Under the pieces are notes generated by a model, which was not told the origin of the DNA, made no database searches, and was given only the letters and a program-made list of their open reading frames with translations. The position numbers were made by a program, and so were the translations under genes. Of a stretch of DNA of 35,357 bases, positions 1 to 35,357 are shown piece by piece (position 1 is the first letter of the stretch; the number at the start of each line of letters is the position of its first letter). Source of the stretch: an uncultured Verrucomicrobiota bacterium (GTDB lineage Bacteria; Verrucomicrobiota; Verrucomicrobiia; Opitutales; Opitutaceae). The stretch covers positions 1 through 35,357 of the forward strand of contig CAIVJE010000134.1 of assembly GCA_903906135.1 (NCBI GenBank), read 5' to 3'.

Positions 1-468
1 CATCTCGCCGGCGCCGCCCTCGATGTTTTTCCCATCGAGCCAACCGGCAATGACGAGGAGTTCCTGTCTCCATTACGGAAATTTGATAACGTAATTCTTA
101 CCCCGCACATCGGTGGTTCGACCGTTGAAGCGCAGGCCAACATCGGCACCGAGGTAGCAGAAAAGTTAATCCGCTATTCAGACAACGGGTCCACGATGAC
201 GGCGGTTAATTTCCCTGAGGTTAATCTGCCGGAACATGCGGGCACCGGTAAAACCCGCCTGCTGCATATCCACCGGAATATTCCTGGCGTGCTGGCGCAC
301 ATCAACGAGCGCTTCAGTCGGCATAAAGTAAATATTTCGGCCCAATATCTGCAAACAACTGAGCATATTGGTTACTGCGTGATGGATGTGGACACCGCCG
401 CCGGCAAAATAGCGATTGATGAGCTGCAAAGCGTTCCCGGCACCCTGCGCGCGCGGATTCTTTATTAA
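1..468 (+). CDS. serA: D-3-phosphoglycerate dehydrogenase, C-terminal part (5' end outside window)
   Basis: This is the 3' end of a gene that catalyses the first step of serine synthesis, oxidation of 3-phosphoglycerate with NAD. The frame is open from base 1. The first part is the end of the Rossmann-type dehydrogenase domain, with the pattern ALDVFPIEP and then LTPHIGGST, which carries the family's catalytic histidine (codon at 106-108). It is followed by a C-terminal ACT domain (roughly codons 78-155; LLHIHRNIPGVLAHIN pattern), the regulatory fold that binds serine in E. coli-type enzymes. The short linker between catalytic and ACT domains fits the compact E. coli-like type rather than the long type with an extra ASB domain. 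Serine feedback is therefore plausible but inferred. The start and cofactor site lie outside the window. Confidence 0.95.
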   Translation, partial: HLAGAALDVFPIEPTGNDEEFLSPLRKFDNVILTPHIGGSTVEAQANIGTEVAEKLIRYSDNGSTMTAVNFPEVNLPEHAGTGKTRLLHIHRNIPGVLAHINERFSRHKVNISAQYLQTTEHIGYCVMDVDTAAGKIAIDELQSVPGTLRARILY

Positions 469-489
469 GCAAGCCCCCCAAAGCAAAAC

Positions 490-511
490 GCCGGACTCGC
501 ATGAGTCCGGC
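490..511 (-). terminator. Hairpin terminator between convergent serA and glutaredoxin gene
   Basis: A perfect 9-bp inverted repeat (GCCGGACTC / GAGTCCGGC) with a 4-nt loop lies between the two convergent genes. Read on the minus strand it is followed by GTTTTGCTTT, so it looks like an intrinsic terminator for the glutaredoxin gene. On the plus strand it lacks a U-run but could still slow polymerase after serA. Confidence 0.65.
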
Positions 512-536
512 GCCGGCTTAATGCAAAATCAGGATC

Positions 537-872
537 TTAGAAGAAGCGCACGGGCTTAGCAGCCATGCGCTCATGCTCCTCGGTTGAGCAACCGGCATTG
601 GTGGGAACAGTTAAGGGCGCCCCACCGGCGTTCACCAAATTGTTGGCTAGCATATAATTTTCAACTTCCTCTCCAGAAATATCAGCGAGCATCACCCCAT
701 CAATCTCGACACAGGGTGACAGTGGTTGACCAGACTTACGCACCATTTCCTCGTAATTGGCCCGCTGGTTAATGATGTCGATATCCTCAAAGGCCAGCTG
801 GTGTTTGGCCATAATAGCGCGAACGCCATTGGACCAGCCGCATTGAGGTTTAAGATAGGCTTTGATTTTCAT
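537..872 (-). CDS. Glutaredoxin-family protein with CGWS active site
   Basis: A 111-residue thioredoxin-fold protein of the glutaredoxin family. The N-terminal strand and active-site loop read MKIKAYLKPQCGWSNGVR, with C11 as the expected nucleophile. The second cysteine of the classical CPYC site is replaced by serine (C11-G-W-S14), so a monothiol mechanism is expected. The cis-proline loop is LSPCVEIDG, which carries an additional cysteine beside the conserved proline. A tail of about 30 residues (GCSTEEHERM region) extends beyond the core. The ATG at 872 is chosen because the family pattern begins there; an in-frame GTG at 899 would add nine residues of no recognisable character. The role is probably thiol redox or glutathione-dependent reduction; the partner is unknown. 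The gene stands alone and converges on serA. Confidence 0.85.
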   Translation of the reverse strand: MKIKAYLKPQCGWSNGVRAIMAKHQLAFEDIDIINQRANYEEMVRKSGQPLSPCVEIDGVMLADISGEEVENYMLANNLVNAGGAPLTVPTNAGCSTEEHERMAAKPVRFF

Positions 873-959
873 AAGGTCGTTGAGATGTTGAGAAGGCACA
901 ACTTATGCGTCAGGGGTGCTACTTCAACTTAAACTTTCTCCCCGTCCCATCTTTCGCCC

Positions 960-1973
960 GTGACTCCCGCTTTTCCTCTTCTCGCTCCCGCGCAAGCTTC
1001 CGAATTTGCGCAGCTTGGTCTCCGGAATATTTGCCGTGAATACCCCCACCTTCTCCAGCACGTCCTTAACGGACCTGAAGATGCGCGTGCGCCCCGCGCT
1101 CTCCATCCAGCATTTTACGGCAGCTATGACTGGCACTCTTGTGTGCACCAACACTGCATGCTGGCCCGCCTCGCGCGCCTTTTCCCCCAGCTGCCAGAAC
1201 GTGCGGAAATTGACCGAGTCCTGCACGCACACCTAACCGCTGAGAATCTAGCGGTGGAGACCGCCTATTTTCGTTCCCCGGGCCGAGGATTTTTCGAGCG
1301 ACCCTACGGCTGGGCTTGGTTATTAAAATTAGCTGAGGAATTACTGCATTATGATACCAAGCTTGCGCAAAACCTCGCTCCCCTCGTCGCGGTTATGCGT
1401 GAAGGGCTACTCACCTACCTCCATTCCCTCACCCACCCCGTCCGACACGGTGTGCACAACAACACGGCCTTCGCGGTTAAACTCACCATCGACTACACGC
1501 GCGCGGCGGACGATCAAGAGCTCAAACTTTTTTGCACGAGCCGCATGGCCTATTGGTTTGGTCATGATGCCAACTACTCCGCCCAATGGGAACCCTCCGG
1601 CGAAGACTTTCTCTCTCCCGCGCTCACGGAAGCAGAAGTGATGGCTTCGGTGCTGCCCCCAGAAAATTTTAGCCGCTGGCTTGGGCGCTTTTTGCCCAAT
1701 CTCCACACCGGAGAACCCGTCCGGCTATTTACTCCCGTCCGCGTCAGCAATCCGAACGACCCGAAAATTGCCCACCTCATCGGTCTTAATTTAAGTCGCG
1801 CCTGGTGCTGGCGCCGTATTGCCCTGGACTTACCCGAATCTGATCCCCGCCAAAATCGAGTGCGCGAAGCCGCTAAATGCCATTTGGAGGCAGCGATCCC
1901 CTTACTTAGCACCGAGGATTTTAACCGCGCCCACTGGTTGGCCTCTTTTGCCGTCTACGCCCTGACGGAATAA
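960..1973 (+). CDS. DUF2891 domain-containing protein
   Basis: A 337-residue protein that I recognise as the DUF2891 family, a predicted all-helical alpha/alpha toroid of unknown activity. The recognisable block is YDWHSCVHQHCMLARL near residues 55-70, followed by helix pairs rich in His, Trp and Arg, including RPYGWAWLLKLAEEL, HNNTAFAVKL and HWLASFAVYAL near the end. No signal peptide or membrane segment is visible, so it is probably cytoplasmic. The start is GTG at 960, the only plausible start near the first conserved block, and it lacks a Shine-Dalgarno sequence. Toroids of this kind often belong to carbohydrate-active or peptide-processing enzymes, but no catalytic residue can be assigned and I give no function. 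It is transcribed away from the glutaredoxin gene. Confidence 0.85.
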   Translation: MTPAFPLLAPAQASEFAQLGLRNICREYPHLLQHVLNGPEDARAPRALHPAFYGSYDWHSCVHQHCMLARLARLFPQLPERAEIDRVLHAHLTAENLAVETAYFRSPGRGFFERPYGWAWLLKLAEELLHYDTKLAQNLAPLVAVMREGLLTYLHSLTHPVRHGVHNNTAFAVKLTIDYTRAADDQELKLFCTSRMAYWFGHDANYSAQWEPSGEDFLSPALTEAEVMASVLPPENFSRWLGRFLPNLHTGEPVRLFTPVRVSNPNDPKIAHLIGLNLSRAWCWRRIALDLPESDPRQNRVREAAKCHLEAAIPLLSTEDFNRAHWLASFAVYALTE

Positions 1974-2014
1974 TTTTCGCCTCGCGTGGGAAGCTGGGCG
2001 GCGATCCTCCTCTC

Positions 2015-2213
2015 ATGGGGCCAGCAAATCGCTTGGGGCACTGCCAGTTCACCGGCTACCAATTAAAAATTATGCAGGAAATCATCACTTTGGTCGTTTT
2101 GGTGGGCTTTGCCTCGCTCGTCCTTGGGGGAAAGCTCCACTGGAATTGCGCAGGCCGCTATTCTTCATAGCCCTAGCTGCTTATTTTGCTTTCGCGTTCA
2201 ATAAACCTGCCGC
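2015..2213 (+). pseudogene. Decayed DUF486 / DMT-family small membrane protein gene
   Basis: The gap between the DUF2891 gene and recA holds the remains of a DUF486 (DMT-family) membrane protein. From 2015 one frame reads MGPANRLGHCQFTGYQLKI, then MQEIITLVVLVGF and LVLGGKLHWNCAG. This follows the family's C-terminal half, in which a PANRIG motif, a QLK-QE-ITLVVF helix and a LGE-L-WN turn are typical. That frame stops at 2170. The last helix continues in another frame (LFFIALAAYFAFAF, about 2159-2203), so at least one frameshift lies near 2150-2160. The N-terminal helices expected upstream are not recognisable. No start with a plausible translation signal was found. The family identification rests on recalled family motifs; the frame break is direct observation. 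Confidence 0.75.
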
Positions 2214-2235
2214 CACCGCTATTGGAAATGCTCCC

Positions 2236-2256
2236 AGGCCTAATTTTAGGCCTTTT
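2236..2256 (+). terminator. Small intrinsic terminator upstream of recA
   Basis: A 7-bp inverted repeat AGGCCTA / TAGGCCT with loop ATTT is followed directly by TTTT. It sits just after the DUF486 remnant and about 75 bp before recA, so it could end transcription from upstream and insulate recA. The U-run is short, so strength is uncertain. Confidence 0.5.
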
Positions 2257-2331
2257 CCCACCCACTCCACGCTTGCCGAATTACGCTAGGCGCGCACCGT
2301 GAAAATAACTTTTTAAACCATAACCTCCCCC

Positions 2332-3411
2332 ATGTCCAAAGCCGATAAATCCAAGTCTACCGAATCCCGCCTCGCCCCCGCAGAAAAATCTGCCAACGCC
2401 GCGCGCGAGAAAAATATCGATCTCGCGCTCTCCTCAATCACCAAACAATTCGGCGAAGGCTCGATCATGCGGCTCGGCAGCAACGCCAAGATGAAGGTCG
2501 ACACGCTTTCAACCGGTTCCCTCGCCATCGACCTCATGCTCGGCGTCGGCGGCCTGCCCCGCGGACGCATCATCGAGATCTATGGACCAGAATCCTCTGG
2601 TAAAACCACCTTTTGCTTGAGCGTTATTGCCGAAGCCCAGCGGCAAGGTGGCCTCGCCGCTTTTATCGACGTCGAACATGCCCTTGACCCTAAATATGCC
2701 CGCGTCGTTGGGGTCAGCCTCGACGACCTCCTCGTCTCCCAACCCGATTCTGGCGAAGACGCACTCAACATCATGGAGACACTCATTCGTTCAAACTCCA
2801 TTGATGTAATCATTCTCGACTCGGTCGCGGCCCTGATCACGAAGGCAGAACTTGATGGCCAAATGGGTGACATGACCATGGGCAGCCAAGCCCGCTTGAT
2901 GTCGCAAGCCATGCGCCGCCTCACCGCGGTCGTCAGCAAGACGAATTGTGTTTGTATTTTCACCAATCAAATCCGCGAAAAAATTGGCGTAATGTTTGGG
3001 AGCCCAGAGACCACTTCCGGAGGTCGCGCGCTTAAATTCTTCGCCTCAGTTCGTCTTGATATTCGCCGCAAAGATCAGCTCAAGACGCCGGAAGGTAAAG
3101 TCATTGGCAATCGCACAAAGTTGAAGGCCGTTAAAAACAAAGTTGCCCCGCCATTTACTGAGGTAGAATTCGACATTATGTATGACGAAGGCATTTCTGC
3201 GAGCGGATCGCTCGTTGATCTCGGCGTTGAGCATAAGGTGCTAGAAAAGAAAGGGGCCTGGATTGCTTATAATGGTGATCTAGTCGGTCAGGGTCGCGAA
3301 GCCGCCAAAGAAGCGCTCCGGACCAATCCCGATCTCGCCGCTAAAGTGAAGGCTGGCATTCTTGAAAAAGTTAAAGGTGGCGCCGTCGCTACGGTTGGAA
3401 CGCCCGAGTAA
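2332..3411 (+). CDS. recA: Recombinase RecA
   Basis: RecA forms filaments on single-stranded DNA, drives strand exchange and stimulates LexA self-cleavage. The 359-residue product has the usual length. The Walker A motif GPESSGKTT is at residues 85-93, the Walker B strand is [10 protein letters not shown], the L1/L2 region includes MSQAMRRLT and [26 protein letters not shown], and the C-terminal domain ends in a Gly/Ala/Val-rich tail. The N-terminus is extended and rich in Ser, Ala and Lys before the family core begins at about residue 28. The ATG at 2332 is preceded by CCTCCCCC rather than a Shine-Dalgarno sequence. No LexA-type operator was recognised upstream, but the operator of this lineage is not known to me. 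A SEL1-repeat gene starts five bases after the stop. Confidence 0.98.
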
Positions 3412-3416
3412 TCGTC

Positions 3417-4250
3417 GTGGTGCGCTTAGTTCAGCTGAACCTGCCCTGGCGCCCATTATCGGCCTACCGAACCGCCGTCACTCTCATGGTGACGGCGGTC
3501 GTTTTAGCCGCCAAGCCAACCAGCAGCCAGCCGGCCCCAGAAGATGCGGCCCCAGTCTTGCTCTCAACGAAGAGCCGCCAACCAGCCTGGAAGACGCTCT
3601 CCGAACTTCAGCATTTTGCTGCGCAGGGTAACCCCGCCGCCTGTTTTGCGCTAGGCGTGCGACTGCTGGAAGCTGACGGAGTTGCGCAAGATACGACTCA
3701 GGCGATCGCGCTATTTACCCAAGCCGCTCAGGGCGGGGTCACTGATGCCACCTTTCGGCTCGGTAAAATTTATCACGACGGACTCGGCGTGCCCGTTGAT
3801 TACCCCCGCGCACTCGACTATTACACGATCGCGGCCCAAGCCGGCGTGATGGAAGCCCAGCATAATATCGGAGCAATGTTAGCCAGCGCGCGCGGGGTGA
3901 AACGCGATCTGGTTGAGAGTCTGGCCTGGTTATTGATCGCTAATAAATTTGGCGACACCTCGGGCGCCGATGCGCAAGTGCGCACCCGCTTAGCCAAACG
4001 CCCAGCGGACATTGAAGTCGCCGAAGCCCGTGCCGCCGAATTACTCAAAAATTTATCGCATGCGACCGTGCGCGCAATCCTCTTGGCCAAAAATCCGGCC
4101 GTGGTGGCGCCGCCGCCCGAAACAATTTCCCCAGTAATTTTAGCCCCTAGTCCCGCAACCACGATCGCCCCGCCAAAAATCGAGGCATCCGATTTATTTA
4201 AGGTTTCCTTGCCGCCTGCTCCCCTCGAGCCCCACGCGCCGAGTAAATAA
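3417..4250 (+). CDS. SEL1-like (TPR-type) repeat protein, probably exported
   Basis: A 277-residue protein with an N-terminal hydrophobic stretch (about residues 20-32, TLMVTAVVLAA) that looks like a signal peptide or anchor. It is followed by SEL1-type helical repeats at roughly residues 70-175: ACFALGVRLLEADGVAQD, ATFRLGKIYHDGLGVPVDYPRA and AQHNIGAMLASARGVKRD. A Pro/Ala-rich tail with low complexity makes up the last 55 residues. SEL1 repeats mediate protein contacts, so a periplasmic or envelope scaffold role is the best guess. It begins five bases after recA (GTG at 3417; GTG at 3420 and ATG at 3486 are alternatives) and is probably co-transcribed with it. A functional link to recombination is not implied by this alone. 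Confidence 0.8.
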   Translation: MVRLVQLNLPWRPLSAYRTAVTLMVTAVVLAAKPTSSQPAPEDAAPVLLSTKSRQPAWKTLSELQHFAAQGNPAACFALGVRLLEADGVAQDTTQAIALFTQAAQGGVTDATFRLGKIYHDGLGVPVDYPRALDYYTIAAQAGVMEAQHNIGAMLASARGVKRDLVESLAWLLIANKFGDTSGADAQVRTRLAKRPADIEVAEARAAELLKNLSHATVRAILLAKNPAVVAPPPETISPVILAPSPATTIAPPKIEASDLFKVSLPPAPLEPHAPSK

Positions 4251-4315
4251 TTACGCCGAGGTCCGGGCGCACAACTGCCAGTGGCACTCATGGGTTTTTT
4301 GACTAGGCTCAGCCC

Positions 4316-4768
4316 ATGATTCATTATTTACGCCGCGAACAGTTTATTCCCCGCCCGCCGGCCACGGTCTGGGCTTATTTTGCGACCCCCAAAAATCTTA
4401 ACGAACTGACGCCGCCTAGCGTGCGCTTTCAAATTATCGGAACAGTTCCGACGACAATGTATGCTGGTCAAATTATCACCTATCGCATCTCGCCGCTCCC
4501 TGGCCTCTGGTTAAATTGGGTCACAGAAATCAGTAAGGTCGAAGTTGGGGTATGCTTCGTCGATATTCAGCGGAAGGGGCCTTATAAATTATGGCATCAT
4601 GAACATCGCTTCGCGCCAGAAGCGGGTGGTGTGCGCATGTTTGATCAAGTCACCTACGAAGTCGGCTGGGGTCCCTGTGGCTGGCTAGCCGAAAAATTAT
4701 GGATCCAGCGCCAGCTTAAACAGATTTTTGATTATCGGGCGCAGCAAGTGGCCAAGATTTTTTCCTGA
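4316..4768 (+). CDS. SRPBCC-family protein (START/Bet v1-like fold)
   Basis: A 150-residue protein of the SRPBCC superfamily, whose helix-grip fold encloses a hydrophobic ligand cavity. The opening RREQFIPRPPATVWAYFATPKNLNELTPP is the characteristic first strand and helix of the 'ligand-binding SRPBCC' group, and a long C-terminal helix (QLKQIFDYRAQQVAKIF) closes the cavity. Ligand and role are unknown; relatives are annotated as polyketide cyclase-like or cell-division-inhibitor-like proteins without firm biochemistry. There is no signal peptide. The start is ATG at 4316, 65 bp after the SEL1 gene and 66 bp before mnmE, so it may belong to the same transcript. Confidence 0.8.
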   Translation: MIHYLRREQFIPRPPATVWAYFATPKNLNELTPPSVRFQIIGTVPTTMYAGQIITYRISPLPGLWLNWVTEISKVEVGVCFVDIQRKGPYKLWHHEHRFAPEAGGVRMFDQVTYEVGWGPCGWLAEKLWIQRQLKQIFDYRAQQVAKIFS

Positions 4769-4834
4769 AAAAAGTATCTTCGCGCGCTTTGCTTTCACTT
4801 TGCCTTCGCCGCGGCGTTCGCTTGCGTGAGGCGA

Positions 4835-6187
4835 ATGTCTTTTCCAGCGGATACCATTGCGGCTCTCGCAACCCCCGTCGGCACCGCCGCGCTTGCCCTC
4901 ATCCGCGCAAGCGGGCCGGCCGCGAGCACGCTTGTCCAAGAAATATTTGCGCGCGCTCCCCTGCCCCGCCAAGCTCAGCATGCTGACTATCGCGACCTCC
5001 AGGGAGTTTTAATTGACGACGTCCTGTTCACTTTTTTCGCCAACCCCAACTCATTTACCGGCGAAGATAGCCTAGAGATTTCGTGTCACGGGAATCCCTT
5101 TATAGCCCAGAAAATCTTGGCCGATCTCCTGGCTCGAGGATGTCGCTCGGCCGAAGCCGGCGAATTCAGCAAACGCGCCTTTCTTAACGGTCGCCTGGAT
5201 TTAAGCCAAGCCGAAGCTGTCATGGATCTCATCCATGCGCGCAGCGATCAGGCACTCGCCGCCGCCAATCAACAACTGCGCGGCTCGCTTGGTCGGCACA
5301 TGGCCGAACTCTCCACCCTTCTGATTAAAACCCTCGCGCACGTTGAAGCCTACATCGATTTCCCCGAGGAAGATCTACCCACAGAAAACAGGCAAAATAT
5401 TGATAAAGATATAGATACATTAATAATAAACACCGATCGACTGTTGGCCACGAGCCACTACGGCGCCCTGCTGCGCAATGGGATTAAAACGGTTATTCTC
5501 GGAGAGCCCAATGCCGGAAAGAGCAGTTTACTGAATTGCTTGGTTGGTCGCGAACGGGCTTTGGTTAGTTCGGAGCCGGGAACCACCCGCGATTACCTCG
5601 AGGAACTGATCATTGTCGGGCCTTACTGCCTGCGACTTATTGATACTGCTGGGCTTAATCCCAAACCGGCCCTCCTTGAGAAACGTGGCATTGAAAAATC
5701 CCGAGAACAGGCCGCTGAAGCGGACCTATTCCTATGGGTAATTGATGCCACCCGCCCGCGCCCAGACTTGCCCAGCGAATTTAGCCAGCATCTCACGGCG
5801 AAAAACACTCTGGTCGTGTACAATAAATGCGATCTGCCCGTGATCGACCCAAGCCCCCTGCCCCAGCCTTTTCAGTGCGTAAATATTTCAGCGCTTACGA
5901 TAACTGGCCTAACGACACTCCAGGATGCTCTCGCAAAAATGGCCTCCTCTTTTCAGGTAAACGTGGGGTCTGAGGTAATTGCCATTAACACCCGACATAC
6001 CCAATCCTTGGAGCAGGCCAAAAAATGCCTCCTCGCGGCCAAGATTAAATTAGCTGAAAATGTTCACAGCGAGCTATTATCAAGTGATTTAATGACTGCC
6101 CTAGAATCATTTGCACAAATATCAGGGAAAATTGATCATGAACGAATACTTGATGAATTATTCGCTACATTCTGCATCGGAAAGTAA
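4835..6187 (+). CDS. mnmE: tRNA modification GTPase MnmE
   Basis: MnmE (TrmE) is the GTPase that works with MnmG to add the carboxymethylaminomethyl group to U34 of certain tRNAs. The 450-residue product has a folate-binding N-terminal domain (MSFPADTIAALATPVGTAALALIRASG), a helical domain, and an inserted G domain with G1 GEPNAGKSS (residues 223-231), switch GTTRD, G3 DTAG (270-273) and G4 NKCD (330-333). It ends in the family signature CIGK with catalytic C447. The ATG at 4835 is preferred over a GTG at 4826 because the family sequence begins there. Codon use becomes notably AT-rich near 5390-5430 and over the last 150 bp, unlike most neighbours. mnmG follows after 41 bp, and MnmE and MnmG act as a complex. 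Confidence 0.97.
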   Translation: MSFPADTIAALATPVGTAALALIRASGPAASTLVQEIFARAPLPRQAQHADYRDLQGVLIDDVLFTFFANPNSFTGEDSLEISCHGNPFIAQKILADLLARGCRSAEAGEFSKRAFLNGRLDLSQAEAVMDLIHARSDQALAAANQQLRGSLGRHMAELSTLLIKTLAHVEAYIDFPEEDLPTENRQNIDKDIDTLIINTDRLLATSHYGALLRNGIKTVILGEPNAGKSSLLNCLVGRERALVSSEPGTTRDYLEELIIVGPYCLRLIDTAGLNPKPALLEKRGIEKSREQAAEADLFLWVIDATRPRPDLPSEFSQHLTAKNTLVVYNKCDLPVIDPSPLPQPFQCVNISALTITGLTTLQDALAKMASSFQVNVGSEVIAINTRHTQSLEQAKKCLLAAKIKLAENVHSELLSSDLMTALESFAQISGKIDHERILDELFATFCIGK

Positions 6188-6192
6188 TGTGA

Positions 6193-6214
6193 CATCAAAA
6201 TATTTGTTTTGATG
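6193..6214. promoter_or_regulatory. AT-rich 8-bp inverted repeat between mnmE and mnmG
   Basis: A perfect inverted repeat CATCAAAA / TTTTGATG with a 6-nt spacer occupies half of the 41-bp gap between mnmE and mnmG. It is not followed by a U-run, so it is more likely an operator or mRNA structure than a terminator. Its function is unknown. Confidence 0.4.
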
Positions 6215-6228
6215 ATGATGTTTAAATC

Positions 6229-8103
6229 GTGATATACAATAATAACCCATTTGACGTAATTATCTGCGGGGCCGGGCACGCTGGAGTAGAAGCGTGTCTG
6301 GCGGCCGCACGGATGGGGGCCTCCACCCTCCTCCTCACGGGGAATATCGATACCATCGCCCAGATGAGCTGCAATCCAGCCATTGGCGGGCAAGCGAAAG
6401 GCCAGATGGTGAGGGAAATTGATGCCCTCGGAGGAGAAATGGCCATCAATACCGACCTGACGGCGATCCAGTTCCGACTGCTCAATGAATCCAAAGGCCC
6501 AGCCGTCCGTTCACCGCGGGCCCAATGCGATAAAAAGGCTTATCAATTCCGACTCAAACACACCCTCGAGTTACAAAAAAACCTGCAGATCTTTCAGGCG
6601 ACTGTGACGGGCCTGATTTACAAAAATGGGCGAGTGGTTGGCTGCCAAACGAACCTAGATATTGAGTTTATGGGCCACACGGTGGTCGTAACCACGGGCA
6701 CTTTTTTACGCGGCCTGATGCATGTCGGCCAAAATAAGAATGAAGGCGGGCGGTTAGGGGACTTCAGCGCTAAAACCCTCTCCGCAAGCCTTATTGAAGC
6801 CGGGATTGAGCTCCAGCGTCTTAAAACAGGCACCCCCCCGCGGCTATTAGGGCGGAGTATCAACTTTACCGGCCTCCAGGAACAAAAAGGGGATGCTAAA
6901 CCAACCCTGTTTGCATTTCACGACACTCGCGACCCCGAAGATTTGTTCCACGTGGAACAGACCGGCGAGCGCCGACTGGGCTGGAGCCCGGGAAGCGAGC
7001 AAGTTTCCTGCTGGATGACATATACGACGCCGGCCTCAGAAAAGATCGTTCGTGATAATCTGCATAAATCAGCGATGTACTCTGGGGAGATCGAGGGGAT
7101 AGGCCCTCGCTATTGTCCAAGTATTGAGGACAAATTCGTCCGCTTCGCCGACAAACCCCGTCATTTACTCTTTTTGGAGCCTGAGGGGCGGAGCACGAAT
7201 GAATATTACATTAATGGCCTATCCACGAGCCTGCCGTTTGATGTGCAACTTGATCTCGTCCACAGTATTCCTGGCCTCGAGCAGGCTGTGCTACTGCGGC
7301 CAGCCTATGCGGTGGAATATGATTTTGCCCCGCCCACCCAACTATTTCCATCTCTTGAATCGCGCAAGGCCGAGAACCTTTTTTTAGCAGGACAAATTAA
7401 CGGCACCTCTGGCTACGAAGAGGCGGCGGCCCAAGGGCTGATCGCCGGCGTCAATGCGGTCTTAAAGGTGAGGGGAGAAGCCCCCCTGATTATTCAACGC
7501 CACGAAGGTTATATTGGGGTGCTCATCGATGACTTGGTCACCAAGGGAACCATCGAACCATACCGCATGTTTACCAGTCGCGCCGAGCATCGTTTACTCT
7601 TTAACCACGGCAGCGCTGAATTGCGCCTGATCGAACATTCGAAACCACATAAACTACTATCTGATAGCAGGATAAGCAATATTTCACATAAATTAAGCCG
7701 CGTGCACTATTGGCAGAATTATCTCGAAAACACGCGATCAGGCGCGGGGATATGGGCGGAGGGCATCCGCCGTGATAAAGAGATCGCGATCCTACCATCG
7801 GAACTGAATACGGAAACCCCGGAAATACGCGAGGAAGTGCTCTACCGCGTTATTTATGCCGGCTATCTGGACCGTGAATTGCGCCAGGTTGAGAAACTCA
7901 AGCACGTCGAGAAAATCCGCATCCCGCTTGAGATCAATTATGCCGCTATTCCAGGCATGCGGCGGGAAAGCGCCCTAAAATTAGCCCAGTTCCGCCCCCA
8001 AAATCTGGGGCAGGCCAGTCGGATTAGCGGAGTCAACCCAGCTGATATCAGTATTCTGATGATTCAAATCGCCGCCCAGCGCCGGGCGGCTGAACAGTCA
8101 TGA
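6229..8103 (+). CDS. mnmG: tRNA uridine-5-carboxymethylaminomethyl synthesis enzyme MnmG
   Basis: MnmG (GidA) is the FAD- and NADH-binding partner of MnmE in wobble-uridine modification. The 624-residue product opens with FDVIICGAGHAGVEACLAAARMG (dinucleotide-binding GAGHAG at residues 14-19). It continues with the family blocks MSCNPAIGGQAKG, LKTGTPPRL, GPRYCPSIEDK, EYYINGLSTSLPFDVQ and NGTSGYEEAAAQG, and ends with the C-terminal helical domain that docks MnmE (IPGMRRESALKLAQFRPQNLGQASRISG spread over the last 60 residues). The start is GTG at 6229, with no better candidate before the conserved FAD motif. The segment DLFHVEQ is encoded by a perfect 16-bp parS-like palindrome at 6944-6959. 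Together with mnmE it forms the first part of a tRNA-modification cluster completed by trmB. Confidence 0.97.
   Translation: MIYNNNPFDVIICGAGHAGVEACLAAARMGASTLLLTGNIDTIAQMSCNPAIGGQAKGQMVREIDALGGEMAINTDLTAIQFRLLNESKGPAVRSPRAQCDKKAYQFRLKHTLELQKNLQIFQATVTGLIYKNGRVVGCQTNLDIEFMGHTVVVTTGTFLRGLMHVGQNKNEGGRLGDFSAKTLSASLIEAGIELQRLKTGTPPRLLGRSINFTGLQEQKGDAKPTLFAFHDTRDPEDLFHVEQTGERRLGWSPGSEQVSCWMTYTTPASEKIVRDNLHKSAMYSGEIEGIGPRYCPSIEDKFVRFADKPRHLLFLEPEGRSTNEYYINGLSTSLPFDVQLDLVHSIPGLEQAVLLRPAYAVEYDFAPPTQLFPSLESRKAENLFLAGQINGTSGYEEAAAQGLIAGVNAVLKVRGEAPLIIQRHEGYIGVLIDDLVTKGTIEPYRMFTSRAEHRLLFNHGSAELRLIEHSKPHKLLSDSRISNISHKLSRVHYWQNYLENTRSGAGIWAEGIRRDKEIAILPSELNTETPEIREEVLYRVIYAGYLDRELRQVEKLKHVEKIRIPLEINYAAIPGMRRESALKLAQFRPQNLGQASRISGVNPADISILMIQIAAQRRAAEQS
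6944..6959. other. parS: parS-like centromere site (ParB binding palindrome)
   Basis: The 16-bp perfect palindrome TGTTCCACGTGGAACA lies inside mnmG. It matches the chromosomal parS consensus recognised by ParB/Spo0J (TGTTYCACGTGRAACA). Such sites typically lie in the origin-proximal part of the chromosome and load ParB and SMC. In-frame it encodes LFHVEQ and does not disturb the gene. A match of this length and symmetry is unlikely by chance, but binding is inferred. Confidence 0.8.
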
Positions 8104-8155
8104 ACCTAATCGCCTCAAGATCACTCCCGGCGAGGATCTTACCCCAATAAAACCC

Positions 8156-8818
8156 GTGTCGATTAAACCAGCATTTATCGAGCTGATGGCGGCACGCCGA
8201 GCCGAGCTACGCGCTAAAATTGGGGCAATTTTTCCCGCCCCACAAGCGATCGTATGGGAAATTGGCTGCGGCCACGGCCATTTCCTCGAGCGCTACGCCG
8301 CCGAATTCCCCCAGCGCCTTTGCCTAGGGGTCGATTTAGCCAGTGAGCGGATAACTCGCGCTTTACGCAAATCTGAGCGTGGCAAGTTACTCAATTGCCA
8401 CTTCATCCGCGCCGATGCGCTCGAGTTTCTCCACGCCCTACCGAAAGGAGTTACCCTTCAAGAGATATGGGTGCTTTTTCCTGATCCCTGGCCCAAAAAA
8501 CGCCACCACAAGAACCGGATTTTGCAGTCTGATTTTTTTGCAGCCCTTGCTTCCTGGGCGCCAACTGGGGCCCGACTGTATTTTCGCACGGATTCAATCG
8601 ACTATTTCAAGGCCGTAGAGGCCTTGCTGCCTAGTTTAATCACATGGCAAGTCGCGGAAGCCGGGGAGCCCTGGCCCTTGGAGCACGAAACCGTGTTTCA
8701 AGCCCGTGCAGAGAGCTACCAATCGCTGATTTTAGTTAGGACACCACATCGAGCCAAATCAGCAGAAATAACTGCCCCAGAAGTGCCACCGCTAGAAGAC
8801 TCCAGGTCACCTGCATAA
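8156..8818 (+). CDS. trmB: tRNA (guanine-N7-)-methyltransferase TrmB
   Basis: TrmB methylates G46 of tRNA to m7G using S-adenosylmethionine. The 220-residue product has the SAM-binding motif EIGCGHGHF (from residue 35), the acidic loop LGVDLAS, and the family signature LFPDPWPKKRHHKNRI (from residue 107) that contacts tRNA. The core ends near LILVRTP, and a tail of about 25 residues (HRAKSAEITAPEVPPLEDSRSPA region) follows. That tail is where a 55-aa gene overlaps on the opposite strand. The GTG at 8156 is the only standard start; the same frame is open upstream to 8063 and reads plausibly (NRLKITPGEDLTPIKP) but contains no ATG, GTG or TTG. It follows mnmG after 52 bp, probably in the same operon. 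Confidence 0.95.
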   Translation: MSIKPAFIELMAARRAELRAKIGAIFPAPQAIVWEIGCGHGHFLERYAAEFPQRLCLGVDLASERITRALRKSERGKLLNCHFIRADALEFLHALPKGVTLQEIWVLFPDPWPKKRHHKNRILQSDFFAALASWAPTGARLYFRTDSIDYFKAVEALLPSLITWQVAEAGEPWPLEHETVFQARAESYQSLILVRTPHRAKSAEITAPEVPPLEDSRSPA

Positions 8819-8903
8819 AAATATTATGCGCCAACTGGCGCTCGCCATTGCCGCGGTGGCGCGGTGCGGTTCGATCGAGTAGCGTGCTGGTTGCCAGTTC
8901 CAT
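8736..8903 (-). CDS. Small membrane protein of 55 residues, unknown function
   Basis: An open frame on the minus strand encodes 55 residues: a charged N-terminal half (MELATSTLLDRTAPRHRG, then NGERQLAHNIFMQVTWS) and one strongly hydrophobic helix at about residues 34-51 (SLLAVALLGQLFLLIWL), ending DVVS. The combination of a basic leader and a single clean transmembrane helix argues for a real small membrane protein. The ATG at 8903 has no clear Shine-Dalgarno sequence, as for most genes here. Its last 83 bp overlap the 3' end of trmB convergently, and it diverges from the ATP synthase operon. Position beside atpB suggests, but does not show, a link to the synthase. I do not recognise the family. 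Confidence 0.55.
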   Translation of the reverse strand: MELATSTLLDRTAPRHRGNGERQLAHNIFMQVTWSLLAVALLGQLFLLIWLDVVS

Positions 8904-9022
8904 CCTGCACAAATCAAGCTTTGTTACGACCAGCGCAAGCCTCCGTCGGCATAAGTTTTTGTAGGCGCTTTTCAGGCTGGCCCTAATTCTAACTAATTAA
9001 CCGGCTTTTTATATTTAGAGGG

Positions 9023-9052
9023 TTGACGCTGCTCAGCGCAGAAACCTACCTA
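9023..9052 (+). promoter_or_regulatory. Possible atp operon promoter
   Basis: A good -35-like TTGACG (9023-9028) is followed 18 bases later by TACCTAAT, a weak -10. It lies 40-70 bp before the atpB start at 9092. An alternative -10-like TATATT is at 9010-9015. Both are suggestive only. Confidence 0.25.
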
Positions 9053-9091
9053 ATCGTTCCCTCACTGCTTTTTGTCTTCCTGAGAATACTC

Positions 9092-9967
9092 ATGCGCCTC
9101 GCCAAAAATATTATCGCTACCTTCGCCGCTCTTATGGGCGCGGTTGCCATGTTCGCGACCGAAGGGCAGGGGGTTGCTCCAACCGCCGCTAAATTATATG
9201 ATTTTGGCAACGGCTGGGCCATTACTAATAGCATGGCAACGGGCTGGACTGTATCGGCCGTACTGATCGCTCTCATTTTGTTCGCGGTGCGCAAACCAAA
9301 GGTGCTGCCCACTAAGAGTCAGGCCGTGTTTGAGTCTCTGCTGGAAGGGCTGCGGGATCTCTTTGAGCCGATTGTGGGCAAAAAGGCATTCCCTGCCACC
9401 TTCCCCTTACTCGTTACCTTCTTTATTTTCATTCTTATTCAAAACTGGATGGGGCTACTGCCGGGAGTCGGGACGATTGGCTGGGGGCATAACGTGGATG
9501 GTAATTTTCATATCACCGCGCCGTGGATTCGCCCTTTTACCGCCGACTTCAACAGCACCATCGCGCTGGCCTTAGTCTCCTTCGGGGCCTACCTCATCAT
9601 CATTTTTAAGTACGCTGGGCCGAAACTCATCCTCTGGGACTTATTTGGCAATAAAGCTGATAAAAAAGAAACCCCAGGTTGGCTTTATCCTTTTCTGACT
9701 TTGGTGTTTCTACTCGTCGGCTGCATTGAGGTTTTCTCCATTGTCATCCGACCCTTCACCCTTTCAGTGCGGCTATTCGGTAACGTCTTCGGCGGCGAGA
9801 ATCTCCTCCATGGGACCGGGTTCATCTTTATTTTCTATTTCATGGAATTGCTGGTTGGCCTCATTCAAGCCACCGTCTTTACGCTCCTCACCTCGGTCTA
9901 TATCGGCCTCCTCTGCAACCACGGCGATGATCACGAAGAAGGCCACGCCGCTGAGGCTCACCACTAA
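9092..9967 (+). CDS. atpB: ATP synthase Fo subunit a
   Basis: Subunit a is the membrane stator that forms the two proton half-channels against the c-ring. The 291-residue protein starts at ATG 9092 with a signal-like hydrophobic N-terminus (MRLAKNIIATFAALMGAVAMFA), then has five or six membrane segments. The family block RPFTLSVRLFGNVFGGENLL contains the essential arginine (R227). The C-terminus is a His/Glu-rich cytoplasmic tail (HGDDHEEGHAAEAHH). A TTG at 9023 would extend the frame by 23 residues, but that TTG is part of a -35-like hexamer and the ATG gives a sensible signal-like start. It is the first gene of atpBEFHAGDC; no atpI or atpZ precedes it. Confidence 0.95.
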   Translation: MRLAKNIIATFAALMGAVAMFATEGQGVAPTAAKLYDFGNGWAITNSMATGWTVSAVLIALILFAVRKPKVLPTKSQAVFESLLEGLRDLFEPIVGKKAFPATFPLLVTFFIFILIQNWMGLLPGVGTIGWGHNVDGNFHITAPWIRPFTADFNSTIALALVSFGAYLIIIFKYAGPKLILWDLFGNKADKKETPGWLYPFLTLVFLLVGCIEVFSIVIRPFTLSVRLFGNVFGGENLLHGTGFIFIFYFMELLVGLIQATVFTLLTSVYIGLLCNHGDDHEEGHAAEAHH

Positions 9968-10035
9968 TAATTTATCGTCGGGAGCGTGCCTCGCGTGCGC
10001 ACGGCGACCACTGCAACCACAACCAAAATAAAAAT

Positions 10036-10245
10036 ATGAACCTCCTCCTCGCTGAAATTACCGGTAATATCGCTAGCGCTTTCGGTCTGCTCGGTGCCGC
10101 TATCGGCGTCGGCCTCATCGGCAATAAGGCCGCTGAAGCCGTCGGTCGCAATCCCGGTGCATCCGGCAAGATCCTTGTCCAAGCCATCATCGGTATGGCG
10201 CTCGCCGAAGGTCTCGGCATTCTCGCGCTGTTCCTCGCCAAGTAA
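10036..10245 (+). CDS. atpE: ATP synthase Fo subunit c
   Basis: Subunit c is the proton-binding rotor protein. The product has only 69 residues and forms a hairpin of two hydrophobic helices joined by a polar loop with VGRNPGASGK (conserved R38-N-P). The ion-binding carboxylate is E58 in GMALAEGLGI. The Na+-type ligands seen in sodium rings (a Gln in helix 1 and an ES/ET pair in helix 2) are absent, so proton coupling is expected. The start is ATG at 10036, 68 bp after atpB, preceded by an A-rich stretch rather than a purine ribosome site. The wider spacing and distinct leader may help the high expression that subunit c needs, but that is inference. Confidence 0.96.
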   Translation: MNLLLAEITGNIASAFGLLGAAIGVGLIGNKAAEAVGRNPGASGKILVQAIIGMALAEGLGILALFLAK

Positions 10246-10305
10246 TCAACCCTCTTCACTGGCGACGCGCGACCAAGCGTTGCGCCCGCCAGTCCCTTTC
10301 TCGTC

Positions 10306-10848
10306 ATGCTGACTACTCTCCTCGCTGTCACGGAATCCGCCCACGAATCTGGCATCGTTCAGCAATTCGGGCTCGAGCCGAAATTCGTGATCATGCAGGT
10401 GGTCAGCTTCCTGATCCTCTTTGGCGTCCTCTACCAATTTGGCATTAAGCCGACCATCACCACGATGGCCGAGCGCAATCAGAAGATCGCCGACGGACTT
10501 AAGCATGCGGAGGAAACCGCCATCCGACTCGCCGCCGCAGCCCAAGAGAGCGCTCAACTCATTAAGACCGCCCAACTCGAAGCTTCGAAAGTAATTGATG
10601 AAGCCCGCAAGTCCGCGAAAGAATTTGCCGACAAGCAAAATACTGAAGCCACCGCCCGTGCCGCGGATACCCTCGTCAAAGCGCAACAAGCCATTGAGCT
10701 CGAGCACAAGAAAATGCTCAATGAAGCTCGCAGTGAAATTGCCCGGCTGGTCGTCAAAACGACCGAACAGGTTTTGGCCAAGAAACTCTCTGAGGCTGAC
10801 CGCGCGGTCTATAATGAAGCCGCCACCAAAGAACTCACCTCAGCTTAA
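10306..10848 (+). CDS. atpF: ATP synthase Fo subunit b
   Basis: Subunit b is the peripheral stalk. The 180-residue product has one membrane helix near residues 27-48 ([21 protein letters not shown]), followed by a long Ala/Glu/Lys-rich helix that continues to the end ([20 protein letters not shown] and [21 protein letters not shown]), the expected dimeric coiled coil. A short periplasmic N-terminal segment precedes the membrane helix. Only one b-type gene is present, so a homodimeric stalk is likely. It starts at ATG 10306, 60 bp after atpE, and atpH follows after 8 bp. Confidence 0.95.
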
Positions 10849-10856
10849 TTTGATCT

Positions 10857-11249
10857 ATGCGCGGCGATAAAAAAACCAAGCTATTGGCTAAACAGCTTTT
10901 CAAGCTGAGCCTGCGCGATGGCCAAGTGTCATCCGAGCAAGTCGCTGGCGTGTTAAGTTATATTGAGCAAGCGGCCCCTCGCCACGCCCTCGCGTTGCTC
11001 AAACTTTACCAGCAAGCCATCGTCACGGAGTTGGCCAAGTCCCACGCGCGCGTGGAACACGCTGGTCCCATCAGCGCCGCCACCCTGCAATTAATCGCCA
11101 GCGCGATGACCAAAAAATACGCGCGACCCGTCACCGCCACAGCCCAACCGAATCCGCGCTTGTTGGCTGGCCTGCGCGTGCGCATTGGCTCCGATCTCTA
11201 TGAGTCGTCCGTCGCCGGCCAACTCGCTACTCTTTCCCACGCAGTCTAA
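10857..11249 (+). CDS. atpH: ATP synthase F1 subunit delta, short form
   Basis: Subunit delta (OSCP) links the peripheral stalk to the top of F1. The C-terminal signature is present (PRLLAGLRVRIGSDLYESSVAGQLATL), but the whole protein has only 130 residues, against about 175-180 in most bacteria. The N-terminal helical domain that binds the alpha N-termini is correspondingly reduced (LLAKQLFKLSLRDGQVSSEQ, LSYIEQAAPRHALALLKLYQ). The frame is intact with no sign of frameshift, and the position between atpF and atpA is canonical, so this looks like a lineage-specific short delta, not a broken gene. The start is ATG at 10857; it is the only ATG near the open-frame beginning. Confidence 0.9.
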   Translation: MRGDKKTKLLAKQLFKLSLRDGQVSSEQVAGVLSYIEQAAPRHALALLKLYQQAIVTELAKSHARVEHAGPISAATLQLIASAMTKKYARPVTATAQPNPRLLAGLRVRIGSDLYESSVAGQLATLSHAV

Positions 11250-11277
11250 CCCCGTCTCCTTTTAATTCCTCCTCCAG

Positions 11278-12807
11278 ATGAGCATCGTCGTTGAACAAAT
11301 TGAACAGCAGATCGCCAAGCTTTCCAGCAAGGCCATCAAGAAGAATACTGGCACCATCCGCGCGGTCGCCGATGGCGTCGCCAAACTCGACGGTCTCTCC
11401 GACGTCATGTATAATGAGATGGTGCAGTTCCCCGGCGGTGCCATCGGCATCGCCCTCAATCTCGAAGCTGACGAAGTGGGTTGCGTTGTCCTCGGTGACG
11501 TTTCGCAACTTAAAGAAGGCGACGAAGTCCAGACTACCGGCAAACTTCTGTCTGTACCCGTCGGCCGCGCCCTGCTCGGTCGCGTCGTCGATGCCCTTGG
11601 CCGGCCCGTTGATGGCAAAGGCCCGATTGATTCCAAAGAATTTTATCCGGTGGAGAAAATTGCCCCAGGCATCATGGTCCGTAAATCGGTTAATCAGCCG
11701 CTGTTCACTGGCATCATGGCGATTGATTCCATGATTCCCATCGGTCGCGGCCAACGCGAATTGATCATCGGCGATCGTGGCACCGGTAAAACCACCATCT
11801 GTATCGATACGATTATCAACCAAGGCCGCATCAATAAAGTTGGCTTGGCCTCGGGCGATAAGAGCTTCCGCCCCGTCTACTCCATCTACGTCGCCATTGG
11901 CCAGAAGCAGTCCAACGTCGTTCGGACCATCGCAGCCCTCGAAGCCGCCGGCGCTTTAGAATATACGGTCATCGTTGCCGCCACCGCCGGAGACAATCCC
12001 GCCAACCAATACCTCGCCCCGTTCTCGGGCGCCTCGATTGGTGAATGGTTCATGGAAAATGGCATGGATGCGCTCATTGTTTACGATGACCTTTCCAAGC
12101 ACGCCGTCGCCTACCGCCAAATTTCCCTGATCCTGAAACGGCCTTCCGGCCGCGAAGCTTATCCGGGCGATGTATTTTATCTCCACAGCCGCCTGCTCGA
12201 GCGTGCCGCCCGCCTCGATGGCAAAGGCTCGCTCACCGCGCTGCCGGTCATCGAGACCCAAGCTGGCGACGTGTCAGCTTACATTCCAACCAACGTTATC
12301 TCTATCACGGACGGCCAGATCTTTCTTGAAACCGATCTTTTCAATCAAGGTATTCGCCCGGCCGTATCCGTCGGTCTCTCGGTCTCTCGCGTTGGTTCTT
12401 CCGCGCAAATCAAGGTCACCAAACAAGTCGGCGGCAAACTCAAGGGCGAGCTCGCGCAGTTTCGCGAACTCGCCGCCTTCGCGCAATTCGGTTCTGACCT
12501 CGATGCAAAAACCAAAGCCCAGCTTGAGCGCGGCTCCCGTATCGTGGAACTTTTCAAGCAACCCCAACTGAACCCGCTCTCCATTGAGTTGCAGGCGGCT
12601 ATTTTGTGGGCTCTCCAAAAAACTTACTTCGATTCAATTGAAGTAAAAAATGTGGTGAGCGCCGCTAACTCGCTCAAAGATTATCTCACCAGCCGCAAAG
12701 ACGCGCTCCTGACGAAGATTCGCAACGAGGCTAAACTCTCGGACGAAATTGAAGCCGGCCTCAAGGCAGCAGCTGACGAATGGAAGAGCACCTTCGCCGC
12801 TCAATAA
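11278..12807 (+). CDS. atpA: ATP synthase F1 subunit alpha
   Basis: Alpha is the non-catalytic nucleotide-binding subunit of F1. The 509-residue product has the usual length. It shows the N-terminal beta-barrel ([16 protein letters not shown]), a P-loop GDRGTGKT at residues 165-172 (commonly GDRQTGKT, so Q is replaced by G), and the signature [17 protein letters not shown] carrying the arginine finger. The ATG at 11278 is preceded by TTCCTCCTCCAG, a CCTCC-type pyrimidine leader, not a Shine-Dalgarno sequence. It is the fifth gene of the operon. Confidence 0.98.
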
Positions 12808-12901
12808 TTTAAAAACGAGCATTACGATTCAACCCACTGGTTAACTCACCCGCTGCTCTTGTGCTCATCCTGAAATCGTAAATCACCCATCGTAGATCTT
12901 C

Positions 12902-13774
12902 ATGGCCTCCACCCGCGACATCCGCCGACGCATTAAGTCGGTCAAAAACACCCGCCAAATCACCAAGGCGATGGAACTGGTGGCGGCTTCCAAGATGAAG
13001 AAAGCGCAACAAGTTGCGCTCGCCGGTCGGCCCTACGCCCAACTGATGGCTGATATGCTCGCGGCTCTCGCTCCACGCGTGAGCGAAACCCAACATCCGT
13101 TGCTCAGCCGCCGGGAGGTTAAGGTTCGCGGGATTATTCTGGTTACGACCGATAAAGGCCTGTGCGGTCCGCTAAACGCTAATCTCTTCAAGCTCGTTTC
13201 CGAAATTAAAACACCGGTCAAGTATGTGGCCATCGGTCGCAAGGGCGCGCAGTATCTCGCCCGCACCAAGCGCACGGTGCTCGCAGATTTTAGCGTGAAC
13301 GACCGGGTCCCCTTCAGTGAGATCAAAACTCCCGTAGAATTTTTGGTTAATCTTTTCCTCGAGGGGACCGTCGACACCGTCGAAATTATCTACTCACGCT
13401 ACAAGAATACGCTGGTCCAAGAGGCGATTGTCCGGCCGGTGCTGCCGCTATCTAATGTCGCCGACTTTGTGGCCCACCTCCGCGCTGAGAGCGGCCATAG
13501 TCAGGCGCTCGACACTCGGGACATGCTCTTCGAACCGAACGCCGATGCCGTGCTTGCTGCCCTGCTGCCGTTCTACGTCAATCGCTACGTCCACCAGCTC
13601 GTGCTTTCCGCCAAAGCCTCGGAGCATAGCGCCCGCATGGTGGCGATGAAGACGGCTAAAGATAATGCCACGGGCCTTCTCGGCGATCTCACGCTCGAAT
13701 ATAACAAAGCGCGGCAAGCGGCCATCACCCAAGAAATTCTCGAAATCTCTGCCGCGGCTTTCAGCGCGGCCTAA
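12902..13774 (+). CDS. atpG: ATP synthase F1 subunit gamma
   Basis: Gamma is the central rotor shaft. The 290-residue product shows the two conserved ends that form the coiled coil: the N-terminal MASTRDIRRRIKSVKNTRQITKAME and a C-terminal block with ARMVAMKTAKDNATGLL and LEYNKARQAAITQEILEI. The middle Rossmann-like part contains LVTTDKGLCGPLNANLFK. The ATG at 12902 fits the family start exactly. It is separated from atpA by 94 bp, the largest gap inside the operon; nothing else is visible in that gap. Confidence 0.97.
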   Translation: MASTRDIRRRIKSVKNTRQITKAMELVAASKMKKAQQVALAGRPYAQLMADMLAALAPRVSETQHPLLSRREVKVRGIILVTTDKGLCGPLNANLFKLVSEIKTPVKYVAIGRKGAQYLARTKRTVLADFSVNDRVPFSEIKTPVEFLVNLFLEGTVDTVEIIYSRYKNTLVQEAIVRPVLPLSNVADFVAHLRAESGHSQALDTRDMLFEPNADAVLAALLPFYVNRYVHQLVLSAKASEHSARMVAMKTAKDNATGLLGDLTLEYNKARQAAITQEILEISAAAFSAA

Positions 13775-13802
13775 CTTTTATAATCACCCCCCACCCGTTT
13801 AA

Positions 13803-15227
<1,425 letters not shown>

Positions 15228-15275
15228 CTAGACCTGCGCACGCTTACTCCTCGTTACTTAAGACCTTCTTTCACC

Positions 15276-15683
15276 ATGTCGCTCATCCTCGAAATCGTCA
15301 CGCCCGAAGCCAAGGTTTATGCCGATACGATCGACAGTGTTGTGATTCCAACTGTTGAAGGTGAAATTGGCATTCTCCCCGGTCACATTCCTTTGCTCAC
15401 CCAGATTGAGAGCGGCGAATTGCGCGTCACAAAGGGTGGCTCCATTCAGTGTTTGGCGGTAGGGGGGGGCTTTGCCCAAATCGATGGCGACACCGTCCGT
15501 GTGCTCGCCGAGAATGCTATCACTGTAGAGAAGATTGATGAGAATGCGGTTGAGGTGGCCATGAAACGTGCCGAGCAGGAGCTTAAAGCCGCTAACGATA
15601 TGGATCCTCAGCAATACGAACACTTGCAGAGTCTAGTTCGTTATTCTGGGGTCCAGCTCGCCGTCAAACGCCGTCAGCGCTAA
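15276..15683 (+). CDS. atpC: ATP synthase F1 subunit epsilon
   Basis: Epsilon binds the foot of gamma and can restrain ATP hydrolysis. The 135-residue product has the N-terminal beta-sandwich (LEIVTPEAKVYADTIDSVVIPTVEGEIGILPGHIPL split over residues 5-40) and the C-terminal helical pair (VAMKRAEQELKAANDMD, LQSLVRYSGVQLAVKRR). It is the last gene of the operon and is followed within 7 bp by a strong terminator. Confidence 0.95.
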   Translation: MSLILEIVTPEAKVYADTIDSVVIPTVEGEIGILPGHIPLLTQIESGELRVTKGGSIQCLAVGGGFAQIDGDTVRVLAENAITVEKIDENAVEVAMKRAEQELKAANDMDPQQYEHLQSLVRYSGVQLAVKRRQR

Positions 15684-15689
15684 CCTTTT

Positions 15690-15732
15690 GCCCTAGGCCT
15701 ACTCCACGAGTAGTTTGACCTAGGGCTTTTTT
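15690..15732 (+). terminator. Strong intrinsic terminator after the atp operon
   Basis: An 8-bp GC-rich stem GCCCTAGG / CCTAGGGC is extended by an inner pair of arms (TACTC / GAGTA) and followed by six T residues. It starts seven bases after the atpC stop and separates the ATP synthase operon from feoA. Confidence 0.9.
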
Positions 15733-15765
15733 CTGCTTCACTCCTGATACTTAGTCTCACCTACC

Positions 15766-16017
15766 GTGTCATCTGCACTTCACCTTTTGCCGCTTTGCCA
15801 GCTTGCCGCTGGAGCCACTGCGCGAATTTGTGTGATTAATGGTGATGATGGCTTCGCCCAACGGTTGCGTGAAATGGGGTTTGGCGAAGCTGCCTTAGTT
15901 ACAAAAATCTCCGGCCGCACCACGAGTCTTTGCCAGGTAAACGGCACGCGCATCGCCCTCAACCATGACGCCGCGATGGCCATTCTGGTGGAAGCCTTGC
16001 CCGCCGGAGTTCGCTGA
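15766..16017 (+). CDS. feoA: Ferrous iron transport protein A
   Basis: FeoA is a small SH3-like cytoplasmic accessory of the FeoB ferrous iron channel. The 83-residue product shows the family pattern: LCQLAAGATARICVINGDDGFAQRLREMGF in the first half (residues 10-40) and TSLCQVNGTRIALNHDAAMAILVE at the end. The start is GTG at 15766 after the atp terminator. No Fur box could be recognised in the short gap. It lies 55 bp upstream of feoB, the usual order. Confidence 0.93.
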   Translation: MSSALHLLPLCQLAAGATARICVINGDDGFAQRLREMGFGEAALVTKISGRTTSLCQVNGTRIALNHDAAMAILVEALPAGVR

Positions 16018-16072
16018 GTAGATGGCGCCAGATTATGGCGAACTGGTTCCACGATTGCGGTAATTTTTTGCT

Positions 16073-18208
16073 GTGATTCTACCCGCGCACATCACCCCGC
16101 TAGGAAAAAAGCGCTTCGCGTCAGCAGACCGACCGCCGATTTATGCGATGGTCGGCAATCCCAACTGCGGTAAGACCACGTTATTCAATGCGCTGACAGG
16201 GTTGCGGCAGAAGGTCGGCAATTACCCCGGGGTAACGGTGGAGAAAAAAATCGGCGAATGCTACTCGCAGCATGGCCGGCCGATGAAAATCATCGATCTC
16301 CCCGGCGCTTACTCCTTGGCGGCGCGCTCTCCTGATGAGGCGGTCTTGCGGGATGTTTTATTTGGTCGCCGCGAAGATACGCCGCAGCCGGATCGGATTA
16401 TCTGTGTGCTCGATGCGACTAATCTTGAACGTAACCTCTACCTCGTACACCAGATTCTCGACTTAGGTCGACCAGTCATCGTGGTGCTTAATATGATGGA
16501 TTTGGCCGTTAAAGCCGGCCTGCGGATTGATACTCACCAACTGGCGACTGCCCTCGGGGTGGTCGTCATTTCCTGCGCCGCGGTGAAAGGGGAGGGCTTG
16601 GTTGAACTTAAGCTCGCGATGAGTCGTAGCGATCTACCGTTAGCCCGACACCGTTGGGATGTACCCGCACCGATCGCACCGGCGGTCGCTGAATTACAAG
16701 CGTCCCTGAGCGATGCTGATGCCCAACCCCCGCTCATCGCGCGCGCCGAGGCCCTCCTGCTGCTCACTGATTTCGAGAGCGTGCGGATTGCCGGCTCTAA
16801 ACCGCTGAGCGCCCGCACCGCCGCGGTGCTGGCCACTTGGCAACAACGCTGTGCCCGTGAGGAAAGTAATTGGTCCGGCACCCTCATTCGCAGCCGTTAC
16901 GATAAGATTAATGCGCTCTGCCGCGAAGTACTGCACCGCACGCGCCCGCAAGAATTATCGGGCTCAGATCGCTTAGACGCCATCCTCGTACATTCCATTT
17001 GGGGTTGGTTGTTTTTTGGCTTCATCATGGCCACGCTCTTTTTCTCTATTTTTTCCCTGGCGGAATATCCGATGAACTGGATCGATGCTCACATCGCCGC
17101 GCTGAGCAGCGGAATTAAAAATATTCTCCCGCCAGGTGATTTGCGGGATCTCCTAACCGATGGCGTAATCGGCGGGGTCGGGGGCATCGTCGTCTTTCTT
17201 CCCCAAATTCTAATTTTGTTTTTCTTTGTAGGGTTACTCGAAAGCACGGGCTATATGGCGCGTGCGGCTTTTCTGATGGACCGCCCGATGAGCAAAGTAG
17301 GGCTGCATGGAAAATCATTTATCCCCCTCTTGGGCTCCTACGCTTGTGCTATTCCGGGGATCATGGCCACCCGTACAATCGAAAACGCCAAAGATCGGCT
17401 CGTCACAATTTTAATCGCTCCGCTGATGAGCTGCTCCGCGCGGCTCCCCGTCTATCTCCTCATGATTGCGACGCTGCTGCCCGCCGCGGCCCTCCCGGCT
17501 ACGTGGAAAGCAGGTCTCATGCTGCTCATGTATCTCTTGGGTACGCTCGGGGCTTTTGGCTTCGCTTGGCTTTTTAAGCGCACGCTCTTCAAGAGCACGC
17601 GGCCGCTAATGATTATGGAGCTGCCGGCGTATCAACCCCCACGGCTAAAGGAAATCCTCCGCCAAATGCTGGAGCGCAGCTGGCTCTTTTTAAAAAATGC
17701 TGGCACGATCATCCTCGGGATCTCGATTGTGCTGTGGTTCCTCACCACTTACCCGAAACACCCCGACCCTCAAGCCTCGGCTGATGCGCAAATCGCCGTC
17801 AGTTTTGCTGGTCAAGCGGGCCATCTCCTTGAACCAGTAATTAAGCCGCTGGGTTTTGATTGGCGCATTGGGATCGGCTTAGTGACATCATTTGCCGCGC
17901 GCGAAGTTTTTGTGAGCTCCATGGGGGTCGTTTTTGGAGTACAGGACAACGCTGCGCACGCCTTGCCGGTCCGCGATGCTTTGCGCGCGGCCCGCTGGCC
18001 CAATGGGGCCATCTTATTCACGCCACTCGTTTGTATCACCCTGATGGTTTATTATGTTTTCGCGATGCAGTGCATGAGCACGGTCGCCGTAGTAAAACGC
18101 GAAACCAATTCATGGCGCTGGCCCCTCTTTCAAATCGCCTACATGACCGGCACCGCGTGGCTCGCGTGCTTCGTCATCTATCAAATCGGTCGCGCGCTCG
18201 GTTATTAA
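16073..18208 (+). CDS. feoB: Ferrous iron transporter FeoB
   Basis: FeoB is the membrane Fe2+ transporter with an N-terminal G-protein domain. The 711-residue product has G1 GNPNCGKT (residues 28-35), the switch region NYPGVTVEKK, G3 DLPG (75-78) and G4 NMMD (140-143), then a helical linker and a polytopic domain with Gate motifs containing cysteine (YACAIPGIMATRTI and the pseudo-repeat around SCSARLPVYLLMIAT). The GTG at 16073 is preferred; the frame lacks a nearer ATG before the G domain. It is followed after 16 bp by a Cys-rich membrane peptide, completing a feoA-feoB-accessory operon. In an organism with a pyruvate:ferredoxin-type oxidoreductase, Fe2+ import for Fe-S clusters is a reasonable role. 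Confidence 0.97.
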   Translation: MILPAHITPLGKKRFASADRPPIYAMVGNPNCGKTTLFNALTGLRQKVGNYPGVTVEKKIGECYSQHGRPMKIIDLPGAYSLAARSPDEAVLRDVLFGRREDTPQPDRIICVLDATNLERNLYLVHQILDLGRPVIVVLNMMDLAVKAGLRIDTHQLATALGVVVISCAAVKGEGLVELKLAMSRSDLPLARHRWDVPAPIAPAVAELQASLSDADAQPPLIARAEALLLLTDFESVRIAGSKPLSARTAAVLATWQQRCAREESNWSGTLIRSRYDKINALCREVLHRTRPQELSGSDRLDAILVHSIWGWLFFGFIMATLFFSIFSLAEYPMNWIDAHIAALSSGIKNILPPGDLRDLLTDGVIGGVGGIVVFLPQILILFFFVGLLESTGYMARAAFLMDRPMSKVGLHGKSFIPLLGSYACAIPGIMATRTIENAKDRLVTILIAPLMSCSARLPVYLLMIATLLPAAALPATWKAGLMLLMYLLGTLGAFGFAWLFKRTLFKSTRPLMIMELPAYQPPRLKEILRQMLERSWLFLKNAGTIILGISIVLWFLTTYPKHPDPQASADAQIAVSFAGQAGHLLEPVIKPLGFDWRIGIGLVTSFAAREVFVSSMGVVFGVQDNAAHALPVRDALRAARWPNGAILFTPLVCITLMVYYVFAMQCMSTVAVVKRETNSWRWPLFQIAYMTGTAWLACFVIYQIGRALGY

Positions 18209-18224
18209 TAGCCTAATTTTATCA

Positions 18225-18392
18225 ATGTCCGCCTCTACCCAAACTTTCATCGCTTTCGCGATTGTGGGAATTGCCGTCGCTCTGCTCATGCGCTCTTGGC
18301 TTAAAAAAAGCCCCGGCGCCGGTTGCGGTCAGGCGGGTTGTAGCGCCGTCAGTCCAGAAATTAAAAAACTCCGCGCCAAGTTAAAACGCTAA
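18225..18392 (+). CDS. FeoB-associated Cys-rich membrane protein
   Basis: A 55-residue protein, too short for ordinary gene finders. It has one membrane helix (residues 8-22, FIAFAIVGIAVALLM), a basic stretch, then GAGCGQAGCSAV with two cysteines (C34, C39), and a Lys/Arg-rich end. This is the architecture of the small FeoB-associated Cys-rich proteins, which sit beside feoB and may act like FeoC. It starts at ATG 18225, 16 bp after feoB, so translation is probably coupled to the operon. Its stop overlaps the stop of the convergent MFS gene by four bases. Confidence 0.88.
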   Translation: MSASTQTFIAFAIVGIAVALLMRSWLKKSPGAGCGQAGCSAVSPEIKKLRAKLKR

Positions 18393-19666
18393 GCTGAGAC
18401 AGGCCGCCGGGTCGCCCGTTGGCCCCGGCCGATGGGCAGTACAACGAGCGCCGCGATCACACACAGCGCCCCCGCGCTGAAAAAAGCTAGCGTGTAAGTC
18501 CCCGTCACTGTACGCAGCACCCCAGCTGCATAGGAGGCCCACGCCGCCCCCACTTGGTGGGCTGCGACCACCCAACCAAAGACGATGCTGGCCTTCTCGC
18601 GCCCAAAAATCTCCCCCGTGAGCTTCACCGTTGGCGGCACTGTTGCGATCCAGTCCAGCCCATAGAATACGGCAAACACGCCCAACCCAGCCACTGGCCC
18701 GAGCAGCGCCATGGGTAAAAATAATAGCGAGATGCCGCGCAACCCGTAGTAAATGAATAAGAGGTAGCGACAGTTGTAACGATCGCTTAACCAGCCCGAG
18801 GCCATTGTCCCACCAAGATCAAATAGACCCATCATCGCCAACAGCCCCGCCGCGCGCACCGCCGGAATCCCACAATCAAAAGCCGCCGAAATAAGATGCG
18901 TCCCAATCAAACCATTCGTGCTCGCTCCACAGACAAAAAAGGAACCGGCTAATAGCCAAAAATCACGCCGCCGCATCGCTTCCAGCAAAGCATCAATTGC
19001 CCGCTTCACGGGATTCCCCATCACGGGGGTCGCCAACTCCACCGCCCCCGTCTCACCATAAGGCCGCAAACCAACATCCCGTGGATCATTGCGCATCAAC
19101 CACCAGATAAGTGGAATCACCAGCAAGGCCGCCGCGGCTACGAGCAGAGGAGCCCCGCGCCAGCCATACGCGGTTACCACGGCGGCAAGGTTGGGGAGAA
19201 AAATTAACTGCCCGGTGGCAGTACTAGCCGTAAGCAAACCCATCACGAGTCCGCGCCGGTGAGTGAACCAGCGATTAGCAACCGCCGCGCCAAGAACGGT
19301 GGCCGCCATTCCAGAGCCAATGCCGACGACCACGCCCCACAGCACCACAAACTGCCAGTAACTGGTGGCCTGCGTCGAAAGACCATACCCCACCGCCAAC
19401 AAAGCCATCGCGGTCATCATGGTTCGCCGGAGCCCAAAGCGCTGATAAAGCGCCGCGGCGAATGGACCAATCAAACCATAAAGAAAAATATTGATCGAAA
19501 CAATCGACGACACGGTAGCGCGACTCCATTGAAATTCATTAGCCAATGGCAGCAAAAGAACTCCCGGCGCAGCCCGCGCTCCAGCCGCCGCCAACAACGT
19601 GCAAAAAGTTACCCCTGCGGTGATCCAAGCGTAATGAAATTTTTTACTGGGAACGACAGCCGTCAT
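18389..19666 (-). CDS. Major facilitator superfamily transporter
   Basis: A 425-residue, 12-helix transporter of the major facilitator superfamily. The loop between helices 2 and 3 carries the MFS pattern as YQRFGLRRTMM, and the second half has the equivalent SGWLSDRYNCRYLL. The general look (short N-terminus FHYAWITAGVTFCTLLAAAGARAAPGVLLLPL, NRWFTHRRGLVMGL in the middle) resembles the oxalate/formate antiporter and monocarboxylate subfamily, so an organic anion is a likely substrate, but this is inferred. The ATG at 19666 is chosen because the first helix follows it; an upstream in-frame start would add 27 residues of non-membrane sequence. It is divergent from the amidohydrolase pair with 96 bp between starts, and converges on the feo operon. 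Confidence 0.88.
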   Translation of the reverse strand: MTAVVPSKKFHYAWITAGVTFCTLLAAAGARAAPGVLLLPLANEFQWSRATVSSIVSINIFLYGLIGPFAAALYQRFGLRRTMMTAMALLAVGYGLSTQATSYWQFVVLWGVVVGIGSGMAATVLGAAVANRWFTHRRGLVMGLLTASTATGQLIFLPNLAAVVTAYGWRGAPLLVAAAALLVIPLIWWLMRNDPRDVGLRPYGETGAVELATPVMGNPVKRAIDALLEAMRRRDFWLLAGSFFVCGASTNGLIGTHLISAAFDCGIPAVRAAGLLAMMGLFDLGGTMASGWLSDRYNCRYLLFIYYGLRGISLLFLPMALLGPVAGLGVFAVFYGLDWIATVPPTVKLTGEIFGREKASIVFGWVVAAHQVGAAWASYAAGVLRTVTGTYTLAFFSAGALCVIAALVVLPIGRGQRATRRPVSA

Positions 19667-19762
19667 AGATGGCCCGCACCGTTGAAGCGCGAGCGAAAGT
19701 GTCAAATCGCAACCGCGCTTTGATCTTTGCCGAAACCTCCCAATCATCTACGCTCACAACCT

Positions 19763-21106
19763 ATGCTTAATCGCCCCCTGTTATGCCTCGCGGCACTGCT
19801 CGGATTAACCGCTACAGTTAACGCCCAGGAGAAACCGCAGGTCTTTACCGGCGCCCAAATTATTCCGATTAGCGGGGCGCCCATCGCCCACGGCGTGCTC
19901 GTCGTCGCGGGCGGCAAGATTGTCGCCGTCGGCGCGGCCGACAAAATTGCGATTCCCGCGGGCGCCGAAATCCACGATGTCACCGGTAAAGTGCTCATGC
20001 CGGGACTCGTCGATTCCCATAGCCACGTTGGCTCTGGCAGCGGCGGCGATGGCTCCGGCCCGATCCAACCGGAAACGCGCGTCCTCGACTCGCTCGATGC
20101 GCGCAATGCCTCGATTCAAAAAGCCCGGGCCGGCGGTATCACCACCGTCAACGTGATGCCGGGCTCCGGCCACCTAATCAGCGGGCAAACGCTTTATCTG
20201 AAACTACGCGAAGCCCGCACCGTTGACGATTTATTGATCAAGCTGCCGGATGGCACTAACGCGGGCGGCCTCAAGATGGCCAATGGCACCAATTCCATGC
20301 GCGGGGCCAACGGCTTTCCCGGAACGCGCGCCAAATCGGCCGCTTTGGTCCGGGCAGAATATATTAAAGCGCAAGAATATCTGGACAAAATTAAACGCGC
20401 CAATGGCGACGCCGAAAAACTTCCGCCGCGCGACCTCGCGCTCGAGGAAATGAGTGATGTCCTCGCCGGCCAACGCATCGTCCAGAATCATACGCACCGC
20501 CACGACGATATTCTCACGGTGCTGCGCCTCGCCCAAGAATTTGGATTCAAGGTTGTTTTACACCACGTCAGCGAAGGCTGGAGGGTTGCCCCAGAAATTG
20601 CCGCGGCCCACGCGCCTTGCTCTGTGATCATGATTGATTCACCCGGTGGTAAATTAGAAACCAAAGATGCCGACTGGCGCACGCCAGCCATCTTAGAACA
20701 AGCCGGCGTGCTCGTGGGTTTTCATACAGACGACCCCATTTGCGATTCGCGGCGCTTCCTGCGCTCAGCCGCGTTGGCCGTTCGGGCGGGCATGACGCGC
20801 CAAGGGGCCCTCGCCGCAGTCACGATCGCCAACGCTAAAATTCTCGGCCTCGACGCACGCGTCGGCTCACTGGAACCAGGCAAAGATGCTGACTTCATTG
20901 TGCTCTCCGCTGATCCATTGAGTGTCTATGCACACATTGAGCAAACCTGGGTTGAAGGAACCAAGGTTTTCGATCTCTCCCGCCCAGCAGATCATCTTTA
21001 TGCAGTCGGCGGGGCGGGCGCCGGTGATTCCCGCCACGCCCAGCTCTGTTGTTTCACCAGTGCATGGGACTTAATCGCAAACGCCAATCATGGAGGTGAA
21101 CAATGA
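19763..21106 (+). CDS. Exported amidohydrolase-family protein with intact metal site
   Basis: A 447-residue amidohydrolase (imidazolonepropionase-like branch). A signal peptide (MLNRPLLCLAALLGLTATVNA) supports export. The beta-barrel metal site is largely intact: HSH at residues 86-88, further histidines in HTHRH (243-247) and LHH (267-268), and HTDDP (321-325) with the usual acidic ligand. The C-terminal block RVGSLEPGKDADFIVLSADPL is family-typical. Substrate is unknown; relatives act on cyclic amides, peptides or related compounds. The ATG at 19763 fits the signal peptide; an earlier in-frame start would add 12 residues. The gene overlaps the next one by ATGA, and the two are paralogues. 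Confidence 0.88.
   Translation: MLNRPLLCLAALLGLTATVNAQEKPQVFTGAQIIPISGAPIAHGVLVVAGGKIVAVGAADKIAIPAGAEIHDVTGKVLMPGLVDSHSHVGSGSGGDGSGPIQPETRVLDSLDARNASIQKARAGGITTVNVMPGSGHLISGQTLYLKLREARTVDDLLIKLPDGTNAGGLKMANGTNSMRGANGFPGTRAKSAALVRAEYIKAQEYLDKIKRANGDAEKLPPRDLALEEMSDVLAGQRIVQNHTHRHDDILTVLRLAQEFGFKVVLHHVSEGWRVAPEIAAAHAPCSVIMIDSPGGKLETKDADWRTPAILEQAGVLVGFHTDDPICDSRRFLRSAALAVRAGMTRQGALAAVTIANAKILGLDARVGSLEPGKDADFIVLSADPLSVYAHIEQTWVEGTKVFDLSRPADHLYAVGGAGAGDSRHAQLCCFTSAWDLIANANHGGEQ
21092..21098 (+). promoter_or_regulatory. Strong Shine-Dalgarno site before the second amidohydrolase
   Basis: GGAGGTG lies four bases before the ATG at 21103. It is one of the few clear Shine-Dalgarno sites in the window and fixes the start inside the end of the upstream gene, suggesting tight stoichiometric translation of the pair. 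Confidence 0.7.
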
Positions 21107-22341
21107 AAATAATTACTCGCTTTAGCTTACTGGTCACTTGGCTCATCGCCTTGGGCGGCGCGCACGCAGAAAATATCGCGGTCCTGGGCGCAACTATCTA
21201 CCCGATGGCCGGTGCACCGCTAAAAGACGGCGTTATTCTGATGAGTGATGGTAAAATCACCGCGCTGGGCCCCAAGGTTTCCGTAAAAATTCCCGAGGGC
21301 TACCGCATCCTGCAAGCCGCCGTCGTTACGCCTGGATTGATTGATGCCCATGCTACCGTCGGCCTCTCGGGCTTGCTCAACCAAGCTCAGGATCAAGATA
21401 TGTTAGAAAAATCTTCGGCCGTGCAACCTGAACTCCGCGCCCTGGATGCCTATAACGCCAAAGATCCTCTCGTCAGCTGGGTGCGCTCTTACGGTGTCAC
21501 CACCGTCAATACCGGTCATGCCCCCGCCGCACTGATCTCTGGGCAAACCATGATTGTGAAAACATTTGGCCGGACGGCTGATGAGGATGTGATTAATCCT
21601 GCCGCGATGACAGCCGTTACGCTGGGTCGCAACGGTCTGACTAACGCCGAAGGTGGGTCCGCCGCGAGCAAATCACCAGGCAACCGCTCCAAAGCGGTCG
21701 CGATGTTGCGCGCTGAACTGATCAAAGCTCAAGAGTACGCCAAAAAGCGCGATGCTAAAGACGAGAGCAAGCGACCGGCCCGGGATTTAAAAACTGAAAC
21801 CCTCCTCCGTGCTCTGACTGGGGTGCAGCCGCTGTTAATTACGGCTAATCGTCAGCAGGATATTATCTCCGCCCTCCGCCTCGCCCAAGAATTTAAGCTT
21901 AAAATTGTTCTCGATGGCTGCGCTGATGCGCCGATGGTTTTAGCCCAAATTAAAGCCAGTGGGTTTCCCGTCATTGTGCACCCCACGATGCAACGCAGCT
22001 ATGAAGACATGGAAAATCTCAGCGTAGAAACTGCCGGAAAACTTCATGCGGCCGGCATCCCCATTGCCTTACAGAGCAGCTATGAAGCCTATGTGCCAAA
22101 AACCCGCGTCGTGTTATTTGAAGCAGCGGTCGCGGCTGCCCATGGCCTCGGCTTTGAAGCCGCCCTCGCCAGCATTACTAGTGGCGCGGCCCAATTACTT
22201 GGCATCGCCGATCGCACCGGTTCCCTCGTCGTGGGTAAAGATGCCGATCTGGCCCTCTATGATGGCGACCCTTTTGAATACACAAGCCACTGCACTGGCA
22301 CGATTGTGGGTGGGATCGTCTTCGCCGACGGTGCGCACTAA
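21103..22341 (+). CDS. Amidohydrolase-family paralogue lacking metal ligands
   Basis: A 412-residue exported paralogue of the gene before it (signal peptide MKIITRFSLLVTWLIALGGAHA). The fold is clear: it has the same N-terminal barrel and the same C-terminal pattern DRTGSLVVGKDADLALYDGDPF. The metal ligands are nearly all replaced. The HxH motif is HAT (H83, T85) instead of HSH, HTHRH becomes TANRQ (247-251), LHH becomes LDG (270-272) and the HTDDP loop becomes QSSYE (324-328). A catalytic amidohydrolase reaction is therefore unlikely. It may instead be a regulatory or structural partner of the active copy, for instance in a hetero-oligomer. The ATGA overlap with its partner and the strong Shine-Dalgarno support co-translation. 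Confidence 0.85.
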   Translation: MKIITRFSLLVTWLIALGGAHAENIAVLGATIYPMAGAPLKDGVILMSDGKITALGPKVSVKIPEGYRILQAAVVTPGLIDAHATVGLSGLLNQAQDQDMLEKSSAVQPELRALDAYNAKDPLVSWVRSYGVTTVNTGHAPAALISGQTMIVKTFGRTADEDVINPAAMTAVTLGRNGLTNAEGGSAASKSPGNRSKAVAMLRAELIKAQEYAKKRDAKDESKRPARDLKTETLLRALTGVQPLLITANRQQDIISALRLAQEFKLKIVLDGCADAPMVLAQIKASGFPVIVHPTMQRSYEDMENLSVETAGKLHAAGIPIALQSSYEAYVPKTRVVLFEAAVAAAHGLGFEAALASITSGAAQLLGIADRTGSLVVGKDADLALYDGDPFEYTSHCTGTIVGGIVFADGAH

Positions 22342-22412
22342 ATCTAGCGCTGAAGGTTTGTTTATTCGGCCGAAAGCCTTGCGTTCAACTCGAATAAAAT
22401 AATTTTAATTGC

Positions 22413-23408
22413 ATGCAAGCCGCCGTCCTCACCGAGATTAAAAAACCCTTAGCGGTGCAAGCGATGCCCAATCCGCTGGCCGCGCGGGGTGAGGCCGTCG
22501 TGCAACTGAAAGCGGCGGCTCTTAACCACCGTGATCTTTGGATTCAACTGGGCCAATATGCCGGAATCAAAACTCCGATGATTCTCGGTTCAGATGGCGC
22601 GGGCACCGTACTGACAGTTGGTTCGCCCAAAGATACTGCTTGGGTAGGCCGCGAAGTCATTATTAACCCAGCGCTCGACTGGGGGGACAATCCCCGTGCG
22701 CAGGGATCAAATTTCCGCATTCTTGGTTTACCCGATGCGGGCACCTTTGCAGAGCAATGCGTCATCCCCGCGGCTAACCTGGCCCTTAAGCCCAGTCACC
22801 TGTCATGGGAGCAAGCGGCGGCCCTGCCGCTCACGGGACTGACGGCTTGGCGCGCTTTATTTACGCGAGCCCAGCTCCAACCCAATGAGCGCGTGCTCAT
22901 CACTGGAATTGGCGGGGGCGCCGCGCTCATTGCGCTGCAATTGGCGGTGGTCGCTGGTGCCCAAGTCTGGGTCACTTCTAGTTCACCCGAGAAAATCGCG
23001 CGCGCTATCACCCTCGGGGCTTTAGGCGGGGTAAATTATCGTGAGGTTAATTGGGCTGAGGCTTTGCAGCAACAAGCCGGGCGATTTGATGTGATCGTGG
23101 ATAGCGCCGGCGGCGCGGGTTTTGCCCCACTGATCGATCTCACCACGCCGGGCGGGCGCATTGTATTCTTCGGGGCCACGTGGGGAAACCCCCCAAGCCT
23201 CGATCTCCGTAAATGTTTTTTCCGGCAGATCAATATTCTGGGCACTACGATGGGCTCGCCGGAAGATTTTTCGAACCTCCTCGCCTTTGTCACTGCTCAT
23301 AAAATTACCCCCATAGTGGACAAAGTATTTCCCCTGGCTGAAGCTGACGCGGCCTTGCGCCGCATGGCCGCCGGTGAGCAGTTCGGAAAAATTGTGCTGG
23401 CGATCTAG
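22413..23408 (+). CDS. Zinc-independent MDR-family oxidoreductase (quinone reductase-like)
   Basis: A 331-residue medium-chain dehydrogenase/reductase. The N-terminal GroES-like domain has ALNHRDLWIQLGQYAGIKTPMILGSDGAG, where zinc-binding dehydrogenases would carry cysteine, so the catalytic zinc site is absent. The NAD(P)-binding fold has VLITGIGGGAALIALQLA (residues 162-179). Together these place it with quinone-oxidoreductase-like, NADPH-dependent enzymes. Substrate unknown. The ATG at 22413 starts the typical MQAAVLTEI. It lies 71 bp downstream of the amidohydrolase pair on the same strand and converges on exoD, with 20 bp between the stops. Confidence 0.88.
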   Translation: MQAAVLTEIKKPLAVQAMPNPLAARGEAVVQLKAAALNHRDLWIQLGQYAGIKTPMILGSDGAGTVLTVGSPKDTAWVGREVIINPALDWGDNPRAQGSNFRILGLPDAGTFAEQCVIPAANLALKPSHLSWEQAAALPLTGLTAWRALFTRAQLQPNERVLITGIGGGAALIALQLAVVAGAQVWVTSSSPEKIARAITLGALGGVNYREVNWAEALQQQAGRFDVIVDSAGGAGFAPLIDLTTPGGRIVFFGATWGNPPSLDLRKCFFRQINILGTTMGSPEDFSNLLAFVTAHKITPIVDKVFPLAEADAALRRMAAGEQFGKIVLAI

Positions 23409-23428
23409 CCTTGCCCTCAGCCTGACGG

Positions 23429-24073
23429 CTAAGCGCGAATCCACTGCACCAACTCCAGCAGTAACGCCGTTGCGGCCTCCCCGAGAAAAATAAAATAAAG
23501 TACGCCCAGCGCAAAGATAAGATAACCCGCGAGAATAAAGAGGCCATCGCGCTCCAGCAATCCGGCGGCGACCAATAAAATAGCCCAAGCCGGGAAGGAA
23601 TTCGTAAAAGGAATCGGGATCGGCAACACCAACACCAGCGCCGCGATCAGCAGCAAGACCGCGTGCAGTTGCACTAACCCTGGCGTGTCGGTTAAAAAAG
23701 TAAGGCGGGGCCGGATTAGTTTTTCAATAATCCGAATCGTTTTCTCGGCGACCGTGAAAAGCTTTCCAAAAAAACCGGGCGGCAATACCTTGCGCTGCAG
23801 CTTCATCGACAACCAGGGGCGCTGACCCAACGTCAACCGGAGGGCGATCAGGGCAATCGCTAATCCAAAGGGGGTAGATAAACCCGGCAACGGAATGGGC
23901 GTAATAAAAGGGAGGGCCAACAATAGCACCAGCAGCGTGTAGGCCCGTCCGCCAAGCGTGTAGATAACCTCCCGCAGCGTTAATGCACCCAGAGCGGAGC
24001 GATTGCGCAAATCAGCCAACTCCTCGGATAACTTGCGGGGTGGATTCGTGTTAAATTTTGAATTTTTTTTCAT
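23429..24073 (-). CDS. ExoD-family membrane protein
   Basis: A 214-residue integral membrane protein of the ExoD family. It opens with a charged N-terminus (KLSEELADLRNRSALGALTLREV) and has several membrane segments, with the characteristic ALPFITPIPLPGLSTPFGLAIALIALRL (residues 53-80) and a related LVLPIPIPFTNSFPAWAILLVAAGLLERDGL in the second half. ExoD was first linked to exopolysaccharide production in Rhizobium, but its biochemical activity is unknown. The start overlaps the stop of queE by four bases, so it is translated from the queC-queE transcript. Whether it has any queuosine role is unclear. Confidence 0.88.
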   Translation of the reverse strand: MKKNSKFNTNPPRKLSEELADLRNRSALGALTLREVIYTLGGRAYTLLVLLLALPFITPIPLPGLSTPFGLAIALIALRLTLGQRPWLSMKLQRKVLPPGFFGKLFTVAEKTIRIIEKLIRPRLTFLTDTPGLVQLHAVLLLIAALVLVLPIPIPFTNSFPAWAILLVAAGLLERDGLFILAGYLIFALGVLYFIFLGEAATALLLELVQWIRA

Positions 24074-24762
24074 GTGCCGCGTTTATTCCCATAAAGTTCC
24101 ACGTGCAGGCGCGGAGCGTAACGATAGCCGCGCGTCTTGCATAATTCACTTAACCAAACGGCACGGGCCCGCAAGACCTCGACCGTGGTTCCCTCCGGCA
24201 TCAGCAATACCTTGGCCCGAGGAATCTCCCGCCCCAACGAAGCCAGCAACGTCTCTATTTCTATAAGATCCGTTTCTTGAGCGACCACAAACTTGAGTTG
24301 ATAGCCCCCGCGATCGAGCCAAGCCCGCACCACTTCCGGCTGCCAGCGCAAGTTCTCGTGTTTCCGGCGCCAAGTGTCATCGAGCCGCTCATCCGGGGAG
24401 GAATTTTTTAGCTTCGGACTCAGCGAGGCGAGATCGCACGCGATCCCCGTCGGGGCTATCGTCGCCGCTGTCTCTATTGTGATATGATAATCTAATCTTT
24501 TTAGCTCGGTCGCGAGTGCATGAATATCTTTCGCCATCATCGGTTCGCCTCCGGTTAGCACCACATGCCGCGCAGGATGACAGCGGACGGCCGCCACAAT
24601 CTCGCCTACCGTCAGCTGCTTTCCTTCCGGCTGCCATGAGGCATAAGGCGTATCACACCAATTGCAGCGAAGATTGCATCCACTCGTGCGGACAAAAACT
24701 GACGGTACGCCGGTTAACTCGCCTTCGCCTTGGAGCGAATAAAATATTTCAGATATCAACAT
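24070..24762 (-). CDS. queE: 7-carboxy-7-deazaguanine synthase QueE
   Basis: QueE is a radical SAM enzyme that converts 6-carboxytetrahydropterin to 7-carboxy-7-deazaguanine in queuosine and deazapurine synthesis. The 230-residue product starts MLISEIFYSLQGEGELTG, and the cluster motif is SGCNLRCNWCDTPY with C29, C33 and C36 (CxxxCxxC). The GGEP-type motif is TGGEPMM. The ATG at 24762 fits the family start and is preceded by CCTCCCTTA. It lies 62 bp downstream of queC, and exoD overlaps its stop. queD and queF are not in the window. Confidence 0.96.
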   Translation of the reverse strand: MLISEIFYSLQGEGELTGVPSVFVRTSGCNLRCNWCDTPYASWQPEGKQLTVGEIVAAVRCHPARHVVLTGGEPMMAKDIHALATELKRLDYHITIETAATIAPTGIACDLASLSPKLKNSSPDERLDDTWRRKHENLRWQPEVVRAWLDRGGYQLKFVVAQETDLIEIETLLASLGREIPRAKVLLMPEGTTVEVLRARAVWLSELCKTRGYRYAPRLHVELYGNKRGT

Positions 24763-24824
24763 TAAGGGAGGTTTAAACGAGTGAGTAACCGCGAAGCCGA
24801 GTAAGAAATAATTTCTGCGCGCAT

Positions 24825-25514
24825 TTAATGCTTGGCTGGGTTAACCGGCAAAGGCGGCTGCGACTCATAGACCGTCGGATCGATCAACCCTGCTTGCGTG
24901 AAGGCCTCGCGGCGTTCGACACACGTGCCGCACTTGCCGCAGTGGATCAGACCACCTTTGTAACAGGACCAAGTTTGCGCAAAATTCACCCCCAGCTGCC
25001 CGCCCTCGGCGGCAATCTGGCCTTTCGTCTTGGTAATAAAAGGCCGGAGTAACTGAATGCCCGCATAAGTCCCGAGCCGCATGGCGTTGCCCATCGCCGT
25101 CATGAAATCTTCGCGACAATCAGGGTAAATCGTGTGGTCGCCGGCATGAGCCGCAATGACGAGCGCCTCTGCTCCCGCGCTTTCCGCAAAACCCGCGGCC
25201 GCCGCCAGCATGATGCCATTACGAAAGGGCACAACGGTGAGCTTCATATTGTCAGCCGCGTAGTGCCCCTCAGGGATTTCCCCGCCCGACTTGAGCAAGT
25301 CCGAGGTAAAAAGTTGGCCAATGAAATCCAATGGGATGATCCGGTGGGTCACCCCCAGCTTAGCCGCATGTTCCACGGCCCAGGGAATCTCTCGATGATT
25401 ATGTTTAGCCCCATAATCGAAACTAAGGGCAGCAGTCACCGCATGGTGGGCCCGCGCCCAATAAAGCGCAGTCACCGAATCCATACCACCCGAGCAAAGC
25501 ACAACGACTTTCAT
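24825..25514 (-). CDS. queC: 7-cyano-7-deazaguanine synthase QueC
   Basis: QueC makes preQ0 from 7-carboxy-7-deazaguanine using ATP and ammonia. The 229-residue product has the PP-loop SGGMDS (residues 8-13), FDYGAKHNHRE and VPFRNGIMLA blocks, and a zinc site of four cysteines (C184, C192, C195, C198; CYKGGLIHCGKCGTC). The ATG at 25514 matches the family start MKVVVLCSGGMDS; an upstream in-frame start would add 12 residues encoded by a repeat-like leader. It is the first gene of queC-queE-exoD and diverges from the RNase D gene across 341 bp. Confidence 0.96.
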   Translation of the reverse strand: MKVVVLCSGGMDSVTALYWARAHHAVTAALSFDYGAKHNHREIPWAVEHAAKLGVTHRIIPLDFIGQLFTSDLLKSGGEIPEGHYAADNMKLTVVPFRNGIMLAAAAGFAESAGAEALVIAAHAGDHTIYPDCREDFMTAMGNAMRLGTYAGIQLLRPFITKTKGQIAAEGGQLGVNFAQTWSCYKGGLIHCGKCGTCVERREAFTQAGLIDPTVYESQPPLPVNPAKH

Positions 25515-25855
25515 GACTGATAAATTGGCCACAAAAAGCGCAAAAGGCACAGAAGTAAATAATCTCCCAGCCCAGCCCTCACCCGCGTGCAGAAAACCTC
25601 ACCCGCCCATGGGGTAGGGGATCAAGCCGTGCTAGCCAGATAATCCCGCCTTGCTGCAGAGCAGCGTTTAGGTTTTTGCTTGGCCTCCCTTCGGTCCGTA
25701 GGCGGACCTCATTTATCAATCTCATGGCAATATTTGTGGCGCAGAATCAGCAGAGTCCTCTCTCCGGTTATCGTCACCACACGGCACAGACAAATCTACT
25801 GAGCGCGCGCCTTAACGCCGACCCGGCCGCGCGAAATCCATAATCCCCCCCTCCT
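25515..25855. other. 341-bp divergent intergenic region between queC and rnd
   Basis: No gene of convincing quality is seen. It holds a 6-bp hairpin GGTCCG-tagg-CGGACC (25693-25708), a 5-bp hairpin GCTGC/GCAGC (25653-25665) and a T-rich stretch after it, plus a 3-part YTGTG-like leader element at 25524-25556 on the queC side. An open frame of about 48 codons exists on the minus strand (starting near the ATGAGATTG), but it runs through the hairpin and reads like repeat DNA. No preQ1 riboswitch was recognised. Both flanking promoters must lie here, but none could be identified securely. Confidence 0.4.
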
Positions 25856-26968
25856 TTGAGCCTATCTCTTCATTACCAATTTATTGATCAGCCGACCCAG
25901 TTGCCGCCGCTCTACGCCGCCCTCGATCGCTGCACTGAAATCTCGCTCGATACGGAGGCGGATAATCTCTTCCGCTACCGGACGCGCGTTTGCTTGCTGC
26001 AAATCCTAGCGGCCGGCGAAATTTACTTGGTCGATCTCCTCGCCGACCTGCCACTCGACGGGCTCTGGACGCGGCTGGCGGCTAAGCCTTTGATCATGCA
26101 TGGCAGCGATTATGATCTCCGCTTGCTCTGGGAGTTCTGCCGCTTTCAACCGCTCAGCTTATTTGATACAATGTTCGCCGCTCAGTTGCTAAGCATTCCC
26201 CGCTTTGGGCTCGCCGCTCTATTAGAACAAAATTTTGGGGCGCATGTGGATAAAGATCACCAAAAAGCCAATTGGTCGCAGCGCCCGCTTGACCGCGACA
26301 TGCTAGATTATGCCGCCACTGATGTTTATTACCTGCCCGAATTGCGTGATCGCTTAAAAGCCGAACTCACTCGCCTCGGTCGCCTCGACTGGATGGAGCA
26401 GAAATGTCGCTGGCAAATCGAAGTGGGGCGCGCCGGTTTCGCGGCGCCCGATGAAAATGCCTGGCGCATTAACGGCTCAGAAAAATTACGTGGGCGCGGC
26501 CTGGCGGTCTTGCACGCTCTGTGGTTCTGGCGTGAAAGCTGGGCCGAAGCAATTAACACGCCGCCCTTTAAAGTCGTCGGGAACGAAATGCTCGGACGCC
26601 TAGCCGGCGCGGCCGAAGATGAATATCCGATCGAAGAGGTCTTGCGGGTTCATCTCGGCCGCCGTCATGACCGACTCTACCCCAGTCTCGCGGAAGCGGT
26701 CCACCAAGGCTATGCCACCGATCCACAAACGCTGCCGCGCCGCGAACGTCGGCGAGAATTTTCCCCGATGTCGCCCGCCGAACTCGCCCGGCAAGATCGA
26801 ATTAAAGCCGACCGAGATCGACTGGCCCAAGGCTTACAGCTTGATCCCACCCTCATCGCCACTCGTTCGCAACTCGCCCTGATTGCCCGGGATCCCCAAT
26901 GCATCGATACGGTGCTGCTCCCTTGGCAGGCGCAATTGCTCAAGGCTGAACCAGCTTGGAAAAGCTAG
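25856..26968 (+). CDS. RNase D-like 3'-5' exonuclease with HRDC domain
   Basis: A 370-residue DEDDy exonuclease. The catalytic motifs are LDTEAD (D32, E34), HGSDYDLRLL (D87) and YAATDVYYL (Y152, D156), as in RNase D, which trims 3' ends of tRNA and other small RNAs. A C-terminal HRDC domain (about residues 200-290, with RGRGLAVLHALWFWRESWAE and PPFKVVGNEMLGRLA) supports the assignment to RNase D. A second, weaker helical region with a Glu/Arg-rich tail follows. The start is TTG at 25856, the only start near the conserved N-terminus and preceded by CCTCCT. The next gene, oleC, starts nine bases after its stop, so they are likely co-transcribed. Confidence 0.88.
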   Translation: MSLSLHYQFIDQPTQLPPLYAALDRCTEISLDTEADNLFRYRTRVCLLQILAAGEIYLVDLLADLPLDGLWTRLAAKPLIMHGSDYDLRLLWEFCRFQPLSLFDTMFAAQLLSIPRFGLAALLEQNFGAHVDKDHQKANWSQRPLDRDMLDYAATDVYYLPELRDRLKAELTRLGRLDWMEQKCRWQIEVGRAGFAAPDENAWRINGSEKLRGRGLAVLHALWFWRESWAEAINTPPFKVVGNEMLGRLAGAAEDEYPIEEVLRVHLGRRHDRLYPSLAEAVHQGYATDPQTLPRRERRREFSPMSPAELARQDRIKADRDRLAQGLQLDPTLIATRSQLALIARDPQCIDTVLLPWQAQLLKAEPAWKS

Positions 26969-26977
26969 CCCCGCACC

Positions 26978-28663
26978 GTGGCTGAGCCCGCCAACATCGC
27001 CCACCATCTTTCCCTGATGGCCACGCGTCAGCCGACGCAGGCCGCCGTGAAAATTGCCCGGGGCCAGAAAATTTCTGGCGAAATTGATTACCTCACCCTG
27101 TCATTCAGCGCCCTCGAGCAGGAAGTTGAGGCATGGGCAGACAAACTCCGGGCCGCCGGCGTCAACCGCGGCGATCGGGTGCTCGTGATGGTACGCCAAG
27201 GCCTGCCGTTAATCGCGGCGGCTTTTGGCCTCTTTAAAATAGGGGCGATCCCCATCATTATCGATCCAGGCATGGGGCGAAAAAACTTTTTGGCCTGTAT
27301 CGCTCGCTCCCGACCGCGCGTGTTGCTGGGCATTCCTCTTGCCCAAATCACCAGCTATATTTTCCGCACCGCGTTTGCGGCGGTCGAAATCCGCATCTGG
27401 GTGAGGAGCTCGCCGACCGCCCAGCTCGCGAGCTCCCAAAAAACCAACGCCCCCGTCACCCTCGCCGCGGACTGCGCGGCGACCGACCTGGCGGCGATTC
27501 TTTTTACCTCCGGGTCCACCGGTGCACCTAAAGGAGTTTGCTATGAACATGGCATGTTCGCCGCCCAAGTGCGGCTCGTTCGCACAACCTACGGAATTAC
27601 CCCAGGTGAAATTGATCTGCCGCTGCTCCCGATTTTTGCCTTATTTAATCCCGCGCTGGGAATGACTACTGTTGTTCCAGCCATCGACCCGCGCCGACCG
27701 GCCAACATAGATCCAGCAAAAATTGTTCGCGCGATTCAACAGGAGGGCGTCACTAACTCATTCGGCTCGCCGACCCTTTGGCGGATAATTGCCCGCTACT
27801 GCCTAAAAAATAATCTCACCTTACCATCGATTAAGCGGGTGCTGATGGCGGGCGCTCCGGTCCCGCCAGAATTATTCGCTGATTTAATAAAAATTTTACC
27901 CAACGGGATGGCCTATAGCCCTTATGGCGCAACGGAAGCCTTGCCCGTTGCGAGCATCTCCGGGCTTCATGTTATCACAACCACCGCCGAGGCGACTGCC
28001 GCCGGCCAAGGCACCTGTGTCGGTCAGCCTGTTCATGAGGTAACCATTAAAATTATTGCGCCGAGCATGACGGCGATAGTTTCTGCTGCAGAGATTTGCG
28101 AAATGCCCGTGGGTGCAATTGGCGAAATTATTGTCCAAGGGCCTATCGTTACAAAAACCTACGATCAGTTAGCGGCGGCCACCGCGTTGGCTAAAATCAG
28201 CCCACTAAAATCAGCCCACGGGTTGCCCGGCGGCCCTTGGCACCGACTCGGCGATGCCGGCTACCTTGATCCCCACGGCCAACTCTGGTTTTGCGGCCGC
28301 CTAGCCGAGCGCGTAATCACACTGGGCGGAACACTCTACACCGAACAAGTTGAGCCTATTTTTAATCAGCACCCCGACGTCGCCCGCTGCGCCCTCATTG
28401 GCCTTGGTCCCAACCGCGATCAACCAGCTCTCGTAATCGAGCCCACCACTCAAGCGTTGGTGGCCACCTTGGCCTTGCGCCAAAAATTACTGGGGGAATT
28501 ACAAATTATGGGCGCCGCTCACACCCATACGCGTTCCATCACTCGCGCCTATTTTCATCCGCAGTTTCCCGTGGATGTTCGCCATAATGCTAAGATTCAC
28601 CGCCTAAGCTTAACCCAATGGGCCGCTCATCAACCGAGTTATGCTCTAGGCTCACCGTCATGA
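26978..28663 (+). CDS. oleC: Olefin beta-lactone synthetase OleC (AMP-ligase family)
   Basis: OleC uses ATP to close a 2-alkyl-3-hydroxyalkanoate into a beta-lactone in long-chain olefin biosynthesis. The 561-residue product is an ANL-family adenylating enzyme with the AMP-binding motif LFTSGSTGAPKGV (from residue 175), MAYSPYGATEALPVA and a terminal RLAERVITLGGTLYTEQVEPIF hinge region. Two features separate OleC from ordinary acyl-CoA ligases: the INDPGMGRKNFLACI-like segment here (IIDPGMGRKN) and its position upstream of an OleD-type dehydrogenase with a four-base overlap. The start is GTG at 26978. oleA and oleB are not present in the window and are assumed to be elsewhere. Confidence 0.85.
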   Translation: MAEPANIAHHLSLMATRQPTQAAVKIARGQKISGEIDYLTLSFSALEQEVEAWADKLRAAGVNRGDRVLVMVRQGLPLIAAAFGLFKIGAIPIIIDPGMGRKNFLACIARSRPRVLLGIPLAQITSYIFRTAFAAVEIRIWVRSSPTAQLASSQKTNAPVTLAADCAATDLAAILFTSGSTGAPKGVCYEHGMFAAQVRLVRTTYGITPGEIDLPLLPIFALFNPALGMTTVVPAIDPRRPANIDPAKIVRAIQQEGVTNSFGSPTLWRIIARYCLKNNLTLPSIKRVLMAGAPVPPELFADLIKILPNGMAYSPYGATEALPVASISGLHVITTTAEATAAGQGTCVGQPVHEVTIKIIAPSMTAIVSAAEICEMPVGAIGEIIVQGPIVTKTYDQLAAATALAKISPLKSAHGLPGGPWHRLGDAGYLDPHGQLWFCGRLAERVITLGGTLYTEQVEPIFNQHPDVARCALIGLGPNRDQPALVIEPTTQALVATLALRQKLLGELQIMGAAHTHTRSITRAYFHPQFPVDVRHNAKIHRLSLTQWAAHQPSYALGSPS

Positions 28664-29712
28664 ATCGCGCCGTCTTTATTACCGGAGCCAGCGGCTTCAT
28701 CGGTGGAAAACTTGCCGAACGTTTACTGGCTGAGGGTCGTCAGGTTAAGGTTCTCGCCCGCCGCCCCCTGCCTATTTTAGCCAACCTCGGCGCAGAAATT
28801 ATTACGGGCGATTTGGCCGACGAGCCCGCGCTCCGCCGTGGCTGCGAAAATTGTGAAACCGTCTTCCACGTCGCCGGCCGCGTTGGGGTCTGGGGCCCCG
28901 CGGCTGATTTTTTTAAAGTTAATGTCGCGGGCACCGCCCAAATTATCGCCGCCTGCCGCGCCGTCGGCGTGCCCCGCCTCATTTATACCAGTTCACCCAG
29001 CGTCGTGTACCATGGCGGTAACCTTGCCGGCGTGGATGAATCGGCGGCGCTTTGCACCGAGGCACCCTGCGCTTACCCCACCAGCAAGGCCGCCGCTGAA
29101 AAACTTGTTCACCAAGCCCACTCCGCCGCGCTAGCCACCCTCGCACTGCGACCTCATCTAGTCTGGGGGCCGGGCGATAAAAATGTGGTGCCACGCGTCC
29201 TCGCCCTCGCACGCCAAGGTCGCCTCAGAATTATCGGGTCCGGCCAAAATCGCGTTGATGTCACCCACATCACCAACGTCATCGACGCCCACCTCCTCGC
29301 CGAACAAGCCTTGAGCCGCTATCATTTAAGTCGTGACGTGGGCGCTGAGATCATGAGCGCGCCGGTTGGGGGAGAGCCGCGCGATCCAGGTGGCCAAGCT
29401 TACTTCATCACTAATGGAGAGCCGGTGGTGTTGTGGGACTGGATCAATGAGCTCTTACGGGGCGCGGGCATTCCAGAAATCAAGAAGCGCATTTCCCTGC
29501 CGGCTGCTCGCCGGATCGGCGGCATCTTAGAAATAATTTGGCGGGTGCTTCCCATGAAAGGGGAGCCGCCGATGACGCGGTTTGTGGCAGAAGAAATGGC
29601 CACCGACCACTGGTTCAAAATCGATGCCGCGCGCCGCAATCTGGGCTACCGGCCACGAGTCAGTATGACGGTTGGCACCGCCGAACTCATTGCCCAGCTC
29701 CAGCGCCGTTAG
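28660..29712 (+). CDS. oleD: 2-alkyl-3-oxoalkanoate reductase OleD (SDR/epimerase family)
   Basis: OleD is the NADPH-dependent reductase that acts before OleC, reducing the 2-alkyl-3-oxoacid made by OleA. The 350-residue protein is an extended SDR with nucleotide-binding GASGFIG (residues 9-15) and catalytic Y139 and K143 in YPTSK. FHVAGRVGVWGP and the later RNNLGYRP-like end (RRNLGYRPRVSM) match this group. The C-terminal half includes YFITNGEPVVLWDWINELL, seen in 3-beta-hydroxysteroid dehydrogenase-like relatives. The ATG at 28660 overlaps the oleC stop (ATGA), while an earlier in-frame start would add 14 residues inside oleC. The stop overlaps that of the convergent trmH-family gene by three bases. 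Confidence 0.88.
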   Translation: MNRAVFITGASGFIGGKLAERLLAEGRQVKVLARRPLPILANLGAEIITGDLADEPALRRGCENCETVFHVAGRVGVWGPAADFFKVNVAGTAQIIAACRAVGVPRLIYTSSPSVVYHGGNLAGVDESAALCTEAPCAYPTSKAAAEKLVHQAHSAALATLALRPHLVWGPGDKNVVPRVLALARQGRLRIIGSGQNRVDVTHITNVIDAHLLAEQALSRYHLSRDVGAEIMSAPVGGEPRDPGGQAYFITNGEPVVLWDWINELLRGAGIPEIKKRISLPAARRIGGILEIIWRVLPMKGEPPMTRFVAEEMATDHWFKIDAARRNLGYRPRVSMTVGTAELIAQLQRR

Positions 29713-30518
29713 CCATTTCTCTGCCGCACCGCCTCGAAGAGCGTGATAATGGTCGCCATCGCGACATTCAAAGAATCCGCTTGGCCAGCCATAGGAATGC
29801 GCACGAGCAAATCGCTTTGCTTGAGCCAAAAATCACTCAGCCCATATTGCTCGCTGCCCATCACAATCGCCAACGGGCCACGCAGTTCCGCCTGGGTATA
29901 AAGGCTCGGCGTATCCGGCGTCGTCGCCACGATCCGGACCCCCTGCTGCTTCAGCCAAGCATGGACCGAAGCGCTATCCGCGACGACGATCGGCACAGAG
30001 AAAAGCACGCCGGTCGATGAACGCACCACGTTAGGATTAAAAACATCGGTGACGGCATCACAGACGATAACCCCATCCACCCCCGCGGCGTCTGCGCTGC
30101 GCAAAATTGTCCCAAGATTGCCCGGCTTTTCGATGGACTCAACCACGAGGAGAAAAGGGGCCGCGCTGAGCTTAAGATCCGCAAGACGGTGTTTCCATTG
30201 CGGCGCCACGGCCAACAAACCATCAGGCCGATCGCGATACGCGCATTTAGCGAAAGCTTCCTTGGATAATTCAAAAAGTTGTGCCCCAGCTTGGCGCGCC
30301 TGCTCGATTAAGGCCGGTTCATTTTCGCCGAGAAACCAGTCCGGGCAAAAATAGAGCTCGAGGAGGCGAATGTTTTTTTCCAAAGCCCTCCGGACCTCGC
30401 GATACCCTTCCACTAGAAATAAACCTGCCTCATCGCGGTCACGCCGATCGCGTAATTTCACGAGCTGTTTAACCCGTGGATTCTGGAGGCTGGTGATTTT
30501 TTCAGGAAGGTTAACCAC
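29709..30518 (-). CDS. TrmH/SpoU-family RNA 2'-O-methyltransferase
   Basis: A 269-residue SPOUT methyltransferase that transfers a methyl group to a ribose 2'-OH in rRNA or tRNA. It has an N-terminal substrate-binding domain (ITSLQNPRVKQLVKLRDRRDR, FLVEGYREVRRALE) and the knotted catalytic domain with motif 1 ESIEKPGNLGTILRSADA, motif 2 IVMGSEQYGLS and motif 3 IPMAGQADSLNVAMA. The RNA target cannot be read from the sequence. GTG at 30518 is chosen; the frame runs on to 30614 but that would need a TTG and overlap the divergent gene. The start codon lies within a YTGTG-like leader element. It diverges from the RlmD-type gene, another RNA methylase, across 76 bp. Confidence 0.88.
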   Translation of the reverse strand: MVNLPEKITSLQNPRVKQLVKLRDRRDRDEAGLFLVEGYREVRRALEKNIRLLELYFCPDWFLGENEPALIEQARQAGAQLFELSKEAFAKCAYRDRPDGLLAVAPQWKHRLADLKLSAAPFLLVVESIEKPGNLGTILRSADAAGVDGVIVCDAVTDVFNPNVVRSSTGVLFSVPIVVADSASVHAWLKQQGVRIVATTPDTPSLYTQAELRGPLAIVMGSEQYGLSDFWLKQSDLLVRIPMAGQADSLNVAMATIITLFEAVRQRNG

Positions 30519-30594
30519 AGCGGATACGGAATACAGGGAAAGCAAACTCAGCAATTTCCTTTTACCGACCCTCGGGGTGTGTTCTGTGTAGGGG

Positions 30595-31950
30595 GTGGGC
30601 AAAAAGAAATTCAACGACCAACCCTTCTCTTATCACCAGACCTTAGAACTGGAGGTAGCCACGCTGACTAACCTTGGCGTCGGCCTAGGCCGGGTTGCTT
30701 TGCCTGGGGACGGTCAGGAAAAAACCCCGGCCGACAGCACCCAGCAACGGGACCCCGCGAGTGGCTGGGTAATCATGGTACCCTTTACCTTACCTGGCGA
30801 AAAAGTGCGCGTCCGAGTCTATCGCAACCACAAGAATTACTCCGAAGCAGATTTGCTCGAAGTGCTAACCCCTTCACCACACCGCCAAGAGCCGCGGTGC
30901 GCGCTCTTCGGTCGCTGCGGAGGGTGCCAATATCAACATCTCGCCTATTCCGAGCAGTTAAAATGGAAACAGCAGCAAGTAACCGAATTGCTCAAATATA
31001 TGGTGGGTGTCGAATTTCCGGTGGCTCCGGTAATCGCCTCGCCCAAAGAGTTTGGTTATCGTTCTAAAATAACTCCCCATTTTCATGCTCAGGAAAATAC
31101 CGGAGCGCCCGGAGCGCCCTTGAGCACCGCCAGTGGTCAGGATAGTCATGACCTCCCAGTGCCAGCCGTTAGTTTACCCCCGATCGGCTTTCTCAAACCC
31201 GGCAATCGCTTTGCCCTGATCGACGTACCGACGTGTCCCATTGCCACGGCCGAGATCAACGCCAAACTACCTGAAGTCCGCGCCAAGACTCACCAACGGC
31301 TAGCCGCCGGTGAGTATAAACGCGATGCGACGCTGCTTCTGCGTCACGCCATCGAAGGCGTCACCACGGACTACGATGCGGTCGTTCACGAACAAGTTGG
31401 CGCACTCAAACTCCACTTCCTCGCCCGTGATTTTTTCCAGAACAACCCCTTTATTTTACCGGCATTTACCGGTTATGTCCGCGCGCAAGCCGCCAGCAGC
31501 GGGGCTAAATTCTTGGTCGATGCCTATTGCGGCAGCGGATTGTTCGCGCTGAGCTGCGCCCCCGCCTTCGAGAAAGTTACTGGAATCGAGATCAGCGCGA
31601 CTTCCATTAAATTTGCCACAGAAAATGCGGCGGCTAACGGCATCACCAATACCCTCTTCCAAGCGGGCGATGCCGCCCAGATTTTTGCGGGCCTAACTTT
31701 TCCGGCCGCCGATACGGCCGTCGTCATCGATCCACCGCGCAAGGGCTGTGATGAGCAATTCCTCACGCAGCTTTTCGCCTATGGCCCACGCGCGGTGGTT
31801 TACGTGTCGTGCGACCCCGCTACTCAGATGCGCGACCTCAAAGGCTTTCTTGGCGCCGGCTATACGCTCAGCGCGGTGCAACCTTTCGATTTATTTCCCC
31901 AGACGCGTCATCTCGAATGCGTGATTACGCTGATTCGCCCGGATAAATAA
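30595..31950 (+). CDS. RlmD/RumA-family 23S rRNA (uracil-C5)-methyltransferase
   Basis: A 451-residue SAM-dependent m5U methyltransferase. It has an N-terminal TRAM-like RNA-binding domain (TLTNLGVGLGRVALP, VPFTLPGEKVRVRV), an iron-sulphur site with C102, C108, C111 (CALFGRCGGC) and C212 (VPTCPI), and a catalytic domain with the SAM motif LVDAYCGSGLFAL, DPPRKGCDE and nucleophile C403 in VSCDPATQMRDL. RlmD and RlmCD differ in the number of uridines modified and cannot be told apart here. An insertion of about 30 residues after PKEFGYRSKITPHFHA is rich in Gly/Pro/Ser and looks like a lineage-specific loop. The start is GTG at 30595. Confidence 0.9.
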   Translation: MGKKKFNDQPFSYHQTLELEVATLTNLGVGLGRVALPGDGQEKTPADSTQQRDPASGWVIMVPFTLPGEKVRVRVYRNHKNYSEADLLEVLTPSPHRQEPRCALFGRCGGCQYQHLAYSEQLKWKQQQVTELLKYMVGVEFPVAPVIASPKEFGYRSKITPHFHAQENTGAPGAPLSTASGQDSHDLPVPAVSLPPIGFLKPGNRFALIDVPTCPIATAEINAKLPEVRAKTHQRLAAGEYKRDATLLLRHAIEGVTTDYDAVVHEQVGALKLHFLARDFFQNNPFILPAFTGYVRAQAASSGAKFLVDAYCGSGLFALSCAPAFEKVTGIEISATSIKFATENAAANGITNTLFQAGDAAQIFAGLTFPAADTAVVIDPPRKGCDEQFLTQLFAYGPRAVVYVSCDPATQMRDLKGFLGAGYTLSAVQPFDLFPQTRHLECVITLIRPDK

Positions 31951-32165
31951 AGCCCGCAAGGCAAGCAACGTTAGGCAAGGCGATTAAGCGGCCGGGCAAA
32001 TTGCTCCCAGCTAATGCCCGCTAGTAGAGAAAAATTGGCGACTTAACTATTAGTGATTCTTTTTCTTTGAGTCTGCTGAGAAAACATTTACTGATTGTCA
32101 CCGGACTGAGCCCCTAGACTAACCCCCAGTTATTTAGTCATAAATTACGCCTCGTTTATCCAACT
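31951..32165. other. 215-bp gap upstream of the oxidoreductase gene
   Basis: No gene or clear terminator is visible. The second half is AT-rich and contains hexamers loosely like promoter elements (TTGAGT near 32068, TTGTCA near 32095), but none pairs with a convincing -10. It presumably holds the promoter of the large oxidoreductase gene. Confidence 0.4.
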
Positions 32166-35100
32166 ATGAGTAATCCCGCTGCTGGTACGCCTCGCTCTTC
32201 TTCACCCGCTGCCGCTACGACCAGCACCCCACCGCGCTACCCCGGGTTTCGAGTCACCTGCAATGGCAACCAGCTAGTTACGCAATATGTGGAGACTCGG
32301 ATCACCGAAGGCGGGGTATTTTACCCCATTACCCCTTCCACCGAAGGCGGAGAAATCTACCAGCAGTCGTTCGCCCAAGGGGAGCTGAATGTTTGGGGCC
32401 AGCAAAAAGTTGCCGCGGAAACCGAAGGCGAGCACGCCGCTCAAGGCGGCGCGACCGCCTACGCGGTGCAAGGCCGGCGCACCGTTAATTTCACTTCTGG
32501 CCAGGGACTTGTTTATGCGATGGAGCAATATTTCCACGCACCCGGAAAGCTTTCGACCATGGTCCTAGAAGTCGGCGCCCGCGCGCTCACGAAACACGCG
32601 CTCAATGTCCACTGCGGTCACGATGATTTTTATGCCGCGCTCGATGTTGGCTGGACCATGCTGATGGCGAAAGATGCCCAGCAAGCGGCTGACCAGGCGA
32701 TCATTCTGCGGAAAACCAACGAGCTGTCGCTGAATCCAGGGATGAATATCCAGGATGGCATGCTGACTACGCACTCGGAGCGCATGTATTACGCTCCGGA
32801 AGCCGAGCTCCTCCGCGAGTTCCTCGGCGCCCCCGATGATCAGATCGACTGTCCCACGCCCGCCCAGCGAGAAATTTTCGGCCCCCGCCGCCGCCGTGTT
32901 CCGAAAATGATGGATTTACAAAATCCCATTCTACTCGGACCGGTCCAAAATCAAGAGCACCACATGAACGGGGTGGTCGCGCGCCGCAATAATTTTAACG
33001 AATACATTCTCGGCTTTCTCGAGCAGTGTTACGCCGAATTCGGCCAACTCACCGGCCGCCACTATGGTTTTGTTACTGAGCACAAGACCGCCGATGCCGA
33101 TACCGTGTTTGTTTCGCTCGGCTGCGCGGCAGAAAATATCGAAGCCGCCTGTGATTATCTCCGCGAGCAACGCAACGCCAAGGTGGGCTCAATCCACATC
33201 AATGTCATCCGGCCCTTCCCGGAAGCTGCCGTTATCAATGCCCTGCGCGGTAAGAAAAATGTCATTATTCTCGAGCGAACCGACGAAGGGCTCGCGGGGG
33301 ACAATCCGCTGGCGCGCGATATTCGCGTCGCCCTTAGCAAAGCCCAAGAGGCGGGAAATTTTGGCGGACCTCTACCGAAAATCACCCCAGCGGAAACCCC
33401 CCGTCTTTTCCGTGGTGCTTACGGCATCGGTTCGCGTGACTTCCGCCCTGAACACACCCTCGGTGCTTATGAATTCGCCACCGGCGGAGCGGCGCGCCAA
33501 GACGGCCGCACGGCCGCCACCGGGGAATCTTTCTTTGTGCTCGGCGTTAATCACCCGTACGCCGTCATCAGTAAAGACACCCCCTCCTTGTTGCCTGAAG
33601 GGGCCATCGCCGTTCGCTTTCACTCCATCGGGGGCTGGGGCATGATCACCACGGGGAAAAATCTTGGGTCGATTATCGGCGACTTTGGTAGTTTTATTTC
33701 TGAACAGCAGCCCACCTATGCCAGTGACGGCACGCTTGAGGATAAGCTCTTCGTCATGGCCAACCCCAAATATGGCTCAGAGAAAAAGGGCGCCCCGACG
33801 AATTACTATCTAACCGTCGCGCCCTCCCAAATTAAAGTGAACTGTGAGCTCAATCACGTTGATGTCGTTCTTTGCTGCGACCCGAAAGCGTTTACCCACA
33901 CTAACCCACTGGAAGGCTTAAAAAAGGGCGGCTCCCTCGTTTGGGAATCCAGCGAATCGCCCGAAATTGCGTGGCAGCGGATCCCGGCTAAATATCGGCA
34001 ATTTGTGCAGGATCATAAAATCCGCGTGTTCATTCTGCCTGGTTTCAACATCGCGCGCAAAGCGACGAATCAAACGGAGCTCCAGTTGCGTATGCAGGGT
34101 AATTCCTTCCTGGGCGCATTTTTCCGCGTCTCCCCTTTCTTAAAAACTTTTGGGATTACTGAGGAGCAATTCCATAAAGTTGTCCGCAAACAATACGAAA
34201 AGAAATTTGCCCGCTTTGGCGACGCCGTGGTCGCTTCAAATATGACGGTGATGACGGAGGGGTTTTCCCTCGTGCAAGAAATTAAGATCGGCCAACGGGA
34301 AGATCCTGATCGTTCCTCCATGCGGAATCCGCTGCTCGCCCCGCTCGGCGAGCATCAATTTCCGCCGACCGCTGGCTGCGGCCCCGCTGGTTGTGGCAGC
34401 ATTCCCATGCCGGCAGCCCAAGCCGCCCGCGCTCCCTTCCAAACGATCGCAAAATTTGATTCAGAATTTCGCGCGGGTCTCGGTTATCACCAACCCGCCG
34501 GGGCGCTCGCCTCCATCGGCGTTATGGGTGCCGGCACGGGCGCGACCCAATCTAAGTACGTCGCACGGCGCGAAACGCCCGTCTTCATCGCGGAAAACTG
34601 CACCCAGTGTATGGCCTGCATCACCGCCTGCCCTGATACCGCCCTACCCAATATGGCGCAGGAAGTGACCACGGTCCTTAAGACGGCCGTGAATAATTAC
34701 GTGACAGCGGTCGCTGACCGCCGCGCCTTTGGTCTCGAGATTAGCGGACTCGAACAACGGGCCCGCGGGCGGATGAATGAATCGGTCAAGGCTAAGTCAG
34801 GGGTGCCGTTTAAAACGATCATCAGCGAAGAAGTGACCGCCCTGACCACGATCTCCGCCCAAGCCAAAACGGAGTTCACCAACATTATCGCGAAACTCCC
34901 GCTGGCCTATAATAACGTCCCCGCCATCTTCCGCTCCCTTGAGGCGAAGACCCCCGGCGCGGGCGGTTTATTCTCCATCTACGTCTCCGATCTTTGCAAA
35001 GGGTGCGGCGAATGCGTGCAGGTCTGCGGTGACCACGATGCTTTGCGCATGACCCGTGAGACCGAAGAACTTAATGCCGAGCTGACTACCGCCCAAGTCT

Positions 35101-35357
35101 TCTCCCGCTTATTACCTGATACTCCGCAGAAATTCTTGGGCCTCTATGATGACAATGACGCCGCCGGTTCCCGCGAAGCGGCGCTGCGCAATCATCTGAT
35201 GGTGCGCCGTAATTACGAAGCGCTCGTTTCTGGCGATGGCGCCTGCGCTGGTTGCGGCGAGAAAAGCATTCTCCGCTCGATTGCTTCGGTCACCGAGGCC
35301 TACATGCGGCCGCTCTACCATAAAAAAGCGGATCGGCTCCGCGCCAAAGCGGCGCTA
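32166..35357 (+). CDS. Pyruvate:ferredoxin-type 2-oxoacid oxidoreductase, partial (3' end outside window)
   Basis: An open frame of 1064 codons runs from ATG 32166 off the window end. It belongs to the single-chain pyruvate:ferredoxin (flavodoxin) oxidoreductase superfamily, which converts 2-oxoacids and CoA to acyl-CoA and CO2 with ferredoxin as acceptor. In order: the pyrimidine-type domain (PITPSTEGGEIYQQ, near residue 50), a domain with SLGCAAENIEAACDYL and SIHINVIRPFPEAAV (typical of domain II), the gamma-type domain (VRFHSIGGWGMITTGKNL), a ferredoxin domain, and the start of the thiamine diphosphate domain (GDGACAGCGEKS, C1027, C1030). The first cluster is CTQCMACITACP (from C812) and the second CKGCGECVQVC (from C944), separated by about 120 residues instead of the usual 40-50. 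The PITPSTEGG motif also differs from the classical PITPSS. I therefore regard it as an atypical subfamily; substrate is inferred. Confidence 0.85.
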   Translation, partial: MSNPAAGTPRSSSPAAATTSTPPRYPGFRVTCNGNQLVTQYVETRITEGGVFYPITPSTEGGEIYQQSFAQGELNVWGQQKVAAETEGEHAAQGGATAYAVQGRRTVNFTSGQGLVYAMEQYFHAPGKLSTMVLEVGARALTKHALNVHCGHDDFYAALDVGWTMLMAKDAQQAADQAIILRKTNELSLNPGMNIQDGMLTTHSERMYYAPEAELLREFLGAPDDQIDCPTPAQREIFGPRRRRVPKMMDLQNPILLGPVQNQEHHMNGVVARRNNFNEYILGFLEQCYAEFGQLTGRHYGFVTEHKTADADTVFVSLGCAAENIEAACDYLREQRNAKVGSIHINVIRPFPEAAVINALRGKKNVIILERTDEGLAGDNPLARDIRVALSKAQEAGNFGGPLPKITPAETPRLFRGAYGIGSRDFRPEHTLGAYEFATGGAARQDGRTAATGESFFVLGVNHPYAVISKDTPSLLPEGAIAVRFHSIGGWGMITTGKNLGSIIGDFGSFISEQQPTYASDGTLEDKLFVMANPKYGSEKKGAPTNYYLTVAPSQIKVNCELNHVDVVLCCDPKAFTHTNPLEGLKKGGSLVWESSESPEIAWQRIPAKYRQFVQDHKIRVFILPGFNIARKATNQTELQLRMQGNSFLGAFFRVSPFLKTFGITEEQFHKVVRKQYEKKFARFGDAVVASNMTVMTEGFSLVQEIKIGQREDPDRSSMRNPLLAPLGEHQFPPTAGCGPAGCGSIPMPAAQAARAPFQTIAKFDSEFRAGLGYHQPAGALASIGVMGAGTGATQSKYVARRETPVFIAENCTQCMACITACPDTALPNMAQEVTTVLKTAVNNYVTAVADRRAFGLEISGLEQRARGRMNESVKAKSGVPFKTIISEEVTALTTISAQAKTEFTNIIAKLPLAYNNVPAIFRSLEAKTPGAGGLFSIYVSDLCKGCGECVQVCGDHDALRMTRETEELNAELTTAQVFSRLLPDTPQKFLGLYDDNDAAGSREAALRNHLMVRRNYEALVSGDGACAGCGEKSILRSIASVTEAYMRPLYHKKADRLRAKAAL

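Follow-up and report, generated by a model that had tools for sequence, protein, structure and literature searches.

Organization of the locus

The window, by which we mean the whole 35,357-nucleotide stretch of DNA analyzed here (contig CAIVJE010000134.1, from an uncultured bacterium of the Opitutaceae, Verrucomicrobiota), carries two overlapping amidohydrolase genes, hereafter E and S. A preliminary description had given their coordinates, an ATGA overlap and a strong Shine-Dalgarno sequence ahead of the second gene, and all of these were confirmed:

19763..21106, + strand: E, 447 aa, amidohydrolase with a full metal-ligand set, exported-looking (model pLDDT 87, Z 49.0 against 3ooq)
21103..22341, + strand: S, 412 aa, metal-less paralogue, candidate non-catalytic subunit (model pLDDT 82, Z 40.4 against 3ooq)
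19763..19825, + strand: signal-peptide-like N terminus of E, residues 1-21, VNA|QE, by eye
21092..21097, + strand: Shine-Dalgarno sequence GGAGGT, 5 bases ahead of the S start
21103..21106, + strand: ATGA overlap of the S start and the E stop, read from the sequence

The reading frame of E opens at TTG 19727, and E itself runs from 19763. E and S shared 35% identity over 391 aligned columns (E-value 3e-56), indicating that they are paralogues. Both passed the Pfam gathering cut-offs for Amidohydro_1 (PF01979; cut-off 29.7 bits) and Amidohydro_3 (PF07969; cut-off 25 bits), E with 71 and 67.2 bits and S with 49.1 and 39.6 bits. When the window's genome was searched with S, only E and S were matched; the search with E gave 7 matches, of which the sole additional one listed was short and weak (2.1e-7). 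The closest record among the matches listed was an Opitutaceae MAG, in which E and S were each 97% identical to those of the window. By eye, the N termini of both proteins resemble signal peptides, with A-x-A followed by Q or E. A crude automatic signal-peptide rule was dropped: it accepted 84/90 E and 89/94 S sequences, and also 72/90 shuffled N termini. Because this rule failed the shuffle control, we infer the export of E and S only from the appearance of their N termini.

Metal ligands and predicted fold of E and S

The metal ligands of amidohydrolases, as we take them to be, are the HxH motif of beta-1, one His each on beta-5 and beta-6, and an Asp on beta-8. The E gene encodes them as follows:

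20018..20026, + strand: codons H86-S-H88 (HxH, beta-1); H in 88/90 E rows, gap in 2 (contig-edge fragments)
20489..20500, + strand: codons H243-T-H245-R246 (beta-5); H243, H245 and R246 in 90/90 E rows
20564..20566, + strand: codon H268 (beta-6); H in 89/90 E rows, gap in 1 (the broken L080)
20729..20734, + strand: codons D323-D324 (beta-8); D323 in 89/90 E rows, gap in 1 (the broken L080)

The rows are those of alignments of E and S relatives, 90 for E (86 distinct loci) and 94 for S (90 distinct loci). Four loci, L053, L054, L060 and L061, are present twice (as L072, L077, L085 and L086); they were retained in these ligand counts and taken out before dN/dS, distance correlation, catalytic-face conservation and start/stop distances were computed. 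The complete five-ligand set expected of a catalytic metal-dependent amidohydrolase was found in 87/90 E rows, the other three being the two contig-edge fragments and L080, but in no S row: 70/94 S rows kept one ligand, 24/94 kept none, and no row kept more than one. At the position of H86, S had H in 68/94 rows and R in 26/94; at H88, H in 0/94 (T in 61, V in 28); at H243, H in 2/94 and T in 77/94; and at H268, H in 0/94 (G in 85, S in 9). At D323 none of the 94 rows had D and all had E, aligned across a gap. The strings reported earlier from the window were all present, namely HSH, HTHRH, LHH and HTDD in E and HAT, TANRQ, LDG and QSSY at the aligned places in S. The near-total loss of the metal site that had been read from them held for four of the five positions and needs correction at one, since S retains the first HxH His.

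This residual His raises the question of whether S could still bind metal through other residues and be an enzyme with a rebuilt site. Besides the His kept in 68/94 rows, the invariant Glu opposite the beta-8 Asp speaks for such a site. Against it, the second HxH His and the beta-6 His are gone in 94/94 S rows, the Glu aligns only across a gap, and the first HxH His is replaced by Arg in 26/94. We regard a rebuilt metal site as very improbable.

The closest solved relative of both proteins was 3ooq, an amidohydrolase of Thermotoga maritima (phmmer E-values 2e-63 for E and 6e-41 for S). The E model (pLDDT 87, pTM 0.86) matched it with a Z score of 49.0 and an rmsd of 2.1 over 373 aligned residues, and the S model (pLDDT 82, pTM 0.82) with a Z score of 40.4 and an rmsd of 2.3 over 348. 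Since the predicted S model matches 3ooq, the amidohydrolase fold appears to be retained in S. In alignments 3ooq has the ligands in common with E, whereas S is without them. The claim that S has kept fold and length was thus borne out for the fold; as to length, S is missing a 43-residue C-terminal tail of E. Among neighbouring amidohydrolases, the L-Lys/L-Arg carboxypeptidase Cc2672 (3mtw) gave a Z score of 26.9 for the E model. The top NCBIfam match of E was the Xaa-Pro dipeptidase model NF051886, and E failed the curated cut-offs of both this model (78.9 bits against 500) and imidazolonepropionase TIGR01224 (56.7 against 298). E is therefore not a member of NF051886, which leaves a peptide substrate as no more than a lead.

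Co-occurrence and gene order of E and S

A search for the same pair in other Verrucomicrobiota had been suggested; we found it there and also in Acidobacteriota and Planctomycetota. In the window's family, 14 of 100 genomes (the window's own included) carried S at 60% identity or more, and the identical 14 carried E at 65% or more, with E directly 5′ of S in every one. The junction was ATGA in 11 of them and TAATG in 1, and had distances of +3 and +10 in the other 2. Stops did not interrupt the family-genome search, which would therefore have shown broken copies; no internal stop was found in any S or E of the 14 genomes.

Scanning GTDB-species genomes with the S alignment yielded at least 432 confirmed relatives, of which the best 80 (38 in Verrucomicrobiota, 22 in Acidobacteriota and 20 in Planctomycetota) were analyzed, with phyla here and below read from record titles. 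E lay directly 5′ of S in 77 of these best 80 loci, 76 by ORF search plus L116, where the end of E is at the contig edge. In L084 and L127 the contig begins at S, and E was found at the edge of another contig of the same genome, followed in the L084 genome by the start of an S. In L129 (genome G275), E is on the same contig and strand as S, 5.5 kb apart. With these four loci accounted for, E was present in all 80 S genomes. In L080 the E gene is spread over two frames, perhaps as a result of assembly, and this locus was left out of dN/dS, distance correlation and start/stop distance counts. The distance from E stop to S start was −4 in 45/85 loci, −1 in 8, within −50 to +30 in 74 and above 100 bases in 5. 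A Shine-Dalgarno-like motif preceded 59/86 S starts (shuffled sequences gave an expectation of 25) and 26/83 E starts. Given the 5.5 kb of L129 and the five gaps above 100 bases, tight overlap is not essential.

At least residues 32-396 of the S query were covered in one frame in 80/80 of the best 80 loci. A best-scoring set would under-represent broken copies, a bias of which the 14-genome set is free. A second copy that retained every ligand, was commonly frameshifted or was missing had been named in advance as an outcome that would speak against a conserved role; each was sought and none was found. The flanks (about 4 kb, some longer) contained 74 neighbour clusters recurring in at least 3 loci, of which 4 spanned more than one phylum; none of these 4 occurred in more than 5 loci, and no function could be read from the neighbours. 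Because neighbour clusters so rarely cross phyla, the E-S pair appears to stand alone.

Selection and conservation

In the nine least-diverged locus pairs, dN/dS ranged from 0.049 to 0.147 for E and from 0.059 to 0.145 for S; for the window against L070 it was 0.103 for E and 0.081 for S. Over 3570 pairs the median dN(S)/dN(E) was 1.13. Values from 820 wider pairs (medians 0.32 for E and 0.36 for S) were set aside, being inflated by saturated dS. The dN/dS values of the nine least-diverged pairs, the intact frames of the 14 family genomes and the uniform lack of more than one ligand in the S rows lend good support to selection on the second copy, as had been argued earlier. The lost ligands could by themselves be taken as a sign that S is a decaying duplicate; we reject this reading, because S has no internal stop in the family genomes, is read in one frame in all of the best 80 of at least 432 loci, has dN/dS far below 1 and is present in three phyla. 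S is under purifying selection like that acting on E and is not decaying. E and S distances correlated (r 0.84; 0/2000 permutations), and in only 48/85 loci did E and S agree on the nearest neighbour; a common species history would also produce such a correlation.

Conservation of the catalytic face, defined as the residues just past the eight barrel strands and hand-picked from model secondary structure, separated E from S. In E the face was conserved above the rest of the protein (0.81 vs 0.71, p 3.6e-6, 86 rows), whereas in S it was not (0.70 vs 0.72, p 0.64, 90 rows). Among the related groups described below, an excess was found in the active TB domains (p 0.0035, 17 rows) and lone actives (p 8e-4, 5 rows) and none in the metal-less TA (p 0.99, 17 rows) or TC (p 0.97, 15 rows). 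An excess in the active groups and not in the metal-less ones is what would be expected if catalysis was lost and the fold retained.

The S loops after beta-2, -7 and -8 were nevertheless strongly conserved (TGHxP, HPtMxR and QsgyExYVPKtR), which could point to a separate ligand site in S. H139, H293, E328, Y330, K333 and R335 were at least 97% conserved in the 90 S rows and are placed just past barrel strands in the model, the usual position of an active site. S might accordingly work independently of E in the same pathway, using such residues as a metal-independent enzyme or ligand-binding protein, with the coupling to E serving only to co-regulate the two. The catalytic face of S lacks, however, the extra conservation seen in E, TB and the lone actives, and we consider an independent function of S unlikely.

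The E tail and a loop of S

Two regions are candidates for contact between the proteins:

20975..21103, + strand: C-terminal tail of E, residues 405-447, missing in S and in lone active relatives
21397..21459, + strand: loop of S, residues 99-119, with many conserved residues and model pLDDT below 50, a candidate contact region

The median tail length was 36 aa in the 90 E rows vs 3 in the 94 S rows, and the tail contained CC in 67/90 E rows. The E tail is missing in 3ooq, which is 396 aa long and whose match stops at E residue 404-406. The tail was only 0-1 residues long in five lone actives (group X), all of which had the five ligands; the P2 query gave a single match in 4/5 of their genomes. 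X_L034 and X_L037 were left out of trees and counts, and X_L038 was left out of the AU tree. In the 13 TB domains neither fused to TC nor cut off, the tail measured at least 35-90 residues, some of these tails being shortened by the chosen domain ends. From this distribution, in which active members with a partner carry a tail and lone ones do not, the E tail is a candidate docking element.

Related triads, plasmid pairs and arrays

A second module was found in 14 of the 100 family genomes searched for E and S: a 797-1632 aa ORF carrying two amidohydrolase domains, with a separate third one adjoining. Module assignment used profile models built from roughly half the E and S rows. In five family triads read by residue, the first (TA) and third (TC) domains were without ligands and the middle one (TB) had them, and a TC start lay within the TB frame, 4-14 bases ahead of its end. 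In Acidobacteriota, TA-TB-TC occurred as three ORFs in L195, L198, L199 and L200, and in part in L201 and L202, where the sequence stretch ends. In Planctomycetota, L194, L196 and L197 had a TA-TB fusion plus TC, and L191, L192 and L193 had TA-TB-TC as one ORF of 1384-1422 aa. Two readings gave all five ligands in 12/12 and 5/5 TB domains, 0-2 in TA and 0-1 in TC. The fusions of metal-less and active domains examined comprised 8 TA-TB and 3 TA-TB-TC ORFs, and these natural fusions of live and dead domains give the strongest indirect indication of contact between such paralogues. By favouring contact, they weigh further against an independent function of S. They bear likewise on the idea that S binds E only transiently, as a sink, a chaperone or a regulator (aiding folding, inserting metal or inhibiting E), instead of forming a stable subunit: the same genetics would be seen in either case, but covalent fusion in the sister triad is more natural for stable subunits, and we think a transient binder very unlikely.

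Similar pairs were present on plasmids. A Qipengyuania citrea plasmid record carried a dyad with an ATGA overlap and the ligands HHHHD and ITAGS, adjoining a POT peptide transporter; a Novosphingobium plasmid record carried a similar pair (HHHHD and AQVGV), and a Cytobacillus plasmid record a lone copy with a full ligand set. Three Planctomycetota genomes contained collinear arrays of 7-8 ORFs with 8-9 domains and counterparts for most positions (L204 maybe cut by the fetched stretch). Each array had exactly one domain with all five ligands and 0-2 in the others, although the array proteins are far diverged and their ligand reading is less sure.

In a quick tree each role formed one clade, TA and TC were sisters, and S stood apart from TA+TC. 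In an AU test, placing all metal-less copies in one clade was not rejected (p 0.637), the tree constrained to this grouping being slightly better, so there may have been a single old loss of the metal site and we do not claim several independent losses. The E-S pair is the simplest of several such modules.

A candidate role for S as a subunit

That S has been kept with E in three phyla despite its lost metal site suggests that it is a working partner of E. The strict co-occurrence, the overlap geometry and the natural active/metal-less fusions of the sister triad together point to a heteromer, and we give a probability of about 70% to the reading that S is a non-catalytic subunit of an exported E-S heteromer, needed for the assembly, stability or full activity of E. 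E, from the same clade as the T. maritima amidohydrolase 3ooq, would be the subunit that carries out metal-dependent catalysis, and S the paralogue that gave up its metal site and was retained as a non-catalytic partner. The ATGA overlap would couple translation and keep E and S in step. S would join E via an inherited oligomer surface, probably involving the E tail and the flexible conserved loop of S, and would thereby form part of an oligomer that the lone relatives presumably build from identical chains. E would then require S to assemble, to be stable or to be fully active. Our best guess for the substrate is a small peptide or N-acyl amide; distant peptidase-like relatives and the Qipengyuania peptide transporter are weak hints at small peptides.

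Heteromers of an enzyme and a dead paralogue are already known as a kind. According to published accounts, an inactive dihydroorotase homologue (pDHO) of Pseudomonas aeruginosa is necessary for ATCase activity in a stoichiometric heteromer (PMC7053772), and in Trypanosoma a dead paralogue activates the live copy through a heteromer both in AdoMetDC/prozyme (PMC5201418) and in DHS (PMC3663545). The partner of pDHO is a transcarbamoylase of another fold (PMC7053772), whereas the adjoining E is itself an amidohydrolase and the active paralogue of S. The prozyme and DHS systems (PMC5201418, PMC3663545) serve as a working model for E-S, although they concern other enzymes, in trypanosomatids, and activation is proved there and proposed here. 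As in a heteromer of the prozyme type, E is accompanied by a paralogue with conserved loss of the catalytic residues. Our literature searches found no published report of this amidohydrolase pair, triad or array, and no match for 3OOQ/TM0814 or for a heteromeric amidohydrolase pseudoenzyme.

The metal-less partners in Qipengyuania (WP_301643188.1) and Hymenobacter are annotated as 'amidohydrolase' or 'amidohydrolase family protein'. Should S prove to be an obligatory subunit, such annotations would be wrong, and E assayed alone would falsely appear inactive; at least 432 S relatives are concerned. A tentative and rather doubtful extension is that this old lineage built hetero-oligomers by adding metal-less barrels to a single active one, one in the dyad, two in the triad and most of the 7-8 in the arrays, the dead barrels perhaps forming an ordered ring or cage round the live site that would be comparable, for a soluble enzyme, to hetero-oligomeric rings of paralogues. 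The series of dyad, triad, fused triad and multi-gene arrays is a natural one in which to study the passage from a homo-oligomeric enzyme to a hetero-oligomer that includes dead subunits, and these bacterial genes are easy to co-express.

Fused triads and multi-gene arrays

At three loci a single ORF of 1384-1422 aa encodes amidohydrolase domains in the order metal-less, active, metal-less, and these ORFs are the fused form of the TA-TB-TC triad.

Three-domain amidohydrolase ORFs (reading-strand coordinates)
L191, 998-5264
L192, 1018-5170
L193, 756-4932

More striking than the E-S pair of the window are the collinear arrays of three Planctomycetota genomes, each comprising 7-8 amidohydrolase-like ORFs with 8-9 domains. 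All five metal ligands occur in just one domain of each array, a reading that is less sure in such far diverged proteins.

Amidohydrolase-like arrays, Planctomycetota (reading-strand coordinates)
L203, 391-13183
L204, 28-11256 (possibly cut at the stretch end)
L205, 147-12963

Surroundings and integrity of the pair

Two further genes of the window, on either side of the pair, were named by eye from their translations; there is no sign that either belongs with E and S.

16073-18208, FeoB-like iron transporter, upstream
24070-24762, QueE-like radical SAM protein, downstream

At L190 (G275:C131), 5.5 kb with unrelated ORFs separates E from S on the same strand; one of these ORFs resembles, by eye, a glycerophosphodiester phosphodiesterase. 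At L080 (2845-5694), S is open and E is divided between two frames, possibly through a MAG assembly error.

Plasmid-borne copies

On a Hymenobacter volaticus plasmid (L210, 1805-6226), TA-TB of the triad is broken up across several frames, reflecting either decay or sequencing error, and a TC-like ORF comes next. A Qipengyuania citrea plasmid cluster (L209, 1365-6915) encodes a GntR regulator, a POT-family peptide transporter, active and metal-less amidohydrolases joined by an ATGA overlap, and an FKBP isomerase, a gene set that hints at a peptide substrate.
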